The notes beneath the pieces are model-generated. The model had not been told where the DNA came from. It saw nothing but the letters and a program-made list of their open reading frames with translations, and did no database searches. This document shows, in pieces, positions 1 to 64,000 of a stretch of DNA of 64,000 nucleotides. The DNA comes from Marinomonas sp. TW1. Its GTDB lineage: Bacteria > Pseudomonadota > Gammaproteobacteria > Pseudomonadales > Marinomonadaceae. The position numbers and the translations under genes were made by a program. The DNA is taken from NCBI RefSeq assembly GCF_001625355.1, contig NZ_JSEE01000004.1, positions 1 through 64,000 on the forward strand, read 5' to 3'. Position 1 is the first letter of the stretch. Each line of letters opens with the position of its first letter.

Positions 1-73
1 AATTCAGGCTTTTACTCCTTATCTGGAATATTCTTTCTTCAAGCACAATAAAAGAGACTTTTTAGTAAGCGCA

Positions 74-664
74 TTGATCTGCTTTTACTGGCTACGAGTG
101 CTTTTATCATGCCTGTCCTGTTACGTGCGGACTGATTTAGAAGCAACGAATGGCGCAGAACATGTTACTTCTACAACCGTTGTTCAGAACCCAAGACAGA
201 CAGTAAACTCAAATTTAGAAATGGGCGTTGAGGTTATTTATGATTCTTATGGTAATAAAGCGATAAAAGTTGTATACGGGGCAGATCTTTATACTGGTGA
301 AAAAATATTTGCTAACATACCTTATGATAGTAGAGGTTTACCTGTATTTGATGAATACGCTAAGTACACTACTACGATAACTAAGCCAAAAGGCTATGAG
401 AACATGAAGCCAGAATTAAGAAAACAATCTGAAATGCGTGCGGCGACAAGAGACTTAAGGCAAAAAATACAAAGTGGTCAGGTTAATAAAGATAGCTTTA
501 CTGAGAAACAGCTTAAAGCTATCAATAATGGAGATTCAGTTATTCCTGATTTTACATGGCATCATAATGCCCAAAGTGGGCCGAATAACATGCAGTTACT
601 ACCTAAAACAATACATAGTGCTGTAAAACATATCGGCGAAGCTAGTTTGAGTGAAGGGAAGTAA
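74..664 (+). CDS. Polymorphic toxin C-terminal fragment, WHH nuclease
   Basis: This is the C-terminal part of a secreted polymorphic toxin. The end of the frame (about residues 155-190) has the DFTWHHN...MQLLP...IHSAVKH pattern of the WHH branch of HNH/EndoVII nucleases, predicted to cut nucleic acid. There is no signal peptide and no credible start: the first ~18 residues come from a 35-base repeat (93-127) that is also present in the broken RAYT at 2551-2585. The true toxin-derived part therefore begins near base 128 and was joined here by recombination. The stop (662-664) lies one base before the start of the SUKH immunity gene. Family assignment is from motif recognition. Whether the orphan module is ever translated is unknown. 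Confidence 0.6.
   Translation: MICFYWLRVLLSCLSCYVRTDLEATNGAEHVTSTTVVQNPRQTVNSNLEMGVEVIYDSYGNKAIKVVYGADLYTGEKIFANIPYDSRGLPVFDEYAKYTTTITKPKGYENMKPELRKQSEMRAATRDLRQKIQSGQVNKDSFTEKQLKAINNGDSVIPDFTWHHNAQSGPNNMQLLPKTIHSAVKHIGEASLSEGK
93..127 (+). repeat. 35-bp junction repeat shared with RAYT at 2551-2585
   Basis: The 35 bases are identical to 2551-2585, where they form the boundary between the N-terminal part of one RAYT and the C-terminal part of another. Here they mark the left end of the WHH toxin module, so this is a recombination junction. Confidence 0.85.
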
Positions 665-665
665 G

Positions 666-1178
666 ATGACAATAGATAACATTAAAATTTTTCAAGATTC
701 TGGCAAGGTAGATATAGCGTTAGTCGAAGCTGTCGAAAAAAAAATGGCGGTGCTTTTTCCCTCCAGTTATAAACAGTTTATCTGCCGCCATAATAATGCC
801 TACTTGACTAAGCAGTACTTTGAATTTTTTCGACCTGATCGAAATGAGATGGGAGTATCTGATATTTTCTTTTTTGGGTTTGGTTTTGAACAGGAGCTGA
901 TAACCTACAGTGAAAATATAGAAGGTGCTCAGAGTTATGATGCATATGGCTTTGAGGGGTTGGTGACCTTTGCGAGTAACTCTTTTGGGGACTATATATG
1001 TTTTGATTATAGAGATATTTCAGAACCAGATCAGCCAAAGATAACTTTTATGTCTCATGATGAGTTTGATGATGAAACTGATAAAATGCTGACCTATCAT
1101 GTTGCTGAAAATTTCGATGAATTTTGTAGCTTGTTGTACCAAGAAGTATTTGATGATGAGGCTCAGTATGCCTCTTAA
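666..1178 (+). CDS. SMI1/KNR4 (SUKH) family immunity protein
   Basis: A 170-residue cytoplasmic protein of the SUKH superfamily, the usual immunity partners of nuclease toxins. Visible family features are the N-terminal helix ending in LFPSSYKQFICRHN, the central FFGFG strand, GLVTFASNSFGDYICFDYR (about residues 92-110), and the acidic C-terminal ENFDEFCSLLY. The start at 666 is preferred over an upstream in-frame GTG because GGGAAG lies just before it and it follows the toxin stop by one base, giving translational coupling. The inferred role is neutralising the WHH nuclease encoded immediately upstream. The cassette is complete on the immunity side and has no transport genes nearby. Confidence 0.8.
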   Translation: MTIDNIKIFQDSGKVDIALVEAVEKKMAVLFPSSYKQFICRHNNAYLTKQYFEFFRPDRNEMGVSDIFFFGFGFEQELITYSENIEGAQSYDAYGFEGLVTFASNSFGDYICFDYRDISEPDQPKITFMSHDEFDDETDKMLTYHVAENFDEFCSLLYQEVFDDEAQYAS

Positions 1179-1616
1179 TTATTTTATCCGTTTTATTGTG
1201 GCAACCTCACCCATAAGTCAGCCAGTGTCAATGGTACGATAGAGTTCGGATCGCTTTATGCAAACATAATTCGTTATGTTCTCTATGGCGTGCTTCGGAC
1301 TTCATTTGCGAATAACACTTATTAGGACAGGCACTTTAAGAACTCAGCAGTGACTTATTAGGACAGGCACCTTAAGAATCCAGTTTTTCCAAGGCTTCTA
1401 GCGTTTTCTCAGTACTTATTAGTAGAAATTTAACAAGACACCCAACCTAAAAAATTCATTTTCCAATAAGTTAAGAATCTGATTGGTGGTCGGGATGATA
1501 CCTATGACAACTCTCTCCACAAAAATATGAAACCATCACCAAAACCAAGATCCTTAGGCACTTATTAGTGGTGCGGAGCACTTATTACTTATTAGGACAG
1601 GCACCTTAAGAACTCA
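1179..1616. repeat. Gene-free block of RAYT-associated repeats
   Basis: There is no gene here. The block has a ~50-bp repeat at 1232-1281 (also at 3579-3630) and three copies of a unit beginning ACTTATTAGGACAGGCAC at 1317-1347, 1353-1412 and 1587-1619. That unit also precedes the RAYT open frames at 2020 and 5570. The longer copies continue into TCCAAGGCTTCTAGCG. These are the left ends of RAYT elements without their coding part. Bases 1440-1560 show nothing recognisable. Confidence 0.75.
1263..1280. repeat. TTCG-loop hairpin in repeated 50-mer
   Basis: A perfect 7-bp stem AACATAA/TTATGTT closes a TTCG tetraloop. The same hairpin sits at 3610-3627 inside the same repeat, each time just downstream of an immunity gene. 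RAYTs are known to act on REP-type palindromes, so this may be a cognate REP, but that is inference. Confidence 0.6.
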
Positions 1617-1907
1617 GTGCTCACCATCGGCACTGACGCCGTAACACAAAACGCCAACGGCCAATACGTCAACGACAAGGGCGAATTGGCGGGCAATGTC
1701 ACCGTCACCACTCAGGCATTAGAAAGCAGCGAATGGAGTGAATCCTCCTCCAGCTTCCGTGGTGTGTTTAAAGACCTTGTCAAAGGGGTGGCCGCGATTG
1801 CCGCCGCAGCGACATCCGGTTTGATTCATGGGGAAATCAAGGTGGGTGAGTCGGATGCCACCCGTACCGATACGCAGCACTTATTAGCACTTATTAGCAC
1901 TTATTAG
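1617..1907 (+). pseudogene. Filamentous haemagglutinin fragment
   Basis: An open stretch of about 95 codons with no proper start or ribosome site. It reads DAVTQNANGQYVNDKGEL, a Ser/Thr-rich linker and FKDLVKGVAAIAAAATSGLIHGEI, in the style of the pre-toxin region of two-partner-secreted haemagglutinins. It begins right after a RAYT left-end repeat (1587-1619) and runs out into another (1899 on), so it is a piece of the large exoprotein gene trapped between repeats. Its base composition is more GC-rich than the AT-rich cassettes around it. Confidence 0.6.
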
Positions 1908-1954
1908 GACAGGCACCTTAAGAACTCAGTGTTTCCAAGGCTTCTAGCGTTTTC
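1879..1954 (+). repeat. RAYT left-end repeat with three tandem 10-mers
   Basis: ACTTATTAGC is repeated in tandem at 1879, 1889 and (with a final G) 1899. It then runs into the GGACAGGCACCTTAAGAACTC unit that ends just before the RAYT promoter. A close copy is at 5449-5504. Confidence 0.8.
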
Positions 1955-1990
1955 TTGACCATATTTAAATATACTGTATATAATTACAGT
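1955..1990 (+). promoter_or_regulatory. RAYT promoter with LexA (SOS) box
   Basis: A -35 TTGACC (1955-1960) and a perfect -10 TATAAT (1979-1984) are separated by 18 bp. The -10 lies inside CTGTATATAATTACAG (1974-1989), which fits the gammaproteobacterial LexA consensus CTGT-N8-ACAG and has the usual TA before it. LexA bound here would block RNA polymerase. The site is conserved at the second RAYT copy (5524-5539). Confidence 0.75.
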
Positions 1991-2019
1991 GCTGTTTTCT
2001 CAAGGAAGAGAGGTTTGAT

Positions 2020-2634
2020 ATGCCAAGGTCTAGGAAAGCTCAAGTCAGTTTACAAGACACCCCTTATTACCATTGTGTGGCTCGCTGTGTACGGCGAGCT
2101 TTTTTGTGCGGTGATGATCCTGTTACAGGAAATAGTTATGAACATCGTCGTGGTTGGGTTGAGAATCGCCTTTTATTTCTTTCTAACGTCTTTTCAATCG
2201 ATATATGCGCTTATGCTGTGATGAGTAATCATCTTCATGTTGTGTTGCATGTGAATACAGAAAAAGCGAAATCATGGTCAACATTAGAAGTATTACAGCG
2301 TTGGCACGCATTACACAAAGGGACAATATTTACTCAACGCTATATAAAAGGGGAGGACTTGCCAAACTACGCAGTGGCGCTAGCCGAAACCGCTGCTGAA
2401 ACGTACCGAGAGCGCCTGATGAACATTAGTTGGTTTATGAAAGAACTTAATGAACCCATCGCTCGAAGAGCGAACAATGAAGACAAGTGTACAGGATATT
2501 TTTGGGAAGGCCGTTTTAAGTCTCAAGCCCTATTAGACGAAGCCGCTTTATACGAGTGCTTTTATCATGCCTGTCCTGTTACGTGTTTCAAGCATGATGC
2601 AATCACTGGGGCGGCAATATGTACGGTATTTTAA
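2020..2634 (+). pseudogene. RAYT (HUH Y1 transposase) type A, N-terminal part
   Basis: REP-associated tyrosine transposase of the IS200/Y1 superfamily. It has the N-terminal TPYYHCVARC strand and the metal-binding HUH-type motif SNHLHVVLH at about residue 69, and it ends with the YFWEGRFKSQALLDEAAL motif. Intact relatives continue there with a ...VDLNP.RAG helix. This frame instead switches at about base 2551 into 35 bases shared with 93-127 and ends in unrelated residues. It has a strong promoter with a LexA box, GGAAGAGAGG before the ATG, and a left-end repeat upstream. HUH and most of the N-terminal domain are present but the C-terminal part is foreign, so activity is doubtful. Confidence 0.8.
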
Positions 2635-3076
2635 CTACACCTATCAACGTACAGGTACTATATGGGAAGGGCGTTTTAAGTCTTGTTTGGTACAAGACCA
2701 AAGTTACCTATTTCATTTGTACCGTTATATTGAGCTGAACCCAGTTAGGGCGGACATGGTGAAAGATCCAGCTGATTATTCTTGGTCGAGTTACCAGTGC
2801 AACGGTTTAGGTGCGAGTAGTGATTTACTGACATCGCACCAACTCTACCAGTCACTGGGAAGAACGAAAGAAGAGCGATGTAATGTTTATCGAGATATGT
2901 TTCAGTATCAAGTAGATGGTAAATTATTGGAGGATATTCGTTTAACGGCAAATAAAGGGTTGGCGTTAGGAAACGATAAATTCAAAGAGCAAATAGCATT
3001 ACTAACAGGACAACGGCAAACGCAGGCAAAGCGGGGAAGAAAAGAGGGTTGGCGTAAACATCGTGATGACGAATAG
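2567..3076 (+). pseudogene. RAYT type B, C-terminal part
   Basis: The recognisable part starts near 2590 with MMQSLGRQYVRYFNYTYQRT, then TIWEGRFKSCL and RYIELNPVRADMV, the hallmark C-terminal half of a second RAYT subfamily. The HUH-containing N-terminal half is missing and is replaced by the type A frame, which overlaps it in another reading frame. The basic tail (AKRGRKEGWRKHRDDE) is intact. A shorter copy of the same C-terminus lies at 3631-3867. The arrangement is a recombinant of two different transposase genes. Confidence 0.8.
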
Positions 3077-3132
3077 TCGTAGAGATTTAATTTTACTCTA
3101 CCCCCAATTATTTTAAAATCAGTATCTGGTGA

Positions 3133-3261
3133 GTTTCTTTTTTTGGACTAGATGTAAAAAATGGCTCTTGGGATCAGAGTTCGTCATGGGATGTCGATTT
3201 TAACCTAAAATTTCCCAGTGGAATTGGTGTAGATGTTAGTGCAGGAGTAAAAGTATGGTAA
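3133..3261 (+). pseudogene. Orphan toxin C-terminal tail, cassette B
   Basis: An open frame of 42 codons without a start, reading VSFFGLDVKNGSWDQSS, then DFNLKFPSGIGVDVSAG and ending KVW-TAA. It begins just after the RAYT 3' end (CTCTACCCCCAATTAT, about 3100-3115), and its TAA overlaps the ATG of the next gene as TAATG. The position and coupling match a truncated toxin tail that keeps its immunity gene. The toxin family is not recognised. Confidence 0.55.
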
Positions 3262-3542
3262 TGTTTTTTGTATTTATTTCAATTGCTTGGACCATTTTGT
3301 ATGTTGTTTTTGGAGCTTCTCAAGCAAAAAAACTTGGTGAGTATATTTGTCATGAAGATTATTTAAAACTTTGGAATGTAACGCAACTATATGTGTTTAC
3401 ATCCATAGGTTTAGATTTTGAGTTAAAAGATGACTACGCGAAAAAATTATTTTTGAGGCTTAGGAGAACTATTATAATATTCTACAGTGTAGCTTTACCT
3501 TTATTTATATTTACCAACGTACTTCATATGTTTTATCGTTAG
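3261..3542 (+). CDS. Small membrane protein, predicted immunity, cassette B
   Basis: A 93-residue protein with two predicted membrane helices, FVFISIAWTILYVVFGA near the N-terminus and IIIFYSVALPLFIFTNVL near the C-terminus. A charged middle (EDYLKLWN, ELKDDYAKK) lies between them. The ATG at 3261 overlaps the stop of the upstream toxin tail as TAATG. An in-frame ATG at 3255 is also possible. No family is recognised. Function as an immunity protein is inferred from position and size. The very AT-rich codon usage differs from the core genes. Confidence 0.55.
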   Translation: MFFVFISIAWTILYVVFGASQAKKLGEYICHEDYLKLWNVTQLYVFTSIGLDFELKDDYAKKLFLRLRRTIIIFYSVALPLFIFTNVLHMFYR

Positions 3543-3630
3543 CAATAATTGGAGACACCCATAAATAAGCCTGTGTTAATGTACGATAGAGTTCGGATCG
3601 CTTGATGCAAACATAATTCGTTATGTTCTT

Positions 3631-3867
3631 CAACTCTACCAGTCACAGGGAAGAACAAAAGAAGAGCGATGTAATGTTTATCGAGATATGTTTCAGTATC
3701 AGGTAGATGGTAAATTATTGGAAGATATTCGTTTAACGGAAAATAAAGGGTTGGCGTTAGGAAACGATAAATTCAAAGAGCAAATAGCGTTACTAACAGG
3801 ACAACGGAAAACACAGGCAAAGCGGGGAAGAAAAGAGGGTTGGTGTAAACTTCGTGATGACGAATAG
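3631..3867 (+). pseudogene. RAYT type B C-terminal fragment
   Basis: Encodes LYQSQGRTKEERCNVYRDMF through GRKEGWCKLRDDE-stop, almost identical to the end of the RAYT at 2839-3076. The 5' part is missing: the repeat joins directly onto the 50-mer at 3630. No start codon or promoter belongs to it. Confidence 0.8.
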
Positions 3868-3905
3868 TCGTAGAGGTTTAATTTTATTCTGCCCCCACTT
3901 ATTGA

Positions 3906-3974
3906 AGTGAAGCTGTTCTAGAAAGAACTGGTACTGTTACATATTTGGGGGCTTCTGAAATCTTGAGCGAATAA
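3906..3974 (+). pseudogene. Orphan toxin C-terminal tail, cassette C
   Basis: A 22-codon open tail (SEAVLERTGTVTYLGASEIL...stop) begins right after the RAYT 3' end sequence and stops four bases before the next ATG. This is the same arrangement as cassette B. The fragment is too short to classify. Confidence 0.4.
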
Positions 3975-3978
3975 AAAA

Positions 3979-4299
3979 ATGAAAATTTTCTGTTATAAGA
4001 AAATATTTATAGTCGTGTCATATTTGTTATTTTTAATGTGCCTGCTTATTTCTAATATAGATAACTGGGTTGTTGTTGCAATAGTTCTTGGAATTTATAG
4101 TTCTAGTTTACATTATTGCTATGCATATATATTTGATGTGGATATGGTGTTATATAATGCAACACTTACATTGGAAAGCAAATATGGCCGTATATTTGTA
4201 TTTTTGTGTGGGGCTTCTATGGTGATTTCAACTCTATTTAGTCTTTCTGGTTTTATTGAAATAGTAGATTTTAATAAATTAGTAAGATTAACCGAATAA
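3979..4299 (+). CDS. Small membrane protein, predicted immunity, cassette C
   Basis: 106 residues with about three predicted membrane segments: FIVVSYLLFLMCLLIS, VVVAIVLGIYSSSLHYC and IFVFLCGASMVISTLFSL. It resembles the product of 5021-5344. Both have a YCYxxIF segment followed about 20 residues later by LESKY-R-F. The two are therefore paralogous immunity candidates with different partners. It follows a short toxin tail by four bases. No named family is recognised. Confidence 0.55.
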   Translation: MKIFCYKKIFIVVSYLLFLMCLLISNIDNWVVVAIVLGIYSSSLHYCYAYIFDVDMVLYNATLTLESKYGRIFVFLCGASMVISTLFSLSGFIEIVDFNKLVRLTE

Positions 4300-4319
4300 A
4301 TTATTCTATTAATTATTAG

Positions 4320-5021
4320 AATGAAACAAGATACAGCTACATTAATGACGACAATTTAGACTCAACGGAACTGCTTGTTAATGCCGCTGGCCATGAATCG
4401 GCTCATGAAATGGATGCGCAGGATGGAAATTATTACAGCCAGAGCGATAACGAAGCCTACGCCAATAACTTTGGTAGCAACCTAGCGGACTATACGAATT
4501 TAGCCTTAGACATCAATGGTTATGACAGTGGCATGGCGATCACGAATAGCCATGTTAGTAACACTAGTCATTATGTTGAAACGAATACAGCTCATTACAA
4601 AGGGTTGGATAAGGAGCAGGGGGATAATTGGAATTTAATGCATGTTAATATGAATCCATGGCATGCTCCAGAGGCTGTAGATAGAGTATGGGTTCAACCA
4701 GTTAAAAATTTTCCTAAGGATCTAAAAGTGTCTGTTCATGGAATAGATGACAAAGATCTTCTTGAGGTTGGAAATAGAGCCGTTACTATCGGTACAATGG
4801 TTGCTCCTCAGAGGGTTGGTTGGAGTATATGAGGGGCTGCTGTAGATACTGCCGAATTCATTATGACAGGTAATTGGCTTAACTTTATTATTCCTAATAT
4901 TGGTGGATCTGCTATAAAAAATGGTTTAAAAAGAACAGGCATAAATGATAATAAGTCTGAAAGAATTAGTCATTTATCATCAAAGGAAATTAAAGACCTC
5001 TTATCTGATGGAGATGAATAA
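4320..5021 (+). pseudogene. Haemagglutinin/CdiA-type toxin C-terminal region, interrupted by TGA
   Basis: The frame is open from 4320, has an in-frame TGA at 4830-4832, and continues in the same frame to TAA at 5019-5021. It carries a zincin-like HExxH (AGHESAHEMDAQ) followed by NEAYANNFG, as in pre-toxin regions of filamentous haemagglutinins, then a ~110-residue unclassified tail. The C-terminal piece reads GAAVDTAEFIMTGNWLNFI and ends SSKEIKDLLSDGDE. The start of the exoprotein is absent. The TAA overlaps the ATG of the following immunity candidate (TAATG). The single TGA suggests recent inactivation, or a sequencing error. Confidence 0.6.
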
Positions 5022-5344
5022 TGAATTATTCTAAGAAAAATATATCATTTTTATTTTTGATGTACTTGCTCTTATTGTTATGTATATATATTTCGGAGGT
5101 GAGGGGGTGGAGAAGTATTAGTGGAGTGATATTAACCTATAGTTTAGGATTATATTATTGTTATTGTTTTATTTTTAAAAAAACAATCCACTATGCTTAT
5201 GGAGTAGTTAGATTGGAAAGTAAATATAGTCGATTATTTTTTTTAATTGTTGGAATGTATTGTATTTTTTTTGTTCTAGATAGCCTGCTATTTAATCCAG
5301 TAATGTTTGATGAAGAAGAACTAAAAAGAGTATTGAAAATCTAA
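5021..5344 (+). CDS. Small membrane protein, predicted immunity, cassette D
   Basis: 107 residues, three predicted membrane segments (FLFLMYLLLLLCIYIS, GVILTYSLGLYYCYCFIF, LFFLIVGMYCIFFVLDSLLF) and a charged C-terminus (DEEELKRVLK). It is a paralogue of the 3979-4299 product, sharing YCYxFIF and RLESKYSRLF. The start codon overlaps the toxin stop, so translation is coupled. The most likely role is protection against the toxin tail encoded upstream. Topology suggests a membrane-acting toxin, but that is inference. Confidence 0.6.
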   Translation: MNYSKKNISFLFLMYLLLLLCIYISEVRGWRSISGVILTYSLGLYYCYCFIFKKTIHYAYGVVRLESKYSRLFFLIVGMYCIFFVLDSLLFNPVMFDEEELKRVLKI

Positions 5345-5448
5345 TTATCCGAAAATTCAGATAATAAGTGCACCGCTCACGGTTGAGTAGGTGGCGAGAG
5401 ATCAACTGCCCATAGGTGGTATTCTAACGTCGTCAAACAATTAGAAGT

Positions 5449-5569
5449 ACTTATTAGGACAGGCACCTCAAGAACTCGGTGTTTCCAAAGCTTCTAGCGT
5501 TTTCTTTACTATATTCAAATGTACTGTATATAATTACAGTTTTATTTTCTCAAGGAAGAGAGGTTGGAT
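5449..5569 (+). promoter_or_regulatory. Second RAYT left end with LexA-box promoter
   Basis: A copy of 1899-2019: ACTTATTAGGACAGGCAC at 5449, then TTTACT as a weaker -35 (5505-5510), LexA box CTGTATATAATTACAG (5524-5539) with TATAAT inside (5529-5534), and GGAAGAGAGG before the ATG at 5570. Confidence 0.75.
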
Positions 5570-5660
5570 ATGCCAAGGTCCAGGAAAGCCCAGGTCAGTT
5601 TACAAGACACCCCTTATTACCATTGTGTGGCTCGCTGTGGATAATTGGGGGCAGAGTCTG
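5570..5660 (+). pseudogene. RAYT type A, N-terminal stub
   Basis: Encodes the first ~23 residues of the type A RAYT (MPRSRKAQVSLQDTPYYHC...) and then breaks off at about 5638. It is joined to an inverted copy of the element's right end (ATAATTGGGGGCAGAG, reverse complement of the CTCTACCCCCAATTAT type end). This is a deletion remnant. Confidence 0.8.
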
Positions 5661-5770
5661 AGGAATCCCCACGAATTATCATTAAATAACAAATAGTTAG
5701 CATAAGGAAGGAACATTCATGGCTTTTGGTGATCAATAATTTCGCCCAAAATAACTAAACTCCTAGAGCC

Positions 5771-6030
5771 ATGAACGCGACGACTATTCTGAACAAAATT
5801 ATCCCCATTGTCAGTCCTAATATGCATAAAACTCGACGTAACGCCTTGATTGCTTGCCTTCAAAGTCTTACTCAAGGCAATCTTTGAACTGTAACCAATA
5901 TCGGTCGTGGTATTCGATCTAACGCCTATGAGAAGCACTGAATCAAACGTTCTGATCGGTTATTATCAAACCCAAACCTTCAGCGTGAATCACTCTCTAT
6001 TTATGTTTACATGTGCCATCTTTTTACGGT
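5771..6030 (+). pseudogene. IS4-family transposase N-terminal remnant
   Basis: Reading from the ATG at 5771 gives ILNKIIPIVSPNMHKTRRN, LIACLQSLTQGNL, TVTNIGRGIRSNAYEKH and IKRSDRLLSNPNLQRESLSIY. This is the N-terminal region of IS4-type transposases. Two in-frame TGA codons (5885-5887 and 5939-5941) interrupt it, and similarity ends near 6030. The DDE catalytic region is absent. AAGGAAGG lies upstream of a short spurious ATG at 5719. Bases 6031-6200 hold nothing I can name. Confidence 0.65.
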
Positions 6031-6200
6031 AAGTAAGAGCCCTATAATTAGTGTCGATTTGGACTTCCCAGACTTTACTAGACACCTATTAACGTTAAAA
6101 TCTAGTTAAATAAAAGGTGTTTTATGAAGTCCCATGGTGAATTGATTTATGCCTTTGTACTTATGACGAAACAAAAATCTATGACTCTACCCCTGACTTG

Positions 6201-7109
6201 TTAAAATCTTTTCCGGTATTCGGTTGGTGTTAATCCCATAATTTTCACAAACACTTTACGACAGGCACTGCTGTCCAGATAGCCGACTTGATAAGCAATG
6301 GATTCAAAGGGTTGGCGGGTACTTTCGAGTAGATCGCAAGCCATTTGGATACGGAATCGTTGTAAATATTGGTTTGGAGTGAGTCGGGTTGCTTTGACAA
6401 AGCGGCGTAGCAAGGTTCGCTCTGTTAAGTTGGTATGTTGTGCTAGGGCTTTTATTGATGCGTCTTTTGGGTAATGGAGAGCAAGCCATTGTTGTGCTTG
6501 GATGACAACTTGATCGCCATGACTGAAAGAGGGCGAAAATTGTTGATAGAAGCTTTGTTCTCGAGACATGGTGTCGATGACAAGTGTTTTGCCTATTTGT
6601 CTGCGGACAAAGGGCGATGAGTATTTGGTAATCAGTTCCAGCCCTAAATCCAACCATGACATGACGCCGCCAGCGCTAATGATGTCGCCATGATCAATTA
6701 AGATCTGCTGGACATCTATCGGTTGATTAGGGAATTGTTGACGGAAAGTGTCTTCAAATGACCAATGTGTGGTGACAGTACGATGACCTAATAAACCGGT
6801 TGCGGCTAAGGTGAATGCGCCAACACAGACTGAGGCAAGAATGCTACCTTGTTGGTGTTGATGAACTAGCCAATGGATTAAGTGTTCATCCGTTGGCTCG
6901 CTTTGGTCTGCCATACAAGGTGGTAAAATAATGATGTCATAGGCTTTTTCATCTGCCTCTTGGTCTGTGACTAGACTGGGTGAAAACCTTGTATTGAGTT
7001 GATGGGCTTCACAAATTCTGTTTGCGAGTAGGAATAATTCTTCTAATCCATACACTGCTGATTTTAGTGCCACTGAGTGTTGGCAAATGCCGATTTGGAT
7101 GTGTCTCAT
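6201..7109 (-). CDS. GlxA-type transcriptional regulator (DJ-1/PfpI + AraC HTH)
   Basis: A 302-residue regulator. The N-terminal half is a DJ-1/PfpI-like domain with the nucleophile-elbow-like SVCVGAFTLAATGLL around residue 100. The C-terminal ~100 residues form an AraC double helix-turn-helix (LAQHTNLTERTLLRRF, then IAYQVGYLDSSACRKVF and the LTPTEYRKRF end). The start is placed at 7109 (MRHIQIGICQ) because the longer frame would run into the divergent hydrolase promoter. It is transcribed divergently from the isochorismatase-family gene, which it probably regulates. The ligand is unknown. Confidence 0.85.
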   Translation of the reverse strand: MRHIQIGICQHSVALKSAVYGLEELFLLANRICEAHQLNTRFSPSLVTDQEADEKAYDIIILPPCMADQSEPTDEHLIHWLVHQHQQGSILASVCVGAFTLAATGLLGHRTVTTHWSFEDTFRQQFPNQPIDVQQILIDHGDIISAGGVMSWLDLGLELITKYSSPFVRRQIGKTLVIDTMSREQSFYQQFSPSFSHGDQVVIQAQQWLALHYPKDASIKALAQHTNLTERTLLRRFVKATRLTPNQYLQRFRIQMACDLLESTRQPFESIAYQVGYLDSSACRKVFVKIMGLTPTEYRKRF

Positions 7110-7212
7110 ATTGGAGTTGTCTTTTTTTGCCTCAATAGTGTCATTTTTGACTCTAAGTGAAAACAGAGTATTTTGCCATACTCTTGTCTCTTTTAGACAC
7201 GACTGGAGACGT

Positions 7213-7746
7213 ATGATGGCGAACACAGCATTATTGGTTATTGATCTACAAAATGATTATTTCCCGGGTGGGAATTACCCCTTATGGCATGCAAATGAGA
7301 CTCTGAAAAAGGTTCAAAAAGCGATTGCGAACGCGCAACAACAGAAGATGCCAGTCATCTTTATTCAGCATGTGGCCAATGCGGAAAACGGCACAGCGCC
7401 TTTTTTTAATAAAGGAACAAAAGGGGTGCAACTTCATTCAGCCTTGAAAGATATCGCTGCTTCATCGCACTTAGTCGTGAAACAATTTGCGGACAGTTTT
7501 GAGCAAACGGACTTAGCGCTAGTCTTAGAAGAGTTGACGGTCGATTCCTTATTGATTTGTGGCATGATGACACAAAATTGTGTCACTCATACTGCCATTT
7601 CCAAATCGGCTGAATCCTATGAAGTGGCCGTGATTTCAGAATGTTGCACGACGGTTGATGAGATGATCCATAAGATTGCATTGAACGGTCTGTCTCCCCG
7701 AGTGCCTTTATTATCCATTGAAGAAGCGTTTAAACCTAATAAATAG
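7213..7746 (+). CDS. Isochorismatase-family cysteine hydrolase
   Basis: A 177-residue soluble hydrolase. The catalytic triad is visible: Asp in LLVIDLQNDYF (about residue 10), Lys in VVKQFADSF, and Cys in GMMTQNCVTH (about residue 119). The cis-peptide region before the Cys is typical of the family. GGAG at 7205-7208 supports a start at 7213 or the adjacent ATG at 7216. Substrates in this family include isochorismate, nicotinamide and other amides, and the sequence alone does not decide. Divergent pairing with a GlxA regulator is common for such enzymes. Confidence 0.85.
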   Translation: MMANTALLVIDLQNDYFPGGNYPLWHANETLKKVQKAIANAQQQKMPVIFIQHVANAENGTAPFFNKGTKGVQLHSALKDIAASSHLVVKQFADSFEQTDLALVLEELTVDSLLICGMMTQNCVTHTAISKSAESYEVAVISECCTTVDEMIHKIALNGLSPRVPLLSIEEAFKPNK

Positions 7747-7847
7747 AGTTATCTGATGGATTCAATTGACCAAAAGGTACAGGCCAATGTTTTGGTCGGT
7801 TGGACTGGCTTTTTCTGAGAATCTGCTTTGATCTTGATACAATGTTT

Positions 7848-7886
7848 GTTCATACCACCAGTGTGAAAAGCGCTGGTGGTATGAAC
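7848..7886. repeat. Strong 14-bp-stem hairpin in intergenic region
   Basis: Perfect inverted repeat GTTCATACCACCAG / CTGGTGGTATGAAC with an 11-base loop. No U-run follows on either strand, so it is not a standard terminator. It may be an RNA element or mobile palindrome remnant. Confidence 0.6.
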
Positions 7887-7964
7887 CTAAATTGATGAAG
7901 AGGGTTTTGCAGGGATAGCGACCCACAGCAAATTTAAACGATGACACAAGGTATGTAGCAGACT

Positions 7965-8255
7965 ATGTCTAACACGAATTCAATCAATCCACTTGATATT
8001 TCATTGGGTCATAAGCACCTTATTGTGCAGCGTCGTTACGAAGCAGTAGGCGCATTGAACGATTTATTGATCGGTATTTGGTTTCTTATTGGCAGCTTTT
8101 TCTTTTTAAGCGATGCTTTGGTGGAAGATGGTACTTGGTTATTTATTTTGGGCAGTGCTCAACTCTTGATAAAGCCAGCCATCAAGTTAACCAGTTTGGT
8201 GCATGTAGGACGCATTCATCCACAATTACATTCAAACCAGTTATCCGCTAAATAG
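7965..8255 (+). CDS. YrhK domain membrane protein
   Basis: A 96-residue protein with two membrane helices (ALNDLLIGIWFLIGSFFFL and WLFILGSAQLLIKPAIKL) connected by a short acidic loop. It matches the YrhK-like family in length and layout (RYEAVGALND...IGSxxFL...GTxLFIxGS). Function is unknown. It stands alone and is followed by a hairpin terminator. Confidence 0.75.
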   Translation: MSNTNSINPLDISLGHKHLIVQRRYEAVGALNDLLIGIWFLIGSFFFLSDALVEDGTWLFILGSAQLLIKPAIKLTSLVHVGRIHPQLHSNQLSAK

Positions 8256-8265
8256 ACATAACAAC

Positions 8266-8305
8266 AATCGAGTACTCACCGTGCTCGATTGATTTTCCTT
8301 CTTTT
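8266..8305 (+). terminator. Terminator after yrhK-like gene
   Basis: Stem AATCGAG / CTCGATT (8266-8272 and 8284-8290), followed by a T-rich stretch (CCTTCTTTTTTC). Confidence 0.7.
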
Positions 8306-8790
8306 TTCTGTCTGGACAAGCCGACCGTGCGTGTCTGTAAAACGCCCATTTCAGTCTAATAAAACACTTATTTCAAGTATCAAAACTGACGCTTTTTTGT
8401 GCAAAACTTTGCCAAAATAGAGGTTTAGACAGGGGGCCAGTCTCTCGTTTCATTTCATATTTCATTATTTTCATCATGGAAATTGGCTGTCTTTAAAAGT
8501 TTTTTCTTTGGTTGATTGGTCTTTTTTTATTTATTAAATAACTGATTTTATTAGAAAATATTGTATTTGTTGATGTTTTAAGCAAAATTCTGGAGTCGTT
8601 AATGGGGTAGCTAAATATCTGAAATTTGGACTAATTATTCTATTTTTTTATTTTTTTGCAATTTTTGTTCTATTTTCTATGGCATTTTTTTCTTAGTTGG
8701 CTAAACTAGTTATTAACTTTTGGTGTGACTACCAAGGTTAACGGTGAATTCCATTTGCCGTCCAACTTCTATCCTAAGAGGAGCTAGAGA
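8306..8790. other. AT-rich intergenic region upstream of sugar importer
   Basis: No gene here. Long T and A runs occupy 8500-8700. It should hold the promoter of the downstream ABC operon, but no convincing -35/-10 pair or operator palindrome could be picked out. AGAGGAG (8776-8782) is the ribosome site of the next gene. Confidence 0.5.
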
Positions 8791-9717
8791 ATGAAAAAAA
8801 TAATAAAAGGTCTATTGGCTACTTCAGCTGGGTTATGTTCCAGTATCGCTTTATCAGCCAGCATTATTGTGGTTTCACATGGACAAGCGAACGATCCGTT
8901 CTGGTCTGTGGTGAAAAACGGTGTTGAAATGGCCGCAAAGCACACTGGTGCAGACGTTGATTACCGTGCCCCAGAGACCTTTGATATGGTCGCTATGGCG
9001 CAGTTAATTGATGCAGCAGTGAACCAAGAACCAGACGGTTTGGTGGTGTCTATCCCTGATGCTGATGCGTTAGGACCCTCTATTCGTCGCGCAGTGAATG
9101 CTGGTATTCCAGTCATTTCCATCAATGCAGGTTCCGATGTTTCCAAATCTCTTGGTGCTTTACTACACATCGGTCAAGAAGAGTATGATGCGGGTAAAGC
9201 CGCGGGCGAAAAGCTTAAAGCAATGGGCGGTAAAAAAGGCATTTGTGTTAACCAAGAAGTGGGTAACGTCTCTCTAGACCAACGCTGTGCCGGTTTCACA
9301 GAAGGTTTTGGTGGTAATGTGGCCGTACTTCCAACGTCTAATGATCCTTCCGAAATCGAGTCTAAAGTTCGTGCTGCATTGGATTCTAATCCAGATGTAG
9401 ACACTATCATGGCATTGGGTGCTTCTACTGCTGGCGAGCCTACGGTTGCTGCAGTTAAATCTCTTGGTCTATCTGGTGATGTGAGAGTGGCTTCTTTTGA
9501 TCTTTCTGCAGACTTCTTAAAAGCCATTGTGGATGGTGATGCGACTTTTGCGATTGACCAGCAACAATTCTTGCAAGGTTACATGGCGGTTGATTTCTTA
9601 GCACTTAACGCTGACTACGGCTTAATGCCAGGTGGTAACGTGCCTTCTGGTCCAAACTTGATTACAGCGGATAAAGCCGCGCAAGTAATCGACCTTTCAG
9701 CGAAAGGTATTCGTTAA
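8791..9717 (+). CDS. Sugar ABC transporter, periplasmic binding protein
   Basis: A 308-residue type 1 periplasmic binding protein (ribose/LacI fold). It has a signal peptide ending near LSAS (residues 1-23), then IIVVSHGQANDPFWSVVKNG, the LIDAAVNQEPDGLVVSIPD hinge strand and VASFDLSADFLKAI near the C-terminus. It binds sugar in the periplasm and delivers it to the permease and ATPase encoded next. The gene order and the single-domain ATPase resemble the FrcBCA fructose importer, but the ligand cannot be fixed from sequence. A hairpin between this gene and the permease probably keeps the binding protein at higher dosage. Confidence 0.9.
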   Translation: MKKIIKGLLATSAGLCSSIALSASIIVVSHGQANDPFWSVVKNGVEMAAKHTGADVDYRAPETFDMVAMAQLIDAAVNQEPDGLVVSIPDADALGPSIRRAVNAGIPVISINAGSDVSKSLGALLHIGQEEYDAGKAAGEKLKAMGGKKGICVNQEVGNVSLDQRCAGFTEGFGGNVAVLPTSNDPSEIESKVRAALDSNPDVDTIMALGASTAGEPTVAAVKSLGLSGDVRVASFDLSADFLKAIVDGDATFAIDQQQFLQGYMAVDFLALNADYGLMPGGNVPSGPNLITADKAAQVIDLSAKGIR

Positions 9718-9733
9718 TACTTCTACAAAGATC

Positions 9734-9756
9734 AGGAAGGCCTTATGGCCTTCCTA
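9734..9756 (+). terminator. Intercistronic hairpin after binding protein
   Basis: AGGAAGGCC-TTAT-GGCCTTCCT with only a weak T tract. It likely acts as an attenuator or mRNA-stability hairpin between the binding-protein and permease genes. Confidence 0.7.
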
Positions 9757-9811
9757 TTTCACACCCTAATGTATTCCGTTTCAGTTTTACTGAATGCGTT
9801 CCGGAGGATTT

Positions 9812-10918
9812 ATGTCACTAGAGAATGACTCGACAGTTGATGAACGATTGAAGGAAGAAAGCCGCGTAGCTCGTCTAATGAAACGACCTGAGCTTGGTGC
9901 CGTGGCGGGAGCCTTACTTGTTGCAATCTTTTTTATGTTTACTGCTGATGGCTCTATGTTCACCTTATCAGGGATCATGAACATTCTATCGCCTGCAGCT
10001 CAATTGGGTATCTTGGCTATTGCTGCCGCCTTACTGATGATAGGCGGCGAGTTCGACCTTTCTATCGGTTCCATGGTGGCATTTGCAGGTTTGGTTTTCG
10101 GTTTTTGTGTGGTCAATTTTGACTTACCTTTGATTATTGCTATTCCAATTACTTTAGTTTTCTGCGCTGGTGTCGGCGCGGTGAATGGACAAATCGTTCT
10201 TAGAACTGGCTTGCCATCTTTTATCGTGACATTGGCCTTTCTATTTATTTTACGTGGTTTGTCGTTGGTCGGCTTAAAAGCGGCGACAGGCGGCTCGACT
10301 CAACTTCGTGGTGTTCGTGATGCGGTGGCGGGTGACCCATTAGCGCCTTTCTTTAGTGGTGATGCATTTCAAGGTTTTTTCCAATGGGCTGCTTCAATGG
10401 GATGGATTGACACTTTCCGCAGTGGTTTGCCAAAAGTACCTGGTATACCAGTCGAGATCATTTGGTTCCTCGTATTAGCTGGTGTGGCAACATACGTTCT
10501 GCTTAAAACGCCTGCAGGTAACTGGATCTTTGCGGCGGGTGGTGACAAAACGGCCGCTTCTAATTCCGGTGTACCAGTACGCAAAGTGAAAATCGCTTTG
10601 TTTATGTTAACGGCTTCCTGTGCCGCATTACTAGCCATCACACAAGTGCTGGATGCGGGTAGTACGGATGCTCGTCGTGGTTTTATGAAAGAGTTTGAGG
10701 CCATTATTGCTGCGGTAATTGGTGGCTGTTTGCTAACAGGTGGTTACGGTTCTGCAATTGGCGCGTTCTTTGGCTCTATTATCTTCGGTATGGTGGTGAT
10801 TGGTTTGACTTATACCAATATCGACCAAGATTGGTTCCAAGTATTCCTAGGGTCAATGTTGTTGTTGGCGGTTATTTTCAATAACGCTATTCGTAAACGT
10901 GTGACAGGGGAGCGCTAA
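9812..10918 (+). CDS. Sugar ABC transporter permease (BPD_transp_2)
   Basis: A 368-residue inner membrane permease of the ribose/xylose type with about 9-10 hydrophobic segments. Family motifs are [19 protein letters not shown] (about residue 70), [17 protein letters not shown] and [22 protein letters not shown] near the C-terminus. The start at 9812 is chosen because GGAGG lies five bases before it, inside the longer frame that starts at 9794. It ends one base before the ATPase start and is co-transcribed with it. Confidence 0.9.
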
Positions 10919-10919
10919 T

Positions 10920-11699
10920 ATGTCTGAATCAATTCTTCATATGGATAACATTGAAAAGCACTTTGGTAATGTCATTGCGTTAAACGGTGTTAGTTTTGAT
11001 GTTAAACCTGGCGAATGTCACTGTCTATTAGGTGATAACGGTGCCGGTAAATCGACTTTTATTAAAACCATGTCAGGTGTTTACCGTCCAAGCCAAGGGC
11101 AAATCTACATGGGAGGAAAACCGGTGCAATTTGGTAGTCCTCGTGACGCTATGGCGGCAGGTATTGCCTGTGTGTATCAAGATCTAGCGATGATTCCGCT
11201 TATGTCGGTCGCACGTAACTTCTTCATGGGACGCGAGCCAACGAAAGGCAAGTTTCTTTGGAAGCGATTTGATACCGAGCATGCTGACGAAATCACCATG
11301 ACAGAAATGAAAAAAATGGGCATTAATCTGCGCAGTGCAGATCAAGCTGTTGGAACCTTATCTGGTGGTGAGCGTCAAACCGTTGCCATCGCTCGTGCCG
11401 TATATTTTGGTGCTAAGGTATTGATCCTCGATGAACCAACCTCAGCGTTAGGCGTTCGCCAGACATCCAATGTGTTGGCCACCATAGATAAAGTGCGTGA
11501 TCAAGGCGTAGGTGTGGTCTTTATTAGTCACAACGTAAGACATGCCTTGGCTGTGGGGGATCGCTTTACGGTGCTGAATCGAGGCCAGACTTTAGGAACC
11601 GCCGCACGCGGTGAAATCACCTCAGATGAGCTGCAAGATTTGATGGCGGGTGGTCAAGAACTCGCACAATTAGAAGGCTCTTTAGGCGGCACAATTTAA
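10920..11699 (+). CDS. Sugar ABC transporter ATPase
   Basis: A 259-residue single-domain ATPase with Walker [10 protein letters not shown] (about residue 40), signature LSGGERQ (about 142), Walker [12 protein letters not shown] and the switch His in [12 protein letters not shown]. Most ribose-type importers have a double ATPase of about 500 residues. The single-domain form is typical of FrcA-like systems and would act as a homodimer on the permease encoded just upstream. A strong terminator follows, so the operon is three genes. Confidence 0.9.
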
Positions 11700-11721
11700 G
11701 TCTATTACGGGTTTATTAGAT

Positions 11722-11752
11722 AAAAAAGGGCATCGGTTTGATGCCCTTTTTT
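11722..11752 (+). terminator. Terminator of sugar ABC operon
   Basis: AAAAAAGGGCATC / GATGCCCTTTTTT stem with T-run. The flanking A- and T-runs also allow function for the convergent gene. Confidence 0.85.
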
Positions 11753-11793
11753 ATGTGCTTTTTCTGTTCGATTGACTCATTCTCAAGGCGTGT

Positions 11794-12954
11794 TTAGGGC
11801 TCTCTTTGATAGCAGTAAACCTGATTACGGCCACGTTTTTTGGCTTCATACAAGGCTTGGTCCGCTACCGAATAAATACTGTCCGAGTTTAATTCTTCCA
11901 GTGTTTCAGCGGAGGCAATGCCAATGGAAATGGTCAGGTTGTCGGCGACTTTACTCATCGTGTGTTCGATATTAAGCGCTTCGATAGAGGCACGAATTTG
12001 TTCGGCGACTTTTTGTGTCTTACTGTGCTCTTGTTCATGACAAAGGCAAGCAAACTCCTCACCACCCACTCGATAGAACTCAATGTTTGTTTCTGTTTTT
12101 TTAAGGGATTTTAGATGTTCCGAAATACGCTGTAATGCATGATCACCAGCAATGTGACCTAGGTGATCGTTAAACAGTTTGAAGTAGTCAATGTCGAAAA
12201 TCATCAACGAAAGTGGGCTTTGTTGTGCTTTGTATTCACTGACGTCATGTGCCAAATGAAGATTGAATTGACGACGATTGTATAAGCCTGTTAAAGGGTC
12301 TTCGATAGAGAGTTTATTCAGATCATTCTTTTGTTGAAAAATCAGCATCAGAGCGTAGGAGAGCACCGCTAATAACACAATGAAAACGAGAATTAATGTG
12401 TTGATTGCCATACTGATTCTAGACAATTTTTTAACGTATCTATCGGTGTGTTCACGGATAAAAGCACTACCATGACTGTACATAGCGGCACTGAAAATTT
12501 TCACTTGTTGTAGCTCGAAAAATATTTTGTTGAGATGTTGAGAGGCGTTGAGATCGCCCGTTATGAGTAATTGAATCAGCGTGTCTAAGTGGCTCTCGAA
12601 GGTGTTTAATTCTTCTTGTAGATTGGTTTTGTCAAGATCTGACTTGAGTGTTCTCCAAACGACACGAATGTTTTCGATACGTGACTTTAGTTGTTTTGCT
12701 CGGTTAATTAAGTCTTGTTTATCATTTTGAATCTGGTACTGCCGAGTGAGATTGATTTCTTGATTAATCAACGCCACTTGTAGATTCGTTTGTTGAAGTT
12801 GGTAGCGGATTTCATGAGGTGTAATGCCAATGTGTCTGTGTATGTCTTTAATGTCTTGTTGGAAGCGCCACAAACCAATGGTTAAAAGTACCAAGCCTAT
12901 TAGGATCATAGGTATCATAACAATCTTGATGGGATTGGATTTTAGTAATTGCAC
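11794..12954 (-). CDS. Membrane diguanylate cyclase (GGDEF)
   Basis: A 386-residue enzyme that makes cyclic di-GMP. An N-terminal membrane helix (MIPMILIGLVLLTIGLW), a ~150-residue helical periplasmic region and a second helix (INTLILVFIVLLAVLSYALM) precede the GGDEF domain. The active-site loop is GGEEF (about residue 296), a functional variant. The upstream allosteric RxxD could not be assigned with certainty. It starts with GTG directly after the TAA of the upstream gene, so the two are an operon. The periplasmic molybdopterin-fold protein encoded upstream is a plausible input partner. Confidence 0.88.
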   Translation of the reverse strand: MQLLKSNPIKIVMIPMILIGLVLLTIGLWRFQQDIKDIHRHIGITPHEIRYQLQQTNLQVALINQEINLTRQYQIQNDKQDLINRAKQLKSRIENIRVVWRTLKSDLDKTNLQEELNTFESHLDTLIQLLITGDLNASQHLNKIFFELQQVKIFSAAMYSHGSAFIREHTDRYVKKLSRISMAINTLILVFIVLLAVLSYALMLIFQQKNDLNKLSIEDPLTGLYNRRQFNLHLAHDVSEYKAQQSPLSLMIFDIDYFKLFNDHLGHIAGDHALQRISEHLKSLKKTETNIEFYRVGGEEFACLCHEQEHSKTQKVAEQIRASIEALNIEHTMSKVADNLTISIGIASAETLEELNSDSIYSVADQALYEAKKRGRNQVYCYQREP

Positions 12955-13449
12955 TTATTTGACCTTTACTATTTGATGAAGACTCCAGACCCAGAGATCT
13001 CCTTCATTCATACCTAGTTTTAGCCTATCCTCACGACCTGGCCAAACTAACCAAAACGGGCCTTTATCATTAATCTCAAAGGGTTTCTCATCTAACGCAA
13101 TGGCTAACATAGCGGTTTGCAATTCGGCTGCATTGGCATTCATGATTACGGCATAATCGTCGCTAGCAACGAGATAGAGTTGCTGAAAATCTGCTAGCCC
13201 AGCATCTTTTAATAGGTCGGTTAATTTAGGGCCAACAAAGTCGCCAGATGCTCGCCAAATGGTCGAAAAATTTGCCTGATAGAGAGGAAAGTTGACGAGG
13301 TCCGCATAACCATAATGTTTCCCATTTATGGTCAAGCTATATTCTTGAGGTTGATCAGGAATAGGGAGTGTTTGTCGGTAAGGGCTTAACTCAGCGGATA
13401 GCACGAAACTACTGAAAACGCAGAGCAGCATTGCGAAGAAAGTTTTCAT
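12955..13449 (-). CDS. Periplasmic oxidoreductase molybdopterin-binding-fold protein
   Basis: A 164-residue exported protein with a signal peptide ending at VLSAE. The mature part (YSLTINGKHYGYADLVNFP, GPKLTDLLKDAGL, LVASDDYAVIM, GPFWLVWPGREDR) resembles the sulphite-oxidase-type molybdopterin-binding fold. It is much shorter than the catalytic enzymes, and the cofactor-ligating Cys is not visible. It is therefore more likely a ligand- or redox-sensing relative than an enzyme. Its stop abuts the GTG of the diguanylate cyclase. Function as the sensor for that cyclase is inferred from the operon. Confidence 0.7.
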   Translation of the reverse strand: MKTFFAMLLCVFSSFVLSAELSPYRQTLPIPDQPQEYSLTINGKHYGYADLVNFPLYQANFSTIWRASGDFVGPKLTDLLKDAGLADFQQLYLVASDDYAVIMNANAAELQTAMLAIALDEKPFEINDKGPFWLVWPGREDRLKLGMNEGDLWVWSLHQIVKVK

Positions 13450-13518
13450 GGAATCGGACTCTAAAGCTAAAGATATAATGCTAGCTTAGATCATAATAAG
13501 AATCGACCTCAGCACAGT

Positions 13519-13552
13519 AATAAGACTCTGAAGATTGGAACAGAGTCTTATT
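13519..13552 (-). terminator. Hairpin downstream of glutamine amidotransferase
   Basis: 12-bp perfect stem AATAAGACTCTG / CAGAGTCTTATT with a 10-base loop. It lies between the stop of the amidotransferase and the start of the next minus-strand gene. Confidence 0.65.
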
Positions 13553-13560
13553 AAAGGTGA

Positions 13561-14271
13561 CTAAGACGTCAAAAATTGCGTAATCCAGACCATTAGAGCT
13601 TGGTTTTGAATATCGTTTTCCGTCAAACTTTGACGAGCTGTATTCACCACTTTTGGTGACAGACTGGTGGCTTCATACAGTGTGATCAGATCGGCCTCAT
13701 AAGTTTTGGAGAATTCTGGGTGGCCTTGGAAAGTGAGAATGCGATCCTGATAGATTAAGCCTGCATAAGGACAAAACTCTGAACTTAGAAAAACCTCCAT
13801 TTTATCTGGTTTATGGATGACCTGATCTTGGTGAAAGGCGCAAATTGCAATGTGCTGCGTAGCGTTTAATTGAGGAATGGTAACCTGTTCCGATAATTGA
13901 TAGTGATGGACGCCAACTCCCCAGCCGCCAGAATATTTTTCAACTTTTCCACCCAATGCTCGAGCAATAACTTGGTGACCAAAGCAAATGCCCACTAGCA
14001 CCTGACCTCGCGCCTCGATATCTCGAATAAAGTCACATAATCCTAATATCCAAGGCTCGTCTCCGTAGGCATCGGACGTTGATCCTGTGATCAACCACGC
14101 ATCACATGCTTCTGTGTTGTCAGGAAATTGATCTAATCGAACATCAAATATGGCAAATTCGAGTTGCGGATCAATCTGGCCAATTTGATCCGCAAACATT
14201 TGCGCGTAGGTTGGATAATGTTCCCTTAATGGCTCTGGTGTGATACCCGCGGCAAGAATACCGATTTTCAT
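13561..14271 (-). CDS. Class I glutamine amidotransferase-like protein
   Basis: A 236-residue cytoplasmic protein of the GMP-synthase-like GATase family. The nucleophile Cys is in VGICFGHQVIARALGG (about residue 95), and the His-Glu pair is in FQGHPEFS (about residue 178). No synthetase domain is attached or adjacent, so it may hydrolyse gamma-glutamyl compounds. This is known for some free-standing members, but the substrate is not evident. GAGGAT lies at a suitable distance before the ATG. A hairpin follows the gene. Confidence 0.82.
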   Translation of the reverse strand: MKIGILAAGITPEPLREHYPTYAQMFADQIGQIDPQLEFAIFDVRLDQFPDNTEACDAWLITGSTSDAYGDEPWILGLCDFIRDIEARGQVLVGICFGHQVIARALGGKVEKYSGGWGVGVHHYQLSEQVTIPQLNATQHIAICAFHQDQVIHKPDKMEVFLSSEFCPYAGLIYQDRILTFQGHPEFSKTYEADLITLYEATSLSPKVVNTARQSLTENDIQNQALMVWITQFLTS

Positions 14272-14448
14272 GCATTATTATCCTCAAAAACAGCGTATTA
14301 AGATTGCCCTTGCAAGCGACTTTAAATTTGGATCGTGTCGCGCAGATTATTCGACAAACGGCGCAAATCATTCTGATATAGGAAGGGATTTTTCAATAGG
14401 AGTCAAGCGCTTCAGAGCGCTAGATTAGAGTCGCGCACAGGGCATAAA

Positions 14449-14482
14449 AAATGGCATGAAAAAGGTATTTTCATGCCATTTG
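14449..14482 (-). terminator. Terminator downstream of AGCS symporter
   Basis: AAATGGCATGAAAA / TTTTCATGCCATTT, 14-bp stem with a 5-base loop. A- and T-rich arms suit termination on the minus strand. Confidence 0.8.
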
Positions 14483-14510
14483 TAGAATTCATTTAACCCA
14501 TAACGATGAA

Positions 14511-15920
14511 TTATTTTTGTTCGGTTTTTTCATCCCAAACAGACAAATCGATGTCCTTTTTCAGTTCAGGGTAATCGTCTGAATTAAAAATAGGGGTGTG
14601 AGTTTTGTTCTGGTTTATATAGTCTTTTGTTAATTTAACCACTAAACCAGAGAGTAATGTAATGGCAATTAAGTTGATGGTCGCCATCAAGCCCATTGCC
14701 GCATCCGCAGCGTTAAAGACCATGGCCACACTTTCGTATGCACCCCAAGGTATCATCGCTAGAGCCAGAATACGTAAAGTGAAAATACCTGGTTTATTGG
14801 CCCATTTTAGGTAAGTTAGAGCGTTTTCAGCGTAGCTGTAATTACCAATGATGGAGGTGAAAGCAAAGAAGAAAATAGCGATCGCCACGAAATAATGACC
14901 AAAACCACCAATATGGTGAGACATGGCAGTTTGCGTTAGAACGATACCAGACTCGCCATTGCCCATTGCACCAGAAAGCAAAATCATCAATGCCGTGGCA
15001 GTACAGATTAACAAGGTGTCAATAAATACGCCTAATGACTGAACCATACCTTGTGACGATGGGTGGTGTGGATTCGGAGTCGCGACGGCGGCAATGTTTG
15101 GTGCCGATCCCATACCCGCTTCGTTTGAGAAAAGGCCACGTTTGATACCATTTAACATGGCACCGGCCACGCCGCCAGCGGCTTGTTCAAAGCCAAAAGC
15201 GCTCTTGAAGATCAGGGCAAAGGCGGCTGGAACATCACTGATATTGATGGCAATGATATAAAATGCCAAAAGCAAATACACAATGGCCATGAAAGGCACA
15301 ACAATTTCAGCAAAACGGGCAATTTTACGGATGCCGCCAAAAATAACGATGGCGGCTAACGCCATTATTACCAAGCCCGTGGTGAGTTTAGGTACTCCAA
15401 ATGCTCCTTCGACCGCACCGGCAATGGAGTTGGCTTGAACTGCATTGAAGACTAAACCGAATGCAAGAATCAACGACAAGGAAAAGATGGCGCCAGCCCA
15501 AGGCGCTTTTAGCCCTTTGCTGATGTAAAACGCTGGTCCACCTCGTAATTGACCATGCTGATCTCTGACTTTATAGACCTGAGCAAGTGTGCTTTCAGCG
15601 TAAGCGGTGGCCATGCCTATTAACGCTACCATCCACATCCAAAAGATAGCACCCGCACCACCGAGAGCCAGTGCGACGGCGACACCTGCCATGTTTCCGG
15701 TACCGACACGAGAGGCTAAACTGGTGCAAAGCGCCTGAAAGGGCGTAATGCCACCTCGGTCATGTTGAGGGGCTTTGAAAACGGTTCGAACAAACTCGGG
15801 GAATTGGCGTATCTGTATGAAGCCAAGACGAATGGTAAAGAGAATACCAACAGCCAGTAAGCCGTAGATCAGAATATAGCCCCAAAATAGGGTATTTAAC
15901 GAGTCAATAATAGTCGCCAT
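14511..15920 (-). CDS. Sodium:alanine/glycine symporter (AGCS family)
   Basis: A 469-residue inner membrane symporter with about 10-11 hydrophobic helices. Family signatures are ALCTSLASRVGTGNMAGVA near residue 65 and the GLFSNEAGMGSAPNIAA segment near residue 265. Length matches the family. It carries small neutral amino acids with sodium, as suits a marine organism. GGGAG precedes the ATG. It follows the phosphonate operon but is separated from it by a terminator, so a role in handling alanine from aminoethylphosphonate is only a thought. Confidence 0.92.
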   Translation of the reverse strand: MATIIDSLNTLFWGYILIYGLLAVGILFTIRLGFIQIRQFPEFVRTVFKAPQHDRGGITPFQALCTSLASRVGTGNMAGVAVALALGGAGAIFWMWMVALIGMATAYAESTLAQVYKVRDQHGQLRGGPAFYISKGLKAPWAGAIFSLSLILAFGLVFNAVQANSIAGAVEGAFGVPKLTTGLVIMALAAIVIFGGIRKIARFAEIVVPFMAIVYLLLAFYIIAINISDVPAAFALIFKSAFGFEQAAGGVAGAMLNGIKRGLFSNEAGMGSAPNIAAVATPNPHHPSSQGMVQSLGVFIDTLLICTATALMILLSGAMGNGESGIVLTQTAMSHHIGGFGHYFVAIAIFFFAFTSIIGNYSYAENALTYLKWANKPGIFTLRILALAMIPWGAYESVAMVFNAADAAMGLMATINLIAITLLSGLVVKLTKDYINQNKTHTPIFNSDDYPELKKDIDLSVWDEKTEQK

Positions 15921-16155
15921 GTGGCACTCCCAAATTTATGTTTTTCATTATTAGGGTGGGGGAAAGACTTCAATAAAGTCTAAGGAATAGAGATTCTTTT
16001 AGAGTCACTATTCTGTAAAAGGCAGCAAGACTAGCGTCTTAAAAAAAATTGGCAAGTTTAAAAGAATAAAAAATGTTCAAATTTGGTGCATTTTTCTTGC
16101 GAAGTTTGTTTTCTGTATGATTTTGGTGCGATATTTTGACTTGAAAAAAGTAAAA

Positions 16156-16186
16156 GGCGCTTAAAAAACAGTGAGATAAGCGCCCT
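16156..16186 (-). terminator. Terminator of phosphonate operon
   Basis: GGCGCTTA / TAAGCGCC stem (16156-16163 and 16177-16184). On the minus strand it is followed by TTTTACTTTTTTC. Confidence 0.8.
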
Positions 16187-16192
16187 AAAGGA

Positions 16193-16849
16193 TTATCTCA
16201 GGCTGAGGGTCTTCCAATGGCGTTGTTTGGCAATGTTGGCAAGTATTGGATCTGGGTCAACGGCAATGGGATGACTTACTTCTTCCAGTAAAGGAAGGTC
16301 ATTGTGAGAATCGCTATAGAAATAGCTACCTGACATGGATTCGCCATACCGCTCAGCCCAGGCCAAAGCACGTGTGACTTTTCCTTCTCGAAAGGTTGGT
16401 GTGCCGATGAGTTCACCGGTTATTTTTCCATCTCGTATGTCGATGTCGACTCCTAAAGCATGTTCCACCCCAAGATAGCGAGCAATGGGCGCAACCAAAT
16501 GAATGCCTGTGGCCGAAATGATGATGACTTGATCGCCTGCATCATGGTGCTTCTGTAATAACAGTCGAGCTTTTGGTAACGCCATTGTGATGATGACATC
16601 CTTAATGAAAGCTTGGATCAGTGTTTCGACTTGATCGGGCGTTAAGTGGCATAGTGGGGATAAGGTATAGTGCATATAAGTCGCTAGATCCAAAGTGCCT
16701 GCGTCATACTCTTCCATATACGCGAGGTTTTGGGCGAGAAAATCGTCCGGAGTGGGAAGGTTATCTTGAGCGGTAATGTATTCAGAAAATGCTTGCGCAG
16801 TATCGCCCGCGACTAACGTGTTATCAAGATCAAAAAATGCGAGTGCCAT
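16193..16849 (-). CDS. HAD-IB family hydrolase (SerB-like)
   Basis: A 218-residue phosphatase of the HAD superfamily, subfamily IB. Motif I FFDLDNTLVAGD is at residues 4-15, motif II Ser is in VIIISATG, and motif III/IV is YSDSHNDLPLLE near residue 180. It is the last gene of the aminoethylphosphonate transport operon. It is not PhnX (phosphonatase): the length and motif IV style fit the SerB-like group. In the operon it may dephosphorylate a breakdown product, which is inference. AAGGAG lies before the ATG. Confidence 0.85.
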   Translation of the reverse strand: MALAFFDLDNTLVAGDTAQAFSEYITAQDNLPTPDDFLAQNLAYMEEYDAGTLDLATYMHYTLSPLCHLTPDQVETLIQAFIKDVIITMALPKARLLLQKHHDAGDQVIIISATGIHLVAPIARYLGVEHALGVDIDIRDGKITGELIGTPTFREGKVTRALAWAERYGESMSGSYFYSDSHNDLPLLEEVSHPIAVDPDPILANIAKQRHWKTLSLR

Positions 16850-16885
16850 TCTGGCTCCTTGTAATGTTAAAAAATGCGCTTGGAT

Positions 16886-17806
16886 TTAACCCAGCGCGAC
16901 GGCGATTAAACCGATAAACGTCATAAGAACCCCGAGAATTTTCGGGCCTTTTAAAGATTCACCTAGACCCATTACGGCAAACAGAACGCCCAGCGGAATG
17001 CTCAATTGTCTAAATGCCACGACATAACTGACATTATCGACAAACGCCATACTGATAATGACCAGCGAATAGGTTCCGAGCATCAGGCTGCCGGTTAGCA
17101 AGGCGGCTTGCCATTGATCACGAATCAGCACGGTACATTCACGACGTTGTGTTTGAGTGCCAATCACAAACCAGATCATCCAGATGACGGCAAAAGTGCT
17201 TTGTAAGGTCACGTAGACCAAGGCGACTTCACTTGGGCTAGCGAGCGGATTTCCAGAAGCGTCGGTTAACCCCCTCATTAATTGCGTCGCTTTGTTATCA
17301 ACCAAGGAGTAACCGGCTGTTGCAAAGGCCGCAACAAGGGCAAAAAAAGTCGTCCGATTTCGATAATTAGCCAATTTGAATTCATTAAAGCTGGGTAATG
17401 GAATGAACAGGCAGCCAAGTACGATCAAGGCCATGCCAATAACGGCTTGTATTGAAACCGCTTCTTGCTGCCCTAAGGCAAAGGTGGAAATGCCCACAAT
17501 AATTAAAGGCGAAGAACGAGCAATTGGATAGGCAATGGACATATCCCCTGCTTTATAGGCTTCTGCCAATCCCCATAGGTAGATGGATTGGCAAAGACCA
17601 GTCAGCAATAGCAGTATCAATATTTCTTGGTTGAACGCGAGAATGAGTGCCCCGTGAAGTATCACAAAAGGGGAAAAAATCACCGCGCCTGCGACCATAG
17701 TCAGAAAAAAGAAAGCCAGTGTTGGACTAGTTTTCTTGCCAAAAAAGTTCCAGCCTGCATGCATGAAGGTCGATATAAGAACTAATACTATGGCGGTCAG
17801 ACTCAT
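16886..17806 (-). CDS. DMT/EamA membrane protein of phosphonate operon
   Basis: A 306-residue inner membrane protein with about ten helices in two EamA-type repeats (N-terminal GWNFFGKKTSPTLAFFF, then MSIAYPIARSSPLIIVG). It matches the phosphonate-utilisation-associated membrane protein family that accompanies PhnSTU importers. It starts 11 bases after the permease stop, so it is co-transcribed. Its substrate is unknown. Export of a by-product such as an amine or aldehyde derivative is one possibility. Confidence 0.82.
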   Translation of the reverse strand: MSLTAIVLVLISTFMHAGWNFFGKKTSPTLAFFFLTMVAGAVIFSPFVILHGALILAFNQEILILLLLTGLCQSIYLWGLAEAYKAGDMSIAYPIARSSPLIIVGISTFALGQQEAVSIQAVIGMALIVLGCLFIPLPSFNEFKLANYRNRTTFFALVAAFATAGYSLVDNKATQLMRGLTDASGNPLASPSEVALVYVTLQSTFAVIWMIWFVIGTQTQRRECTVLIRDQWQAALLTGSLMLGTYSLVIISMAFVDNVSYVVAFRQLSIPLGVLFAVMGLGESLKGPKILGVLMTFIGLIAVALG

Positions 17807-17817
17807 TTATGCGTTTC

Positions 17818-19554
17818 CTATTGCTGGCGCCAGGACTGAGTGTGTTTCAGTAACACACTGCCTAAAAACCAATGGATCAACCTTGCTATCATACAGGTCA
17901 TCATGATCATTACCGCCATAGCGGCGGCTGGTGCAATGTCACCAGCATCATCCATATTCAATACCGCCACAGAGGCTAAGCTTGTGTGATAAGAATATAG
18001 AAATACCACTGCTGACACTGTGGTCATGGCGTTGACAAATAAATAGCTGGCAATGTCTAACACAGCAGGCATACATACAGGCAAGGTGACGCGCCAGAAA
18101 GTTTTGATTTGTGGCACTTTTAATGAGGCCGATACGGACTCAAACTCAGCATCAATTTGTTTTAACGCTGTGGTTGCGGTTAGGTGGCACACGGTATAAA
18201 AGTGGCTAATGGTGCAAACGACCAAGATGGTCATGGTGCCATAGATGCCATTAAGTGGATTGTTGGGTGCGTTGAAGAAGAAAATATAAGCCAAACCCAG
18301 CACCAGCCCAGGCACGGCTAACGGCAAGATAGCAAATAGGTGAAAGCACCATTTTAGTAATTGGAAGCCTTTTAGTTTTGCGACCAAATAGGACTGGAAG
18401 AAGATAAACCCCGTACCAATCAGAGCGGTAAAAGTAGCCATTTGAATGGAGTTCCAATAGGAATCCCAGCCGCCGCCATCCATTAGATCAAAGTTATAGT
18501 TGTTAAGGGATAGGTTTAGATTGTAGGGCCAAAAGGTGACCAGTGACGCATAAACTGCCATCAGAATGATGCCGACAATTACCACAGAAACCAACACCAT
18601 GAGAGCGAAAAATGTGCGGTCTAACCAAAGGCGTTTTGGCGCGGACCAAGGAACGGCTTTCGACGTCAATAAAGCTGATTGTCGACGTTGTAACCAACGA
18701 TCTGTCATAAAGGTAAGAATGGCTGGTAACAGTAAGATAACGCTAACCGTCGCGCCCATTTCAAAGTTTTGCTGGCCAATAACCTGCTTGTATATGTCTG
18801 TCGCTAATACATTGAATTGGCCACCAATGACTTTCGGAACACCGAAATCGGTAATGACCAATGTGAAGACGACAAAGGCGACACTGATAATGCCATATTT
18901 GGCGGCTGGCAGTGTCACGGTGAAAAAGGTGCGCATGGGGGACGCGCCTAGTACTTCTGCGGATTCGTAAAGACGTGCATCGGTATTGGCTAAGGCGGTT
19001 AGCATGATCATTAAGGCGTGAGGAAAGGTCCAAAAACAGGAACCAATGACAATCCCTATTGGACCATAGATGCTTTCGCCCATCAGTAATTCTTTGATGA
19101 TGCCTTGGTTACCAAAGAGGTAAACCAAACTGATGGCTGGCAGAAGTGATGGTGCCAATATAGGCAGCACCAGAATCGTGCGAAACAGACCTTTAAACGG
19201 AATGCGTGTTCGACTGATGCCATAAGCGGTTAAAAAAGACAGCGTGGTGACAATGAAAGTCGATAAAAAAGCGATTAATAAGGAGTTATTAATCGCGCTA
19301 TACAGGCTGGGGGTAGCGAAAAAATGGCTGAAATTCTCTAAACCAATGACGTCGCCGGCTTTGTTTTCAATGCTTTTGGATAATAGGGTGTAGATTGGTA
19401 GTACGACACAGATGAAGAGAGCTAAGACTCCAATCATAAGCACACCACCGAGTGACCACTCATCCAAGCTACGTTGGCTTAGCCATTTTGATCTGCCGTT
19501 TTGAGATGGGGTGATTTGTGGTTGGTCCGCCGTCGCAAGGCTGGATTGACTCAT
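17818..19554 (-). CDS. phnU: 2-aminoethylphosphonate ABC transporter permease (fused)
   Basis: A 578-residue permease made of two BPD_transp_1 units in one chain with about 12 helices. Two EAA loops are visible: VLGASPMRTFFTVTLPAAKYG (about residue 200) and SLKVPQIKTFWRVTLPVCMPA (about residue 475). Many bacteria have separate phnU and phnV. The fused form is the PhnU2 type. It forms the membrane channel of the aminoethylphosphonate importer. The ATG overlaps the ATPase stop by four bases and has GGAGG before it. Confidence 0.85.
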   Translation of the reverse strand: MSQSSLATADQPQITPSQNGRSKWLSQRSLDEWSLGGVLMIGVLALFICVVLPIYTLLSKSIENKAGDVIGLENFSHFFATPSLYSAINNSLLIAFLSTFIVTTLSFLTAYGISRTRIPFKGLFRTILVLPILAPSLLPAISLVYLFGNQGIIKELLMGESIYGPIGIVIGSCFWTFPHALMIMLTALANTDARLYESAEVLGASPMRTFFTVTLPAAKYGIISVAFVVFTLVITDFGVPKVIGGQFNVLATDIYKQVIGQQNFEMGATVSVILLLPAILTFMTDRWLQRRQSALLTSKAVPWSAPKRLWLDRTFFALMVLVSVVIVGIILMAVYASLVTFWPYNLNLSLNNYNFDLMDGGGWDSYWNSIQMATFTALIGTGFIFFQSYLVAKLKGFQLLKWCFHLFAILPLAVPGLVLGLAYIFFFNAPNNPLNGIYGTMTILVVCTISHFYTVCHLTATTALKQIDAEFESVSASLKVPQIKTFWRVTLPVCMPAVLDIASYLFVNAMTTVSAVVFLYSYHTSLASVAVLNMDDAGDIAPAAAMAVMIMMTCMIARLIHWFLGSVLLKHTQSWRQQ

Positions 19555-20627
19555 GCTTGACCTCCAAAAATATGCAGACGATCAGCGGGTAATTGGCAGC
19601 GCACAGACTGACCTTGGGTTAAATTTAAACCAGACATTTCATTCATTGAAATGTCGGCAATAAGAGGCGTTTCATGATCGTCGATTTGCAATAAAGAGCG
19701 CACTCGAGAGCCTAGGAATTCGAGATGAAGTACTTCGGCATTAAGGTTGTTTTTGTCACCTTCATGACCATTAAAACGAATGTCCTCAGGACGAATCGCC
19801 AGTGTCACATTTTCTCCAAACGTGGTTTCGCTATCCGGTTCGCACTGCAACATCAGTGTGCCTGATTGCATTAGACCGTCGCCACTACGTTTGGCTTCAA
19901 TGAAGTTCATTTCACCCACGAATTCTGCGACAAATGGGGTGTTTGGGTGCGCGTAGACTTCTTGTGGCGTGCCGATTTGTTCAATAACCCCTTGATTCAT
20001 GACGACGATTTTATCGGCCATGGTTAAGGCTTCTTCTTGATCGTGCGTCACCATGATGGTGGTGACGCCAAGTTTTTCTTGTAGTTGTTTAATCTCTTGG
20101 CGAAGGTGCGCTCTTACACGCGCATCCAGTGCAGAAAGAGGTTCGTCTAATAAAAGTAAACCTGGGGATGTGGCTAAGGCACGTGCTAAGGCCACCCTTT
20201 GTTGCTGACCACCAGATAATTGGGCTGGGTACTTGGTTTCACTGCCTGACAGTCCAACGGTGGCTAACAGTTCGCTCACCCGAGCTTGTTTATCGTGTTG
20301 ATTAAATTGTTTTGAAACCAAACCGTAGGCGATGTTGTCGGCAACGGATAGGTTTGGGAATAGGGCATAAGACTGAAAGACAATGCCAAAATCCCTATGT
20401 TTGATTGGCGTTTGTGTGATGTTGTCACCCGCTTGAAAAAGTTCACCAGAGGTTGGAGTGTCCAACCCAGCAATGATGCGTAATAAGCTGGTCTTGCCGC
20501 AACCTGATGGTCCTAGAAAACAGACAAATTCGCCTTCTTGTATGTTAAGGGAAACGTCTTTTAAGGCTTGATGTGAGCCAAACATCTGATGAATGTTCTG
20601 TAATGCTAAGTAGGCTTGGTTGGACAT
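19551..20627 (-). CDS. phnT: 2-aminoethylphosphonate ABC transporter ATPase
   Basis: A 358-residue ATPase with Walker A LGPSGCGKTSLLR (about residue 40), signature LSGGQQQRVALARAL, Walker B LLLLDEPLSAL, switch His in VTHDQEEAL and a C-terminal TOBE-like regulatory domain (IRPEDIRF...). Start 20627 is preferred because AGGAGAGG precedes it, which rejects a 13-residue upstream extension. The 4-bp overlap with the permease shows coupling. Identification as PhnT rests on the operon and overall similarity to Fe3+/AEP-type importers. Confidence 0.85.
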   Translation of the reverse strand: MSNQAYLALQNIHQMFGSHQALKDVSLNIQEGEFVCFLGPSGCGKTSLLRIIAGLDTPTSGELFQAGDNITQTPIKHRDFGIVFQSYALFPNLSVADNIAYGLVSKQFNQHDKQARVSELLATVGLSGSETKYPAQLSGGQQQRVALARALATSPGLLLLDEPLSALDARVRAHLRQEIKQLQEKLGVTTIMVTHDQEEALTMADKIVVMNQGVIEQIGTPQEVYAHPNTPFVAEFVGEMNFIEAKRSGDGLMQSGTLMLQCEPDSETTFGENVTLAIRPEDIRFNGHEGDKNNLNAEVLHLEFLGSRVRSLLQIDDHETPLIADISMNEMSGLNLTQGQSVRCQLPADRLHIFGGQA

Positions 20628-20760
20628 AGAAACCTCTCCTTGAATAAGAGCATGTTTTGTCATCATCCCTTAAATTACACAAAGTAGATCCGAGTAAGTG
20701 GATATGACAAAACAGACTGGTAATCAGTGAATGTAGAATGAGTCTGTTGATCTCAAAAAA

Positions 20761-20792
20761 AGGCTGGGAATAGCCGTGTCTATTCCCAGCCT
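20761..20792 (-). terminator. Intercistronic terminator between phnS and phnT
   Basis: A perfect 13-bp stem AGGCTGGGAATAG / CTATTCCCAGCCT with a six-base loop. On the minus strand a run of seven Ts follows. It is strong enough to favour excess binding protein over the membrane components. Confidence 0.85.
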
Positions 20793-20798
20793 AAGGGA

Positions 20799-21827
20799 TT
20801 ATTTTGGGTCGCTTTTGCTATCGTAGCGTTTTTGCCATTCCGCAAGAATTTGGCGGCGATTATTGGCTGACCATTCGAAATCGTTATTGATCATTAGTGC
20901 TTCTGCGTTGGCCGGGAAGTACTCTACAGGTTTGGCTATGCCTGGCATGGCGACAACCGCATAACCTTCGTTGTACATTTCATTGGCTTTTTGTGATGCC
21001 GTCCAGTCAACCAACGTTTTCGCTGCGGCTAGCTTGTCAGTCCCTTTGATAATGGCGGTCGCTTCCATGTCCCAGCCTAACCCTTCTGTTGGAAAGACAA
21101 TGTCGAGTGGGGCGCCCATTTTTTTCGATTTTGCAGCTCGAAAGGCGAATGAAATACCAATCGGAATCTCCCCAGCGGCGGCTAACTTACAAGGCTTAGA
21201 ACCAGAGTGAGTGTAGCGATTAATGTTTTGATGTAAGCCGTCCATGTAAGCCCAGCCTTCTTTTTCGCCAAAAATTTGTAACCAGCTACTGACGTCTAGA
21301 AAACCTGTACCGGATGAATTTGGGTTTGGCATGATGATGTGGTCTTGATATACCGGCTTGGTTAAATCAGCCCAAGACGTTGGTTTCGGTAAGCCTAGCT
21401 TCTTTGCTTCTACCGTGTTGTAGCAGACGGCCGCCATCCAAGCGTCCATACCAGTCCAAACCGGATTGTTACTCATGTCTTTGAATTTTGGCGACAGTTT
21501 TTCAGAACCCACTGGTTGATAGGTTTGCAGCATGTCTTCGCTTTTAAGCAACATTAAGCTGGTGGCGGCTAACCCCCAAACAACATCGGCTTGAGGGTTG
21601 TTTTTTTCTGCCAGTAATTTAGCTGTTACTATGCCAGTTGAATCTCGTACCCAGTTGATTTTGATGTCAGGATGCTCTTCGTTAAAGCGAGCGGCATATT
21701 TCTTAAGGTCTTCTGCTTCAATGGCAGTGTAGACAGTAAGTTCTGTTTTTGCGGCGTGAGCAGCCATTGAAACCGTGGTGATGCCTGCTAAAACAGCCAG
21801 ACGTTTAAGTAGGGTCTTACGTGTCAT
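20799..21827 (-). CDS. phnS: 2-aminoethylphosphonate-binding periplasmic protein
   Basis: A 342-residue iron(III)/AEP-type (class 2) binding protein. The signal peptide is KTLLKRLAVLAGITTVSMAAHA; the mature part starts near KTELTVYTAIE. Other family segments are WVRDSTGIVTAKLLAEK, NPNSSGTGFLDVSSW and RYTHSGSKPCKLAA. Start 21827 is chosen by GGAGAAGAG just upstream; a longer frame lacks a signal peptide in the right place. First gene of the importer operon. A perfect palindrome and a possible Pho box lie upstream. Confidence 0.85.
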   Translation of the reverse strand: MTRKTLLKRLAVLAGITTVSMAAHAAKTELTVYTAIEAEDLKKYAARFNEEHPDIKINWVRDSTGIVTAKLLAEKNNPQADVVWGLAATSLMLLKSEDMLQTYQPVGSEKLSPKFKDMSNNPVWTGMDAWMAAVCYNTVEAKKLGLPKPTSWADLTKPVYQDHIIMPNPNSSGTGFLDVSSWLQIFGEKEGWAYMDGLHQNINRYTHSGSKPCKLAAAGEIPIGISFAFRAAKSKKMGAPLDIVFPTEGLGWDMEATAIIKGTDKLAAAKTLVDWTASQKANEMYNEGYAVVAMPGIAKPVEYFPANAEALMINNDFEWSANNRRQILAEWQKRYDSKSDPK

Positions 21828-21856
21828 TTCTCTTCTCCATGCATCAGGTTGGTCAA

Positions 21857-21870
21857 CTGGTATATACCAG
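21857..21870. promoter_or_regulatory. Predicted PhnR (GntR/UTRA) operator
   Basis: Perfect 14-bp palindrome CTGGTATATACCAG, fitting the GT-N-TA-N-AC core bound by HutC-type GntR regulators. It lies 30-43 bases upstream of the phnS start, and a GntR/UTRA gene is next door. Confidence 0.65.
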
Positions 21871-21898
21871 ATAGTGTAATGCAAAATAACAGCCAAAT

Positions 21899-21916
21899 AT
21901 GTCATTGATGTGACAA
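21899..21916 (-). promoter_or_regulatory. Possible Pho box of phn operon
   Basis: On the minus strand TTGTCAC-ATCA-ATGACAT, two seven-base units at 11-bp spacing. The first matches the PhoB half-site well, the second matches five of seven. It lies upstream of the PhnR palindrome. Confidence 0.4.
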
Positions 21917-22004
21917 TTCTTTTAATAAGACGCACGAAAAATGGCGTTATTGACTGCTTTTTAAGGGAATAGAAAAGAAATTTGGTGGCGTTTCGGGAGA
22001 AGGG

Positions 22005-22712
22005 TTAGTCTCGAATGGCAATATTAATGGTGACGGCATCATGACGCCAAAACTCATAGTCGATCTCAAGAACTTGCTTGTGGCCGGTGTAATTGATGCG
22101 CTCAATCTGTAATCCTGGTTGGCCAGCAGCGATGCCTAGATCGTTGGCCGCATGGGCTGGAAGAGACGTTGATTTAAAAGAGAGATCCATATCCCGATAT
22201 TCTTGCTGATATTTTCGTTTAAGAATTTGGCTCAATGATTCGGTTAAATCTTCCTCTTCTATGCCTGGTAATAAATTTTGATTGATGTACATTTTTTCGA
22301 TCAGTACAGGGCGTTGGTCAATATAGCGACGACGATGCAAATAAAGGACTGGGTTGCCAATAGGAATGTTCATTAACTGTGCAATGCGCTCGTTAGCGGG
22401 CTCAACTTGTTGCGCCAGTTTCTCTGTGCTTGGGGAAAAGCCTTGCTCTGTCACATATAGATTAAAGCTTAAGTGACTGGCGGGGTGATAGATCACGGCC
22501 GCTGGTGAAACAAACCAGCCGCGTCTATTTTGGCGATAGATAAGGCCTTCGGCTTCGAGATTTTTAAGGGCTTGTCGAATGGTGACTCGTGTCAGTTTAA
22601 ATTGCTCGCCAATTTCTCTTTCAGATGGCAACTTACTTCCAGAGACCAGCTGTTGACTGGCGATTAGGTCGCTAAAGTATTGTTGTAAATAATGATAGTG
22701 TGGCGTGGACAT
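22005..22712 (-). CDS. phnR: GntR family regulator with UTRA domain (PhnR-like)
   Basis: A 235-residue repressor/activator. The N-terminal winged helix has LPSEREIGEQFKLTRVTIRQAL (residues ~27-48) and EAEGLIYRQNRRGWFV. The C-terminal ~150 residues form a UTRA ligand-binding domain (LHRRRYIDQRPVLIEKMYI). It probably senses 2-aminoethylphosphonate or a derivative and controls the adjacent phnS operon through the GGTATATACC palindrome. AGGAAAG precedes the ATG. It has the same orientation as the operon but its own transcript. Confidence 0.85.
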   Translation of the reverse strand: MSTPHYHYLQQYFSDLIASQQLVSGSKLPSEREIGEQFKLTRVTIRQALKNLEAEGLIYRQNRRGWFVSPAAVIYHPASHLSFNLYVTEQGFSPSTEKLAQQVEPANERIAQLMNIPIGNPVLYLHRRRYIDQRPVLIEKMYINQNLLPGIEEEDLTESLSQILKRKYQQEYRDMDLSFKSTSLPAHAANDLGIAAGQPGLQIERINYTGHKQVLEIDYEFWRHDAVTINIAIRD

Positions 22713-22815
22713 GCTAAGGTCTTTCCTATTAATAGACGAGCAAAAACACCTTAAAAATAACGTGTTAGATGAGCATGCGTCAAAGTTTTTGTTTTAACAA
22801 AGAGGATTCATTCTA

Positions 22816-23910
22816 ATGTCTTGTCATCCTTTGATGGTCACGGTTGCGCTTTGTTCTTTGTTGGTGGGGTGTGCATATGACGCGAAAAGTGAACTACGTT
22901 CATTAGCGTCTTTTAAGGCGGGGGCAGCGTGTTATGACCGAGCAAATGAACCTTACACAGCGGTTGTTGATAGTCATCTTCATTATCGACCCTTTGATGG
23001 GCGCGCGATACCGTTTCAACAGGTGAATGATTTCCTTCGTCAAACCAGCGTGCGTTTCGCCAATGTATACGGTATCGGGCAAATGTTACCGGCCAATTCT
23101 AGCTGCTCCAATTATTTAAAATGCCCCGGCACACCCGTTTCTCCGACCACTCGCAATGATTTTGTTAATGCGGCAAATATGTTGGAGTACGCGCCAGAAG
23201 ATTTGCATTTAACCTTATCGATGACTTTTACGGACTTAGCCAATCCGCAATCCACCTTGGCTATTATGGCGCTCTATGAAAAAGAATACCCAGACATGTT
23301 TCGCTGGATGGGGGAGGTTAACCTAGTCAAGCAAGCTCAGTTTCATAATCGCCATGAACCCGCAACGCCTCACGATATTCGTCAATGGGCTGACTTTATG
23401 AGTGAGTTGGAAAAGCGAGGATATCCAATCACCATTCATTCTGACTTAGGAAATAACAGCGATCCCAAGCTATATGTCCCATTAATGGAGCAGGTGTTGT
23501 CTTTATATCCGAATAATAAAATTATTTGGGCACACATGGGGATGTCCTATGAGTTGACCAATATGAAAGCGGAACATCATATCGCCATCTTGTCTGCGAT
23601 GTTAGACAAGCATCCTAACCTGATGTTGGATACCTCATGGCGCATTTTGGATGACTATTATTTTAGCCAATGGGGCAATCAAGAAAAATACGTTTCTTTC
23701 TTTAACCGTTACTCTGAGCGTATCTTGCCAGGTTCGGATTTCGTCGCTTTTCGCAATAATCGTTTTGCAGTGTATCAAGAGGAGCTGAGAGTGACAGGGC
23801 GAATTCATCAATTTTTGAGTGATGAGGCATTTCGTAACATCGCCTTAGGGCAAAATTATTTTGACTTATTGAAGTTGGAATATGTCGCGCCAGAAGTGTG
23901 TTCTTCTTAA
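22816..23910 (+). CDS. Amidohydrolase-fold lipoprotein
   Basis: A 364-residue exported protein. The signal sequence ends in a lipobox, SLLVGC (Cys about residue 19). The TIM-barrel metal motifs are VDSHLHYRP (residue ~52), TIHSDLG, IWAHMGMS and LPGSDF, which fit the amidohydrolase_2 family. It is therefore a likely metal-dependent hydrolase or decarboxylase anchored in the envelope, and the substrate is unknown. AGAGGA lies before the ATG. It is divergent from phnR and its stop is only five bases from the convergent XRE gene. Confidence 0.78.
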   Translation: MSCHPLMVTVALCSLLVGCAYDAKSELRSLASFKAGAACYDRANEPYTAVVDSHLHYRPFDGRAIPFQQVNDFLRQTSVRFANVYGIGQMLPANSSCSNYLKCPGTPVSPTTRNDFVNAANMLEYAPEDLHLTLSMTFTDLANPQSTLAIMALYEKEYPDMFRWMGEVNLVKQAQFHNRHEPATPHDIRQWADFMSELEKRGYPITIHSDLGNNSDPKLYVPLMEQVLSLYPNNKIIWAHMGMSYELTNMKAEHHIAILSAMLDKHPNLMLDTSWRILDDYYFSQWGNQEKYVSFFNRYSERILPGSDFVAFRNNRFAVYQEELRVTGRIHQFLSDEAFRNIALGQNYFDLLKLEYVAPEVCSS

Positions 23911-23915
23911 TTGCT

Positions 23916-24329
23916 TTAGATTGGTTTTTCTTGCCATTTATGCAGAGTTTTAAGTTGTTCTAATAATAAAGATTTATTCTTTGGGGAGAGCTCGCTGTAG
24001 AGTTTTAATAACAGTTGAGCATCTTTACTAATGATGGAACTGCCAACTCTTCTATTTTTTTTAAGTGATGAGTCCTCTTTGCCATCGTGTTTAACTTGTT
24101 CTAAAAATTCTAAAATATTGCCATCGGGCTGTTCACTAGCAGCATAAATAACTGAGGGCGTAGTATTCAGAGCTTTAGCCAATTTCCATAAGACCTTTTG
24201 AGAGGGTTGCCTTAGGCCTTTCTCAATGCGAGACACATTGCTGGTGGCCATATCTGCTTCCAGTGCAATTTGTTCTTGTGTCATCTTACGTTGTAAGCGT
24301 AAGACTTTGATAACCTGTCCTATCTTCAT
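23916..24329 (-). CDS. XRE-family transcriptional regulator
   Basis: A 137-residue DNA-binding protein. The N-terminal Cro/CI-type helix-turn-helix (MTQEQIALEADMATSNVSRIEKG) lies at residues ~17-38. The C-terminal half is charged and has no recognised domain. AAGGAT lies before the ATG. It is divergent from the EAL gene; the shared 141-bp spacer holds two perfect inverted repeats that are good operator candidates. Confidence 0.85.
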   Translation of the reverse strand: MKIGQVIKVLRLQRKMTQEQIALEADMATSNVSRIEKGLRQPSQKVLWKLAKALNTTPSVIYAASEQPDGNILEFLEQVKHDGKEDSSLKKNRRVGSSIISKDAQLLLKLYSELSPKNKSLLLEQLKTLHKWQEKPI

Positions 24330-24423
24330 GACGAGATTATCCTTTTTGACTTACTAGTACGACAAAACCTATGAGGCAATTTGCTTGACTCGATTTGCCT
24401 TATGGGCAATATTTGTATGTCAT

Positions 24424-24461
24424 TTTGTCTATATGACAAATAATGATATCTAAATATCATT
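24424..24461. promoter_or_regulatory. Two adjacent inverted repeats between XRE and EAL genes
   Basis: TTTGTC-TATAT-GACAAA (24424-24440) and AATGATAT-CTAA-ATATCATT (24442-24461) abut each other just before the EAL start. They are candidate binding sites for the XRE regulator. The second also resembles a loosely spaced Fur site. Confidence 0.5.
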
Positions 24462-24470
24462 ATCTTCAAC

Positions 24471-25643
24471 ATGCAAAGCAAGGACTTGCTCGTGGAAATA
24501 GACACTTGGAACACAAAGCTTGAATGGCGTGGATCTGAATTATTTGATGCCAGTTTACTTGTTCTGGATGCTGAAAATACGCTCGTTTCATGTAATGCTC
24601 GTGCTCAGAAACTTTTCCTAACTAATTGTTCTAACAAGACTATCACATTTGATGATAATTGCTTTTGGTCACTGGAAAAACAAGGTACTTTTTTTTTAAA
24701 AGAGTTTAAAAAATATTCAGGTACGACACTTTCCTTATTGTATCGACCCGAAAAAGCGACGCCTTTTCTTGTGACGGTCGCAGTAGATCCTTTTTTTCTT
24801 GAAGGTAAAGAGTACTTGGGGCTGATTTTTTTTCGGCAAGCAGTTGAAAGCGAAAACGATGAATTTTCAACTGATTTTATGGCCTATTCATTTCGCCAAG
24901 ATCTGTTTGCTAAAAACATATCTGTGGTCTATCAACCGCAAATTAATGTAACAAATAACACCCTTTATGGTGTTGAAGCTTTGGCTAGGTGGTCTTCAGA
25001 TGAGTTTGGTGAGGTGTCGCCAGATGTGTTTGTTAAAATTGCGGAATCCTATTCACTTATTTCCGAATTAGATTTATTGGTATTCAATAAAGCTTGTCTG
25101 CAATTTGTGCATTGGCGAGAGAATGGTATATCGATTCCACACATTTCCGTTAATTTTTCTGCTATGAGCTTTTGTGATTCTAATATTACGAATCATATAA
25201 AAACCAGGTTAATAGAATTAGACATTCCATTTGATCACTTGATTGTCGAAATAACTGAACGTGCTCCATTTCCTTCTAACATCAATATCGCTGGAAAAAT
25301 AGCTGAGCTTTATTTTATGGGAGTAAAGGTGTCGTTAGATGATTTTGGAACCGAGTATTCTAATCTAAAGAGATTGTTAAAGTTCCCCATATCTCATTTA
25401 AAACTAGATCGTTTTTTTGTACATGAATTTCCGCATAAAATGGCCGTTCATTTGAGCCGTATTATTTTTAACATGTCGCAAGAGCTTGATGTTCTCGCTA
25501 TCGCTGAAGGCGTGGAAACGGAAAATCAATTGTCCTTGCTAATCGATGCGGGTTATCGCGTTGTGCAAGGCTTCCTCTATTCTCCACCTTTGTCCTCTAC
25601 AGAATTTGAACAGTGGATGAAGTTGAGAATCACCAATTCTTAA
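24471..25643 (+). CDS. PAS-like/EAL domain cyclic-di-GMP phosphodiesterase
   Basis: A 390-residue cytoplasmic protein. Residues ~20-130 look like a divergent PAS sensor (ASLLVLDAENTLVSCNARAQKLF). The EAL domain runs from ~145 to the end, with YGVEALARW, VNFSAMSF, IVEITERAP, SLDDFGTEYSNL, LKLDRFFV and IAEGVET. The metal and general-base residues are kept, so it is probably an active phosphodiesterase; the usual DDFGTG is DDFGTE. ATG 24471 lacks a ribosome site. A GTG at 24492 with AAGGA in front is an alternative start. Confidence 0.85.
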   Translation: MQSKDLLVEIDTWNTKLEWRGSELFDASLLVLDAENTLVSCNARAQKLFLTNCSNKTITFDDNCFWSLEKQGTFFLKEFKKYSGTTLSLLYRPEKATPFLVTVAVDPFFLEGKEYLGLIFFRQAVESENDEFSTDFMAYSFRQDLFAKNISVVYQPQINVTNNTLYGVEALARWSSDEFGEVSPDVFVKIAESYSLISELDLLVFNKACLQFVHWRENGISIPHISVNFSAMSFCDSNITNHIKTRLIELDIPFDHLIVEITERAPFPSNINIAGKIAELYFMGVKVSLDDFGTEYSNLKRLLKFPISHLKLDRFFVHEFPHKMAVHLSRIIFNMSQELDVLAIAEGVETENQLSLLIDAGYRVVQGFLYSPPLSSTEFEQWMKLRITNS

Positions 25644-25814
25644 GTTTTGGAAGGCATAAAAGGTTTGTTTTACACAACCTCATTATATCTGTCCTGAGTC
25701 CATGTGAATGCTGGCTTGACGTTTCACTCTCGCCGTTTAGTCCCTTCTTGGCGCTATACGTCGAGTTAATATGTCACTTAAGAAGTAACGTTACTATTAA
25801 TTAAGGGCACAAAT

Positions 25815-27428
25815 ATGTTACGAAAAATGAATATTAGGACACGTTTATTTACGGCGTTCTCAGTGATTTTATTGTTGTTAATCATACTTGGAGGAGGAGG
25901 GATGAATGCAATGAAAGACATTCGCTCTAATTCTGAGAAGATTGAACGCAATATACTTCCAGCCATTTCAAGTCTTGGAGATATGAATAGCAACTTAATG
26001 AGGGTACGAATTTTTACGTTGCGTTTGTTAAATGAAGACAATGAACAAAGCCAAAAGACGACGTTAGCGACGTTGAAGGCAATAAAACAAGACGTGCTTC
26101 AATCCCAGAAAATTTATGCGTCTCATATTGAAATGGTGAGTGAACGTCAACTCTTTGAACGTTTTCAGCAAGACGAAAAGGCCTATTTTGAGTTACAGAA
26201 TCAAGTAGCGGATGCCGTGATGCAGCAAAACGCCTATGAAGCCTTGGTGCCAAAAATGAATCAAGCCGCCGATCAGATGGTGAAAGCTCTGCATGACATT
26301 GTGGAGGAAAATCAGAGGATTGCGGATCAGACGAGTGAAGCCTCGAAACAGGAATACAATAATAGTTTGGTGGCGACTAGTGTGATCGTTGCCGGAGCGG
26401 CATTATTTGCTATCTTGATCGCCGTTTTTCTAGCGAGGAGTATTAATCAACCGCTTCAAACCGCCATGCACTCTGCCGAAGCGATTGCGCAAGGGGATTT
26501 AACCCAGACTATAAAAGTAGATGGTGAAGATGAAGTGACACGTTTAGCGATGGCGTTGTTAGCGATGCAAGAAAACCTCAGAGGAGCCATTGTTCACATC
26601 GGAGAGTCATCAAGTCAATTGGCCTCGGCAGCAGAAGAGCTGAACTCAGTGACTGAAAGCTCAACAAATGGTTTGCAGCGACAAAGTGATGAAATTCAAC
26701 AAGCGGCTACCGCCATTACACAAATGAGTTCAGCGATTGATGAAGTCGCGAAAACGGCTCAAGCCACTTCTCAAGATTCACATGAATCGTCTCGCTTGGC
26801 AGCAGAGGGCAAAGGCAAAGTGGATGAGACGACCTCTGTCATTACGGACATGAACCAAGAAATGCAAACCAGTACCAATGTGATTAACCAATTGGCGAGT
26901 CAGGTGTCTTCGATTGGGCAGATTCTGGATGTGATACGTGCTGTATCGGAGCAGACCAATTTACTGGCTTTGAATGCGGCAATTGAAGCAGCCCGTGCCG
27001 GTGAGGCAGGGCGAGGGTTTGCTGTCGTGGCGGATGAGGTGCGTAGTCTTGCTCATAGAACACAAGAATCCACTGAAGAAATTGAAACCATGGTGAAAGA
27101 CGTTCAAACGTCAGCCAATACGGCCGTCTCTTCAATGGAAAGCACCAGTCAAAAAACCAGCATGGCTAAGCAGGTAGTGGCCGAAGCCGCCTTAGCTTTA
27201 GAACAGATTACTCGACGTATTGCCGCGATTAGTGACAGCAATCATGTGATTGCCAGTGCTGCAGAAGAGCAATCTAATACAGCGAAAGAAGTGGATGGTA
27301 ACATTACGAATATAAGTGATTTGGCGGCACAAACTGTCGTCGGTGCGAATCAAACGAGCGCCAGTGCTGCGGAGTTGACACGCTTAGCGGTTGAGCTGAA
27401 TGATCTCGTGGTGAAGTTTAAAGTTTAG
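25815..27428 (+). CDS. Methyl-accepting chemotaxis protein (4HB type)
   Basis: A 537-residue receptor. The first membrane helix is at ~10-30 ([19 protein letters not shown]), followed by a four-helix-bundle periplasmic sensor, the second helix at ~187-210, HAMP, and the cytoplasmic signalling tip [20 protein letters not shown] followed by [12 protein letters not shown] (about residues 378-410). It passes ligand information to CheA/CheW. There is no C-terminal CheR-binding pentapeptide. AAGGG precedes the ATG. The sensed ligand is not evident. A terminator follows. Confidence 0.92.
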
Positions 27429-27485
27429 ACTCTCTCATTTACTGCGTTGAAGTGCTCTCTATTAAGAGCAGAAAATATGTGTCAG

Positions 27486-27516
27486 AAAGCCGCCTTATTG
27501 GGCGGTTTTCTTTTTG
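27486..27516 (+). terminator. Terminator after chemotaxis receptor
   Basis: CCGCC-TTATT-GGGCGG stem followed by TTTTCTTTTT. Confidence 0.75.
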
Positions 27517-27554
27517 ATATTGCTCAGCTTAGAATGTAATAAAGTAAATTAAAT

Positions 27555-27914
27555 ATGGTGTTCAATATGTTAGCGATGACGCTTGGCTATAATAAAGGTT
27601 ACTCAGAGGATGCGCCTGATAAAGAAGCATTAGAGCACCAGGCGGGTTATACGTTGGTTGAGTTTGGTGCCCCTTGGTGCGCTCATTGTCAAACGGCTAT
27701 GCCTGTTGTTGAATGCTTTATGAAAGCCTATCCGGCTATGCCTCATGTGAAGGTGTTTGATGGCAAAGGAAAGAGACTGGGACGCCAGTTTGGTGTGAAG
27801 CTATGGCCGAGCTTGATTTTGCTAAAAGATGGTCACGAAATTGGGCGGTGGGTGAGAGTCACTCATCTTGAAGACTTAAATCAAGCCAAGGCTATGCTCG
27901 ATAGTGGTGGCTAA
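27555..27914 (+). CDS. Thioredoxin-family protein with CAHC motif
   Basis: A 119-residue cytoplasmic thioredoxin-fold protein. The active site is FGAPWCAHCQTAMP (about residues 35-48) and the cis-Pro loop is KLWPSLILLKDG. The Cys-Ala-His-Cys dipeptide differs from the usual CGPC and suggests a more oxidising redox potential, as in DsbA-like CPHC proteins; that is inference. The in-frame ATG at 27567 is a possible alternative start. It stands alone between the chemotaxis receptor and a convergent small gene. Confidence 0.82.
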   Translation: MVFNMLAMTLGYNKGYSEDAPDKEALEHQAGYTLVEFGAPWCAHCQTAMPVVECFMKAYPAMPHVKVFDGKGKRLGRQFGVKLWPSLILLKDGHEIGRWVRVTHLEDLNQAKAMLDSGG

Positions 27915-27924
27915 ATTCTAATGC

Positions 27925-28191
27925 TCAAACCGTAACATCAATTAAGCTACCAATGGCTTTGTTTGAACCATCAATTACCTGCGCATTCGATTGAGCATTT
28001 CGAGTGGCTTGCCTCGCTTCCATTAAGCTTTCCTCAATAGAACCATGCTGTACATCGAGTTCTTTGGGTTGAACTCGGTCAAAAGTTTGAGTCGCCATTT
28101 GTGCGACTTCTTGATTCGCTTGTTCAAGGTTTCTTTGACTTTGTTGTAAGCCTTGTTGGCCATATAAAAAAGGTGGACTTTGTATCTTCAT
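27925..28191 (-). CDS. Small conserved hypothetical protein
   Basis: An 88-residue protein with no signal peptide or membrane helix. It is rich in Gln, Ala and Asn with heptad-like spacing (GLQQSQRNLEQANQEVAQMA). The C-terminal NAQVIDGSNKAIGSLIDVTV resembles the C-terminal amphipathic helix of flagellar rod/hook-type proteins, but this is weak. Start 28191 is supported by GAGAGG eight bases upstream. Function is unknown. Confidence 0.6.
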   Translation of the reverse strand: MKIQSPPFLYGQQGLQQSQRNLEQANQEVAQMATQTFDRVQPKELDVQHGSIEESLMEARQATRNAQSNAQVIDGSNKAIGSLIDVTV

Positions 28192-28292
28192 GGGCAAACC
28201 TCTCTTTCATTACATGGCATTTTAACAACATGATGTTAGGCTGTTAGTGAGGGTTTTGTTCATTTTTGTGATGTATTGCAAACGAGGTGGTG

Positions 28293-29216
28293 ATGAAACG
28301 ACATTGGCTAGGCTACTGTTTCTTAGTTTGTGGCTTGTTTAACCAGGCTAACGGGAGCGACGTCGAGCACGCCTATGATCCAACAATAGAGCGTCAGTTT
28401 TATCAGTCACTTAGCACCCAAACTGATTCGATGGATGTGGCAACGCGAATAGAACGTCTGAGTCATCTGTTTATGGGAGCGCCTTATGTTGGTGGTAATG
28501 CTGGAGAAGGGCCAGGTGGGCAATTTGATAAAGACCCATTAATACGCTTTGATGTATTTGACTGCACTACTTACGTTGAAACTGTGTTGGCTGGAATACA
28601 GTCTGCTTCAGCTGGGAGCTTTAAAGACAACTTAATCCGCATTCGTTATCAGCATGGTCAGGTCAATTTTGTGCAGCGTAACCATTTTCCCAGTTTGGAT
28701 TGGTTACCGAATAATCGAAAAATACTGCAAGATATCACGGGGCGAGTTGCCCCAACACAATTTCAACAAGCTCGTACACAGATTGATCGAGCGGCTTGGT
28801 ATCGTCATTTAAGTGCCAAAAGCATCGCTTGTAAACAGGGTTGTGAAGCGCTTTTGGAAAGATTGCACGTGACAGGTCAGCATTTTCAAGTAGTCCAAGC
28901 TGACCTTCCTTATGTTCCCTTAACGGCAGTGTTTTTGGGGCCAGATAAACAAGTGAACCAAGCTTTACTCGATCGTATTCCGTCGGGCAGTGTGATTAAT
29001 ATGGTACGGCCTGATTGGGCGCTGAAGAAATGGATCGGTACCAATTTAAATGTGTCGCATCAAGGATTCGTGCTAAGACAAGATGGTCGCCTAATTCTTC
29101 GCCATGCCAGTGTGACACATCAACAAGTAGTGGATGAGGATTTTATCGATTACTTTGCTCAGTATGATGCGTCCTCATCGTTGAAAGGTTTTAATCTTCA
29201 GTCGATTCGCTTGTAG
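28293..29216 (+). CDS. DUF1460 cell-wall amidase-like protein
   Basis: A 307-residue exported protein. The signal peptide is ~1-20 (GYCFLVCGLFNQANG). The mature domain has the family hallmarks FMGAPYVGGNAGEGPGG and FDCTTYVETVLAG with the presumed nucleophile Cys (about residue 92), and a conserved HxSxxHQ-type region near the end (NVSHQGFVLR). DUF1460 proteins belong to the NlpC/P60-like cysteine peptidase clan and are thought to trim murein peptides. Start 28293 uses ACGAGG; two GTGs just upstream are less likely. Confidence 0.78.
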   Translation: MKRHWLGYCFLVCGLFNQANGSDVEHAYDPTIERQFYQSLSTQTDSMDVATRIERLSHLFMGAPYVGGNAGEGPGGQFDKDPLIRFDVFDCTTYVETVLAGIQSASAGSFKDNLIRIRYQHGQVNFVQRNHFPSLDWLPNNRKILQDITGRVAPTQFQQARTQIDRAAWYRHLSAKSIACKQGCEALLERLHVTGQHFQVVQADLPYVPLTAVFLGPDKQVNQALLDRIPSGSVINMVRPDWALKKWIGTNLNVSHQGFVLRQDGRLILRHASVTHQQVVDEDFIDYFAQYDASSSLKGFNLQSIRL

Positions 29217-29626
29217 GGCTTTTTAAGCGATTTTTTGCGAGTTAAGTCTGCGTTAAAGTGTTTTAAATGAAGTTCTAAGGCATCACAAGAAATGGTGATT
29301 TCACGTACGGATAGGTACAAAGAATACATCAGGCAAACTAGGCTAGCGGCGAAAATATAACTGCCTACCTGCTGGTATTCTACATAGATGGCGAGCATGG
29401 ACATGACACAGAGAAAAAAGCTGATCACGCCCGCTTCTTGCATTCGTCGAATGAGATAAATGCGTTTTCTTAAGTTAACGATTTGCTCTGTGGTGTTATC
29501 GTCCTCTTGTTTTGGGTCAAAGGTTCGAATAATAGAGGCTAGTGTCACAAAACGGTTGGTATAAGCCAGTAATAAAAGGGAAACAGCAGGAAATAACATA
29601 GCGGGAGTCGTTAAGGTGATGATCAT
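29198..29626 (-). CDS. DUF2721 membrane protein
   Basis: A 142-residue inner membrane protein. The N-terminus, TTPAMLFPAVSLLLLAYTNRF, is the DUF2721 signature. Two more helices follow (VISFFLCVMSMLAIYV, IFAASLVCLMYSLYLSV) with a conserved basic stretch (LRKRIYLIRRM) between. Start 29626 is supported by AAGGAAG. The 3' end overlaps the convergent DUF1460 gene by 19 bases. Function is unknown. Confidence 0.8.
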   Translation of the reverse strand: MIITLTTPAMLFPAVSLLLLAYTNRFVTLASIIRTFDPKQEDDNTTEQIVNLRKRIYLIRRMQEAGVISFFLCVMSMLAIYVEYQQVGSYIFAASLVCLMYSLYLSVREITISCDALELHLKHFNADLTRKKSLKKPYKRID

Positions 29627-29729
29627 GGTCTTCCTTTTGAAGGCGTCATTCATTGAAAGTATTAACTGGCTCTATTTTATCAGTTTTTCAGAAACAGTGT
29701 GATGGAAACCATTGCGTTTGGAGGTAGTG

Positions 29730-30314
29730 ATGAAGTTAGTGGTTGGAACCTTATCCACCTGGTCTTTACGGGCTTGGATATGCAGTCAATTAGCCAGTGC
29801 TGAGGTTGAATTGCAGGGGATTGATCTGCAATCAGAAAGTGACAAAGCCGAGTTAAGAAAATTGTCACCAACAGGCTTGGTGCCTGCTCTACTAATTGGT
29901 GACATAGTTGTACATGACTCTTTGGCCATCGCGGAATATTTTAACGATTTTTCAGATGGCGCATTGTACCCATTGTCAGCGCTTGAGAAGGCTGTGGCGA
30001 GAAGTTTATGTGCCGAACTTCATGCGGGTTTTGTAACCTTGCGTCAACAATGTCCATTCTCGTTACACGGGGTGACGCCGTTAACTGAGGTTCCGAAGGC
30101 GCTGGAGCATGAGCTGAACAGGGTAGATGAGATCTTTTGTCAGGCGAAAGGGCCTTTTATGTTTGATAGTCCAGGTGCCGTGGATGCTTTTTACAGCGTT
30201 TTGGCTTATCGCCTAGCCGATTATCAGTTACCGCTGTCAGATAAAGCTAAACAATATCAGCAAGCGTTATTGGATTGGCCATTGTTACAGCAAGCGATTG
30301 CTCTACGTTATTGA
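29730..30314 (+). CDS. Glutathione S-transferase family protein
   Basis: A 194-residue protein with an N-terminal thioredoxin-like domain (KLVVGTLSTWSLRAWICSQLA; the Ser near position 9 is the likely glutathione-activating residue) and a GLVPALLIGDIVVHDSLAIAEYF segment holding the cis-Pro and the glutathione-binding Asp-Ser. The C-terminal half is helical. Start 29730 follows GGAGG by five bases, which rejects a six-residue extension. Substrate unknown. It likely lies in one transcript with the next gene. Confidence 0.85.
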   Translation: MKLVVGTLSTWSLRAWICSQLASAEVELQGIDLQSESDKAELRKLSPTGLVPALLIGDIVVHDSLAIAEYFNDFSDGALYPLSALEKAVARSLCAELHAGFVTLRQQCPFSLHGVTPLTEVPKALEHELNRVDEIFCQAKGPFMFDSPGAVDAFYSVLAYRLADYQLPLSDKAKQYQQALLDWPLLQQAIALRY

Positions 30315-30352
30315 TGGGTTATCTTTGTACTACATTTTGATGCGAGGTTGGT

Positions 30353-30751
30353 TTGCAACTTGATCGTATAACTTCTTATTTATTGTCCAAGCCTGAAGCG
30401 GTGGAAGTGTACCCCTTTGATAATCGTACCGCGGTGTTCAAAGTTCAGGGAAAGATGTTTGCTCTGCTGACTCGTTATCAAGCAAAAAGCTTGTTGAATC
30501 TGAAGTGTCAGCCGGATCATGCCATTGAGTTGAGGGATGTGTTTGAAGAGGTGATTCCTGCTTATCATATGAATAAACGACATTGGAATTCAGTGATGTA
30601 TGAAGGAAGCTTGCCAGATGGAGAGATTGAGCGTTTGATCGACCACTCTTATGCTCTGGTTGTTAAAGGCATGAAAAAATCCTTAAGAGAGGGATTAGCG
30701 TTACGTCATGGCGCAGTGGCTGTCTATGGTGATGATGTATTTGCGGGATAA
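30353..30751 (+). CDS. MmcQ/YjbR family protein
   Basis: A 132-residue protein of the CyaY-like fold MmcQ/YjbR DNA-binding family. It has the N-terminal LLSKPEAVEVYPFDNRTAVFKV, the strand GKMFALLTRY, and the helix PDHAIELRDVF...IPAYHMNKRHWNSVMYEGSLPD, which is highly typical. It starts with TTG (30353), with GCGAGG in front. It lies 38 bases after the GST gene, so the two are probably co-transcribed. Role uncertain. Confidence 0.85.
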   Translation: MQLDRITSYLLSKPEAVEVYPFDNRTAVFKVQGKMFALLTRYQAKSLLNLKCQPDHAIELRDVFEEVIPAYHMNKRHWNSVMYEGSLPDGEIERLIDHSYALVVKGMKKSLREGLALRHGAVAVYGDDVFAG

Positions 30752-30785
30752 ACGCTTTAAACAGAGAGGGCGTTGGGCTTTAAAA

Positions 30786-30821
30786 AACATGCCAACAAGA
30801 AAAATGTCTTGTTGGCATGTT
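30786..30821 (-). terminator. Terminator between MmcQ gene and chemotaxis receptor
   Basis: A 15-bp perfect stem AACATGCCAACAAGA / TCTTGTTGGCATGTT. On the minus strand it is followed by TTTTTT. It can serve both convergent genes. Confidence 0.85.
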
Positions 30822-30835
30822 CGATCCGTTAGAGG

Positions 30836-32473
30836 CTAAAGTTTAAAGGCTGACATGACGTGTTGTGTTTGTTCTGACGTTTGCGCCAGAGACTCACTGG
30901 TTTGGTTGTTCTGCTGAACTTGCAAACTCGCCTGCGCTGATAATTCAACGACCTTTTCATTTAACTCATTGAGTCTTTGTACAACATCACTTTGCAAGGT
31001 GACACTTTGAAGTACCGAGTTACTCGCGCGATTAATGCCTTCCGCTGAACTGGCAATGTCTTCTAGATATTGCGCCGTCATACTCATTTCTTGAGTGGTT
31101 TTTTGCGATTGCTGATGACTTTCTGTAATTTTGCTTTCGGCTTCTTTGGCGCCACTTTGTAACTTGTTAATCATGGCTTGAATCTCATCCGTTGAGGCTT
31201 GAGTTCGGCTGGCCAAGCCGCGAACTTCATCCGCTACCACGGCAAATCCTCGTCCTTGCTCACCAGCTCGAGCGGCCTCAATCGCCGCATTCAATGCCAG
31301 CAGGTTAGTTTGTTCAGCGATTTCACTGATGACATCCAACACTGTGCCAATGGTTTGGGATTGTTCGGCAAGCTGAATGACTGTGTTTAACCCAGACTCC
31401 AACTCACTGGATAACTTATCTAGAGAGTCAACCGTTTGCTGTATTGAATCTTGCCCTGTTCGGGTTTTTTCGACGGTCATTTGAGCGGAATCTAACGTCG
31501 TTTGCGTGCTTTCAATCACTTCGTCTTTAAAGCTATCGACTTCTGCAATGGCTTGCGTCATTTCCGTGAATTTGCCTTCTCTTTCTTGGCTAATTTCTCT
31601 GGTTTTAGCCGACGCAATCTTCAGCTCTTTGCTTTTAGATTCCACTTCTTGGTTAAGCAACACGGCTTTATTCAAGGTATCGCTAAGTCTTTTTACAAAC
31701 GTATTGTAGGACATTGCGATCTTGGTTAACTGGTCGTTTCCAGACTCAGGGAGACGAGCCGTTAAATCACCAGAACCGTGGGAAATGTCTTCTAGAGCCG
31801 TTTTAATCTGACGAATTGGCGTGAGGATAGACCTTAGAATAATGACGGAAATAAACAGAGCCAATAGAATAATCGCTGCACTGATGCTGCCCAATTTTAT
31901 GATTTCTTGTTTGAACTGTTGATCAACATCGTCTAAATAGATACCAGAGCCAATAATCCAACCCCATGGGGCAAATCCTTGCACGTAGGAAATTTTTTCA
32001 ACGGGTTGTTCGCTGCCAGGCTTTGGCCATAGGTAATCAACAAACCCTGCTTGTTGTGCTTTGACCACTTTAACAAATTCTGAGAACAGCTTTTTGCCGT
32101 TAGGATCTTCAAGATTGGCTAAATTTTTTCCATCTAGGCTCGGTTTAACAGAATGCATGATCATGACAGCGTTATAATCATTAATCCAAAAATATTCAGC
32201 ACCGGCATATCGAATGCCTTTAATGGTGTCCATCGCATACTGTTGAGCCTGATCTCGGCTCAGTTCGCCAGATTGTTCGAGCGCCTGAAAGTGGGTCAAC
32301 ACTCCTGTGGCTGTCTCAACAACATGTTTCGTTTGCGCGTACTTTTCATTAAGTAGTGAGGTCTTGTTCTCACTGAGTGAAAGCGAAATTACTAAAATCA
32401 AACCGATGGAAAAAAAAGTAACGAGACTTATTAACCTGTGCTTAATGGGGATTTTTCTTAACGTGTTTATCAT
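30836..32473 (-). CDS. Methyl-accepting chemotaxis protein (sCache_2 type)
   Basis: A 545-residue receptor. The N-terminal helix is ~12-30, followed by a single Cache domain with the signature [17 protein letters not shown], then [17 protein letters not shown] and [17 protein letters not shown]. The second helix is ~193-213, then HAMP, and signalling tip [20 protein letters not shown] with [15 protein letters not shown]. sCache_2 domains often bind small carboxylates, but the ligand is not evident. It is divergent from phoX and so may share the phosphate-responsive spacer. Confidence 0.92.
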
Positions 32474-32783
32474 AGCTGTGTCCTCTCGGGAATTTGCGTC
32501 ATTCTTATTATGGTTTATAAGTTTTTTTTGCTTCCTACTTACAAGTTTTATCCTTTTTTATTAAACAATTCAATAATGCCATTTAACTGTCATTTCTGTG
32601 TAACTTTTTGCCTATAAATTAATTGCCAACTTCTCTAAAGCAGGGGAGGTTAGAAAAAGCAATTATGGGAAGGTTGTTTTTCTAATATCTCAAACAACAA
32701 GTCAGAGAGCCATCTAAAGACGTTAAAGGTGGTTTTTTTGATTTATTTAGTCAGTAAGAAATCACTATTGATAGGGCAGTATT
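32474..32783. other. Divergent promoter region of chemotaxis receptor and phoX
   Basis: No gene in this spacer. It contains the Pho-box-like array at 32576-32604 with a -10 candidate at 32613-32618. The rest is AT-rich without clear structure. Confidence 0.6.
32576..32618 (+). promoter_or_regulatory. Predicted PhoB-dependent promoter of phoX
   Basis: Seven-base units at 11-bp steps: ATGCCAT (32576), CTGTCAT (32587, perfect) and GTGTAAC (32598). TATAAA follows at 32613, about eight bases after the last unit, the spacing known for Pho boxes that replace the -35. The leader to the phoX start is about 160 bases. Confidence 0.6.
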
Positions 32784-34667
32784 ATGACAATTGAACGCAA
32801 ACAAGATCTGAGCTTTGATGAACTAGACGAGTTAGTACGTCCAGCACCAGAAGTGGTGGAATTTGAGAAAGTGGCGAACAAGATGGTATCGCGTCGTGGC
32901 TTTCTAAGTGGGGGCGCCGCGGTTGGCGCCAGTGCATTTGTTATGGGGTCAACTTTTGGTGCCGCGCAGGCCATGGCTGCTCATCATCAATCTTCTCGTC
33001 TGGCTTTTGATATGGTGAAAGCGACTTCGGCTGACACCATTACTTTGCCAAAAGGTTACACTTGGCAAGTGGTGGCTTCTTGGGGTGATCCATTGTGGTC
33101 AAAAGGTGTGCCATTAGACACTAAAACGGGTGGTACAGGTGCTTCCCAAGAAATGGCCTTTGGTGACAACAATGATGGCTTAGCCTTCTTTAATCATAAC
33201 GGTGTGTTTGTCTTAGCGGTTAATAATGAATACGTTAACCCAAAAACACTGAATGCTAACCGCGAAGGCGGTGAAACTATGACGGCAGATGATGTGCGCA
33301 AGAACAAAGCCGCACACGGTGTGTCTATCATGGAAATTGCAAAATACGATGGTAAGTGGAGCATCATTAAAGACTCTAAATTCAATCGTCGTATCACGGC
33401 CGACACGGAAATGGACATCACTGGACCTGCGCGTGGTCACAATTTGATGAAAACCTCAGCGGACCCTCGAGGAGTGCTTGCAAAAGGGACGTGGAACAAC
33501 TGTGGTCAAGGTCAAACACCTTGGGGCACGTATTTGACTTGTGAAGAGAACTTCAATAGTTACTTCGCGGCTTCTGATGACAGCTATCAGCTTCCTGATG
33601 AACTTAAGCGTTACGGCGTGAGCACTTCTGAAGGTCGCTACAAGTGGGAAATGGCAGACGATCGTTTCGATCTTGTGAAAGAACCAAATGAGCCAAATCG
33701 CTTTGGTTATGTGGTCGAGATCGATCCAATGAATCCAAATTCTCGCCCTAAAAAACGTACTGCTTTGGGTCGTTTCAAACACGAAAATGCCGAAGTAACG
33801 ATTGCGGCAAACGGTCATGTCGTGGTCTACCTAGGCGATGACGAGCGTGGTGAATTCCTATACCGCTTCGTCTCTAAAGGCAAATACCAAGTAGGTGCTG
33901 ACAACTCAGATTTGTTAGCGGAAGGGACTTTGTACGTGGCTAGATTCCATGATAATAATCGTGGTGAGTGGTTAGCATTGACGCCTGCGACAACGGGTAT
34001 GACAGAGGCAGAAATTGCCATTCACACTCGTCAGGCGGCATCCAAAGTTGGCGCAACGACGATGGACCGTCCTGAGTGGGTAGCGGCGAATCCAAATAAA
34101 GTAGAAGCTTACTGCTGTCTAACCAACAACAAGAACCGTGGTGTGAAACCAAATGCGGGTGGTGATGCGACGCCAGCGAAAGGTCCAAACCCACGAGCTA
34201 AGAACAACTTTGGTCAGATCGTACGTTGGGAACCAAGCAACGAAGACCATACAGCGAATGACTTTAAGTGGGATTTGTTTGTGATGGCGGGTAATCCAGC
34301 GGTCTTTGACGATGCTTATGCGGGTTCTGCGAACGTGAACAAAGACAACATGTTTAACTCGCCAGATGGGTTGAAATTTGACCGTAACGGCTTGTTGTGG
34401 ATTCAAACCGACGGTAACTATTCAAATGAAGGCGATTTTGCTGGCCAAGGCAACAACCAGATGTTGGTTGGTGATACGGAAACGGGTGAAATTAAGCGTT
34501 TCATGGTTGGTCCGACTAAATGTGAAGTGACAGGCTCTGCTTGGAGCTCTGACAACTCGACAATGTTTGTTAGCATTCAGCACCCAGGTGGTACTTGGCC
34601 AACAGGTGGTACACCGCTTTCTAGTGTGATTGCTATCACACGTGAAGATGGTCGTGCTATCGTGTAA
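32784..34667 (+). CDS. phoX: PhoX-family alkaline phosphatase (DUF839)
   Basis: A 627-residue phosphatase exported folded by the Tat pathway. The signal holds SRRGFLSGGA (about residues 37-46) and a hydrophobic stretch ending AQAMA. The body has the PhoX features GNNDGLAFF-like (GDNNDGLAFFNHNG), NNCGQGQTPWGTYLTCEENFN, GRFKHENAEV, YLGDDERGEFLYRF and PDGLKFDRNGLLWIQTDG. PhoX enzymes use calcium and iron and release phosphate from many monoesters in the periplasm. It is a classical phosphate-starvation gene in marine bacteria, matching the PhoB-type promoter upstream. Confidence 0.92.
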   Translation: MTIERKQDLSFDELDELVRPAPEVVEFEKVANKMVSRRGFLSGGAAVGASAFVMGSTFGAAQAMAAHHQSSRLAFDMVKATSADTITLPKGYTWQVVASWGDPLWSKGVPLDTKTGGTGASQEMAFGDNNDGLAFFNHNGVFVLAVNNEYVNPKTLNANREGGETMTADDVRKNKAAHGVSIMEIAKYDGKWSIIKDSKFNRRITADTEMDITGPARGHNLMKTSADPRGVLAKGTWNNCGQGQTPWGTYLTCEENFNSYFAASDDSYQLPDELKRYGVSTSEGRYKWEMADDRFDLVKEPNEPNRFGYVVEIDPMNPNSRPKKRTALGRFKHENAEVTIAANGHVVVYLGDDERGEFLYRFVSKGKYQVGADNSDLLAEGTLYVARFHDNNRGEWLALTPATTGMTEAEIAIHTRQAASKVGATTMDRPEWVAANPNKVEAYCCLTNNKNRGVKPNAGGDATPAKGPNPRAKNNFGQIVRWEPSNEDHTANDFKWDLFVMAGNPAVFDDAYAGSANVNKDNMFNSPDGLKFDRNGLLWIQTDGNYSNEGDFAGQGNNQMLVGDTETGEIKRFMVGPTKCEVTGSAWSSDNSTMFVSIQHPGGTWPTGGTPLSSVIAITREDGRAIV

Positions 34668-34689
34668 CCAGTTCGATAAAAGCGAATGC

Positions 34690-34723
34690 AGGCCAGCATG
34701 CGAAAGTATGTTGGCCTTTTTTC
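34690..34723 (+). terminator. Terminator after phoX
   Basis: AGGCCAGCAT / ATGTTGGCCT stem (one wobble) with an eight-base loop and TTTTTT. Confidence 0.8.
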
Positions 34724-34958
34724 GTTGTAAAGGCAGATTTGATTTTCTTTTGTTCTGAAGGCTTTAGTTGTGACGCATATCATGATATTCATATCTAGCA
34801 ATGCATGAATATATAATATTTCATTATAATTTGTCGCAAATTCAAGAAAGGTAAGAGCAGCCTAACAGACATTCAGCTTTGTTCGTATCTTCCTTAACTC
34901 AGACCCGCAGTTTCCTAGTGATAAAGCATAAATGGATGATAGCCCAAAGAAGGTATGA

Positions 34959-37373
34959 ATGAGTCTGGTCTTTTCTAAGTCGTTGTTTGTAAAGCAAGCT
35001 GTATTAACCTTGTTGTTAGCGATTAGTTTGAGCTTGATAAGCAATAGTATTCAATTGCTGGGTGGCATAACGCAGCAAAAAGAGATGATTGAAAACGACT
35101 TCAATCAGTTACTTGGCGTGGTTGAGCAACCTTTGGCAAGCGCAGTATTTCGTTTGGATTACCCTGTTGCTAAGCAGCAAGTCGAGAGCCTGCTTAATTC
35201 GCCATCCATTGCGAAAGTGGAAGTCAGTGATGAAAATGGCAAGTTGTTTGTGGCTGCCAATGCACCGCAACGCGTCTTTTCTTCATCACAAACTCTGGCA
35301 GACTGGTTATTTGGTGATTTTACCTCCTTTCAACGACCTCTGATTTTACTACGGCCTAGCTTTAATTCCGGCTTGCTCACTGTGGTGCCGGAAACGCGTT
35401 ATTTGATGGACAATTTGCTGGCGACTCATGTTCCCCTTTTGTTGTTTAATTTATTAAAAGACATTCTGCTTGCTTGTCTTGTATCGCTGATTTTTTATTT
35501 TCTTGTGACTTATCCACTGGTTCGTCTTACTCGCTCTCTTTCCAAGTTAGGGCGAGTACGAAAATTTCCGCTATTTGGGGCTTTTTATCGACATCATCAA
35601 GCGGATGAACTGGGCCAGTTACACGCAACCTTCAGTCATTTGTGGGATAACTTGAATACGGCATTGAGCGATTTGGAGCGCAGTAACAGTCACACAAAGG
35701 CCATGATTGAACACGCAGCGGATGGCATTATATTGTTAGATGATCAGCAACAAATTCGCATTGCCAATACGACTGCCAAAAGCATGCTGAAATTGGATAA
35801 AGAGGACTTACCCGATACGTCCTTGGAAGCATTTTATGAAGAATCCGATTGGCCTTATTTTGTCGATTTGGTCAGCGCTCTGCCGCTGAATCATCCAACC
35901 ACCATAGAAAGCCAATATCACATTGATGGGCAAACATTGCCTGTTGAAGTGCGTTTAGTGAAGTATCAAGTGCAATCCAATGTGGAAACGCTGATGCTGA
36001 TGCGCGATGTCAGTGAGCGTAAACAAGCTCAGGATCATATTCATCACCTAGCCTACTATGACCCTGTTACGGACTTACCTAATCGACAATACCTAACGGA
36101 CAGGTTGAATGAAAGGCTGCAGGCTAGTAATGCGGATAGTGACTATTCGGCTGTGGTTTTTATGGACATAGATCGCTTTAAAGTCATTAACGACTCCTTA
36201 GGTCACAATGTTGGCGATCAACTTTTGCGGTGTGTGTCTAAGCATCTGTCTGTTTTGGTGTCCGATCCTATGTTATTTGCACGCATGGGGGGGGATGAGT
36301 TTGCCTTCCTTTTGCCGACATTAGGACAAGATTTGGCGGTAGCCGAGGCGCAAGTAGACGATTTGATTTGTCGTATCATGTTGGCTTGTCAGCAAGTAAA
36401 AACGGCTGGGCATCATGAAGTTCATATTACGGCGAGTTTGGGGGCCAGTGTTTTTGAGTCGAATGAGCAGTGTGCAGAGGTGATCTTAAAACAAGCGGAT
36501 ACGGCCTTGTATCGAGCGAAAGAATCAGGCCGAAATACGTATGCCATGTATCGCCCAGAAATGCAGGCGGCATCCGATGCCCGTTTGGATATGGAGAAAG
36601 CCCTTCATCATGCGACCGAAAACAAATTATTTGAGCTCTATTATCAACCTCAAAATAACGCGGAAGGCGAATTAATTGGGGCTGAAGCGTTATTAAGATG
36701 GCGTGATGCGAATAAAGGCTTTATTTCGCCTGCTGAATTTATTCCTTTAGCAGAAGAGATTGGTCTTATTGTCGACATTGGTACATGGGTGCTGGATGAA
36801 GCGCTGTCGCAAGTGGCGTCTTGGTTAGCACAAGGAAAATGGCAACCATCATGGCGAATGTCGATTAACGTCAGCCCAATACAATTTCAGCAAGCAGGCT
36901 TTTTGCCAACGTTAAAAGCTCAGCTGGAAAAGCATCATGTACCCGCTTCGTGTGTGGATTTAGAAATTACAGAAAATACCTTGTTGAATGATTGGGCCAC
37001 CAGCTTGACCAAAATGCAGGCGATAAAAGAGTTGGGTGTGTATTTGTCCATAGATGATTTTGGCACCGGATATTCATCGTTGAAGTACCTTAAATCCTTA
37101 CCAATCGATAGATTGAAAATTGATCAATCTTTTGTACGAGATTTGCTTACGGATCACAGTGATGAGGCCATCGTGCATGCGGTGATTGCCATGGCCAAAG
37201 CGTTGAAAATAAATGTTTTAGCAGAAGGCGTAGAGACCTTACCGCATCTTGATCGATTGAAAGAATGCGAGTGTTTCTTTTATCAAGGCTACTATTTTGG
37301 TCGTCCCGCCCCGGCAGACCAATTTATTGCTTCTTTTGTTCATGATTCGTCCGACATTGCCCCCAGTTTTTGA
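34959..37373 (+). CDS. GGDEF-EAL cyclic-di-GMP enzyme with periplasmic sensor and PAS
   Basis: An 804-residue inner membrane protein. Helix one is ~10-33, followed by a ~110-residue periplasmic domain and helix two ~155-180. A HAMP-like linker, a PAS domain (AMIEHAADGIILLDDQQQIR, ~residue 248), GGDEF with intact MGGDEF (about 444) and EAL with EALLRW (about 575), DDFGTGYSSL and AEGVET complete it. Both active sites look intact, so it could make or break cyclic di-GMP depending on its signals. GAAGGT precedes the ATG. Not linked in an operon to phoX. Confidence 0.9.
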   Translation: MSLVFSKSLFVKQAVLTLLLAISLSLISNSIQLLGGITQQKEMIENDFNQLLGVVEQPLASAVFRLDYPVAKQQVESLLNSPSIAKVEVSDENGKLFVAANAPQRVFSSSQTLADWLFGDFTSFQRPLILLRPSFNSGLLTVVPETRYLMDNLLATHVPLLLFNLLKDILLACLVSLIFYFLVTYPLVRLTRSLSKLGRVRKFPLFGAFYRHHQADELGQLHATFSHLWDNLNTALSDLERSNSHTKAMIEHAADGIILLDDQQQIRIANTTAKSMLKLDKEDLPDTSLEAFYEESDWPYFVDLVSALPLNHPTTIESQYHIDGQTLPVEVRLVKYQVQSNVETLMLMRDVSERKQAQDHIHHLAYYDPVTDLPNRQYLTDRLNERLQASNADSDYSAVVFMDIDRFKVINDSLGHNVGDQLLRCVSKHLSVLVSDPMLFARMGGDEFAFLLPTLGQDLAVAEAQVDDLICRIMLACQQVKTAGHHEVHITASLGASVFESNEQCAEVILKQADTALYRAKESGRNTYAMYRPEMQAASDARLDMEKALHHATENKLFELYYQPQNNAEGELIGAEALLRWRDANKGFISPAEFIPLAEEIGLIVDIGTWVLDEALSQVASWLAQGKWQPSWRMSINVSPIQFQQAGFLPTLKAQLEKHHVPASCVDLEITENTLLNDWATSLTKMQAIKELGVYLSIDDFGTGYSSLKYLKSLPIDRLKIDQSFVRDLLTDHSDEAIVHAVIAMAKALKINVLAEGVETLPHLDRLKECECFFYQGYYFGRPAPADQFIASFVHDSSDIAPSF

Positions 37374-37435
37374 TTTATGATCATGTAAAGACATTGAGTC
37401 AGTCGATTAAACGTTTTACTGGGTAAGGGTGAAAT

Positions 37436-38989
37436 ATGGAATTTTTATGGTCGGTTACGAGTGTGACCATTCATTGGGCGGCATTGTTTTTTGTGGTTCT
37501 GTGTTTTGCTTTATTGGTGGCATTAGTCGTTATGTATTGGGTAGATACGCATCAAACGGCTCATACCATTCGTCGTAATTACCCTATTGTTGGCCGTTTT
37601 CGCTATTTGTTTGAGCATCTTGGCGAATTTTTTCGTCAGTATTTTTTTGCTTTAGATCGAGAGGAGCGACCTTTTGATCGTGCTGAGCGTTCTTGGGCGT
37701 ATCGCGCGGCTAAGAAAGTAGACGCTACCATCGCCTTTGGTTCCACTCGCTCTCTTGATACACCGGGCGACATTTATTTCCTCAATTGTGCTTTTCCAAC
37801 CTTGGAAGAAGACGCCGCACAGCCCAAAGAAATCAGTATTGGTGAACATACTACAAAACACCCTTATCGGACTCGATCTGTGATCAATATTTCAGGTATG
37901 AGTTTTGGTGCTTTGTCTAAACCTGCGGTTCAGGCCTTATCTCGAGGCGCTCGCAAGGCGGGTATTTGGATGAATACGGGGGAAGGCGGTTTGTCACCTT
38001 ATCATCTTGAAGGCGGTTGTGATTTGGTATTCCAAATCGGTACGGCCAAATACGGTGTACGTGATGCTCATGGACACCTGAGTGATGACAAATTAAAAGC
38101 CATTGCTGATCACGACAATGTGCGTATGTTTGAAATCAAGATGAGTCAAGGTGCAAAACCGGGTAAAGGAGGAATGTTACCCGGTGCAAAAGTAACGGAA
38201 GAAATTGCTCATACTCGCGGCATTCCTGTTGGTGCCGATTCGATTAGCCCCAATGGACATACAGACATCAAATCCATCGATGATTTGCTGGCTATGATTC
38301 ATCATGTCCGCAAGGTCACGGGTAAGCCTGTGGGCTTTAAAATGGTGGTGGGGGATGCCACATTTTTTGATAAAATGTGTGATTTGATACACAAAAAAGG
38401 CCTCGATTATTGTCCGGATTTTATTACTATTGATAGCTCTGATGGTGGCACCGGAGCGGCACCACAATCTCTGATGGATTATGTGGGGATGCAGTTAAGA
38501 GAAAGTTTGCCTTTAGTCGTCAATGCCATTACGTCGCATGGCTTACGACCTTACATCAAGGTGATTGCATCGGGTAAATTGATTGTTCCTGGCAAAGCCG
38601 CATGGGCATTAAGTGCGGGGGCCGATTTTGTAGTGTCTGCCCGTGGTTTCCTGTTTTCACTTGGTTGTATTCAAGCACTTCAATGCAATAAAAATACTTG
38701 CCCAACTGGTATCACTACGCACAATCCCGAGTTACAAAAAGGCTTGGTAGCGACGGAAAAGTCTGAGCGCGTAGCAAATTATGCCCAAGAGTTATTACAC
38801 GGCATTGGTTTAATTGCCCATTCATGTGGGGTAAAAGAGCCTAGAGAGCTTAACCGTTCACACGTAAGAATCATTGAAAATCAAAGTCGTTCCCAGTTGT
38901 TTTCAGAGGCGAACCCGTTACCTGAAGTGAAAACGGAATACCTTAATTTTGTTGCGCAAAAAGACCGTGAAGGCACTCCTTTACAGTAG
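37436..38989 (+). CDS. FMN-binding glutamate synthase family protein
   Basis: A 517-residue protein. An N-terminal membrane helix (LFFVVLCFALLVALVVMYWV) precedes a glutamate-synthase FMN/alpha-barrel domain: INISGMSFGALSKPAVQALS, NTGEGGLSPYH, QGAKPGKGGMLPG, DGGTGAAP. Near residue 410 the cysteine cluster LGCIQALQCNKNTCPTG marks the 3Fe-4S site. There is no glutaminase domain, so it is not a complete glutamate synthase. Known relatives act as FMN oxidoreductases of unclear substrate, some linked to methylamine metabolism. AAGGGTG precedes the ATG. Confidence 0.85.
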   Translation: MEFLWSVTSVTIHWAALFFVVLCFALLVALVVMYWVDTHQTAHTIRRNYPIVGRFRYLFEHLGEFFRQYFFALDREERPFDRAERSWAYRAAKKVDATIAFGSTRSLDTPGDIYFLNCAFPTLEEDAAQPKEISIGEHTTKHPYRTRSVINISGMSFGALSKPAVQALSRGARKAGIWMNTGEGGLSPYHLEGGCDLVFQIGTAKYGVRDAHGHLSDDKLKAIADHDNVRMFEIKMSQGAKPGKGGMLPGAKVTEEIAHTRGIPVGADSISPNGHTDIKSIDDLLAMIHHVRKVTGKPVGFKMVVGDATFFDKMCDLIHKKGLDYCPDFITIDSSDGGTGAAPQSLMDYVGMQLRESLPLVVNAITSHGLRPYIKVIASGKLIVPGKAAWALSAGADFVVSARGFLFSLGCIQALQCNKNTCPTGITTHNPELQKGLVATEKSERVANYAQELLHGIGLIAHSCGVKEPRELNRSHVRIIENQSRSQLFSEANPLPEVKTEYLNFVAQKDREGTPLQ

Positions 38990-39080
38990 ACATTTCTAGA
39001 CTTGATATTCGCTATCCCTGTTTATTTTTCTGGCTGTACGGTATGTTAGTTGTATTAAATGTCGAGAGGAGTTTACGGTA

Positions 39081-39491
39081 TTGGCACTGTTTCATTACGC
39101 ATATCATGTCACGTCCCTAGCCGAGACTAGGGATTTCTACACGCGTGTGTTGGGCTGTACAGAGGGGCGTCATACAGAGACTTGGGTGGATTTTGATTTT
39201 TATGGCCATCAACTTTCCTTACATTTGGGCACTCCTTCGCCCACCACTAATACCGGTAAAGTAGGTGAGCACCTAGTGCCTATGCCGCACTTTGGGTTGA
39301 TTTTACCTTATGAGGATTGGCGAAAAATTGCTGACCGTTTGGCAGAGGCTGGGGTGACATTTGACTTGGCGCCGAGTGTTCGTTTTGAGGGCGAAGCGGG
39401 TGAGCAGTGGACCTTATTTTTTAAAGACCCAAGCGGTAACGCCATTGAACTTAAAGGGTTTAAAGACCTGACACAGGTGTATGCGTCATGA
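39081..39491 (+). CDS. VOC/glyoxalase superfamily protein
   Basis: A 136-residue vicinal-oxygen-chelate protein. Beta-alpha modules are HYAYHVTSLAETRDFYTRVLG, then WVDFDFYGHQLSLHL, and the C-terminal FFKDPSGNAIELKGF with the metal Glu. His near residue 8, His in GHQLSLH and the C-terminal Glu form a plausible metal site. TTG start at 39081 with GAGAGGAG upstream. Its stop overlaps the start of the next gene as ATGA, so the two are translationally coupled. Confidence 0.83.
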   Translation: MALFHYAYHVTSLAETRDFYTRVLGCTEGRHTETWVDFDFYGHQLSLHLGTPSPTTNTGKVGEHLVPMPHFGLILPYEDWRKIADRLAEAGVTFDLAPSVRFEGEAGEQWTLFFKDPSGNAIELKGFKDLTQVYAS

Positions 39492-40423
39492 TTCCTTTGG
39501 TGTCGACCTTGACGGTAGAGGAACAGCAGGCTTGGTTAGCCAGTTTGTCAAAACAAATGCCAGAGCGTTCTTTTGGGCTGTTTTCTGAATTAAGCCAAAC
39601 GCAAAAATCCACATGTGAATTTGCTATCGTGGCTAACCCTGATCCGAATGATCTTGCGGACTTACCAAAGCTAAAATGGGTACAAAGTTTGTGGGCCGGG
39701 GTGGAGCGTATGATTGCAGAGCTTCCAGAGGCAAGCTTTAAAATTGTCCGTTTAGTTGATCCCCATTTGGCGGAGACCATGTCTGAGGCGGTATTGGCTT
39801 GGACATTATTCTTACATCGAGACATGCCATATTATGCTCGCCAACAATCGCAAGCGACTTGGCAACCTAGACCCATGGTGCGAGCCTGCGAACGCCGTGT
39901 TGGTATACTCGGGTTAGGTGAGTTAGGCAAAGCCAGTGCGTTACGCTTGGTGGAAAATGGTTTTAGTGTATCGGGCTGGAGTCGCCAAGCGAAACAGATA
40001 TCTGATGTGACCTGTTTACATGGTGAGCAAGGCATGCAACAACTGTTGGAATCTTCTGACATTTTGGTGTGTTTGTTACCCTTAACGACGGCCACACATT
40101 TCTTATTAAATGAGCAGACCTTATCCTTGTTACCCGCTGGTGCCAGTCTCATTAACTTTGCGCGTGGCGCCGTAGTTGATGATTCAGCGTTAAAGTCGAA
40201 ACTTGATCAAGGCCATCTATCGCACGCCGTGTTAGATGTGTTTCAGCAAGAGCCTTTAGCCAGTGATAATGATTATTGGCAAAGGCATAATGTGACTGTA
40301 TTGCCACATATTTCAGCACCAACTCATAGGGGGAGTGCTTGTCAGGTGGTGGCAAAAAACCTTGAGTATTATCAGCACACAGGTCAAATACCGACCGCGG
40401 TAGACATGACTCGTGGCTATTAA
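39488..40423 (+). CDS. ghrA: Glyoxylate/hydroxypyruvate reductase A
   Basis: A 311-residue D-2-hydroxyacid dehydrogenase. The NAD(P)-binding motif is VGILGLGELGKASALRLV (about residue 138). Then come the LVCLLPLT region and NFARGAVVDDSAL with the substrate Arg. VLPHISAPTH holds the catalytic His (about residue 278), and the LFQQEPL-like VFQQEPLA carries the Glu. Length and style match GhrA, which reduces glyoxylate and hydroxypyruvate with NADPH. Coupled to the VOC gene. Confidence 0.85.
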   Translation: MIPLVSTLTVEEQQAWLASLSKQMPERSFGLFSELSQTQKSTCEFAIVANPDPNDLADLPKLKWVQSLWAGVERMIAELPEASFKIVRLVDPHLAETMSEAVLAWTLFLHRDMPYYARQQSQATWQPRPMVRACERRVGILGLGELGKASALRLVENGFSVSGWSRQAKQISDVTCLHGEQGMQQLLESSDILVCLLPLTTATHFLLNEQTLSLLPAGASLINFARGAVVDDSALKSKLDQGHLSHAVLDVFQQEPLASDNDYWQRHNVTVLPHISAPTHRGSACQVVAKNLEYYQHTGQIPTAVDMTRGY

Positions 40424-40524
40424 TGAAAGAGCGAATAAGCCCACTGATTTTCGTATATTCGCACCTTCCCTAACGTAGGCTTTTATTTTGTTTGCAACCA
40501 ATAAATCTAAAAAAGGAGAAACGC

Positions 40525-40875
40525 ATGCCTCATTGTATTGTCGAATTTAGCCAGAATTTAGCCCAAGAGTTACCTCCAATGGATTTATTAGAAGCCGTTC
40601 GTGATGCCACCATAGCGTCTAATTTGTTTGCTCAGGAAGACATTAAGTTACGGGCTATGCCATACAAAAGCTTTCTGACAGCGGGGCAAGAAGACGCGTT
40701 TATTCATGTGACATTACGGATGTTATCAGGACGAACGGATGCACAAAAACAGCAAGTTTCGCAATTAGTGCTGGATGCATTAATACAGTTTTCATTAAAA
40801 GATGTTAGTTTTACTGTCGAGGTATGCGACATGGACCGAGAGACGTACAGTAAGAAGGTTGTATTGTCTTCTTGA
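40525..40875 (+). CDS. 5-carboxymethyl-2-hydroxymuconate isomerase-like
   Basis: A 116-residue member of the tautomerase superfamily. After Met removal the catalytic N-terminal Pro is exposed (MPHCIVEFSQNL). The internal FIHVTLRMLSGRTDAQKQ is typical of CHMI. Start 40525 is fixed by AAGGAG and by the need for Pro at position 2. In the homoprotocatechuate pathway this enzyme isomerises 5-carboxymethyl-2-hydroxymuconate, but no other genes of that pathway lie nearby, so the physiological substrate is open. Confidence 0.83.
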   Translation: MPHCIVEFSQNLAQELPPMDLLEAVRDATIASNLFAQEDIKLRAMPYKSFLTAGQEDAFIHVTLRMLSGRTDAQKQQVSQLVLDALIQFSLKDVSFTVEVCDMDRETYSKKVVLSS

Positions 40876-40902
40876 TGAATGAGTATTAGACAGGTTATTA
40901 AG

Positions 40903-41859
40903 ATGAAGCGGTTAGTGTGTTGTCTGGCATTATTGCCAAGTGTGTTGATGGCTCAGGGGGCGGAGCCAGTGCCGGTCGAGACCGAGGAAGAAAGTGAGTC
41001 TTATTTTCAGGCCGAAGAACCAGAAGTCCCTGAATCCATTAGTCAGCGTGCAAAAGAGGCCAACGGGTTATTTCAACAACGGGAAATTCGTGAGAGTGCC
41101 ACGGTGAATAATCCGTTTGTGATTACACCTCATCGACCAAATTACTTCTTACCTATTGCCTATACCTCCAACCCCAATGATCGAGCTTTTTTAGGGGACA
41201 AAAGCGATTCTGAAAGCCTACAGAGTGTGGAGTTTAAATTTCAATTAAGTGTGAAATTTCCTGTGGCTTATGGGGTCGTTGGGCGTAATAGTAGTCTTTG
41301 GTTTGCTTATACTCAGCAAGCGTATTGGCAAGCTTATAATAGCCATATTTCGGCACCATTTCGTGATACTAATCACGAGCCAGAAGCCTTCATTGTGGTC
41401 AAACCAAAAGAAGGTTGGTTCGGCATAAAGCCCAGTTACATAACCTACGGGTTGAATCATCAATCCAATGGTCAATCTGGTGATTTGTCGCGCTCTTGGA
41501 ACCGCTTTTACATGGATTTTTTGTTTGAAACAGAAAATACCGCTTTTTCCATTAAACCTTGGTACCGCTTTCCAGAAAGTTCTGATGTAGACGATAATCC
41601 CGATATTGAAGATTATTATGGCTATGGTGAATTTAGCATGATTCATGTGATTGACGATTACAGTATCGATGTGATGATTCGCAATAATTTAGACATGTCG
41701 GACAACCGCGGTGCCATTCAAGTGGGCTTTAACTTCCCGTTATGGGGTAAAACTCGCGGTTACATCCAGTATTTTAACGGCTATGGGCAGTCGCTGCTGG
41801 ACTACAATCATCAAACCCAGTCGTTGGGAATTGGTGTGATGTTAAGCAACTGGCTTTAG
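40903..41859 (+). CDS. pldA: Outer membrane phospholipase A1 (OMPLA)
   Basis: A 318-residue outer membrane beta-barrel enzyme. Signal peptide KRLVCCLALLPSVLMAQG; an acidic ~60-residue periplasmic lead; then the barrel. The active-site segment is NHQSNGQSGDLSRSWNRFY (catalytic His and Ser near residues 185 and 187, Asn in the triad, and the SRSWNR signature). It hydrolyses phospholipids that reach the outer leaflet, keeping outer membrane asymmetry. The start was moved to 40903 to put the signal peptide at the N-terminus; the upstream 40879 start is possible. Confidence 0.88.
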   Translation: MKRLVCCLALLPSVLMAQGAEPVPVETEEESESYFQAEEPEVPESISQRAKEANGLFQQREIRESATVNNPFVITPHRPNYFLPIAYTSNPNDRAFLGDKSDSESLQSVEFKFQLSVKFPVAYGVVGRNSSLWFAYTQQAYWQAYNSHISAPFRDTNHEPEAFIVVKPKEGWFGIKPSYITYGLNHQSNGQSGDLSRSWNRFYMDFLFETENTAFSIKPWYRFPESSDVDDNPDIEDYYGYGEFSMIHVIDDYSIDVMIRNNLDMSDNRGAIQVGFNFPLWGKTRGYIQYFNGYGQSLLDYNHQTQSLGIGVMLSNWL

Positions 41860-41891
41860 GTTTTCCTTATTTTTTGACGATTGACACTTTA

Positions 41892-41936
41892 TCGTCATGT
41901 AATTGTCATGCTTTTGTCATTTTGTGCTTTTAAGGT
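41892..41936 (+). promoter_or_regulatory. Tandem Pho boxes upstream of lipoprotein gene
   Basis: Three seven-base units exactly 11 bp apart: TCGTCAT (41892), TTGTCAT (41903) and TTGTCAT (41914). They are followed by TTTTAAGGT (41928-41936) as a possible -10. The register is that of PhoB dimers bound in tandem. Confidence 0.65.
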
Positions 41937-41965
41937 AGGTGTTAATTCAACCTAGGAGTACAACA

Positions 41966-42532
41966 ATGAAATTAATTCCAATCGCAACCGGTTTAATGGC
42001 AATCACTCTTCTAACGGCTTGTGGCGGTGAAATGGCGAAAAAGGGTTCTGCTGATACAATGGCAGAAGCATCCGCTATGAATAACAATGATTTGTATGAA
42101 GTGCATCACGAAGGCCGTATTTACATTTTTGACGACCGCGACGTGTATGAAGATTTCTTATCTGTTGGTGAGACGTCTTTCCGTAAAGTTCGCATTGGTG
42201 CTGGCCCTAAAGGTGAAACACTGGTGTTTGGTCTAACGAGTGAAGACAAAAAGAAAATGTCTGGTATCGCATCGGTTGATATGTATGACGGCTCACTAGA
42301 GGCTTCGAAAGATTTTTACGGTGAAATGCGCACAGAAGGCCGCATTTATGTGTTCGGTTCTTTAGAAGAGATGAACACAGCACGTATCGTGGGTGAAGTA
42401 CCATTACGTTACACTGAAATCGGTGCTGGTCCTAAAGGCGAAACGGTTGTATACGCTTTAAACAGCAGCAACAAGAAAGTTCGTCCAGATGCGATGATCG
42501 CTCAGTTCCACAAAATGAACGACATGAAGTAA
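41966..42532 (+). CDS. Two-repeat lipoprotein, likely phosphate-regulated
   Basis: A 188-residue lipoprotein of unknown function. The lipobox is LLTAC (Cys about residue 19), then a short linker and two related ~55-residue units. Each has EGRIY-F followed about 25 residues later by IGAGPKGET-V (about residues 45-85 and 118-160). Start 41966 is fixed by AGGAG. It is monocistronic: its own terminator follows. The three PhoB-type units upstream suggest induction on phosphate starvation. No family name is recognised; the duplicated aromatic/glycine motif suggests ligand or surface binding. Confidence 0.75.
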   Translation: MKLIPIATGLMAITLLTACGGEMAKKGSADTMAEASAMNNNDLYEVHHEGRIYIFDDRDVYEDFLSVGETSFRKVRIGAGPKGETLVFGLTSEDKKKMSGIASVDMYDGSLEASKDFYGEMRTEGRIYVFGSLEEMNTARIVGEVPLRYTEIGAGPKGETVVYALNSSNKKVRPDAMIAQFHKMNDMK

Positions 42533-42558
42533 TTTCAATCTTTCATCTTCCTATTTTA

Positions 42559-42592
42559 AAAATACCTCGCCATGGTGCGGGGTATTTTTTTA
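42559..42592 (+). terminator. Terminator after lipoprotein gene
   Basis: AATACCTCGC-CATG-GTGCGGGGTATT followed by TTTTTT. Confidence 0.8.
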
Positions 42593-42646
42593 CTGAATCT
42601 GTATGACGCTGTTCTTATTCAAAATCGCCAACTTGTATCACTGAGC

Positions 42647-42713
42647 TTGTCATCAAGTTGTCATCGAAACGCCACCTTACTGACATTTTACTGTTCTATT
42701 TTAAAGGTAAGAT
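42647..42713 (+). promoter_or_regulatory. Pho-box array upstream of PAP2-glycosyltransferase operon
   Basis: TTGTCAT (42647) and TTGTCAT (42658) are 11 bp apart. Two weaker units lie on the same 11-bp register, CTGACAT (42680) and CTGTTCT (42691). TTTTAAAGGTAAGAT follows, with a possible -10 about 42699-42713. Similar to the array at 41892. Confidence 0.6.
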
Positions 42714-42733
42714 GAAATGAGAGGTGAACACCT

Positions 42734-43249
42734 ATGAACATACTTCAGAATATTCATGCATTTGATGTACAGACTTTCTCTTGGTGTATGGCTCGAAAGC
42801 ATAGGGCAAAGCTGACTAGCATGGGACGAGCCGTTTCCTTTACGGCGGATGGACCATTGTATGCGGCATTAGCAATGGTTTTGTGGTTTACCGGTTATCA
42901 TACTCTCATGCTGATTATGCTACTTGGTTTCACCCTTGAGCGAATTTTATATCTGATTTTAAAGCGTGGCTTTAAACGCAATCGTCCAGCGGATGCCTTG
43001 GATAATTTCAACAGTTTCATTATTCCTTCTGATCAGTTCTCTTTTCCATCCGGCCATACTTCTGGTGCGTTTTTCATGGCTTACTGTTTGAGTGAGTGGT
43101 TCCCCGGTTTGAATATGGTGTTGTATTTTTGGGCGATGAACGTAGGGTTATCGCGAATTTTTTTAGGGGTGCATTTTCCTACTGATACGGTGATTGGAGC
43201 GTTACTAGGAAGTGCGTGTGCCGCCACTATGATTGGAGTGCTAGCATGA
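42734..43249 (+). CDS. PAP2-family phosphatase
   Basis: A 171-residue inner membrane phosphatase with about four to five helices. All three catalytic motifs are intact: KRGFKRNRP (about residue 76), PSGHTSG (about 105) and SRIFLGVHFPTD (about 138). Members remove phosphate from phosphatidic acid, undecaprenyl pyrophosphate or similar lipids. AGAGGTG precedes the ATG. The stop overlaps the start of the glycosyltransferase by four bases, so products act together, and PhoB-type sites lie upstream. I favour phosphatidate as substrate, giving diacylglycerol for glycosylation, as inference. Confidence 0.85.
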   Translation: MNILQNIHAFDVQTFSWCMARKHRAKLTSMGRAVSFTADGPLYAALAMVLWFTGYHTLMLIMLLGFTLERILYLILKRGFKRNRPADALDNFNSFIIPSDQFSFPSGHTSGAFFMAYCLSEWFPGLNMVLYFWAMNVGLSRIFLGVHFPTDTVIGALLGSACAATMIGVLA

Positions 43250-44346
43250 AAATTTTGTATGGTGTTCAAGGCACAGGTAATGGCCATATTACTCGCGCTC
43301 GGGCCATGGCCGCAGAAATGAATGCGGCTGGTATTCAAGTTGATTTCGTGTTTTCTGGACGCCCAGAAGCAGAGTATTTTGACATGGAAGTGTTCGGTCA
43401 TTATCGAACCTTTCAAGGGTTAAGCTTTGTTGCTCGTAATGGCAAACTGGATTTATATGCAACCTTTCATAAAGCGAATTTTTATAAACTATATCGTGAT
43501 ATTCAAACGATAGACACTCGCGGTTATGATCTGGTTATTACCGATTATGAACCCATTGTTGCGTGGGCCGCTAAACGTCAGGGCGTGCCTTGTGTCGGCT
43601 TTGGGCATCAGTATGCGTTTAAATACGATATTCCACGTTACAAGAAAAATTGGTTAGCGCAATGGATTATGTCCAATTTTGCGCCGGCGGCAACGCAGCT
43701 TGGGGCCCATTGGCATCATTTTGGTCATGATATTTTACCGCCTTTGATCCATAACCATGATGCACCTAATAATCCTCAATCGAATCAAGTCTTGGTGTAT
43801 TTACCGTTTGAGAACAGTGAAGCGGTGTTAGATTGGCTGGAAGCGGTCCCCGAGTATCATTTTAGACTGCATTGCAAAGACATTGAGCCGGGTGTGTATG
43901 GCAATGTTGAGGTGTTTCCTTTCAGTCGAGATCAATTCCAGAAGAACCTGAGTGAGTGTGAATCGGTATTGTGTAATGCGGGGTTTGAGTTGAATTCGGA
44001 AGCGCTACATTTGGGACGCCGTATTTTAGCCAAGCCAATGCAAGGGCAAATTGAGCAGCACTCTAATGCCATTGCATTAGAGTATTTGGACATTGCTAAA
44101 ACGTGTCAGGAATTGAACCCAGAGGTCATTCGAGATTGGCTTGAAACCAGTCGAGTGGTTCAGATCAGTTACCCAAATGTCGCACAGGCGGTAGTCAGTT
44201 GGTTGCAAACCAATGACGATTCCAGTTTATCGGATTTGTGTGACCATTTATGGCAACAGGTTCCTGATCTTAAAAACAGGAATTTCAAAGATAATGCATC
44301 GGCTAAAGCGCTAAAAGCTCATCCAATGAAACGTGCGACAATATAA
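43246..44346 (+). CDS. MJ1255/VC2487-type glycosyltransferase
   Basis: A 366-residue GT-B type glycosyltransferase. N-terminal ILYGVQGTGNGHITRARAMA is the acceptor-side glycine loop shared with MurG-like enzymes. The donor-side region has SECESVLCNAGFELNSEALHLGRR (about residues 245-268) with the NAGFEL-SEAL signature, and KPMQGQIEQHSNA. Start 43246 comes from the ATGA overlap with the PAP2 stop. The family is known mainly by genome context; close pairing with a PAP2 phosphatase suggests a lipid acceptor. A hairpin overlaps the stop. Confidence 0.82.
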   Translation: MKILYGVQGTGNGHITRARAMAAEMNAAGIQVDFVFSGRPEAEYFDMEVFGHYRTFQGLSFVARNGKLDLYATFHKANFYKLYRDIQTIDTRGYDLVITDYEPIVAWAAKRQGVPCVGFGHQYAFKYDIPRYKKNWLAQWIMSNFAPAATQLGAHWHHFGHDILPPLIHNHDAPNNPQSNQVLVYLPFENSEAVLDWLEAVPEYHFRLHCKDIEPGVYGNVEVFPFSRDQFQKNLSECESVLCNAGFELNSEALHLGRRILAKPMQGQIEQHSNAIALEYLDIAKTCQELNPEVIRDWLETSRVVQISYPNVAQAVVSWLQTNDDSSLSDLCDHLWQQVPDLKNRNFKDNASAKALKAHPMKRATI

Positions 44347-44358
44347 ATTGTCGCACGT
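44331..44358. terminator. Bidirectional hairpin between glycosyltransferase and DLH genes
   Basis: A 12-bp perfect stem ACGTGCGACAAT-ATAA-ATTGTCGCACGT, sitting over the glycosyltransferase stop. There is only a weak T tract. Confidence 0.6.
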
Positions 44359-44368
44359 ATTTCGCTCA

Positions 44369-45283
44369 TTAGGTGGCTAAAGTAGCCTTAAAGAAGTCTA
44401 GGGTTCTTTGCCAAGCTAATTCGGCATTTTTCTCTTGATAGCGCGCCGTTGAGTCGTTATGAAAACCATGATTGGCCTTTTCATAAGTGAAGGCGGTATA
44501 GGTTACTTGATTGCTCTTTAGCGCATTTTCATAAGCAGGCCAAGTGGCATTAACTCGTTTGTCGAGTTCAGCAAAATGAAGCTGAAGTGGTGCTTTGATT
44601 TGATCAATATTGCCTTTAGCTGGCGTACCGTAATAAGGCGCTCCGGCATCGATAATATCAGGCAGATTGGCGGCCAAGGAGTTGGTTAAATAGCCACCAA
44701 AACAGAAGCCAACCATACCCACTTTTCCGTTGCTCAGCTCATGACTTTTTAGTAAGCGTGCGGCCTCCATGAAGTCGCCCTCAATTTTCTCTCCATCAAG
44801 GGTTTTCTGCATGGCACGACCTTCATCATCATTGCCTGGGTATCCTCCAAGAGGGAATAAGGCGTCTGGGGCAAAGGCAATGAATCCGGCTTTGGCCAAA
44901 CGTCTAGCCACATCTTTGATGTAAGGATTCAACCCTCGGTTTTCATGAGCAACCAGTACCGCTGGTGCTTTGTTACTTGTACTGATACCTTTTGGTAGCA
45001 CCAAATAACCTCGGCCAGTGCCATGACCACTAGGGCTTTCAAACTCCAAATAAGATGCCGTGAGGTCGGGGTCGTTAAAGGATACTTGTTCCGCTAAGGC
45101 GTAATTTGGAGTGAGCGATGTGGCGATGACAGATAAAGATAAGCCAGTGACGCCAAGTGTCCCTAGTCTTGATAAGAAAGTGCGTCGGTCAATGTCGCCA
45201 TGAGCGTATTCGTCATACCAGTCGAACGCTTCTTGGGGAATAGATGAGACGTGTGAGGTGGTTTTTTCAGCTGCTTGATTCAT
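44369..45283 (-). CDS. Dienelactone hydrolase family protein, Tat-exported
   Basis: A 304-residue alpha/beta hydrolase. The Tat signal contains DRRTFLSRLGTLG (about residues 32-44) and a hydrophobic run ending YALA. Catalytic Cys is in VGFCFGGYLT, Asp in AELDKRVNA and His in KANHGFHND. The N-terminal ~30 residues before the twin Arg (PQEAFDWYDEYAHGDID) are typical of exported DLH-like enzymes. Substrate unknown. AAGGAAT precedes the ATG. Confidence 0.85.
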   Translation of the reverse strand: MNQAAEKTTSHVSSIPQEAFDWYDEYAHGDIDRRTFLSRLGTLGVTGLSLSVIATSLTPNYALAEQVSFNDPDLTASYLEFESPSGHGTGRGYLVLPKGISTSNKAPAVLVAHENRGLNPYIKDVARRLAKAGFIAFAPDALFPLGGYPGNDDEGRAMQKTLDGEKIEGDFMEAARLLKSHELSNGKVGMVGFCFGGYLTNSLAANLPDIIDAGAPYYGTPAKGNIDQIKAPLQLHFAELDKRVNATWPAYENALKSNQVTYTAFTYEKANHGFHNDSTARYQEKNAELAWQRTLDFFKATLAT

Positions 45284-45632
45284 TACAATTCCTTCTCTTC
45301 AGTCGAGTGAATGCTAAAAAAGATGCGAATAAGCCTCGTCATGCCAGCAGGTTTGTTCGTAGCTTTCTTAGGTAACGGTTTGTTCAGTCATTAAAACGCC
45401 TATCTTTGAGTCGCTATGAACAGGATAGTTCAATTTTTATTCAAGAGCTCTTTAGGGATTTGCCAATATTGATCTGAATTTGGTTTACACTCGTATAATG
45501 AGTCTCGATGTTTAAGTGTGCGTCCTGAAGTCGTGTCGAACCGGAAACTTAATCTGTTGTTTCCTGTTCAGGCTTGTTACCTGCTTAAAAGCTTGTCATT
45601 CTTGCAGAAACGTTAAAAAGGATAGGATGTAA
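45284..45632. other. Intergenic region upstream of folM
   Basis: No gene. A perfect TATAAT (45494-45499) without a well spaced -35, and a small hairpin GGAAAC/GTTTCC (about 45543-45565) in the likely leader. Nothing resembles a known riboswitch. Confidence 0.45.
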
Positions 45633-46355
45633 ATGATGCGAAAATCGCCCATCATTATTACAGGAGGTGGCCAGCGACTTGGGTTAGCCTGTGCTCAAGC
45701 GTTACACCAGCAAGGTTATCAGGTGATTATTACGTACCGCCGGCACCGCGAAGAAATTAATGCTATAGAGGCGTCTGGGATTCAATGTTTGCAGGCTGAC
45801 TTTTCAACATCAGACGGTGTTGAGGCTTTTATTGAGAAAGTAATGGATGATTACGATGCTCTTGGAGGCATCATTCATAATGCCTCCGAATGGGAAGCGG
45901 AGAAAAACTGCTCAGATACGACGTTATTGATGGAAAAAATGTGGCAAGTTCACGTATTTGCACCTTATCGTATAAATCTGGCCTTCGAAGGATTATTATG
46001 TGCAGGTTTTAAAGACGATGGGGTCGCCGACATCATTCACATGACGGATTATGTCGCCGAAAAGGGCAGTGATAAACACATCGCTTATGCCGCCAGTAAA
46101 GCCGGTTTGGCAAACTTAACTTGCTCTTTTGCTAAACGTTATTCACCTCATATTAAGGTGAATGCCATTGCCCCATCATTATTGATGTTTAATGACAGTG
46201 ATGACGATGACTACCGACAGAAAGCGTTAAATAAGTCACTGTTACAAAAGGAGCCGGGAGAGCAGGAAGGCGTACTCGCAGTTAAGTATGTATTAGAAAG
46301 CGGCTACTTGACAGGTCGGACCTTGTCTCTGGATGGAGGCAGACATTTGGTGTAG
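45633..46355 (+). CDS. folM: Dihydromonapterin reductase (SDR family)
   Basis: A 240-residue short-chain dehydrogenase. It has the cofactor loop TGGGQRLGLACAQAL, HNASEW at the NNAG position, and a YAASKAGL active-site Tyr-Lys (about residue 150). The C-terminal TGRTLSLDGGRHLV is FolM-like. FolM reduces dihydromonapterin to tetrahydromonapterin, and dihydrofolate weakly, with NADPH. folE follows 68 bases later, so this is a pterin synthesis operon. Two ATGs in tandem lie after AAGGATAGGA. Confidence 0.85.
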   Translation: MMRKSPIIITGGGQRLGLACAQALHQQGYQVIITYRRHREEINAIEASGIQCLQADFSTSDGVEAFIEKVMDDYDALGGIIHNASEWEAEKNCSDTTLLMEKMWQVHVFAPYRINLAFEGLLCAGFKDDGVADIIHMTDYVAEKGSDKHIAYAASKAGLANLTCSFAKRYSPHIKVNAIAPSLLMFNDSDDDDYRQKALNKSLLQKEPGEQEGVLAVKYVLESGYLTGRTLSLDGGRHLV

Positions 46356-46423
46356 CCAAATGGGGACTTCTTTTAGCACAGCCTCCAGTCGAAAGACAGG
46401 AGACAGTAACGTAGGACAAAGAT

Positions 46424-47107
46424 ATGAAAGCTAACATAGCGGAAAACTCGACAGTAAATCATGCTTTTCTTTCAGACGAGGCTAAGCAAGTTCGTGACGC
46501 TTTAATCAAAAGTGGGTTAGAAACCCCGATGATTGATAATGGTTTGACCACGGAAGAAAAGTATCAACGCATCAAAATGGCTTTTGAAGACGTGGTCAAT
46601 ACACTGGGGCTGGATTTAACTGACGACAGTTTGGCTGAGACACCTCATCGTATTGCCAAAATGTACGTTAAAGAGATCTTTTCAGGTTTAGATTACACAC
46701 AATTCCCCAAAATTACTGTCATTGAAAACAAGATGAAAGTTGATGAAATGGTGAAAGTCAGTGACATCAGCTTTACCAGTACTTGCGAACACCATTTTGT
46801 TACCATTGATGGTATGGCGAAGGTCGCTTACTTACCTAAAAACAAGATTATTGGTTTATCGAAAATCAATCGCATTGTGCGTTTTTTCGCCCAGCGCCCA
46901 CAAGTACAAGAGCGTTTAACTCAGCAGATTTTGGTGACTTTGCAAGCCTTGTTGGAAACCGATAACGTGGCCGTGAGCATCAGCGCGGTGCATTACTGTG
47001 TGAAAGCCCGTGGTGTGATGGATGCCAGTTCCTCGACACAAACCACAGCATTAGGCGGTTTATTTAAGCGCAGTGACAAGACTCGTGGTGAATTCTTAGC
47101 TCAGTAA
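46424..47107 (+). CDS. folE: GTP cyclohydrolase I
   Basis: A 227-residue enzyme (E. coli FolE 222). Zinc and active-site motifs are [14 protein letters not shown] (Cys, His, His) and [14 protein letters not shown] with the second Cys and catalytic His. [18 protein letters not shown] is the standard core helix. It makes dihydroneopterin triphosphate from GTP, the first step to folate and monapterin. It is co-transcribed with folM and followed by a terminator. Confidence 0.95.
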
Positions 47108-47128
47108 GCAATGGTCATGAGTGAAACG

Positions 47129-47160
47129 AAAAAGAGCTTCTCAATTGAGCTCTTTTTTTA
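47129..47160 (+). terminator. Terminator of folM-folE operon
   Basis: AAAAAGAGCT / AGCTCTTTTTTT stem-loop with T-run. Confidence 0.8.
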
Positions 47161-47218
47161 TGCCTGAAATTCAGGCAAAGTGTGCCTTTCTATCGACCTA
47201 ATATGAAAGGCTTTTCAC

Positions 47219-47491
47219 ATGAAAAATAAAGAGACTTGGTTCCCAGCCAAAGAGAATGGATTGGGATGGGGAAAGCCGACTACTTGGCAAGGCTGGTTGG
47301 TCTTGTCATTGTACTTGTTTGTTTTATGTTTAATTTCCATTCTCGTTGACCCCAAAGAAGCCTTAATGGCGTGGGCTTTTTGGGTCGCGTGTGACACGTT
47401 CGTTTTGCTCTTGATATGTTATTTAAAAGGCGAATCACCAAGTTGGAAGTGGAAACCAATTGAAAAAGAAAAACGTAAGTGGTTTAAGTAA
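47219..47491 (+). CDS. Small two-helix membrane protein
   Basis: A 90-residue protein with a tryptophan/glycine-rich N-terminus (WFPAKENGLGWGKPTTWQGW), two membrane helices (LVLSLYLFVLCLISILV, AWAFWVACDTFVLLLICYL) and a basic C-terminus. This layout recurs in bacterial hypotheticals with a GWGxPxxWQGW motif. Function unknown. It stands alone. Confidence 0.7.
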   Translation: MKNKETWFPAKENGLGWGKPTTWQGWLVLSLYLFVLCLISILVDPKEALMAWAFWVACDTFVLLLICYLKGESPSWKWKPIEKEKRKWFK

Positions 47492-47569
47492 TGTTAAAGA
47501 TTTTAATTGCGTGTGAATCTTTTAAACTGTCGGAGTAATACCATTACCTGCTTTTAAAAGGATGTTTTC

Positions 47570-48748
47570 ATGCGTACCTCTGGCATTTTACTATTGATTG
47601 CTTACTTGGGCTTTATTAGCCTTGGTTTGCCTGATGCGGCACACGGTATTAATTGGCCCTTTGTCAGAGCGGCGTTTCATGTTCCAACAGGGTGGCTAGG
47701 GCTGGTGATTGCTGGCGGTGGGGTTGGTTATTTAATCTCGAGCTTTTCGGTTGGTTGGCTATTGTCCCGTCTGGGCGTGGGCTGGCTGCTTGTGATGAGT
47801 AGTGGCTTAGTGAGTTTGGGTTTATTCGGCTTCTACCTAAGTGCCAATTTCACGACTTTCGTTTTGTATGCCATGGTAATTGGGTTGGGGTCCGGGGCAA
47901 TTGATGCGGGTCTTAATGCTTATGCCGCAGAGCATTTTTCTACTAAGCATATGAACTGGTTACATGCGGCGTTTGGGGTTGGTGCAACGGCTGGCCCCAT
48001 CATTGTAACCAGTGTATTGCTGCATTTTTCACAGCATTGGCGATTGGCCTATGCGGTGATTGGCAGCATTCTATTACTGATGACCTTGGTTTTTTTCTTT
48101 AGCCGTCATTTATGGCGAAGTGATCAGCATGCGCCGAAAACCGCAACAGAAAACACCAAAGAGGATGATCTCAACATCACTCAATGGCATGCTCTTAAAC
48201 ATCCCCTGGTCCGCTTCCAAATTGCCTTTTTCTTGTTGTATACCGGCGTTGAGGTTGGAGTAGGGCAATGGGCATTTACCCTAATGACTGAGGCGAGAGG
48301 CATTTCCATTGCCAGTGCTGGCGCTTGGGTGGCCGTGTACTGGGGAGCGTTAGCTTTTGGACGAGCTATTTTTGGCTTTCTGGTGGAGAGGTTTTCAGTC
48401 GATCGATTATTGGGCTTATGTTTGGTTGGTTTGGTGCTGGGAGCTTTGTCGTTTACCAGTAGTCTGCATGCTTATTTTAGCTATTTTGGATTGGCATTAA
48501 TGGGCTTTTGTGCGGCACCAATTTTCCCTTGTATGATTTCTCAAACCGCCATTCGTGTTGGAAAAAAAATGGCCACTTATGCAATTGGTTTTCAAATGAG
48601 TGCCGCCGTAACAGGCGCCATGACCTTGCCATTTCTAAGTGGTTTAATTGGTGAGCAGTTTGGTTTGATGTATGTCAGCTTAAGTTTTTTAGTCTATGCC
48701 GTGGCGTTACTAATCTTTTTTATCATCATTATCAAACGAGCGAACTGA
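47570..48748 (+). CDS. MFS transporter (FucP/YfkF-like)
   Basis: A 392-residue carrier with 12 hydrophobic helices. The N-terminal helix has the GLPDAAHGINWP segment. LSRLGVGWLL stands at the usual loop 2-3 motif, and GLGSGAIDAGLNAY in helix 4 is typical of sugar/unknown-substrate MFS members. A variable linker (RSDQHAPKTATENTKEDDL) joins the halves. AAAAGGATG precedes the ATG. Substrate not evident. Convergent with another MFS gene. Confidence 0.85.
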   Translation: MRTSGILLLIAYLGFISLGLPDAAHGINWPFVRAAFHVPTGWLGLVIAGGGVGYLISSFSVGWLLSRLGVGWLLVMSSGLVSLGLFGFYLSANFTTFVLYAMVIGLGSGAIDAGLNAYAAEHFSTKHMNWLHAAFGVGATAGPIIVTSVLLHFSQHWRLAYAVIGSILLLMTLVFFFSRHLWRSDQHAPKTATENTKEDDLNITQWHALKHPLVRFQIAFFLLYTGVEVGVGQWAFTLMTEARGISIASAGAWVAVYWGALAFGRAIFGFLVERFSVDRLLGLCLVGLVLGALSFTSSLHAYFSYFGLALMGFCAAPIFPCMISQTAIRVGKKMATYAIGFQMSAAVTGAMTLPFLSGLIGEQFGLMYVSLSFLVYAVALLIFFIIIIKRAN

Positions 48749-48763
48749 CGTCAGTTGGCTCGT
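48736..48763. terminator. Palindrome between convergent MFS genes
   Basis: ACGAGC-G-AACTGAC/GTCAGTT-G-GCTCGT, a nearly perfect 28-bp palindrome in the 35-bp gap plus the end of the first gene. It could terminate both strands but lacks a strong T tract. Confidence 0.4.
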
Positions 48764-48783
48764 CATTTTCCCAGAAAATCGGC

Positions 48784-50007
48784 TTATTTGGCTTCTTCTT
48801 CCAAGGTATTTCTTTGTACGAGTGAGGGGAATAAATACATCCAGATGCCGACCACGGCAAGCGTGCCGACACCACCCACAATAATGGCTGGAACGACGCC
48901 AAACCATGCGGCGGTGACACCAGATTCAAATTCTCCAAGTTGGTTAGAACTGCCAATAAAGACCGAGTTGGCGGCACTGACTCGTCCTCTCATTTCATCT
49001 GGTGTTTCTAATTGTACTAGCGTTGATCGAATCACTACGCTGATCATATCGGAAGCGCCCAGTAGCACCAGTGCGAACATGGAAAGAATGAGTTGGTCTG
49101 ATAAGCCAAATAAAATGGTCGCCACACCAAACACGGCGACTGCAGTAAACATGATTTTGCCAACACTCTGAGTTAACGGGTGTCTGGCCAAGTAAATGGA
49201 CATGAGTAACGCGCCCAGTGCCGGCGAACAACGCAATAAACCAAGCCCCCATGGTCCAGTTTCTAGTATGTCTTTGGCAACAATCGGTAACAGTGCCGTC
49301 GCGCCGCCTAACAATACGGCGAACATGTCTAAAGAGACGGAGCCTAGAATGACTTTATTCCCTTTAATAAACATCAAGCCGCCGAGTAAGTGTTCTAAGC
49401 TGATAGGCGTCTTATGTTTGACGGTAAAGTTGTAGCGTAAGAAGGACAGGATGACACAGGAAATAAGAAAACAGCTCATGCTGGTGCTGAATAAGGTTGT
49501 TGGCCCTAACAAGTAAATGACGCCGCCGAGAGCAGGACCCGCAATGACGGATATCTCACGGGCAGATGCCATGGCGCTGACGGCGCGGGAAAGTTGCTCA
49601 CTGGGCACTAGGTTTGGCAATATGGCCTGATTAGCGGGCTGTTCAAACGCCCGTGCTGTGCCGAGTAATACCGCACAAACATAAATCGTATTAGCGGACA
49701 CGGTATCGGTAAAATTACCATAAACCAAAATGGCCACGGTGAATGCCATGGTGAGACGTGTAAAGACGCAAATTAGGCGACGATTGTAGCGATCCGCCAC
49801 ATGCCCAACCACTAAGGTTAATAAAAGTTGCGGTAGAAATTGACATAAACCAACGAGTCCGAGGGCTAAGGGACTGTTCGTTAAATCATACATCTGCCAA
49901 CCTATGCCAACGCTCAGCATTTGAAAAGCAAACGAGGACGCTATTTGGCCGATCCAGTAATGCAAGAAATTGCTGTGTTTGAAGAGGGAGGGTAGGTCTT
50001 GGCTCAA
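48784..50007 (-). CDS. MFS exporter (EntS/MFS_3 type)
   Basis: A 407-residue carrier. Its N-terminus (LPSLFKHSNFLHYWIGQIASS, then SVGIGWQMYDLTNSPLALGL) and loop motif GHVADRYNRRL are typical of the MFS_3/enterobactin-exporter-like group, with 12 helices overall. It starts with TTG (50007); no ATG is available in frame and there is no clear ribosome site. The N-terminal match to family members supports this start. Possible substrates include siderophores or drugs, not decidable here. Confidence 0.83.
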   Translation of the reverse strand: MSQDLPSLFKHSNFLHYWIGQIASSFAFQMLSVGIGWQMYDLTNSPLALGLVGLCQFLPQLLLTLVVGHVADRYNRRLICVFTRLTMAFTVAILVYGNFTDTVSANTIYVCAVLLGTARAFEQPANQAILPNLVPSEQLSRAVSAMASAREISVIAGPALGGVIYLLGPTTLFSTSMSCFLISCVILSFLRYNFTVKHKTPISLEHLLGGLMFIKGNKVILGSVSLDMFAVLLGGATALLPIVAKDILETGPWGLGLLRCSPALGALLMSIYLARHPLTQSVGKIMFTAVAVFGVATILFGLSDQLILSMFALVLLGASDMISVVIRSTLVQLETPDEMRGRVSAANSVFIGSSNQLGEFESGVTAAWFGVVPAIIVGGVGTLAVVGIWMYLFPSLVQRNTLEEEAK

Positions 50008-50283
50008 GCTGGCATACTCATTAGATTACTGAGACTCTATTCTAGCCTGCTTTGAGATGGAGTAAATCGTATTTGGTCTTGGATAAAAGTTTAAGAATTG
50101 TGAATTTTTCACCCTTTTGTCTGACTAGGCCCTTTTTATTCAGTGAATCATGAATAATGATGGAGGAATATTAGCAAGCTTGGATGGCTTGTTTTTTAAC
50201 AAGATAAAACAATAGGCACTCCCCCTATGCCCTATTGAGTAAGCCACTCTGGCTTATGGTGTTATAACGTTTAAGGACAGGTC

Positions 50284-51510
50284 TTGATCAATTCAGAAAG
50301 CTATACCTCAATGCATGAGTCTGTATCCCGTTGGTTATTGCTGATTTGCTTAGCGGCAGTGGGTATTGGGCAGTCATTTGTGTTCACTTCCTTACCGCCG
50401 ATTGGTCGTGAAATCGGTTTGGCAGATGTACGGATTAGTACATTAATAACCGCAGGGGCGGCAACGTTCGTGATAGCGGCTTTTTTCTGGGGCAGCATTA
50501 TTAATCGCATTGGACGGGTGCGCTCAGTTATTTTCGGAATGAGCAGCTATGCGGTGACGATTTCGGCGACAGGGTTTGTATTACAAGAAGCGCTAGCGGG
50601 ACACCTTTCTGCCGAGCAGACCTATGTGTTTGTATTTACCTTGCGGATCGTTTTTTCCATGGGCATTGCAGGTATCTTACCGTCCATTCAAACCTTTTTG
50701 ATTGCTCATACAGACATTAAGCACCGTAGTGCCACGATTGCCATGATTGGCGCGGCTTTCAGTATCGGTATGATTTTAGGGCCTGCATTTGCTTCTTTAT
50801 TAAGCAACCTAGGTTTGACGGTCCCATTTTACATTATTGCCTGTCTAGCAGGCTGTGCCGCGATTCTAGTGGCTTGCTTTGTAAAAGATGGCAAACATGT
50901 ACGCCAGCTTGAAAAACCGCCAAAAATTAATTGGTTGAAGCAGCCTGTTATGCCGTTTCTGGGCATGTCGACTCTGGCGATTTTGTCGGTAACTGGCATT
51001 CAGCAGATTATGAGTTTTCTGATTCAAGATCGTTTTCAGCTAGACGTTGCAGAAACTACCCATCAGCTGGGTTTTGTGATGATGACCATGTCTTGTTTTA
51101 GTATCTTGGTGCAGATGATTCTTGTGCCGCGCTTCCGACTTGGTGTGGTCACTCTGATTTCAGCTGGTGTGATATTGGGTGTATCCGCTCAAATAGCCTT
51201 CATTTTCTGGCATTCGATGGTCGGTGTGTTTGTTGCTATGGCTTTTTTTGGTGCCGGTTTTGGCTTTCTGTTCCCTGGTATTGTGACCGCACAAACCTTG
51301 CTGGTAAAAGACGATCAACAAAGTCGGTTGGCCAGTATGAACGCGTCAATGCAAGGGTTAGGCGCGGCTCTCGGGCCTGTGATTATGGCGTCTTTGTATC
51401 AATTAGGGCAATGGGTGCCTTTTATGGCACTTATTTTGGGACTGCTTTTCTTATGTGTGGTATTTACCTATTGCAAAGCCAAGTTTGGTGCGGCCTTTAG
51501 AACTAATTAA
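50284..51510 (+). CDS. MFS transporter (TetA/Bcr-like)
   Basis: A 408-residue carrier with 12 helices. After a short hydrophilic N-terminus comes SRWLLLICLAAVGIGQSFVFTSLPPIGREIGL, loop motif GSIINRIGRVRSVIFG, and the antiporter-type helix 5 segment AFSIGMILGPAFASLL, which suggests an exporter. TTG start at 50284 is used because AAGGACAG lies six bases upstream. ATG 50311 is an alternative. It overlaps the convergent AraC gene by eight bases. Confidence 0.83.
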   Translation: MINSESYTSMHESVSRWLLLICLAAVGIGQSFVFTSLPPIGREIGLADVRISTLITAGAATFVIAAFFWGSIINRIGRVRSVIFGMSSYAVTISATGFVLQEALAGHLSAEQTYVFVFTLRIVFSMGIAGILPSIQTFLIAHTDIKHRSATIAMIGAAFSIGMILGPAFASLLSNLGLTVPFYIIACLAGCAAILVACFVKDGKHVRQLEKPPKINWLKQPVMPFLGMSTLAILSVTGIQQIMSFLIQDRFQLDVAETTHQLGFVMMTMSCFSILVQMILVPRFRLGVVTLISAGVILGVSAQIAFIFWHSMVGVFVAMAFFGAGFGFLFPGIVTAQTLLVKDDQQSRLASMNASMQGLGAALGPVIMASLYQLGQWVPFMALILGLLFLCVVFTYCKAKFGAAFRTN

Positions 51511-52426
51511 TCAATTTAGCCTGAGCCACTTGGCGCGGTGTGACACCAAAATGTTGGTGAAAACGTCGACTGAAATGGCTTAGGCTCAAATACCCTAATT
51601 CATAACTGACTTGGGTGACAGAACCATTTTCCTTTAGTCGTTGGTAGGCTTTACTCATTCTTCTTTGATGCTGGTATTCCAATGGCGTACAACCAAGTTG
51701 GCGTTTGAAACAATCATAAAAACGGCTGCGACTCATGCAGGCCATTTTAGCCAGTTGGCAGGTATCCAGAGGCAGTGACAAATTGTTTTCGATCCAATGA
51801 ATGACATGAGTTATACCATTTGTGTCAGGGGCATTGTGTGTAAATTGCAATAATGCTTCGCGACCATGGTGGCGTAAGATGCGAGTAATGAGCTCACTGA
51901 CACCAAAATCCACTAGCAAATCTCGATCAGGGTCATTTTGTACATAGTCACTCGCGAGACGGTCTAACACTTGCTGAGTGGCTTGGGTGTGGATGGTATG
52001 TAAATGCTGGTTGGGATCAATCGGTTGACTGGAAGGCAATGACGCGTGCATCACATCATTCATCCGATCGCATATTTGCGCCACTTTTTCTTTTGAAATT
52101 GCGATGGTTAGACAGGTCGTAGGCTTAGTCAGTTCTGCTTCTGGGAAGTCGATGAAGACTTCTTCATCTGGTGCGAGAATGAAAGATTCATGTGGTAGAA
52201 AAGGGATGTTGTCTTGATCCTTGGTATGCATGACTTTCGCGCCCGTCACCATACCACAATAGAGTAAACTATCTGCTTTTAAGCTAACTCGATTGGCTTG
52301 CTCATAAGTATCGTAGATACTCAATTCCGAGTGAGGACCAGCAAAACAAACTCGATTCTCTACCAACTGAACTGGCGAACGTTTTCGCGCCAGAAGGGCT
52401 TTTGTCGATAAGGTTGAAACACTCAT
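51503..52426 (-). CDS. AraC family transcriptional regulator
   Basis: A 307-residue regulator. The N-terminal ~200 residues form a ligand domain without a clear fold signature. The C-terminal double helix-turn-helix has LAKMACMSRSRFYDCFKRQLG, then QVSYELGYLSLSHFSRRFHQHFG and TPRQ. Start 52426 follows AGAGGTG, rejecting a GTG two codons upstream. It is divergent from the aldehyde dehydrogenase gene and probably activates it. Confidence 0.85.
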   Translation of the reverse strand: MSVSTLSTKALLARKRSPVQLVENRVCFAGPHSELSIYDTYEQANRVSLKADSLLYCGMVTGAKVMHTKDQDNIPFLPHESFILAPDEEVFIDFPEAELTKPTTCLTIAISKEKVAQICDRMNDVMHASLPSSQPIDPNQHLHTIHTQATQQVLDRLASDYVQNDPDRDLLVDFGVSELITRILRHHGREALLQFTHNAPDTNGITHVIHWIENNLSLPLDTCQLAKMACMSRSRFYDCFKRQLGCTPLEYQHQRRMSKAYQRLKENGSVTQVSYELGYLSLSHFSRRFHQHFGVTPRQVAQAKLIN

Positions 52427-52645
52427 AATCACACCTCTTGTTAAACTTTTTATGTTGGCGTGTTGCGCTTTACGTTGTTCATCATCGCTCGAGCGGAGCT
52501 AGGGGTCAATCCTAAAAATGTGAATAGATTTGGATCATGAGACAAATATCATGGACTGACAGGCAAGTTTTCTCTTCCGTTTGTTTCTACAGTTAGTTGT
52601 TAGTCAAAAACAACAAGAACAGAAACTAAAACGGAGATAGAAAGT

Positions 52646-54163
52646 ATGATTTATTCTAAACCAGGTACCAGTGGTAGTTTAATTTCCTTTGAAAGTGATT
52701 ATGGTAATTTTATTGGTGGTAAATGGGTTGCGCCTGTAAAAGGCCAGTATTTCGATAACACCAGTCCAGTCGATGGACAGGTATTTTGTCGTATTCCGCG
52801 CTCTACTGAAGAAGACATTAACTTAGCGCTTGATGCGGCTCATGCGGCACGAGTTGACTGGGGAAAAGCCTCTGTGACCACTCGCTCTAATATTCTACTT
52901 AAGATTGCGGATCGAATTGAAGCGAATCTAGAGGCATTGGCTGTCGCGGAAACTTGGGACAACGGTAAAGCGGTGCGCGAAACACTGAATGCAGACATTC
53001 CATTGGCAGCCGATCATTTCCGCTATTTTGCTGGTTGTTTGCGTGCTCAAGAAGGCAGCACGGCGGAACTTGATGAACATACTGTTGCTTACCATTTCCA
53101 TGAACCGCTTGGCGTGGTGGGACAAATTATTCCTTGGAACTTTCCGATCTTGATGGCGGCATGGAAACTTGCTCCCGCCTTGGCCGCAGGTAACTGTGTC
53201 GTATTAAAGCCTGCGGAACAAACGCCGGCGTCTATTTTAGAACTGGTTAAAGTGATTCAAGACTTATTGCCAGCTGGCGTTTTAAATATCGTCAATGGTT
53301 TTGGTAAAGAAGCTGGCCAAGCTTTGGCAACGAGCAAACGTATTGCCAAAATCGCTTTTACCGGTTCCACGCCAGTTGGCTCTCACATTTTGAAATGTGC
53401 CGCTGAAAACATTATTCCTTCTACGGTTGAGTTGGGTGGTAAGTCACCAAATATCTATTTTGGTGACATCATGCAGCAGGAAGAGTCTTACATTAGTAAA
53501 TGTGTGGAAGGCTTAGTACTGGCTTTCTTTAACCAAGGTGAGGTATGTACTTGCCCTTCACGAGCTCTGATTCATGAGTCCATTTATGATGACTTTATGA
53601 AGCTGGTGGTCGAAAGAACCAGAACTATTAAACGAGGCAACCCGCTGGATACCGATGTACAAGTGGGAGCACAAGCGTCGAAAGAACAGTTTGATAAGAT
53701 TTTGAGTTACATTGATATCGGTAAAAAAGAAGGCGCTGAATTACTGATTGGGGGGGATGTAGAGAACATTGATGGCTTGGATAATGGCTTCTATGTGCAA
53801 CCTACCTTGTTCAAAGGGTCGAATGAAATGCGTATTTTCCAAGAGGAAATCTTTGGTCCTGTAGTCAGTGTGACGACGTTCAAAGATGAAGCCGAAGCCT
53901 TGGCGATTGCCAATGACAGTGAGTTTGGTTTAGGCGCTGGGGTATGGACTCGCGATACTAACTTAGCCTATCGCATGGGACGAAACCTAGAAGCAGGTCG
54001 AGTGTGGATGAACTGTTATCACCAGTACCCAGCGCATTCTGCGTTTGGCGGATATAAAAAATCAGGGGTTGGCCGTGAAACCCATAAGGTAGCATTAGAG
54101 CATTATCAACAAACGAAAAATATGTTGATTAGTTATGATGTCAACCCGCTCGGTTTCTTCTAA
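52646..54163 (+). CDS. NAD-dependent aldehyde dehydrogenase (ExaC/AldB-like)
   Basis: A 505-residue enzyme of the ALDH superfamily. [20 protein letters not shown], the GSTPVGSHI nucleotide loop, the Glu in [10 protein letters not shown], and catalytic Cys in [12 protein letters not shown] (about residue 302) are all present. The overall style, including the N-terminal GNFIGGKWV and the C-terminal [13 protein letters not shown] ending, matches acetaldehyde-type dehydrogenases used in ethanol and short-aldehyde oxidation. GGAGATAG precedes the ATG. Divergent AraC gene is the likely regulator. Confidence 0.9.
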
Positions 54164-54191
54164 CCACTATCGAGTTGTTACTATGATGTAA

Positions 54192-54222
54192 AAGGCCAGA
54201 GCTTATGCTCTGGCTTTTTTTA
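54192..54222 (+). terminator. Terminator after aldehyde dehydrogenase
   Basis: GCCAGAGC-TTAT-GCTCTGGC followed by TTTTTTT. Confidence 0.85.
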
Positions 54223-54385
54223 TGCTGTAGATCTTGAAATTTTGAACTTATCACGTCAATTATTTGCCTATCATCGAATACTTTTCTTGTTTCCCATTGG
54301 AAACTATCTTTCATAAATGATAATTTCACCGTATTCATTTTGTCTGTTCATCACAGATTGGGTCGCTACATGGCGAGGACTTACT

Positions 54386-55768
54386 ATGGCAATCAGTTTA
54401 TTCGATCTTTTTAAAGTGGGAATTGGCCCCTCTAGCTCACACACTGTTGGGCCCATGGTCGCAGCGAATCAGTTTTCTCATCAGTTAAAAGAACGTGGTC
54501 TTTTAGACAAGGTAGAACGCTTAAAAGTGGATTTATATGGTTCTCTTGGAGCCACTGGTAAAGGTCATGGAACGGGTGTTGCGGTATTGATGGGGTTGGA
54601 AGGAGAGCTTCCAGAAAGCATTGATCCGAGTGGTGTGTCTGAGCGAGTAGCACAGATTGAGTCCGCTTCGATGATTCGTGTTTTAAAGGAACGCAATGTT
54701 GCTCTGAAAGTATCGCAAGATTTGATATACCATCGAATTGATCGTCTAGAGTTCCATGCTAATGGCATGGTTTTGGAAGCGTTTGATGAAAAAGGCGACA
54801 GTCTGCATCGAGCGACTTTTTACTCTGTGGGCGGTGGTTTTATTGTCGAAGAGGATGCACAAGGCAAGGTGTCTCTAGTTGAGGACACAACAGAATTGCC
54901 TCATGTTTTCCATGATGCTGAAACCTTAGTGAATTTGTGTCGAAGTACTGGTAAATCCATTGCCGAGATTATGCTAGAAAATGAACTGGCATGGCGTACG
55001 GAAGACGAAGTCAAACAAGGTATTTTATCCATTTGGTCGGTGATGAAAGAATGTGTACAGAAAGGCATTCAAAATGAAGGTATCTTACCTGGAGGCTTAA
55101 AGGTCAAGCGCCGCGCTGCCAGTTTGTATCGAGACCTGTCGAGTAAAACCCGTATGGATATGATTACCCCGTCGTTAGGAGCAATGGATTGGGTGAATTT
55201 ATATGCTTTAGCGGTAAATGAAGAAAATGCGGCGGGTGGTCGCGTTGTGACGGCGCCAACCAATGGTGCGGCTGGCATCATTCCAGCGGTGTTACACTAT
55301 TATTGGGAGTTTTGTCCGCGCTCCAATGAAGAAAACGTGATTGAGTTTTTGTTAACCGCGGCCGCGATTGGTCTGTTGTTTAAAGAAAATGCTTCTATTT
55401 CTGGTGCGGAGGTAGGTTGCCAGGGTGAAGTCGGCTCCGCCTGTGCCATGGCAGCGGCAGGGTTAGCTGCGGCAACGGGTGGCTCGCCAGAACAAATTGA
55501 AAATGCAGCAGAGATCGGTATGGAACACAACTTGGGTTTAACCTGTGACCCCATCGGTGGTCTAGTTCAAGTTCCTTGTATTGAACGAAATGCCATGGCG
55601 GCGATGAAAGCAATTAATTCCGCTTCGATGGCGTTGAGGGGAGATGGTTCGCATTATGTTTCCTTGGATAAGGTCATTCGTACCATGAGAGAAACGGGTA
55701 AGGATATGAATGATAAATATAAGGAAACCTCTCGCGGAGGTCTGGCAGTCAACGTGATTGAATGTTGA
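54386..55768 (+). CDS. sdaA: L-serine ammonia-lyase (iron-sulphur type)
   Basis: A 460-residue enzyme that deaminates L-serine to pyruvate. The beta domain starts [21 protein letters not shown]; the alpha domain has [34 protein letters not shown] and [15 protein letters not shown], which supply the Fe-S cysteines. Length matches E. coli SdaA/SdaB (454-455). Start 54386 gives the conserved N-terminus; the longer frame from 54317 adds an unrelated hydrophobic segment. Monocistronic with its own terminator. Confidence 0.93.
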
Positions 55769-55805
55769 TGACACTTTCATGGCAAAATTATGACAAGTAA
55801 CAAAA

Positions 55806-55823
55806 CTGTCATATAACTGTAGT
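55806..55823 (+). promoter_or_regulatory. Pho-box-like sequence between sdaA and its terminator
   Basis: CTGTCAT-ATAA-CTGTAGT, two seven-base units 11 bp apart, the first a perfect PhoB half-site. It stands 250 bases upstream of the PiT gene, with a terminator in between and no -10 at the expected place. Confidence 0.3.
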
Positions 55824-55835
55824 ATATTGATCTCC

Positions 55836-55860
55836 AGTGCCTTTCGAGGCACTTTTTTTT
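55836..55860 (+). terminator. Terminator of sdaA
   Basis: AGTGCC-TTTCGA-GGCACT followed by seven Ts. Confidence 0.85.
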
Positions 55861-56073
55861 ATCTGTAAATAATGTCGTTGTCTTTCTGTCTTGACTGGGG
55901 TTTTTATCTATTAATGCTCAGTGTAGAATGACGCCGCATTGAAATTTTACAGAAATGTGACGGGATGATTTAAGCACCAAATTACGCCTAATGCTGGGAT
56001 AAGCATTCGTTTGAATTGAGACAACTCATATTTCAAAGATTTGGTAGAAATTAATTATAGATAGTAGAGCCTC
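55861..56073. other. Upstream region of PiT gene
   Basis: With 55769-55860 this makes a 305-base gene-free gap. Apart from the Pho-like site and terminator listed separately, no clear promoter pair or operator could be recognised. Confidence 0.4.
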
Positions 56074-57651
56074 ATGGATCTTACAAACAATTCCAAAAAA
56101 ACGTCCAGTTTACTGGTCGGTAATGATTTTATCCGAGTTCTGGTTGCACTTGCCTTTATTTTAGCTTGTGGTTTTTATGCTTCAATGAATGGTGTTGCCG
56201 CTTCTAATTTGTCCATCTTAGCGATTGCGGCGGCGATTGGTGCTTATATGGCGGTTAATATTGGTGCCAATGATGTGGCCAATAACGTTGGCCCAGCGGT
56301 TGGTTCAAAAGCCTTGTCTATGACAGGAGCGATCCTGATCGCGGCGATTTTTGAAGCAGCTGGTGCGCTTATCGCTGGTGGTACCGTGGTCGGAACGATC
56401 AAAAAAGGCATTATTAATCCCAACGCGATAGCCGATGCAGAAACCTTTATTTGGGTAATGATGGCGGCGTTATTGGCGGGTGCAATTTGGTTAAACCTAG
56501 CAACCTACCTTGGTGCTCCAGTATCAACGACTCACTCTATTGTCGGTGGTGTGCTTGGCGCAGGTATCGCGGCTGGCGGTTGGGACATCGCAAACTGGGA
56601 CAAAATGGTTGCGATTGCTGCAAGCTGGGTAATTTCACCGGTATTCGGTGGAGTCATTGCCGCCGTCTTCTTGATTTACATTAAGCGTGCTGTCACTTAC
56701 AAGAGCAATATGATTGAAGCGGCTAAAAAGACGGTTCCGTTACTGGTTGGCATCATGGTCTGGGCATTCTCGACCTACTTGATCCTCAAAGGCCTCAAGA
56801 AAATCTGGAAACTGGACATTATCTCCGCAGGCCTTATTGGGTTAGCAATTGCTATCACTGTTTATTTTGTTGTCCGTCCAATAGTTGACAAAGCGGCGTC
56901 AAGTCTGAAAAACGATAAAGACTCAGTGAACAGCTTGTTTACCTTGCCATTGATTGTTTCAGCCGCACTGTTGAGCTTTGCACACGGCGCCAACGATGTC
57001 GCAAATGCGATTGGGCCTCTAGCGGCGATTAATGACGCTTTGATCTCTGGTACGGTGTCAGGTAAAGCGGCGATCCCGATTTGGGTCATGTTAATTGGTG
57101 GTATTGGTATCGCCTTTGGTTTGGCTTTGTTCGGACCAAAATTGATTCGCACTGTGGGTTCAGAAATCACTGAACTGGATAAAATTCGTGCTTTCTGTGT
57201 GGCGATGGCGGCTGCGATTACTGTCATTATTGCTTCTCAATTAGGTTTGCCTGTTAGTTCGACGCACATCGCTGTCGGCGGCATCTTTGGTGTCGGTTTC
57301 TTACGCGAATATTTAAAGTTGTCTTACAACAAAAAGCTGGCGGCCATTATTTCTCATTCAGAGTCTGCTGGTCATGATGCTGAGCAAACACAAGCTTTTG
57401 TTGATCGCTTCGAAGTGGCTGATGTGATTGAAAAACGTGCCATTTTGCGAGAACTAAAAGCGGCTAAAGCATCATCGCCGATTAGCTCTTCTGAACGTAA
57501 AGGTTTGAAGAAAGCGACCAAGAAAGAGTTGGTTAAGCGTTCAGCACTATTAAAGATTGCGGCGGCTTGGGTTATAACTGTTCCTGCTTCGGCAACCTTA
57601 GCCAGTTTAATCTTTTATATGTTGTTGGGCTTCTCAGTTACCCACTCATAA
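56074..57651 (+). CDS. PiT-family inorganic phosphate transporter
   Basis: A 525-residue inner membrane transporter with about 11-12 helices. The duplicated PiT signatures are GANDVANNVGPAVGSKALS (about residue 63) and HGANDVANAIGPLAAI (about 304), each followed by a Ser-Thr-His element (STTHSIVGG, SSTHIAVGG). A hydrophilic ~90-residue loop near the C-terminus is usual for bacterial members. It takes up metal-phosphate with protons or, in marine species, sodium. No PhoU-like gene is adjacent. A terminator follows. Confidence 0.93.
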   Translation: MDLTNNSKKTSSLLVGNDFIRVLVALAFILACGFYASMNGVAASNLSILAIAAAIGAYMAVNIGANDVANNVGPAVGSKALSMTGAILIAAIFEAAGALIAGGTVVGTIKKGIINPNAIADAETFIWVMMAALLAGAIWLNLATYLGAPVSTTHSIVGGVLGAGIAAGGWDIANWDKMVAIAASWVISPVFGGVIAAVFLIYIKRAVTYKSNMIEAAKKTVPLLVGIMVWAFSTYLILKGLKKIWKLDIISAGLIGLAIAITVYFVVRPIVDKAASSLKNDKDSVNSLFTLPLIVSAALLSFAHGANDVANAIGPLAAINDALISGTVSGKAAIPIWVMLIGGIGIAFGLALFGPKLIRTVGSEITELDKIRAFCVAMAAAITVIIASQLGLPVSSTHIAVGGIFGVGFLREYLKLSYNKKLAAIISHSESAGHDAEQTQAFVDRFEVADVIEKRAILRELKAAKASSPISSSERKGLKKATKKELVKRSALLKIAAAWVITVPASATLASLIFYMLLGFSVTHS

Positions 57652-57702
57652 GTTTGTCAAAATAGACCTTAAAATTTTGTTCTCACGAACAAAGTTGGTG
57701 AT

Positions 57703-57729
57703 AAAAAGACCAGTATTCTGGTCTTTTTC
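57703..57729 (+). terminator. Terminator after PiT gene
   Basis: AAAAAGACCAG-TATT-CTGGTCTTTTT. Confidence 0.85.
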
Positions 57730-57824
57730 TGTTTTAATGGCTTCGTCTGTGGTATATAAATGTAAAGTTTTGATACATTGATTTGTCTTAGTCCGTTGGG
57801 ATGTCTTAGTTAAGGGAATTACTC

Positions 57825-58505
57825 TTGTTGGGTTTTGTTGCCATTCTTGTCATGATTGCTGTAAGTGGCTTGTTTTTCTTTGTACGCTGGAAACAGAAAC
57901 AAGATGAACTGAGAAAACGTTTGTTAGGACGCTTATCGAGTCGTGGAGAAAAAATGCTGCATGCGTTTAGTATGCTATCTGACCGATATTTTTTAAAAGA
58001 GACTAAGCTTTTTCTAATAGAGTATCTTTTATCGATCATTCAGCAGTTAAAGCGCGCAGGTATGAATACCGAATTTACTTACGAACAATATAATTTGACT
58101 AAGTTATACTCTGAAATTGCTTCTGGTAAAAATGTATCTGATAAACGTAGAGTAAACAGCCAAGTAGAATTTGAGCAAACTCAAGGTGCATTGCAATTTA
58201 TCATAAAAGAGTTACGCAGTTTATTGGATGGCAATAGTATGAGCCGAGTGATGATTCGTCATCATATCGGTTTGGTTCGTTATACTTACTCCTTGGCTTA
58301 CCGAGATCATTTAGTGAGTCAAGCGAAACAAGATTTGGAGCATGAACGCAGAAGCCGAGCACTGGAAAAGTATCGTTTGGCTTTAACGGTGATGGATAAA
58401 CACAGTACAGTCGGTTTGGCGCGAAAGGAATCTTCGCGTTTGCAAAATATGATATTGGATGTCGAAGAAGCGTTATTAGATAAAAAAGAAGAAAATAAAG
58501 AATAG
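57825..58505 (+). CDS. Membrane-anchored helical protein, first of a tandem pair
   Basis: A 226-residue protein: one N-terminal helix (VAILVMIAVSGLFFFV) then a long, charged, helix-rich cytoplasmic part with heptad-like stretches (LVSQAKQDLEHERRSRALEKYR) and an acidic-basic tail. TTG start with AAGGGA upstream. It shares its plan with the next gene product: single anchor, an RxLLxRL/LxxLxxxR helix region, and a near C-terminal LAYRDHL/AYLARRAF...ALEKYRLAL/AIDLYKEAL motif that resembles one TPR helix pair. Function unknown. Confidence 0.7.
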   Translation: MLGFVAILVMIAVSGLFFFVRWKQKQDELRKRLLGRLSSRGEKMLHAFSMLSDRYFLKETKLFLIEYLLSIIQQLKRAGMNTEFTYEQYNLTKLYSEIASGKNVSDKRRVNSQVEFEQTQGALQFIIKELRSLLDGNSMSRVMIRHHIGLVRYTYSLAYRDHLVSQAKQDLEHERRSRALEKYRLALTVMDKHSTVGLARKESSRLQNMILDVEEALLDKKEENKE

Positions 58506-58584
58506 TATTATCTTTAAAGAGTGAGTGTTTGGTTTAAATCGACTAACCATTGACTGAATATTAACCTAGTAAACGACGTATTAT

Positions 58585-59367
58585 ATGAGTGCTGTTACCA
58601 TTACCGTGCTGTTGTTAGTGATCGGAGGCTTTATTGCTTTTGCAATCGTGCTGCAATTAAAAGAGCAGGCTCGATTGGAAAAGCTTCGCAAAGTAGCTTC
58701 CCTGAACAATCAATTGCGCCAAGTACGTCGTTATCTAGATGAAATGCCACCTCAATATCAGCCAAAAGACATGCGAGTATGGTTGTTTACTCGAATGCTG
58801 GCTATTTATGATCAATTACTTTCCTTACAACCTGATCCGAGTCTAACCCGTCGTCGAAATCATTTAGCAGAAGAGCTGTCAGAGTTTCAAGAAAGCAAAC
58901 AAAAACGCCGTGCTCAACCAATGAATGATGAATTAAAAATCATTGAAGTGAAGCGCCTTTTCGAGTCTTTCAAATCCTTTTTAATACAAGCTCAAAAAGA
59001 CAAAATTGTTAATTCAGATGTTGTTCATCGCTATAGAAAGTTGATGGATTTCTATCATTATAAAGTCAATGCGGATTACCATGCTTATTTGGCACGACGA
59101 GCATTCCTAAGTGGACAAATGGAAAGTGCGATTGACCTTTATAAAGAGGCTTTGGTGCAGTTGAATCCCATTCAGGAAGAGGTCGAAGCTCAACCTCTCA
59201 TTCAAAAATTTAAGGATATATTGCAAGAAATTGAAGAGGATTTAGCGCTGCAAAAGGCGGAAGAAGAGCTGACCAAAAGCATGGAAAGTGAAGAGGAAGA
59301 GGAGCTGGATGATGAGTGGAATAAGTTTATCGAAGGTTCGACTTTTCAAGAGAAAAAACGGTTCTAA
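58585..59367 (+). CDS. Membrane-anchored helical protein, second of a tandem pair
   Basis: A 260-residue protein with an N-terminal membrane helix (TVLLLVIGGFIAFAIVLQL), a basic helical region, a TPR-like AHLARRAF-type segment (YHAYLARRAFLSGQMESAIDL), and a strongly acidic C-terminus (ESEEEEELDDEW). Paralogous in layout to the preceding gene, 79 bases away. The acidic tail suggests a protein-protein contact. No family is recognised; an envelope scaffold or assembly factor is possible. Confidence 0.7.
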   Translation: MSAVTITVLLLVIGGFIAFAIVLQLKEQARLEKLRKVASLNNQLRQVRRYLDEMPPQYQPKDMRVWLFTRMLAIYDQLLSLQPDPSLTRRRNHLAEELSEFQESKQKRRAQPMNDELKIIEVKRLFESFKSFLIQAQKDKIVNSDVVHRYRKLMDFYHYKVNADYHAYLARRAFLSGQMESAIDLYKEALVQLNPIQEEVEAQPLIQKFKDILQEIEEDLALQKAEEELTKSMESEEEEELDDEWNKFIEGSTFQEKKRF

Positions 59368-59451
59368 TGCATTTCTTTTTAAGTTTGTATCTCATATTCT
59401 AGGGTTAACTTTCCACACTCGCTTCGTTTTTTATTTAAAAGGATCTGCTCA

Positions 59452-60069
59452 GTGAACCTTGCTTTACTTTCTGCTTTTGTACCTACTTTCTTTTTTGTTT
59501 CTATCACACCAGGTATGTGCATGACGTTAGCCATGACTCTGGGCATGACGGTTGGAGTCAAACGCGCATTATGGATGATGGTTGGCGAATTAGTGGGCGT
59601 TGCTACGGTAGCGACCTTGTCGGCTATTGGCGTAGCGGCGTTACTGCTGAATTACCCAAGTGTGTTCATGGTACTAAAGTACCTTGGTGGTGCTTATTTG
59701 GCCTTTATTGGTATTCAAATGTGGCTATCTAAGGGAAAGATGGCCATCAAAACGGATGAAGACAGCGCGCCAGCATCACGTAGAGAGCTAATGTCTCAAG
59801 GGTTTGTTACGGCGATTGCCAATCCTAAAGGTTGGGCTTTTTTCGTGGCCTTGTTACCGCCTTTCTTAGTGGCTGATCAGCCCTTAGCGAGTCAATTGGT
59901 TGTGTTGATCTCTATTATTTTAACATTAGAGTTTAGCTGTTTGCTCATATATGCGGCTGGCGGCCGAACGTTAAAGTCCTTGCTTATGAAAAGTGGTAAT
60001 GTGCGCATTATGAATCGCATTGCTGGTACTTTAATGATCGGTGTTGGCGTTTGGCTGGCTGCGGGTTAA
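59452..60069 (+). CDS. LysE/RhtB family amino acid exporter
   Basis: A 205-residue inner membrane exporter with six helices. Its N-terminus has the family signature FVSITPGMCMTLAMTLGMTVG. FVTAIANPKGWAFFVALLPPF at about residue 120 is the conserved NPK motif. GTG start at 59452 with AAAAGGA upstream. Substrate (lysine, threonine, homoserine or other) cannot be told. Convergent with topB. Confidence 0.9.
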   Translation: MNLALLSAFVPTFFFVSITPGMCMTLAMTLGMTVGVKRALWMMVGELVGVATVATLSAIGVAALLLNYPSVFMVLKYLGGAYLAFIGIQMWLSKGKMAIKTDEDSAPASRRELMSQGFVTAIANPKGWAFFVALLPPFLVADQPLASQLVVLISIILTLEFSCLLIYAAGGRTLKSLLMKSGNVRIMNRIAGTLMIGVGVWLAAG

Positions 60070-60079
60070 AGGTCAGTCG

Positions 60080-62023
60080 CTAAGCAGGCTTTTTAGCTTT
60101 GCTTTTAGAGGTTCTCTTTCGGGTTGCAGAACGCTTCTTAAACGGTTTCTTCTTAGGCGCTGGTAAGTGTTGTAAAGACGCTGTTGAGACACTTCTCGAT
60201 TGAGTTAAGAGTTCTGTTAGGTTACCAGTGAGTCCAGCCATAAAGTCTTGATAGCGACTCTCTCCTAAGCTCATGGCGTTTAATTGAGCTTCCCACTGTG
60301 CTGTCATATCCGGTGTGACTAATTGTGAGGGTAGGGTATCCGCAAACGCTCGGCCAGTTTGACTGGCATGAATCTGTTTACCTTGCCTGATTAAAAAGCT
60401 TCGTTTAAATAAAATTTCAATAATACCCGCACGCGTTGCATCGGTGCCGAGACCGTCCGTTTCTTTTAAGATGGCTTTGATGTTCTTATCGGAAACAAAA
60501 CGACTGATTCCGGTCATGGCCGCTAACAGCGTCGCGTCCGTGAAGGCGGCAGGAGGCGTGGTAACCTTATCTTTAATGATGCCTTGATTGCACCAAAGGG
60601 AGTCCTCTTTCTTGACATTAGGCAGTTGTTCTTGATCTTCTTCTTGATCTGTTTTTTTCTTAGTCGGAAGAAGCGAACGCCAACCTAACGATACTGGTGT
60701 GCTGCCTTTTGCTTCAAATTTTCCACCGGCGACATCAAGCTGAATGAGTGTTGAAAGATACTGATAGTCTGGATAAAACTGCATCAGATATTGCCGTGCA
60801 ATCAGGCCAAATATTTGGCTTTCGGTTTTGTTTAACGCAGCGGCTTTATGGGCTTGTGAGGTAGGAATGATAGCGTGATGAGCGGTGACTTGTTTGTCAT
60901 TCCAAGCTTTGCTTTTAAGCTTGGCGTTGGCATTCTCTGCGCTGGTAGCGAGTGTCTCTGAGCCTTTGCTAAGAGCATTAATAATGGCTTTGGCGTCTTT
61001 GTGTTGTAGCGTCGGCAAATAGCGACAATCAGACCTAGGGTAAGTAATGATCTGATGACGCTCATACAAAGCTTGGCAGGTGTCTAATACTTGTTGCGCC
61101 GACATCGCGAAAATTTTCGCGGCATCAATCTGCAATGAGGATAAATTATAGGGCAAAGGTGGTGGCTGCTTTTTTTGCTTATAATCGGCTTGTGTTACGA
61201 GAGCTGGTTGGTTTTCGATTCGTGATGCGACATTTTCTGCAAGGGCTCGATTAAGAACTCGACCTTCTTCATCCATGTAGGGACGACAGGCGTCACTTGG
61301 CAGCCATTTTGCCTGAAAGTGCTGATTTTCCGGTGTGCTAATTTGTGCCCAAACTTGATAATAATTTTTAGCGACAAAATTCTCTCTTTCTGTGTCTCTT
61401 GCCACAACTAAGCCAAGTACTGGTGTTTGCACTCGACCTATGGATAAAACCCCTTGGTAGCCTGCTTGGCGGCCTCTGATAGTGTAAGCGCGCGTTAGGT
61501 TTAGGCCAAATAGCCAATCGGCTCTTGCTCTGGCTAAGGCGGAACGTGACAGGGCTGCGAATTCTGCATTAGATTTAAGCTGTTGTAAGGATTTTTTGAC
61601 CGCGGCAGGGGTTAGGTCGCTAATGAGCACTCGTTGAGTTTGTTGTAATTTTTGAGCCGGCACTTTGGTGTAATGCAAGACTTCATCTACCAGCAGCTGG
61701 CCTTCTCGATCAGGGTCTCCGGCGTGAACCAGTTGCGTTGCTTGTTTAATCAGCTTTTTTAAAATACTGAGCTGTTTTTTGGTGTTGGCTTTTTCTTGCC
61801 ATTGCCAATCACTTGGAATAATGGGTAAGTGATCAAGTTGCCATGTCTTAAAAGCGGGGTTGTAGACGTGAGGCTCGGCCTGTTCCAATAAGTGGCCAAT
61901 GCACCAACTAATGCAGTCGCCATTCGGCAACCAAATACAGCCTTCCTGTTTTTTTTGTGGACCTGGGAGGGCGGCGGCAATGGCTCGTGCCAAGCTGGGC
62001 TTTTCGGCAATATAAAGAATCAT
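60080..62023 (-). CDS. topB: DNA topoisomerase III
   Basis: A 647-residue type IA topoisomerase. The N-terminal TOPRIM is LYIAEKPSLARAIAAAL...VHAGDPDREGQLLVDEVL (metal-binding DxD and Glu). The active-site Tyr is in QIITYPRSDCRYL (about residue 328). The C-terminus is a short Lys/Arg-rich tail instead of zinc ribbons, as in TopB. It decatenates replication and recombination intermediates. ATG 62023 is used; a GTG two codons upstream is possible. A near-consensus LexA box lies 12 bases upstream, so SOS induction is likely. Confidence 0.93.
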   Translation of the reverse strand: MILYIAEKPSLARAIAAALPGPQKKQEGCIWLPNGDCISWCIGHLLEQAEPHVYNPAFKTWQLDHLPIIPSDWQWQEKANTKKQLSILKKLIKQATQLVHAGDPDREGQLLVDEVLHYTKVPAQKLQQTQRVLISDLTPAAVKKSLQQLKSNAEFAALSRSALARARADWLFGLNLTRAYTIRGRQAGYQGVLSIGRVQTPVLGLVVARDTERENFVAKNYYQVWAQISTPENQHFQAKWLPSDACRPYMDEEGRVLNRALAENVASRIENQPALVTQADYKQKKQPPPLPYNLSSLQIDAAKIFAMSAQQVLDTCQALYERHQIITYPRSDCRYLPTLQHKDAKAIINALSKGSETLATSAENANAKLKSKAWNDKQVTAHHAIIPTSQAHKAAALNKTESQIFGLIARQYLMQFYPDYQYLSTLIQLDVAGGKFEAKGSTPVSLGWRSLLPTKKKTDQEEDQEQLPNVKKEDSLWCNQGIIKDKVTTPPAAFTDATLLAAMTGISRFVSDKNIKAILKETDGLGTDATRAGIIEILFKRSFLIRQGKQIHASQTGRAFADTLPSQLVTPDMTAQWEAQLNAMSLGESRYQDFMAGLTGNLTELLTQSRSVSTASLQHLPAPKKKPFKKRSATRKRTSKSKAKKPA

Positions 62024-62034
62024 AATCACACTTA

Positions 62035-62050
62035 CTGTTTATATATACAG
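62035..62050. promoter_or_regulatory. LexA box upstream of topB
   Basis: CTGTTTATATATACAG with TA on both outer flanks; the 20-base site differs from the E. coli consensus at one position. It lies between the universal stress gene and the topB start. Confidence 0.8.
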
Positions 62051-62091
62051 TAAGTGTAACTAAGAGTCGATATTAAGACCAGCCTATCAGG

Positions 62092-62574
62092 CTACTTTAT
62101 TGGTACAACCATGACAGGAATGTCACTGGAGTGAATGACTTTGTTGGCGGTTGAGCCTAACACCATCTGCCCAATCGTACTGTGCGTGCGACTGTTCATG
62201 ATGATTAAATCTGCCTGTTGTTGCTTGGCGGCTTGCTGAATAGCATCGGCTGGTAGGCCGCTAATGATAAGTGTCTCTGGTTCTGTGGTGAGTCCGCTCA
62301 GCTCATCTTGATGGCGTTCTATAAACTCTTTTAATAGGCTATTCATGCGCTGTTGCACGTCATTATTGGCCTCATTGCGCATGGTTTCTAAGACATCGTC
62401 GCTGATGTAGTTATGAATCATGCTGGCAGCTTGGGGATTCAGTGGTTCCATGACGTGCATCAAAACGATTTTAGCCTGATGCGTTAGCGCTAAACTGAAA
62501 ACCAGTTCAATTGCTGACTGAGTTTGGTTTTCTAGATCGCAAGCGTAAAGTAGCGTGTTGATTTTCGGTAACAT
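62092..62574 (-). CDS. Universal stress protein (UspA family)
   Basis: A 160-residue Usp-fold protein. It starts LLYACDLENQTQSAIELVFSLA, and the C-terminal nucleotide-binding motif is MNSRTHSTIGQMVLGSTANKVIHSSDIPVMVV, the G-2x-G-9x-G(S/T) type expected of ATP-binding members. AGAGGG precedes the ATG. It is upstream of topB on the same strand, but the LexA box in between suggests topB has its own promoter. Confidence 0.88.
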   Translation of the reverse strand: MLPKINTLLYACDLENQTQSAIELVFSLALTHQAKIVLMHVMEPLNPQAASMIHNYISDDVLETMRNEANNDVQQRMNSLLKEFIERHQDELSGLTTEPETLIISGLPADAIQQAAKQQQADLIIMNSRTHSTIGQMVLGSTANKVIHSSDIPVMVVPIK

Positions 62575-62626
62575 ATTAAGGCCCTCTTGTTATGTTCCTT
62601 CAGCGGATCCTTTTAGCTTAGACTCT

Positions 62627-62848
62627 TTAGCTTTTTCTTTGCTGATCTGTATCAATTATTTGTGTACTGATTTTGATGGTGCTGCTGGAAGCACTGGATG
62701 TGTTGGGTTTATTGACGTGATTGGCAAACAGAAAGCAGCTGATTGATGAAATAAAAATAAAGCTGATAAACAACATGCTCCAGTAATCCGTTGCTTTGCT
62801 ATCTTGTTTATTCAGTTTGGTCGCTGGAACAAAGGCTTTCGTCTTCAT
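62627..62848 (-). CDS. Small single-helix membrane protein behind a Fur-like box
   Basis: A 73-residue protein: a basic N-terminus, one membrane helix (SMLFISFIFISSISCFLFA) and a Ser/Thr-rich exterior tail. AAGGAG lies nine bases before the ATG, so it is a real gene. No family is recognised. A Fur-box-like palindrome lies 35-53 bases upstream on this strand, so iron control is likely. Its small size and anchor resemble accessory subunits, but that is speculation. Confidence 0.6.
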   Translation of the reverse strand: MKTKAFVPATKLNKQDSKATDYWSMLFISFIFISSISCFLFANHVNKPNTSSASSSTIKISTQIIDTDQQRKS

Positions 62849-62882
62849 GACATTCTCCTTTTGTATCTGTTTATAGAAATTT

Positions 62883-62901
62883 AATGATAATCAATATCAT
62901 T
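62883..62901. promoter_or_regulatory. Fur-box-like palindrome
   Basis: AATGATAATCAATATCATT: seven-base arms AATGATA / TATCATT, close to the GATAATGATAATCATTATC consensus. It sits between the small membrane protein gene and fklB and could serve either direction. Confidence 0.6.
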
Positions 62902-63028
62902 TAAAAAAGCTATCTCTGTGATAACTATTTTCAACTACTGGCAGAGGTGTTTGTGCCATGTTCCAAGCGGTTTGGCTATGTTATGATGGCGGCCTAATTT
63001 TTTAAGCGATAATAAAGAGAGTGTAAAC

Positions 63029-63649
63029 ATGTCAGAACTGTCGTTCGACTCAAATGAAGCAAAAATTGCATACGGCATTGGTCGTCAAATCGGTGATCAG
63101 CTACGTGGTAGTGACCTAGGTGAGTTGTCTTTAACTCATTTGTTCGCTGCGATTGAAGACGCGTTGAACAATGCTGAAATGCGTGTTCCTGGCGCTGAGT
63201 TGGAAGCGGCATTTGCTGAACTTCAACAAAAAATGGAAGAAAAAAGCCGTGCAGCTTCTGAAGAAAACATCGCTGAGGGCGACGCTTTCCTAGCGGAAAA
63301 CAAAGCGAAAGAAGGGATTCAGGTAACTGAGTCAGGTTTACAATACGAAGTACTTGAAGAAGGTACAGGTAACGTACCAAGTGGTGATGCGACGGTTCGT
63401 GTTCATTACGAAGGTCGACTAACTGACGGTCAAGTTTTTGATAGCTCTATTGCTCGTGGTGAGCCGATTGAGTTCCCACTAACTGGCGTTATTGCTGGTT
63501 GGACTGAAGGCCTACAATTGATGAAAGAAGGTGCTAAATACCGTCTAACTATTCCGGCTGAATTGGCTTACGGCGCACAAGGTGCTGGCGCTATGATCAA
63601 GCCTCATTCTGTTCTTCAGTTTGATGTTGAATTGATCGCGATTGTATAA
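63029..63649 (+). CDS. fklB: FKBP-type peptidyl-prolyl isomerase (FKBP22)
   Basis: A 206-residue isomerase. The N-terminal ~85 residues are the FKBP_N dimerisation arm (AKIAYGIGRQIGDQL). The C-terminal FKBP domain has VRVHYEGRLTDGQVFDSS, FPLTGVIAGWTEGLQLM and AYGAQGAGAMIKPHSVLQF, with the usual pocket residues. Length equals E. coli FklB (206). No signal peptide, so cytoplasmic. GAGAGTG precedes the ATG and a terminator follows. Confidence 0.92.
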   Translation: MSELSFDSNEAKIAYGIGRQIGDQLRGSDLGELSLTHLFAAIEDALNNAEMRVPGAELEAAFAELQQKMEEKSRAASEENIAEGDAFLAENKAKEGIQVTESGLQYEVLEEGTGNVPSGDATVRVHYEGRLTDGQVFDSSIARGEPIEFPLTGVIAGWTEGLQLMKEGAKYRLTIPAELAYGAQGAGAMIKPHSVLQFDVELIAIV

Positions 63650-63670
63650 TCGATTGATCTGTTCTATGAA

Positions 63671-63697
63671 AGCGAGCCCAGGCGGCTCGCTTTTTTT
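63671..63697 (+). terminator. Terminator after fklB
   Basis: AGCGAGCC-CAGGC-GGCTCGCT followed by TTTTTT. Confidence 0.9.
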
Positions 63698-63747
63698 GCC
63701 ATTTTTAATGGTGATATTGATTGATTTTCTGTCCATCAAAGGATGGT

Positions 63748-64000
63748 TTAGATCGTTCTTTCCATACGAACGTGAAGTTTCCCTGCTTCTAAAAAGACCT
63801 TGCCATCTGAGCGAAAGTTTTGCTTTTCATAAAAACTTTGTACTTCAACTTGCGCATTCAGAAAAACGGTTTGAATTCCCATTTCTCTTGCCACTTGAAC
63901 GGCTTTTCGCAGTAAACGTTCCCCATAACCTTGATGGCGATAAGCAGGTAATACCGCCAAGCGGCCAATCTGACCTTTTTCGGTGAGGCGGCAAGTACCC
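63748..64000 (-). CDS. GNAT acetyltransferase, partial (5' end beyond window)
   Basis: The C-terminal ~83 residues of a GNAT enzyme; the frame stays open to the right edge. Acetyl-CoA motif A is LAVLPAYRHQGYGERLLRKA, and motif B is VFLNAQVEVQSFYEKQNFR. The QVEVQSFYEKQNF style resembles ElaA/YjcF-type GNATs. Substrate unknown. Convergent with fklB. Confidence 0.85.
   Translation of the reverse strand, partial: GTCRLTEKGQIGRLAVLPAYRHQGYGERLLRKAVQVAREMGIQTVFLNAQVEVQSFYEKQNFRSDGKVFLEAGKLHVRMERTI

Follow-up and report, generated by a model that had tools for sequence, protein, structure and literature searches.

We analysed a 64-kb stretch of contig NZ_JSEE01000004.1 of Marinomonas sp. TW1 (referred to here as the window), in which a Pho box precedes two overlapping genes for a PAP2 membrane phosphatase and a glycosyltransferase (GT). 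These genes and their upstream neighbours, all on the forward strand, are as follows:

40879..41859, + strand: pldA, outer membrane phospholipase A (PF02253, 338.8 bits)
41881..41920, + strand: second Pho box, before the lipoprotein-like gene (score 26/28)
41966..42532, + strand: lipoprotein-like gene, a separate Pho-boxed unit, kept in 11 of the 31 Marinomonas loci examined
42647..42686, + strand: Pho box of four units in an 11-bp register (sequence, four-unit score, recurrence upstream of PAP2 in relatives)
42734..43249, + strand: PAP2 membrane phosphatase, 171 aa, candidate lipid phosphate phosphatase (phosphatidate to diacylglycerol; PF01569, motifs, fold)
43246..44346, + strand: GT of the TIGR00661 family (MJ1255/VC2487-type), 366 aa, candidate diacylglycerol glycosyltransferase (TIGR00661, GT-B fold)

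The ATG start codon of the GT gene overlaps the stop codon of the PAP2 gene (ATGA, 43246-43249). The original prediction had placed an outer membrane phospholipase gene upstream of the pair, which the PF02253 match bears out: pldA ends at 41859, 0.87 kb before PAP2, and lies upstream of PAP2-GT in 29 of the 31 examined genus loci (some genomes being counted twice). We treat it as a syntenic neighbour within the genus whose membership of the operon is only putative. The lipoprotein-like gene, under a box of its own, sits between pldA and PAP2 and is not mentioned in the original prediction; it had no matches in Pfam or NCBIfam, and by eye it has two similar halves, with GRIY...IGAGPKGET occurring twice. 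Its box was the best among four upstream regions scored in the window. A terminator-like inverted repeat was seen by eye at about 42559-42592, between this gene and the pair; it is absent from the output of the promoter scan (scanned region from 42520), which also returned no sigma-70 type promoter at the Pho box.

Repeats of the Pho type were also observed at 32577-32604, before phoX (32784), and at 55757-55823, before a gene for a PHO4-family phosphate transporter (56074), so that the window holds at least four Pho-boxed units. A gene for a Cache-domain chemoreceptor (30836-32473) is divergent from phoX and shares with it the Pho-boxed intergenic region, and its product is possibly a phosphate-related taxis receptor.

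A Pho box is a series of TGTCAT-type units that repeat every 11 bp ahead of a gene. Upstream of PAP2, two perfect units (TGTCAT at 42648 and 42659) are followed in exact 11-bp steps by two weaker ones in the same register (CGCCAC at 42670 and TGACAT at 42681), and together they score 24/28 on a four-unit Pho consensus (maximum 28, threshold 19). The exact pattern TGTCATN5TGTCAT occurs at just two sites in the window, 41904 and 42648. Loose matches (≤ 3 mismatches) number 92 in the window against 70 expected, with 1 of 100 shuffles reaching as high a count; because this is only mildly above chance, the case for the box rests on comparison. Across the whole genome, TGTCAYN5TGTCAY with ≤ 1 mismatch gave 92 matches (9 of them perfect) versus 44 for the reversed pattern.

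A box scoring ≥ 19 was found upstream of PAP2 in 45/46 Marinomonas sequences and in 66/84 sequences from the rest of the order (one genus and one order upstream, each shorter than 120 bases, are omitted from these counts), compared with 2.2% (genus) and 1.3% (order) of dinucleotide shuffles and 0.8% of 4433 random windows from the order loci. The signal was specific to a period of 11, for which z against shuffles was 38 in the genus and 46 in the order, versus 0.5-10 over both sets for periods 8-10 and 12-14; in the order set the mean score was 20.4 at period 11 against 15.2 for shuffled sequences, and 15.4-16.1 (z 1.5-7.8) at the other periods. At least one genome from 16 of the 18 families outside the genus carried the box. 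Scores were below threshold in the single upstream of family f13 (0/1) and in those of f18 (0/3), and two families were partial (6/12 upstreams in f16 and 1/4 in f44). A chance origin of the box is ruled out by this recurrence in genus and order, which lies far above the shuffle and random-window controls. The units described in the original prediction, two perfect and two weaker in one register, are thus confirmed in the sequence and across relatives, and by its box the pair would belong to the Pho regulon.

The co-occurrence survey of pair and box that the original prediction had suggested was run, and both recur across genus and order. The GT was present in 47/48 Marinomonas genomes, with PAP2 immediately upstream in all 47 loci (in one of these, L019, which was kept, the contig end falls inside PAP2). 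Elsewhere in the order draw, strong matches (E-value ≤ 1e-50) were obtained in 98 of the 280 other genomes; 97 of these were taken for locus analysis (G285 was omitted), of which 85 had PAP2 immediately upstream of the GT and 12 did not. A named collection, made up of the top 80 of at least 580 matches, was also examined. Among its 78 loci with room upstream, 69 had PAP2 before the GT and 64 of these 69 carried the box, including records from Methylococcales, Alteromonas and Cellvibrio and also from Nitrosomonas and Methyloversatilis; because this collection partly duplicates genomes of the order draw, the counts of the two sets are not additive. In a class-wide draw the GT was rare (9/369 genomes at E-value ≤ 1e-40, TW1 included), and 6 of the 8 loci other than TW1 had PAP2 together with boxes scoring 19-21. 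A search of a plasmid collection with the GT returned five distant matches and no more. The gene pair and its box are real, and extend much more widely than a view of a single window could show.

Some relatives of the GT have other surroundings. Four GT loci without PAP2 (L215, L226, L232 and L236, with a box of 23 at L226) encode proteins with a different N-terminal motif, and these GTs may do something else. In four Rheinheimera/Alishewanella loci (L272, L296, L301 and L311) the GT follows another gene, PAP2 is absent and no box lies at the GT; the upstream regions of the preceding gene score 20, 17, 15 and 17, and by eye that gene encodes a thymidine-kinase-like protein. A tandem pair of TIGR00661-like GTs without PAP2 was observed at L106:1498-3572 (genome G110). 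At L098:1404-2532 a GT lies under an adjacent Pho box (22) without PAP2, and a second box-like pair is found near position 2899 of that locus, before the next gene.

The PAP2 protein matched PF01569 with 81.2 bits (cut-off 27.2), which places it in the PAP2 superfamily. The active-site motifs, which we take to be KX6RP, PSGH and SRX5HX3D, are represented by residues K77, R84-P85, S106-G107-H108, R141, H147 and D151, all invariant in 30 sequences, and by S140, which is nearly so. The nearest folds to its structural model (pLDDT 93) were Aquifex LpxE (6ebu, Z 22.9, 28% identity), which is also the nearest solved relative by sequence, and Bacillus subtilis PgpB (5jki, Z 19.5). The protein resembles LpxE and PgpB in fold and active-site motifs; what sets it apart is its linkage with a GT and with a Pho box. 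Searches with the NCBIfam LpxE models gave no matches at E-value ≤ 0.001, and the best NCBIfam match, the SepP undecaprenyl-diphosphatase NF047884, scored 55.9 bits, well below its curated cut-off of 250. UppP/BacA is present in TW1 and in 48/48 genus genomes, and PgpA in TW1 and in 43/48. A role of PAP2 as the sole undecaprenyl or PGP phosphatase is ruled out by these separately encoded enzymes, beside which it is one candidate among others for those housekeeping steps. Although a fold does not determine a substrate, we propose that it is a lipid phosphate phosphatase that would act on phosphatidate.

The GT matched TIGR00661 with 226.1 bits (curated cut-off 195.9), which assigns it to this family, and its N-terminus passed PF13579 weakly (31 bits versus 29.7). 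Two motifs are conserved, TGxGHxxR near the N-terminus and NxGFxLxSE...QxEQxxN. The model (pLDDT 90) adopts a GT-B fold, for which the matches included YojK (Z 23.4), the yeast sterol glucosyltransferase UGT51 (Z 22.0) and MurG (Z 21.6), with 281-306 aligned residues at 12-19% identity. Non-hydrolysing UDP-GlcNAc 2-epimerases fit just as closely (3ot5, Z 22.1), and this tie leaves the reaction unsettled by fold alone. A profile of the GT searched against sequences of solved structures gave just a weak YojK match. The TW1 protein shares this fold with UGT/MurG-type GTs, UGT51 included, and is distinguished from them by its low identity and a putative acceptor. Against the Agt-like protein of L144, BLASTP gave no significant similarity (E 2.1), which sets the GT apart from Agt. 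Among open-licence PubMed Central papers, none was found on the function of MJ1255, VC2487 or TIGR00661, nor on the PAP2-GT pair. The TW1 protein is proposed to be a diacylglycerol glycosyltransferase.

The original prediction contrasted the pair with the known PlcP-Agt route of lipid remodelling and named absence of plcP from the genome as a point to check. That absence is ruled out. Among seven metallophosphatase matches in TW1, one (L054) is homologous to the protein whose gene, in family f21 (L144-L146), adjoins that of an Agt-like GT4; it is distinct from the TW1 LpxH gene (L053), no curated PlcP model matched it, and its upstream region carries a Pho box scoring 25/28. PlcP was found in 43/48 Marinomonas genomes. 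Overall, the box was present before PlcP in 62/69 loci, a count that assumes the PlcP start codon and includes six genomes twice (L143 and L147-L151, the same as L113, L126, L127, L131, L133 and L142). The other half of the contrast stands: a search with the Agt-like protein of L144 found nothing at E-value ≤ 1e-30 in TW1 or in the other 12 genus genomes searched. The implied independence from PlcP therefore fails, and with PlcP present and Agt not found, the pair appears to stand in for Agt, with a further diacylglycerol source added, rather than to form a wholly separate route.

Among 293 genomes, the GT was found in 111, PlcP in 111 and both in 71, giving an odds ratio of 6.3 (5.2 without Marinomonas), although the genomes are related and the association probabilities therefore overstate significance. 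Agt (E-value ≤ 1e-70) was found in 20 of the 293, and together with the GT in 2. No PlcP was detected in 40 of the 111 GT genomes, and 27 of the 111 PlcP genomes had neither GT nor Agt. Where GT and PlcP were both present, they lay within 7 kb of each other in at least 20 of 71 genomes, from six families (11 of the 20 in f24); this is a lower bound because distances were computed for the 34 genomes in which the two genes share a contig, and the other 37 were judged by eye (other contig or far). Marinomonas and methanotrophs are abundant in the named collection (the top 80 of at least 580 matches); of its 50 full-length loci, viewed out to 8 kb on each side, only 7 contain PlcP, and not one contains OlsF or the sugar dehydrogenase.

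Several neighbourhoods bear on how the genes may work together. In strain LSUCC0057 (L159, the same as L316), PAP2, GT and PlcP follow one another on the same strand, separated by 24 and 16 bases. In a Methylobacter locus (L289), PlcP occupies the PAP2 slot and ends just before the GT, with a box score of 23, whereas L313 and L294 show PlcP first, then PAP2 under its own box, then the GT. L150 has PlcP and PAP2 without a TIGR00661 GT; in both loci of its family, f28 (L149 and L150), PlcP was seen before PAP2 and the GT was absent from the fetched stretch. A Methyloversatilis locus (L310) holds PlcP-Agt and the PAP2-GT pair together. PAP2 and PlcP look like alternative partners of one pathway, the slot exchange coming from a single locus (L289), and their common product is likely diacylglycerol. 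Seven of the fetched neighbourhoods contain a gene of one sequence cluster, next to PlcP in six cases and next to PAP2 in the seventh; both members tested were identified as OlsF, a bifunctional synthase of ornithine lipids, with 829.8 and 829.7 bits against a cut-off of 620. In L162, where neither PAP2 nor a box was found, the GT overlaps galU, which scores 381 bits against a cut-off of 327, and it faces the gene for a nucleotide-sugar dehydrogenase adjoining PlcP (TIGR03026 over its cut-off), whose best named match was the UDP-glucose dehydrogenase TuaD, below cut-off; a similar dehydrogenase lies beside PlcP in L158, which has the pair. These neighbours weakly suggest UDP-glucose or UDP-glucuronate as the sugar donor.

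Taken with the box conservation, the association with PlcP and in some cases with OlsF or UDP-sugar enzymes makes a Pho-controlled role of the pair in lipid remodelling, as the original prediction had it, well supported at the level of sequence; a wholly separate route is the part of that prediction that did not survive. It should be borne in mind that co-regulated genes may cluster without a common pathway, and that related genomes are not independent. We consider it probable that the pair is a Pho-regulated module for diacylglycerol glycosylation, in which the GT takes the place of Agt and PAP2 is a second source of diacylglycerol. In low phosphate, PhoB would bind the four-unit box and switch on one short transcript. 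PAP2 would then dephosphorylate phosphatidate or a related lipid phosphate, releasing diacylglycerol and saving the phosphate, and the cytosolic UGT/MurG-type GT would use a UDP-sugar to attach glucose or glucuronic acid to diacylglycerol, yielding a presumably phosphorus-free glucosyl- or glucuronosyl-diacylglycerol. PlcP, under its own box elsewhere in the genome, would supply the same GT with diacylglycerol from existing phospholipids. PAP2 enzymes usually work on the periplasmic face, so diacylglycerol made there would first need to cross into the cytosolic leaflet to reach the GT; diacylglycerol flips readily between leaflets.

We weighed three other readings of the pair. If PAP2 were an LpxE-like lipid A phosphatase, the GT might put a sugar where the phosphate had been and so save outer-membrane phosphate through modification of lipid A or LPS. 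Aquifex LpxE is the nearest solved relative of PAP2 in both sequence and fold, and E. coli WaaH is reportedly a precedent for a Pho-regulated LPS glycosyltransferase. However, LpxE works at the periplasmic face, whereas the GT appears soluble and is expected to use cytosolic UDP-sugars, PAP2 matched none of the NCBIfam LpxE models at E-value ≤ 0.001, and the loci with PlcP and a nearby OlsF point to glycerolipids; we regard this reading as unlikely. Somewhat less likely again is a role in the undecaprenyl cycle, with PAP2 as a C55-PP phosphatase and the GT making a polyprenyl-linked or cell-wall glycan in phosphate stress. The MurG-like fold of the GT would suit it, as would SepP being the best NCBIfam match of PAP2, but that score is far below its cut-off, UppP/BacA is encoded in all 48 genus genomes, and the association with PlcP and OlsF would be left unexplained.

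The least probable of the three is plain phosphate scavenging, in which a Pho-regulated phosphatase would be co-transcribed by chance with a GT whose acceptor is a surface polysaccharide or some other non-lipid molecule. The window does contain other Pho-boxed scavenging genes (PhoX and the PHO4-family phosphate transporter), some members of the GT family lack PAP2 or a box, and the available portion of PMC11856585 reports a ChiS ChIP peak upstream of VC2487 of V. cholerae. Set against this, PlcP in the PAP2 slot (L289) and PlcP-PAP2 without a GT (L150) are hard to explain unless the two phosphatases share a product.

Diacylglycerol glycosylation by the pair can be compared with what has been published on PlcP. 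In the excerpts of PMC4796936, plcP neighbourhoods fall into six types; an agt homologue is the gene most often found next to plcP, and types 3 and 5 contain other putative glycosyltransferases. According to the accessible part of PMC8528852, plcP adjoins agt in P. aeruginosa, the arrangement that we found for PlcP and the Agt-like GT4 in f21 (L144-L146); the same part describes residual glucuronosyl-diacylglycerol without PlcP, i.e. another diacylglycerol supply, and leaves the glycosyltransferase for a third lipid without a name. For several type Ia methanotrophs, extracts of PMC9239053 (2022) place another putative DAG glycosyltransferase near plcP in agt's stead and liken it to a B. subtilis enzyme; the word "phosphatase" is absent from its main text. 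The Methylobacter loci L289 and L313 carry a TIGR00661 GT beside PlcP, and the methanotroph candidate, as those extracts present it, may be this GT. In common with the PlcP-Agt pathway as outlined in these portions of PMC4796936 and PMC8528852 are the Pho boxes, PlcP, a glycosyltransferase partner and the expected glycolipid product. The TW1 system differs in that its GT is TIGR00661 UGT/MurG-like and not a GT4-type Agt, in that a PAP2 phosphatase is added, and in that Agt was not found (E-value ≤ 1e-30).

In broader terms, we see about an even chance that the pair belongs to a widespread Gammaproteobacterial glycolipid route, in which the TIGR00661 GT would replace Agt, the unrelated enzymes PAP2 (from phosphatidate) and PlcP (from phospholipids) would be interchangeable as makers of diacylglycerol, and the product would be glucosyl- or glucuronosyl-diacylglycerol. 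Its anomeric linkage would probably be opposite to that made by Agt, because the UGT/MurG group is inverting and GT4 retaining. If PAP2 and PlcP are interchangeable before the GT, remodelling would be possible even in genomes without PlcP.

PlcP serves as a marker of lipid remodelling in many bacteria, and in the order draw 97 of the 111 PlcP genomes had no Agt at E-value ≤ 1e-70. Some glycolipid-making enzymes are left unnamed in the accessible parts of PMC9239053 and PMC8528852. The pair gives a concrete candidate enzyme for 70 of these 97 genomes. It also offers a testable function for the TIGR00661 glycosyltransferase family, and predicts that remodelling may occur in the 40 genomes that have the GT without a detected PlcP.
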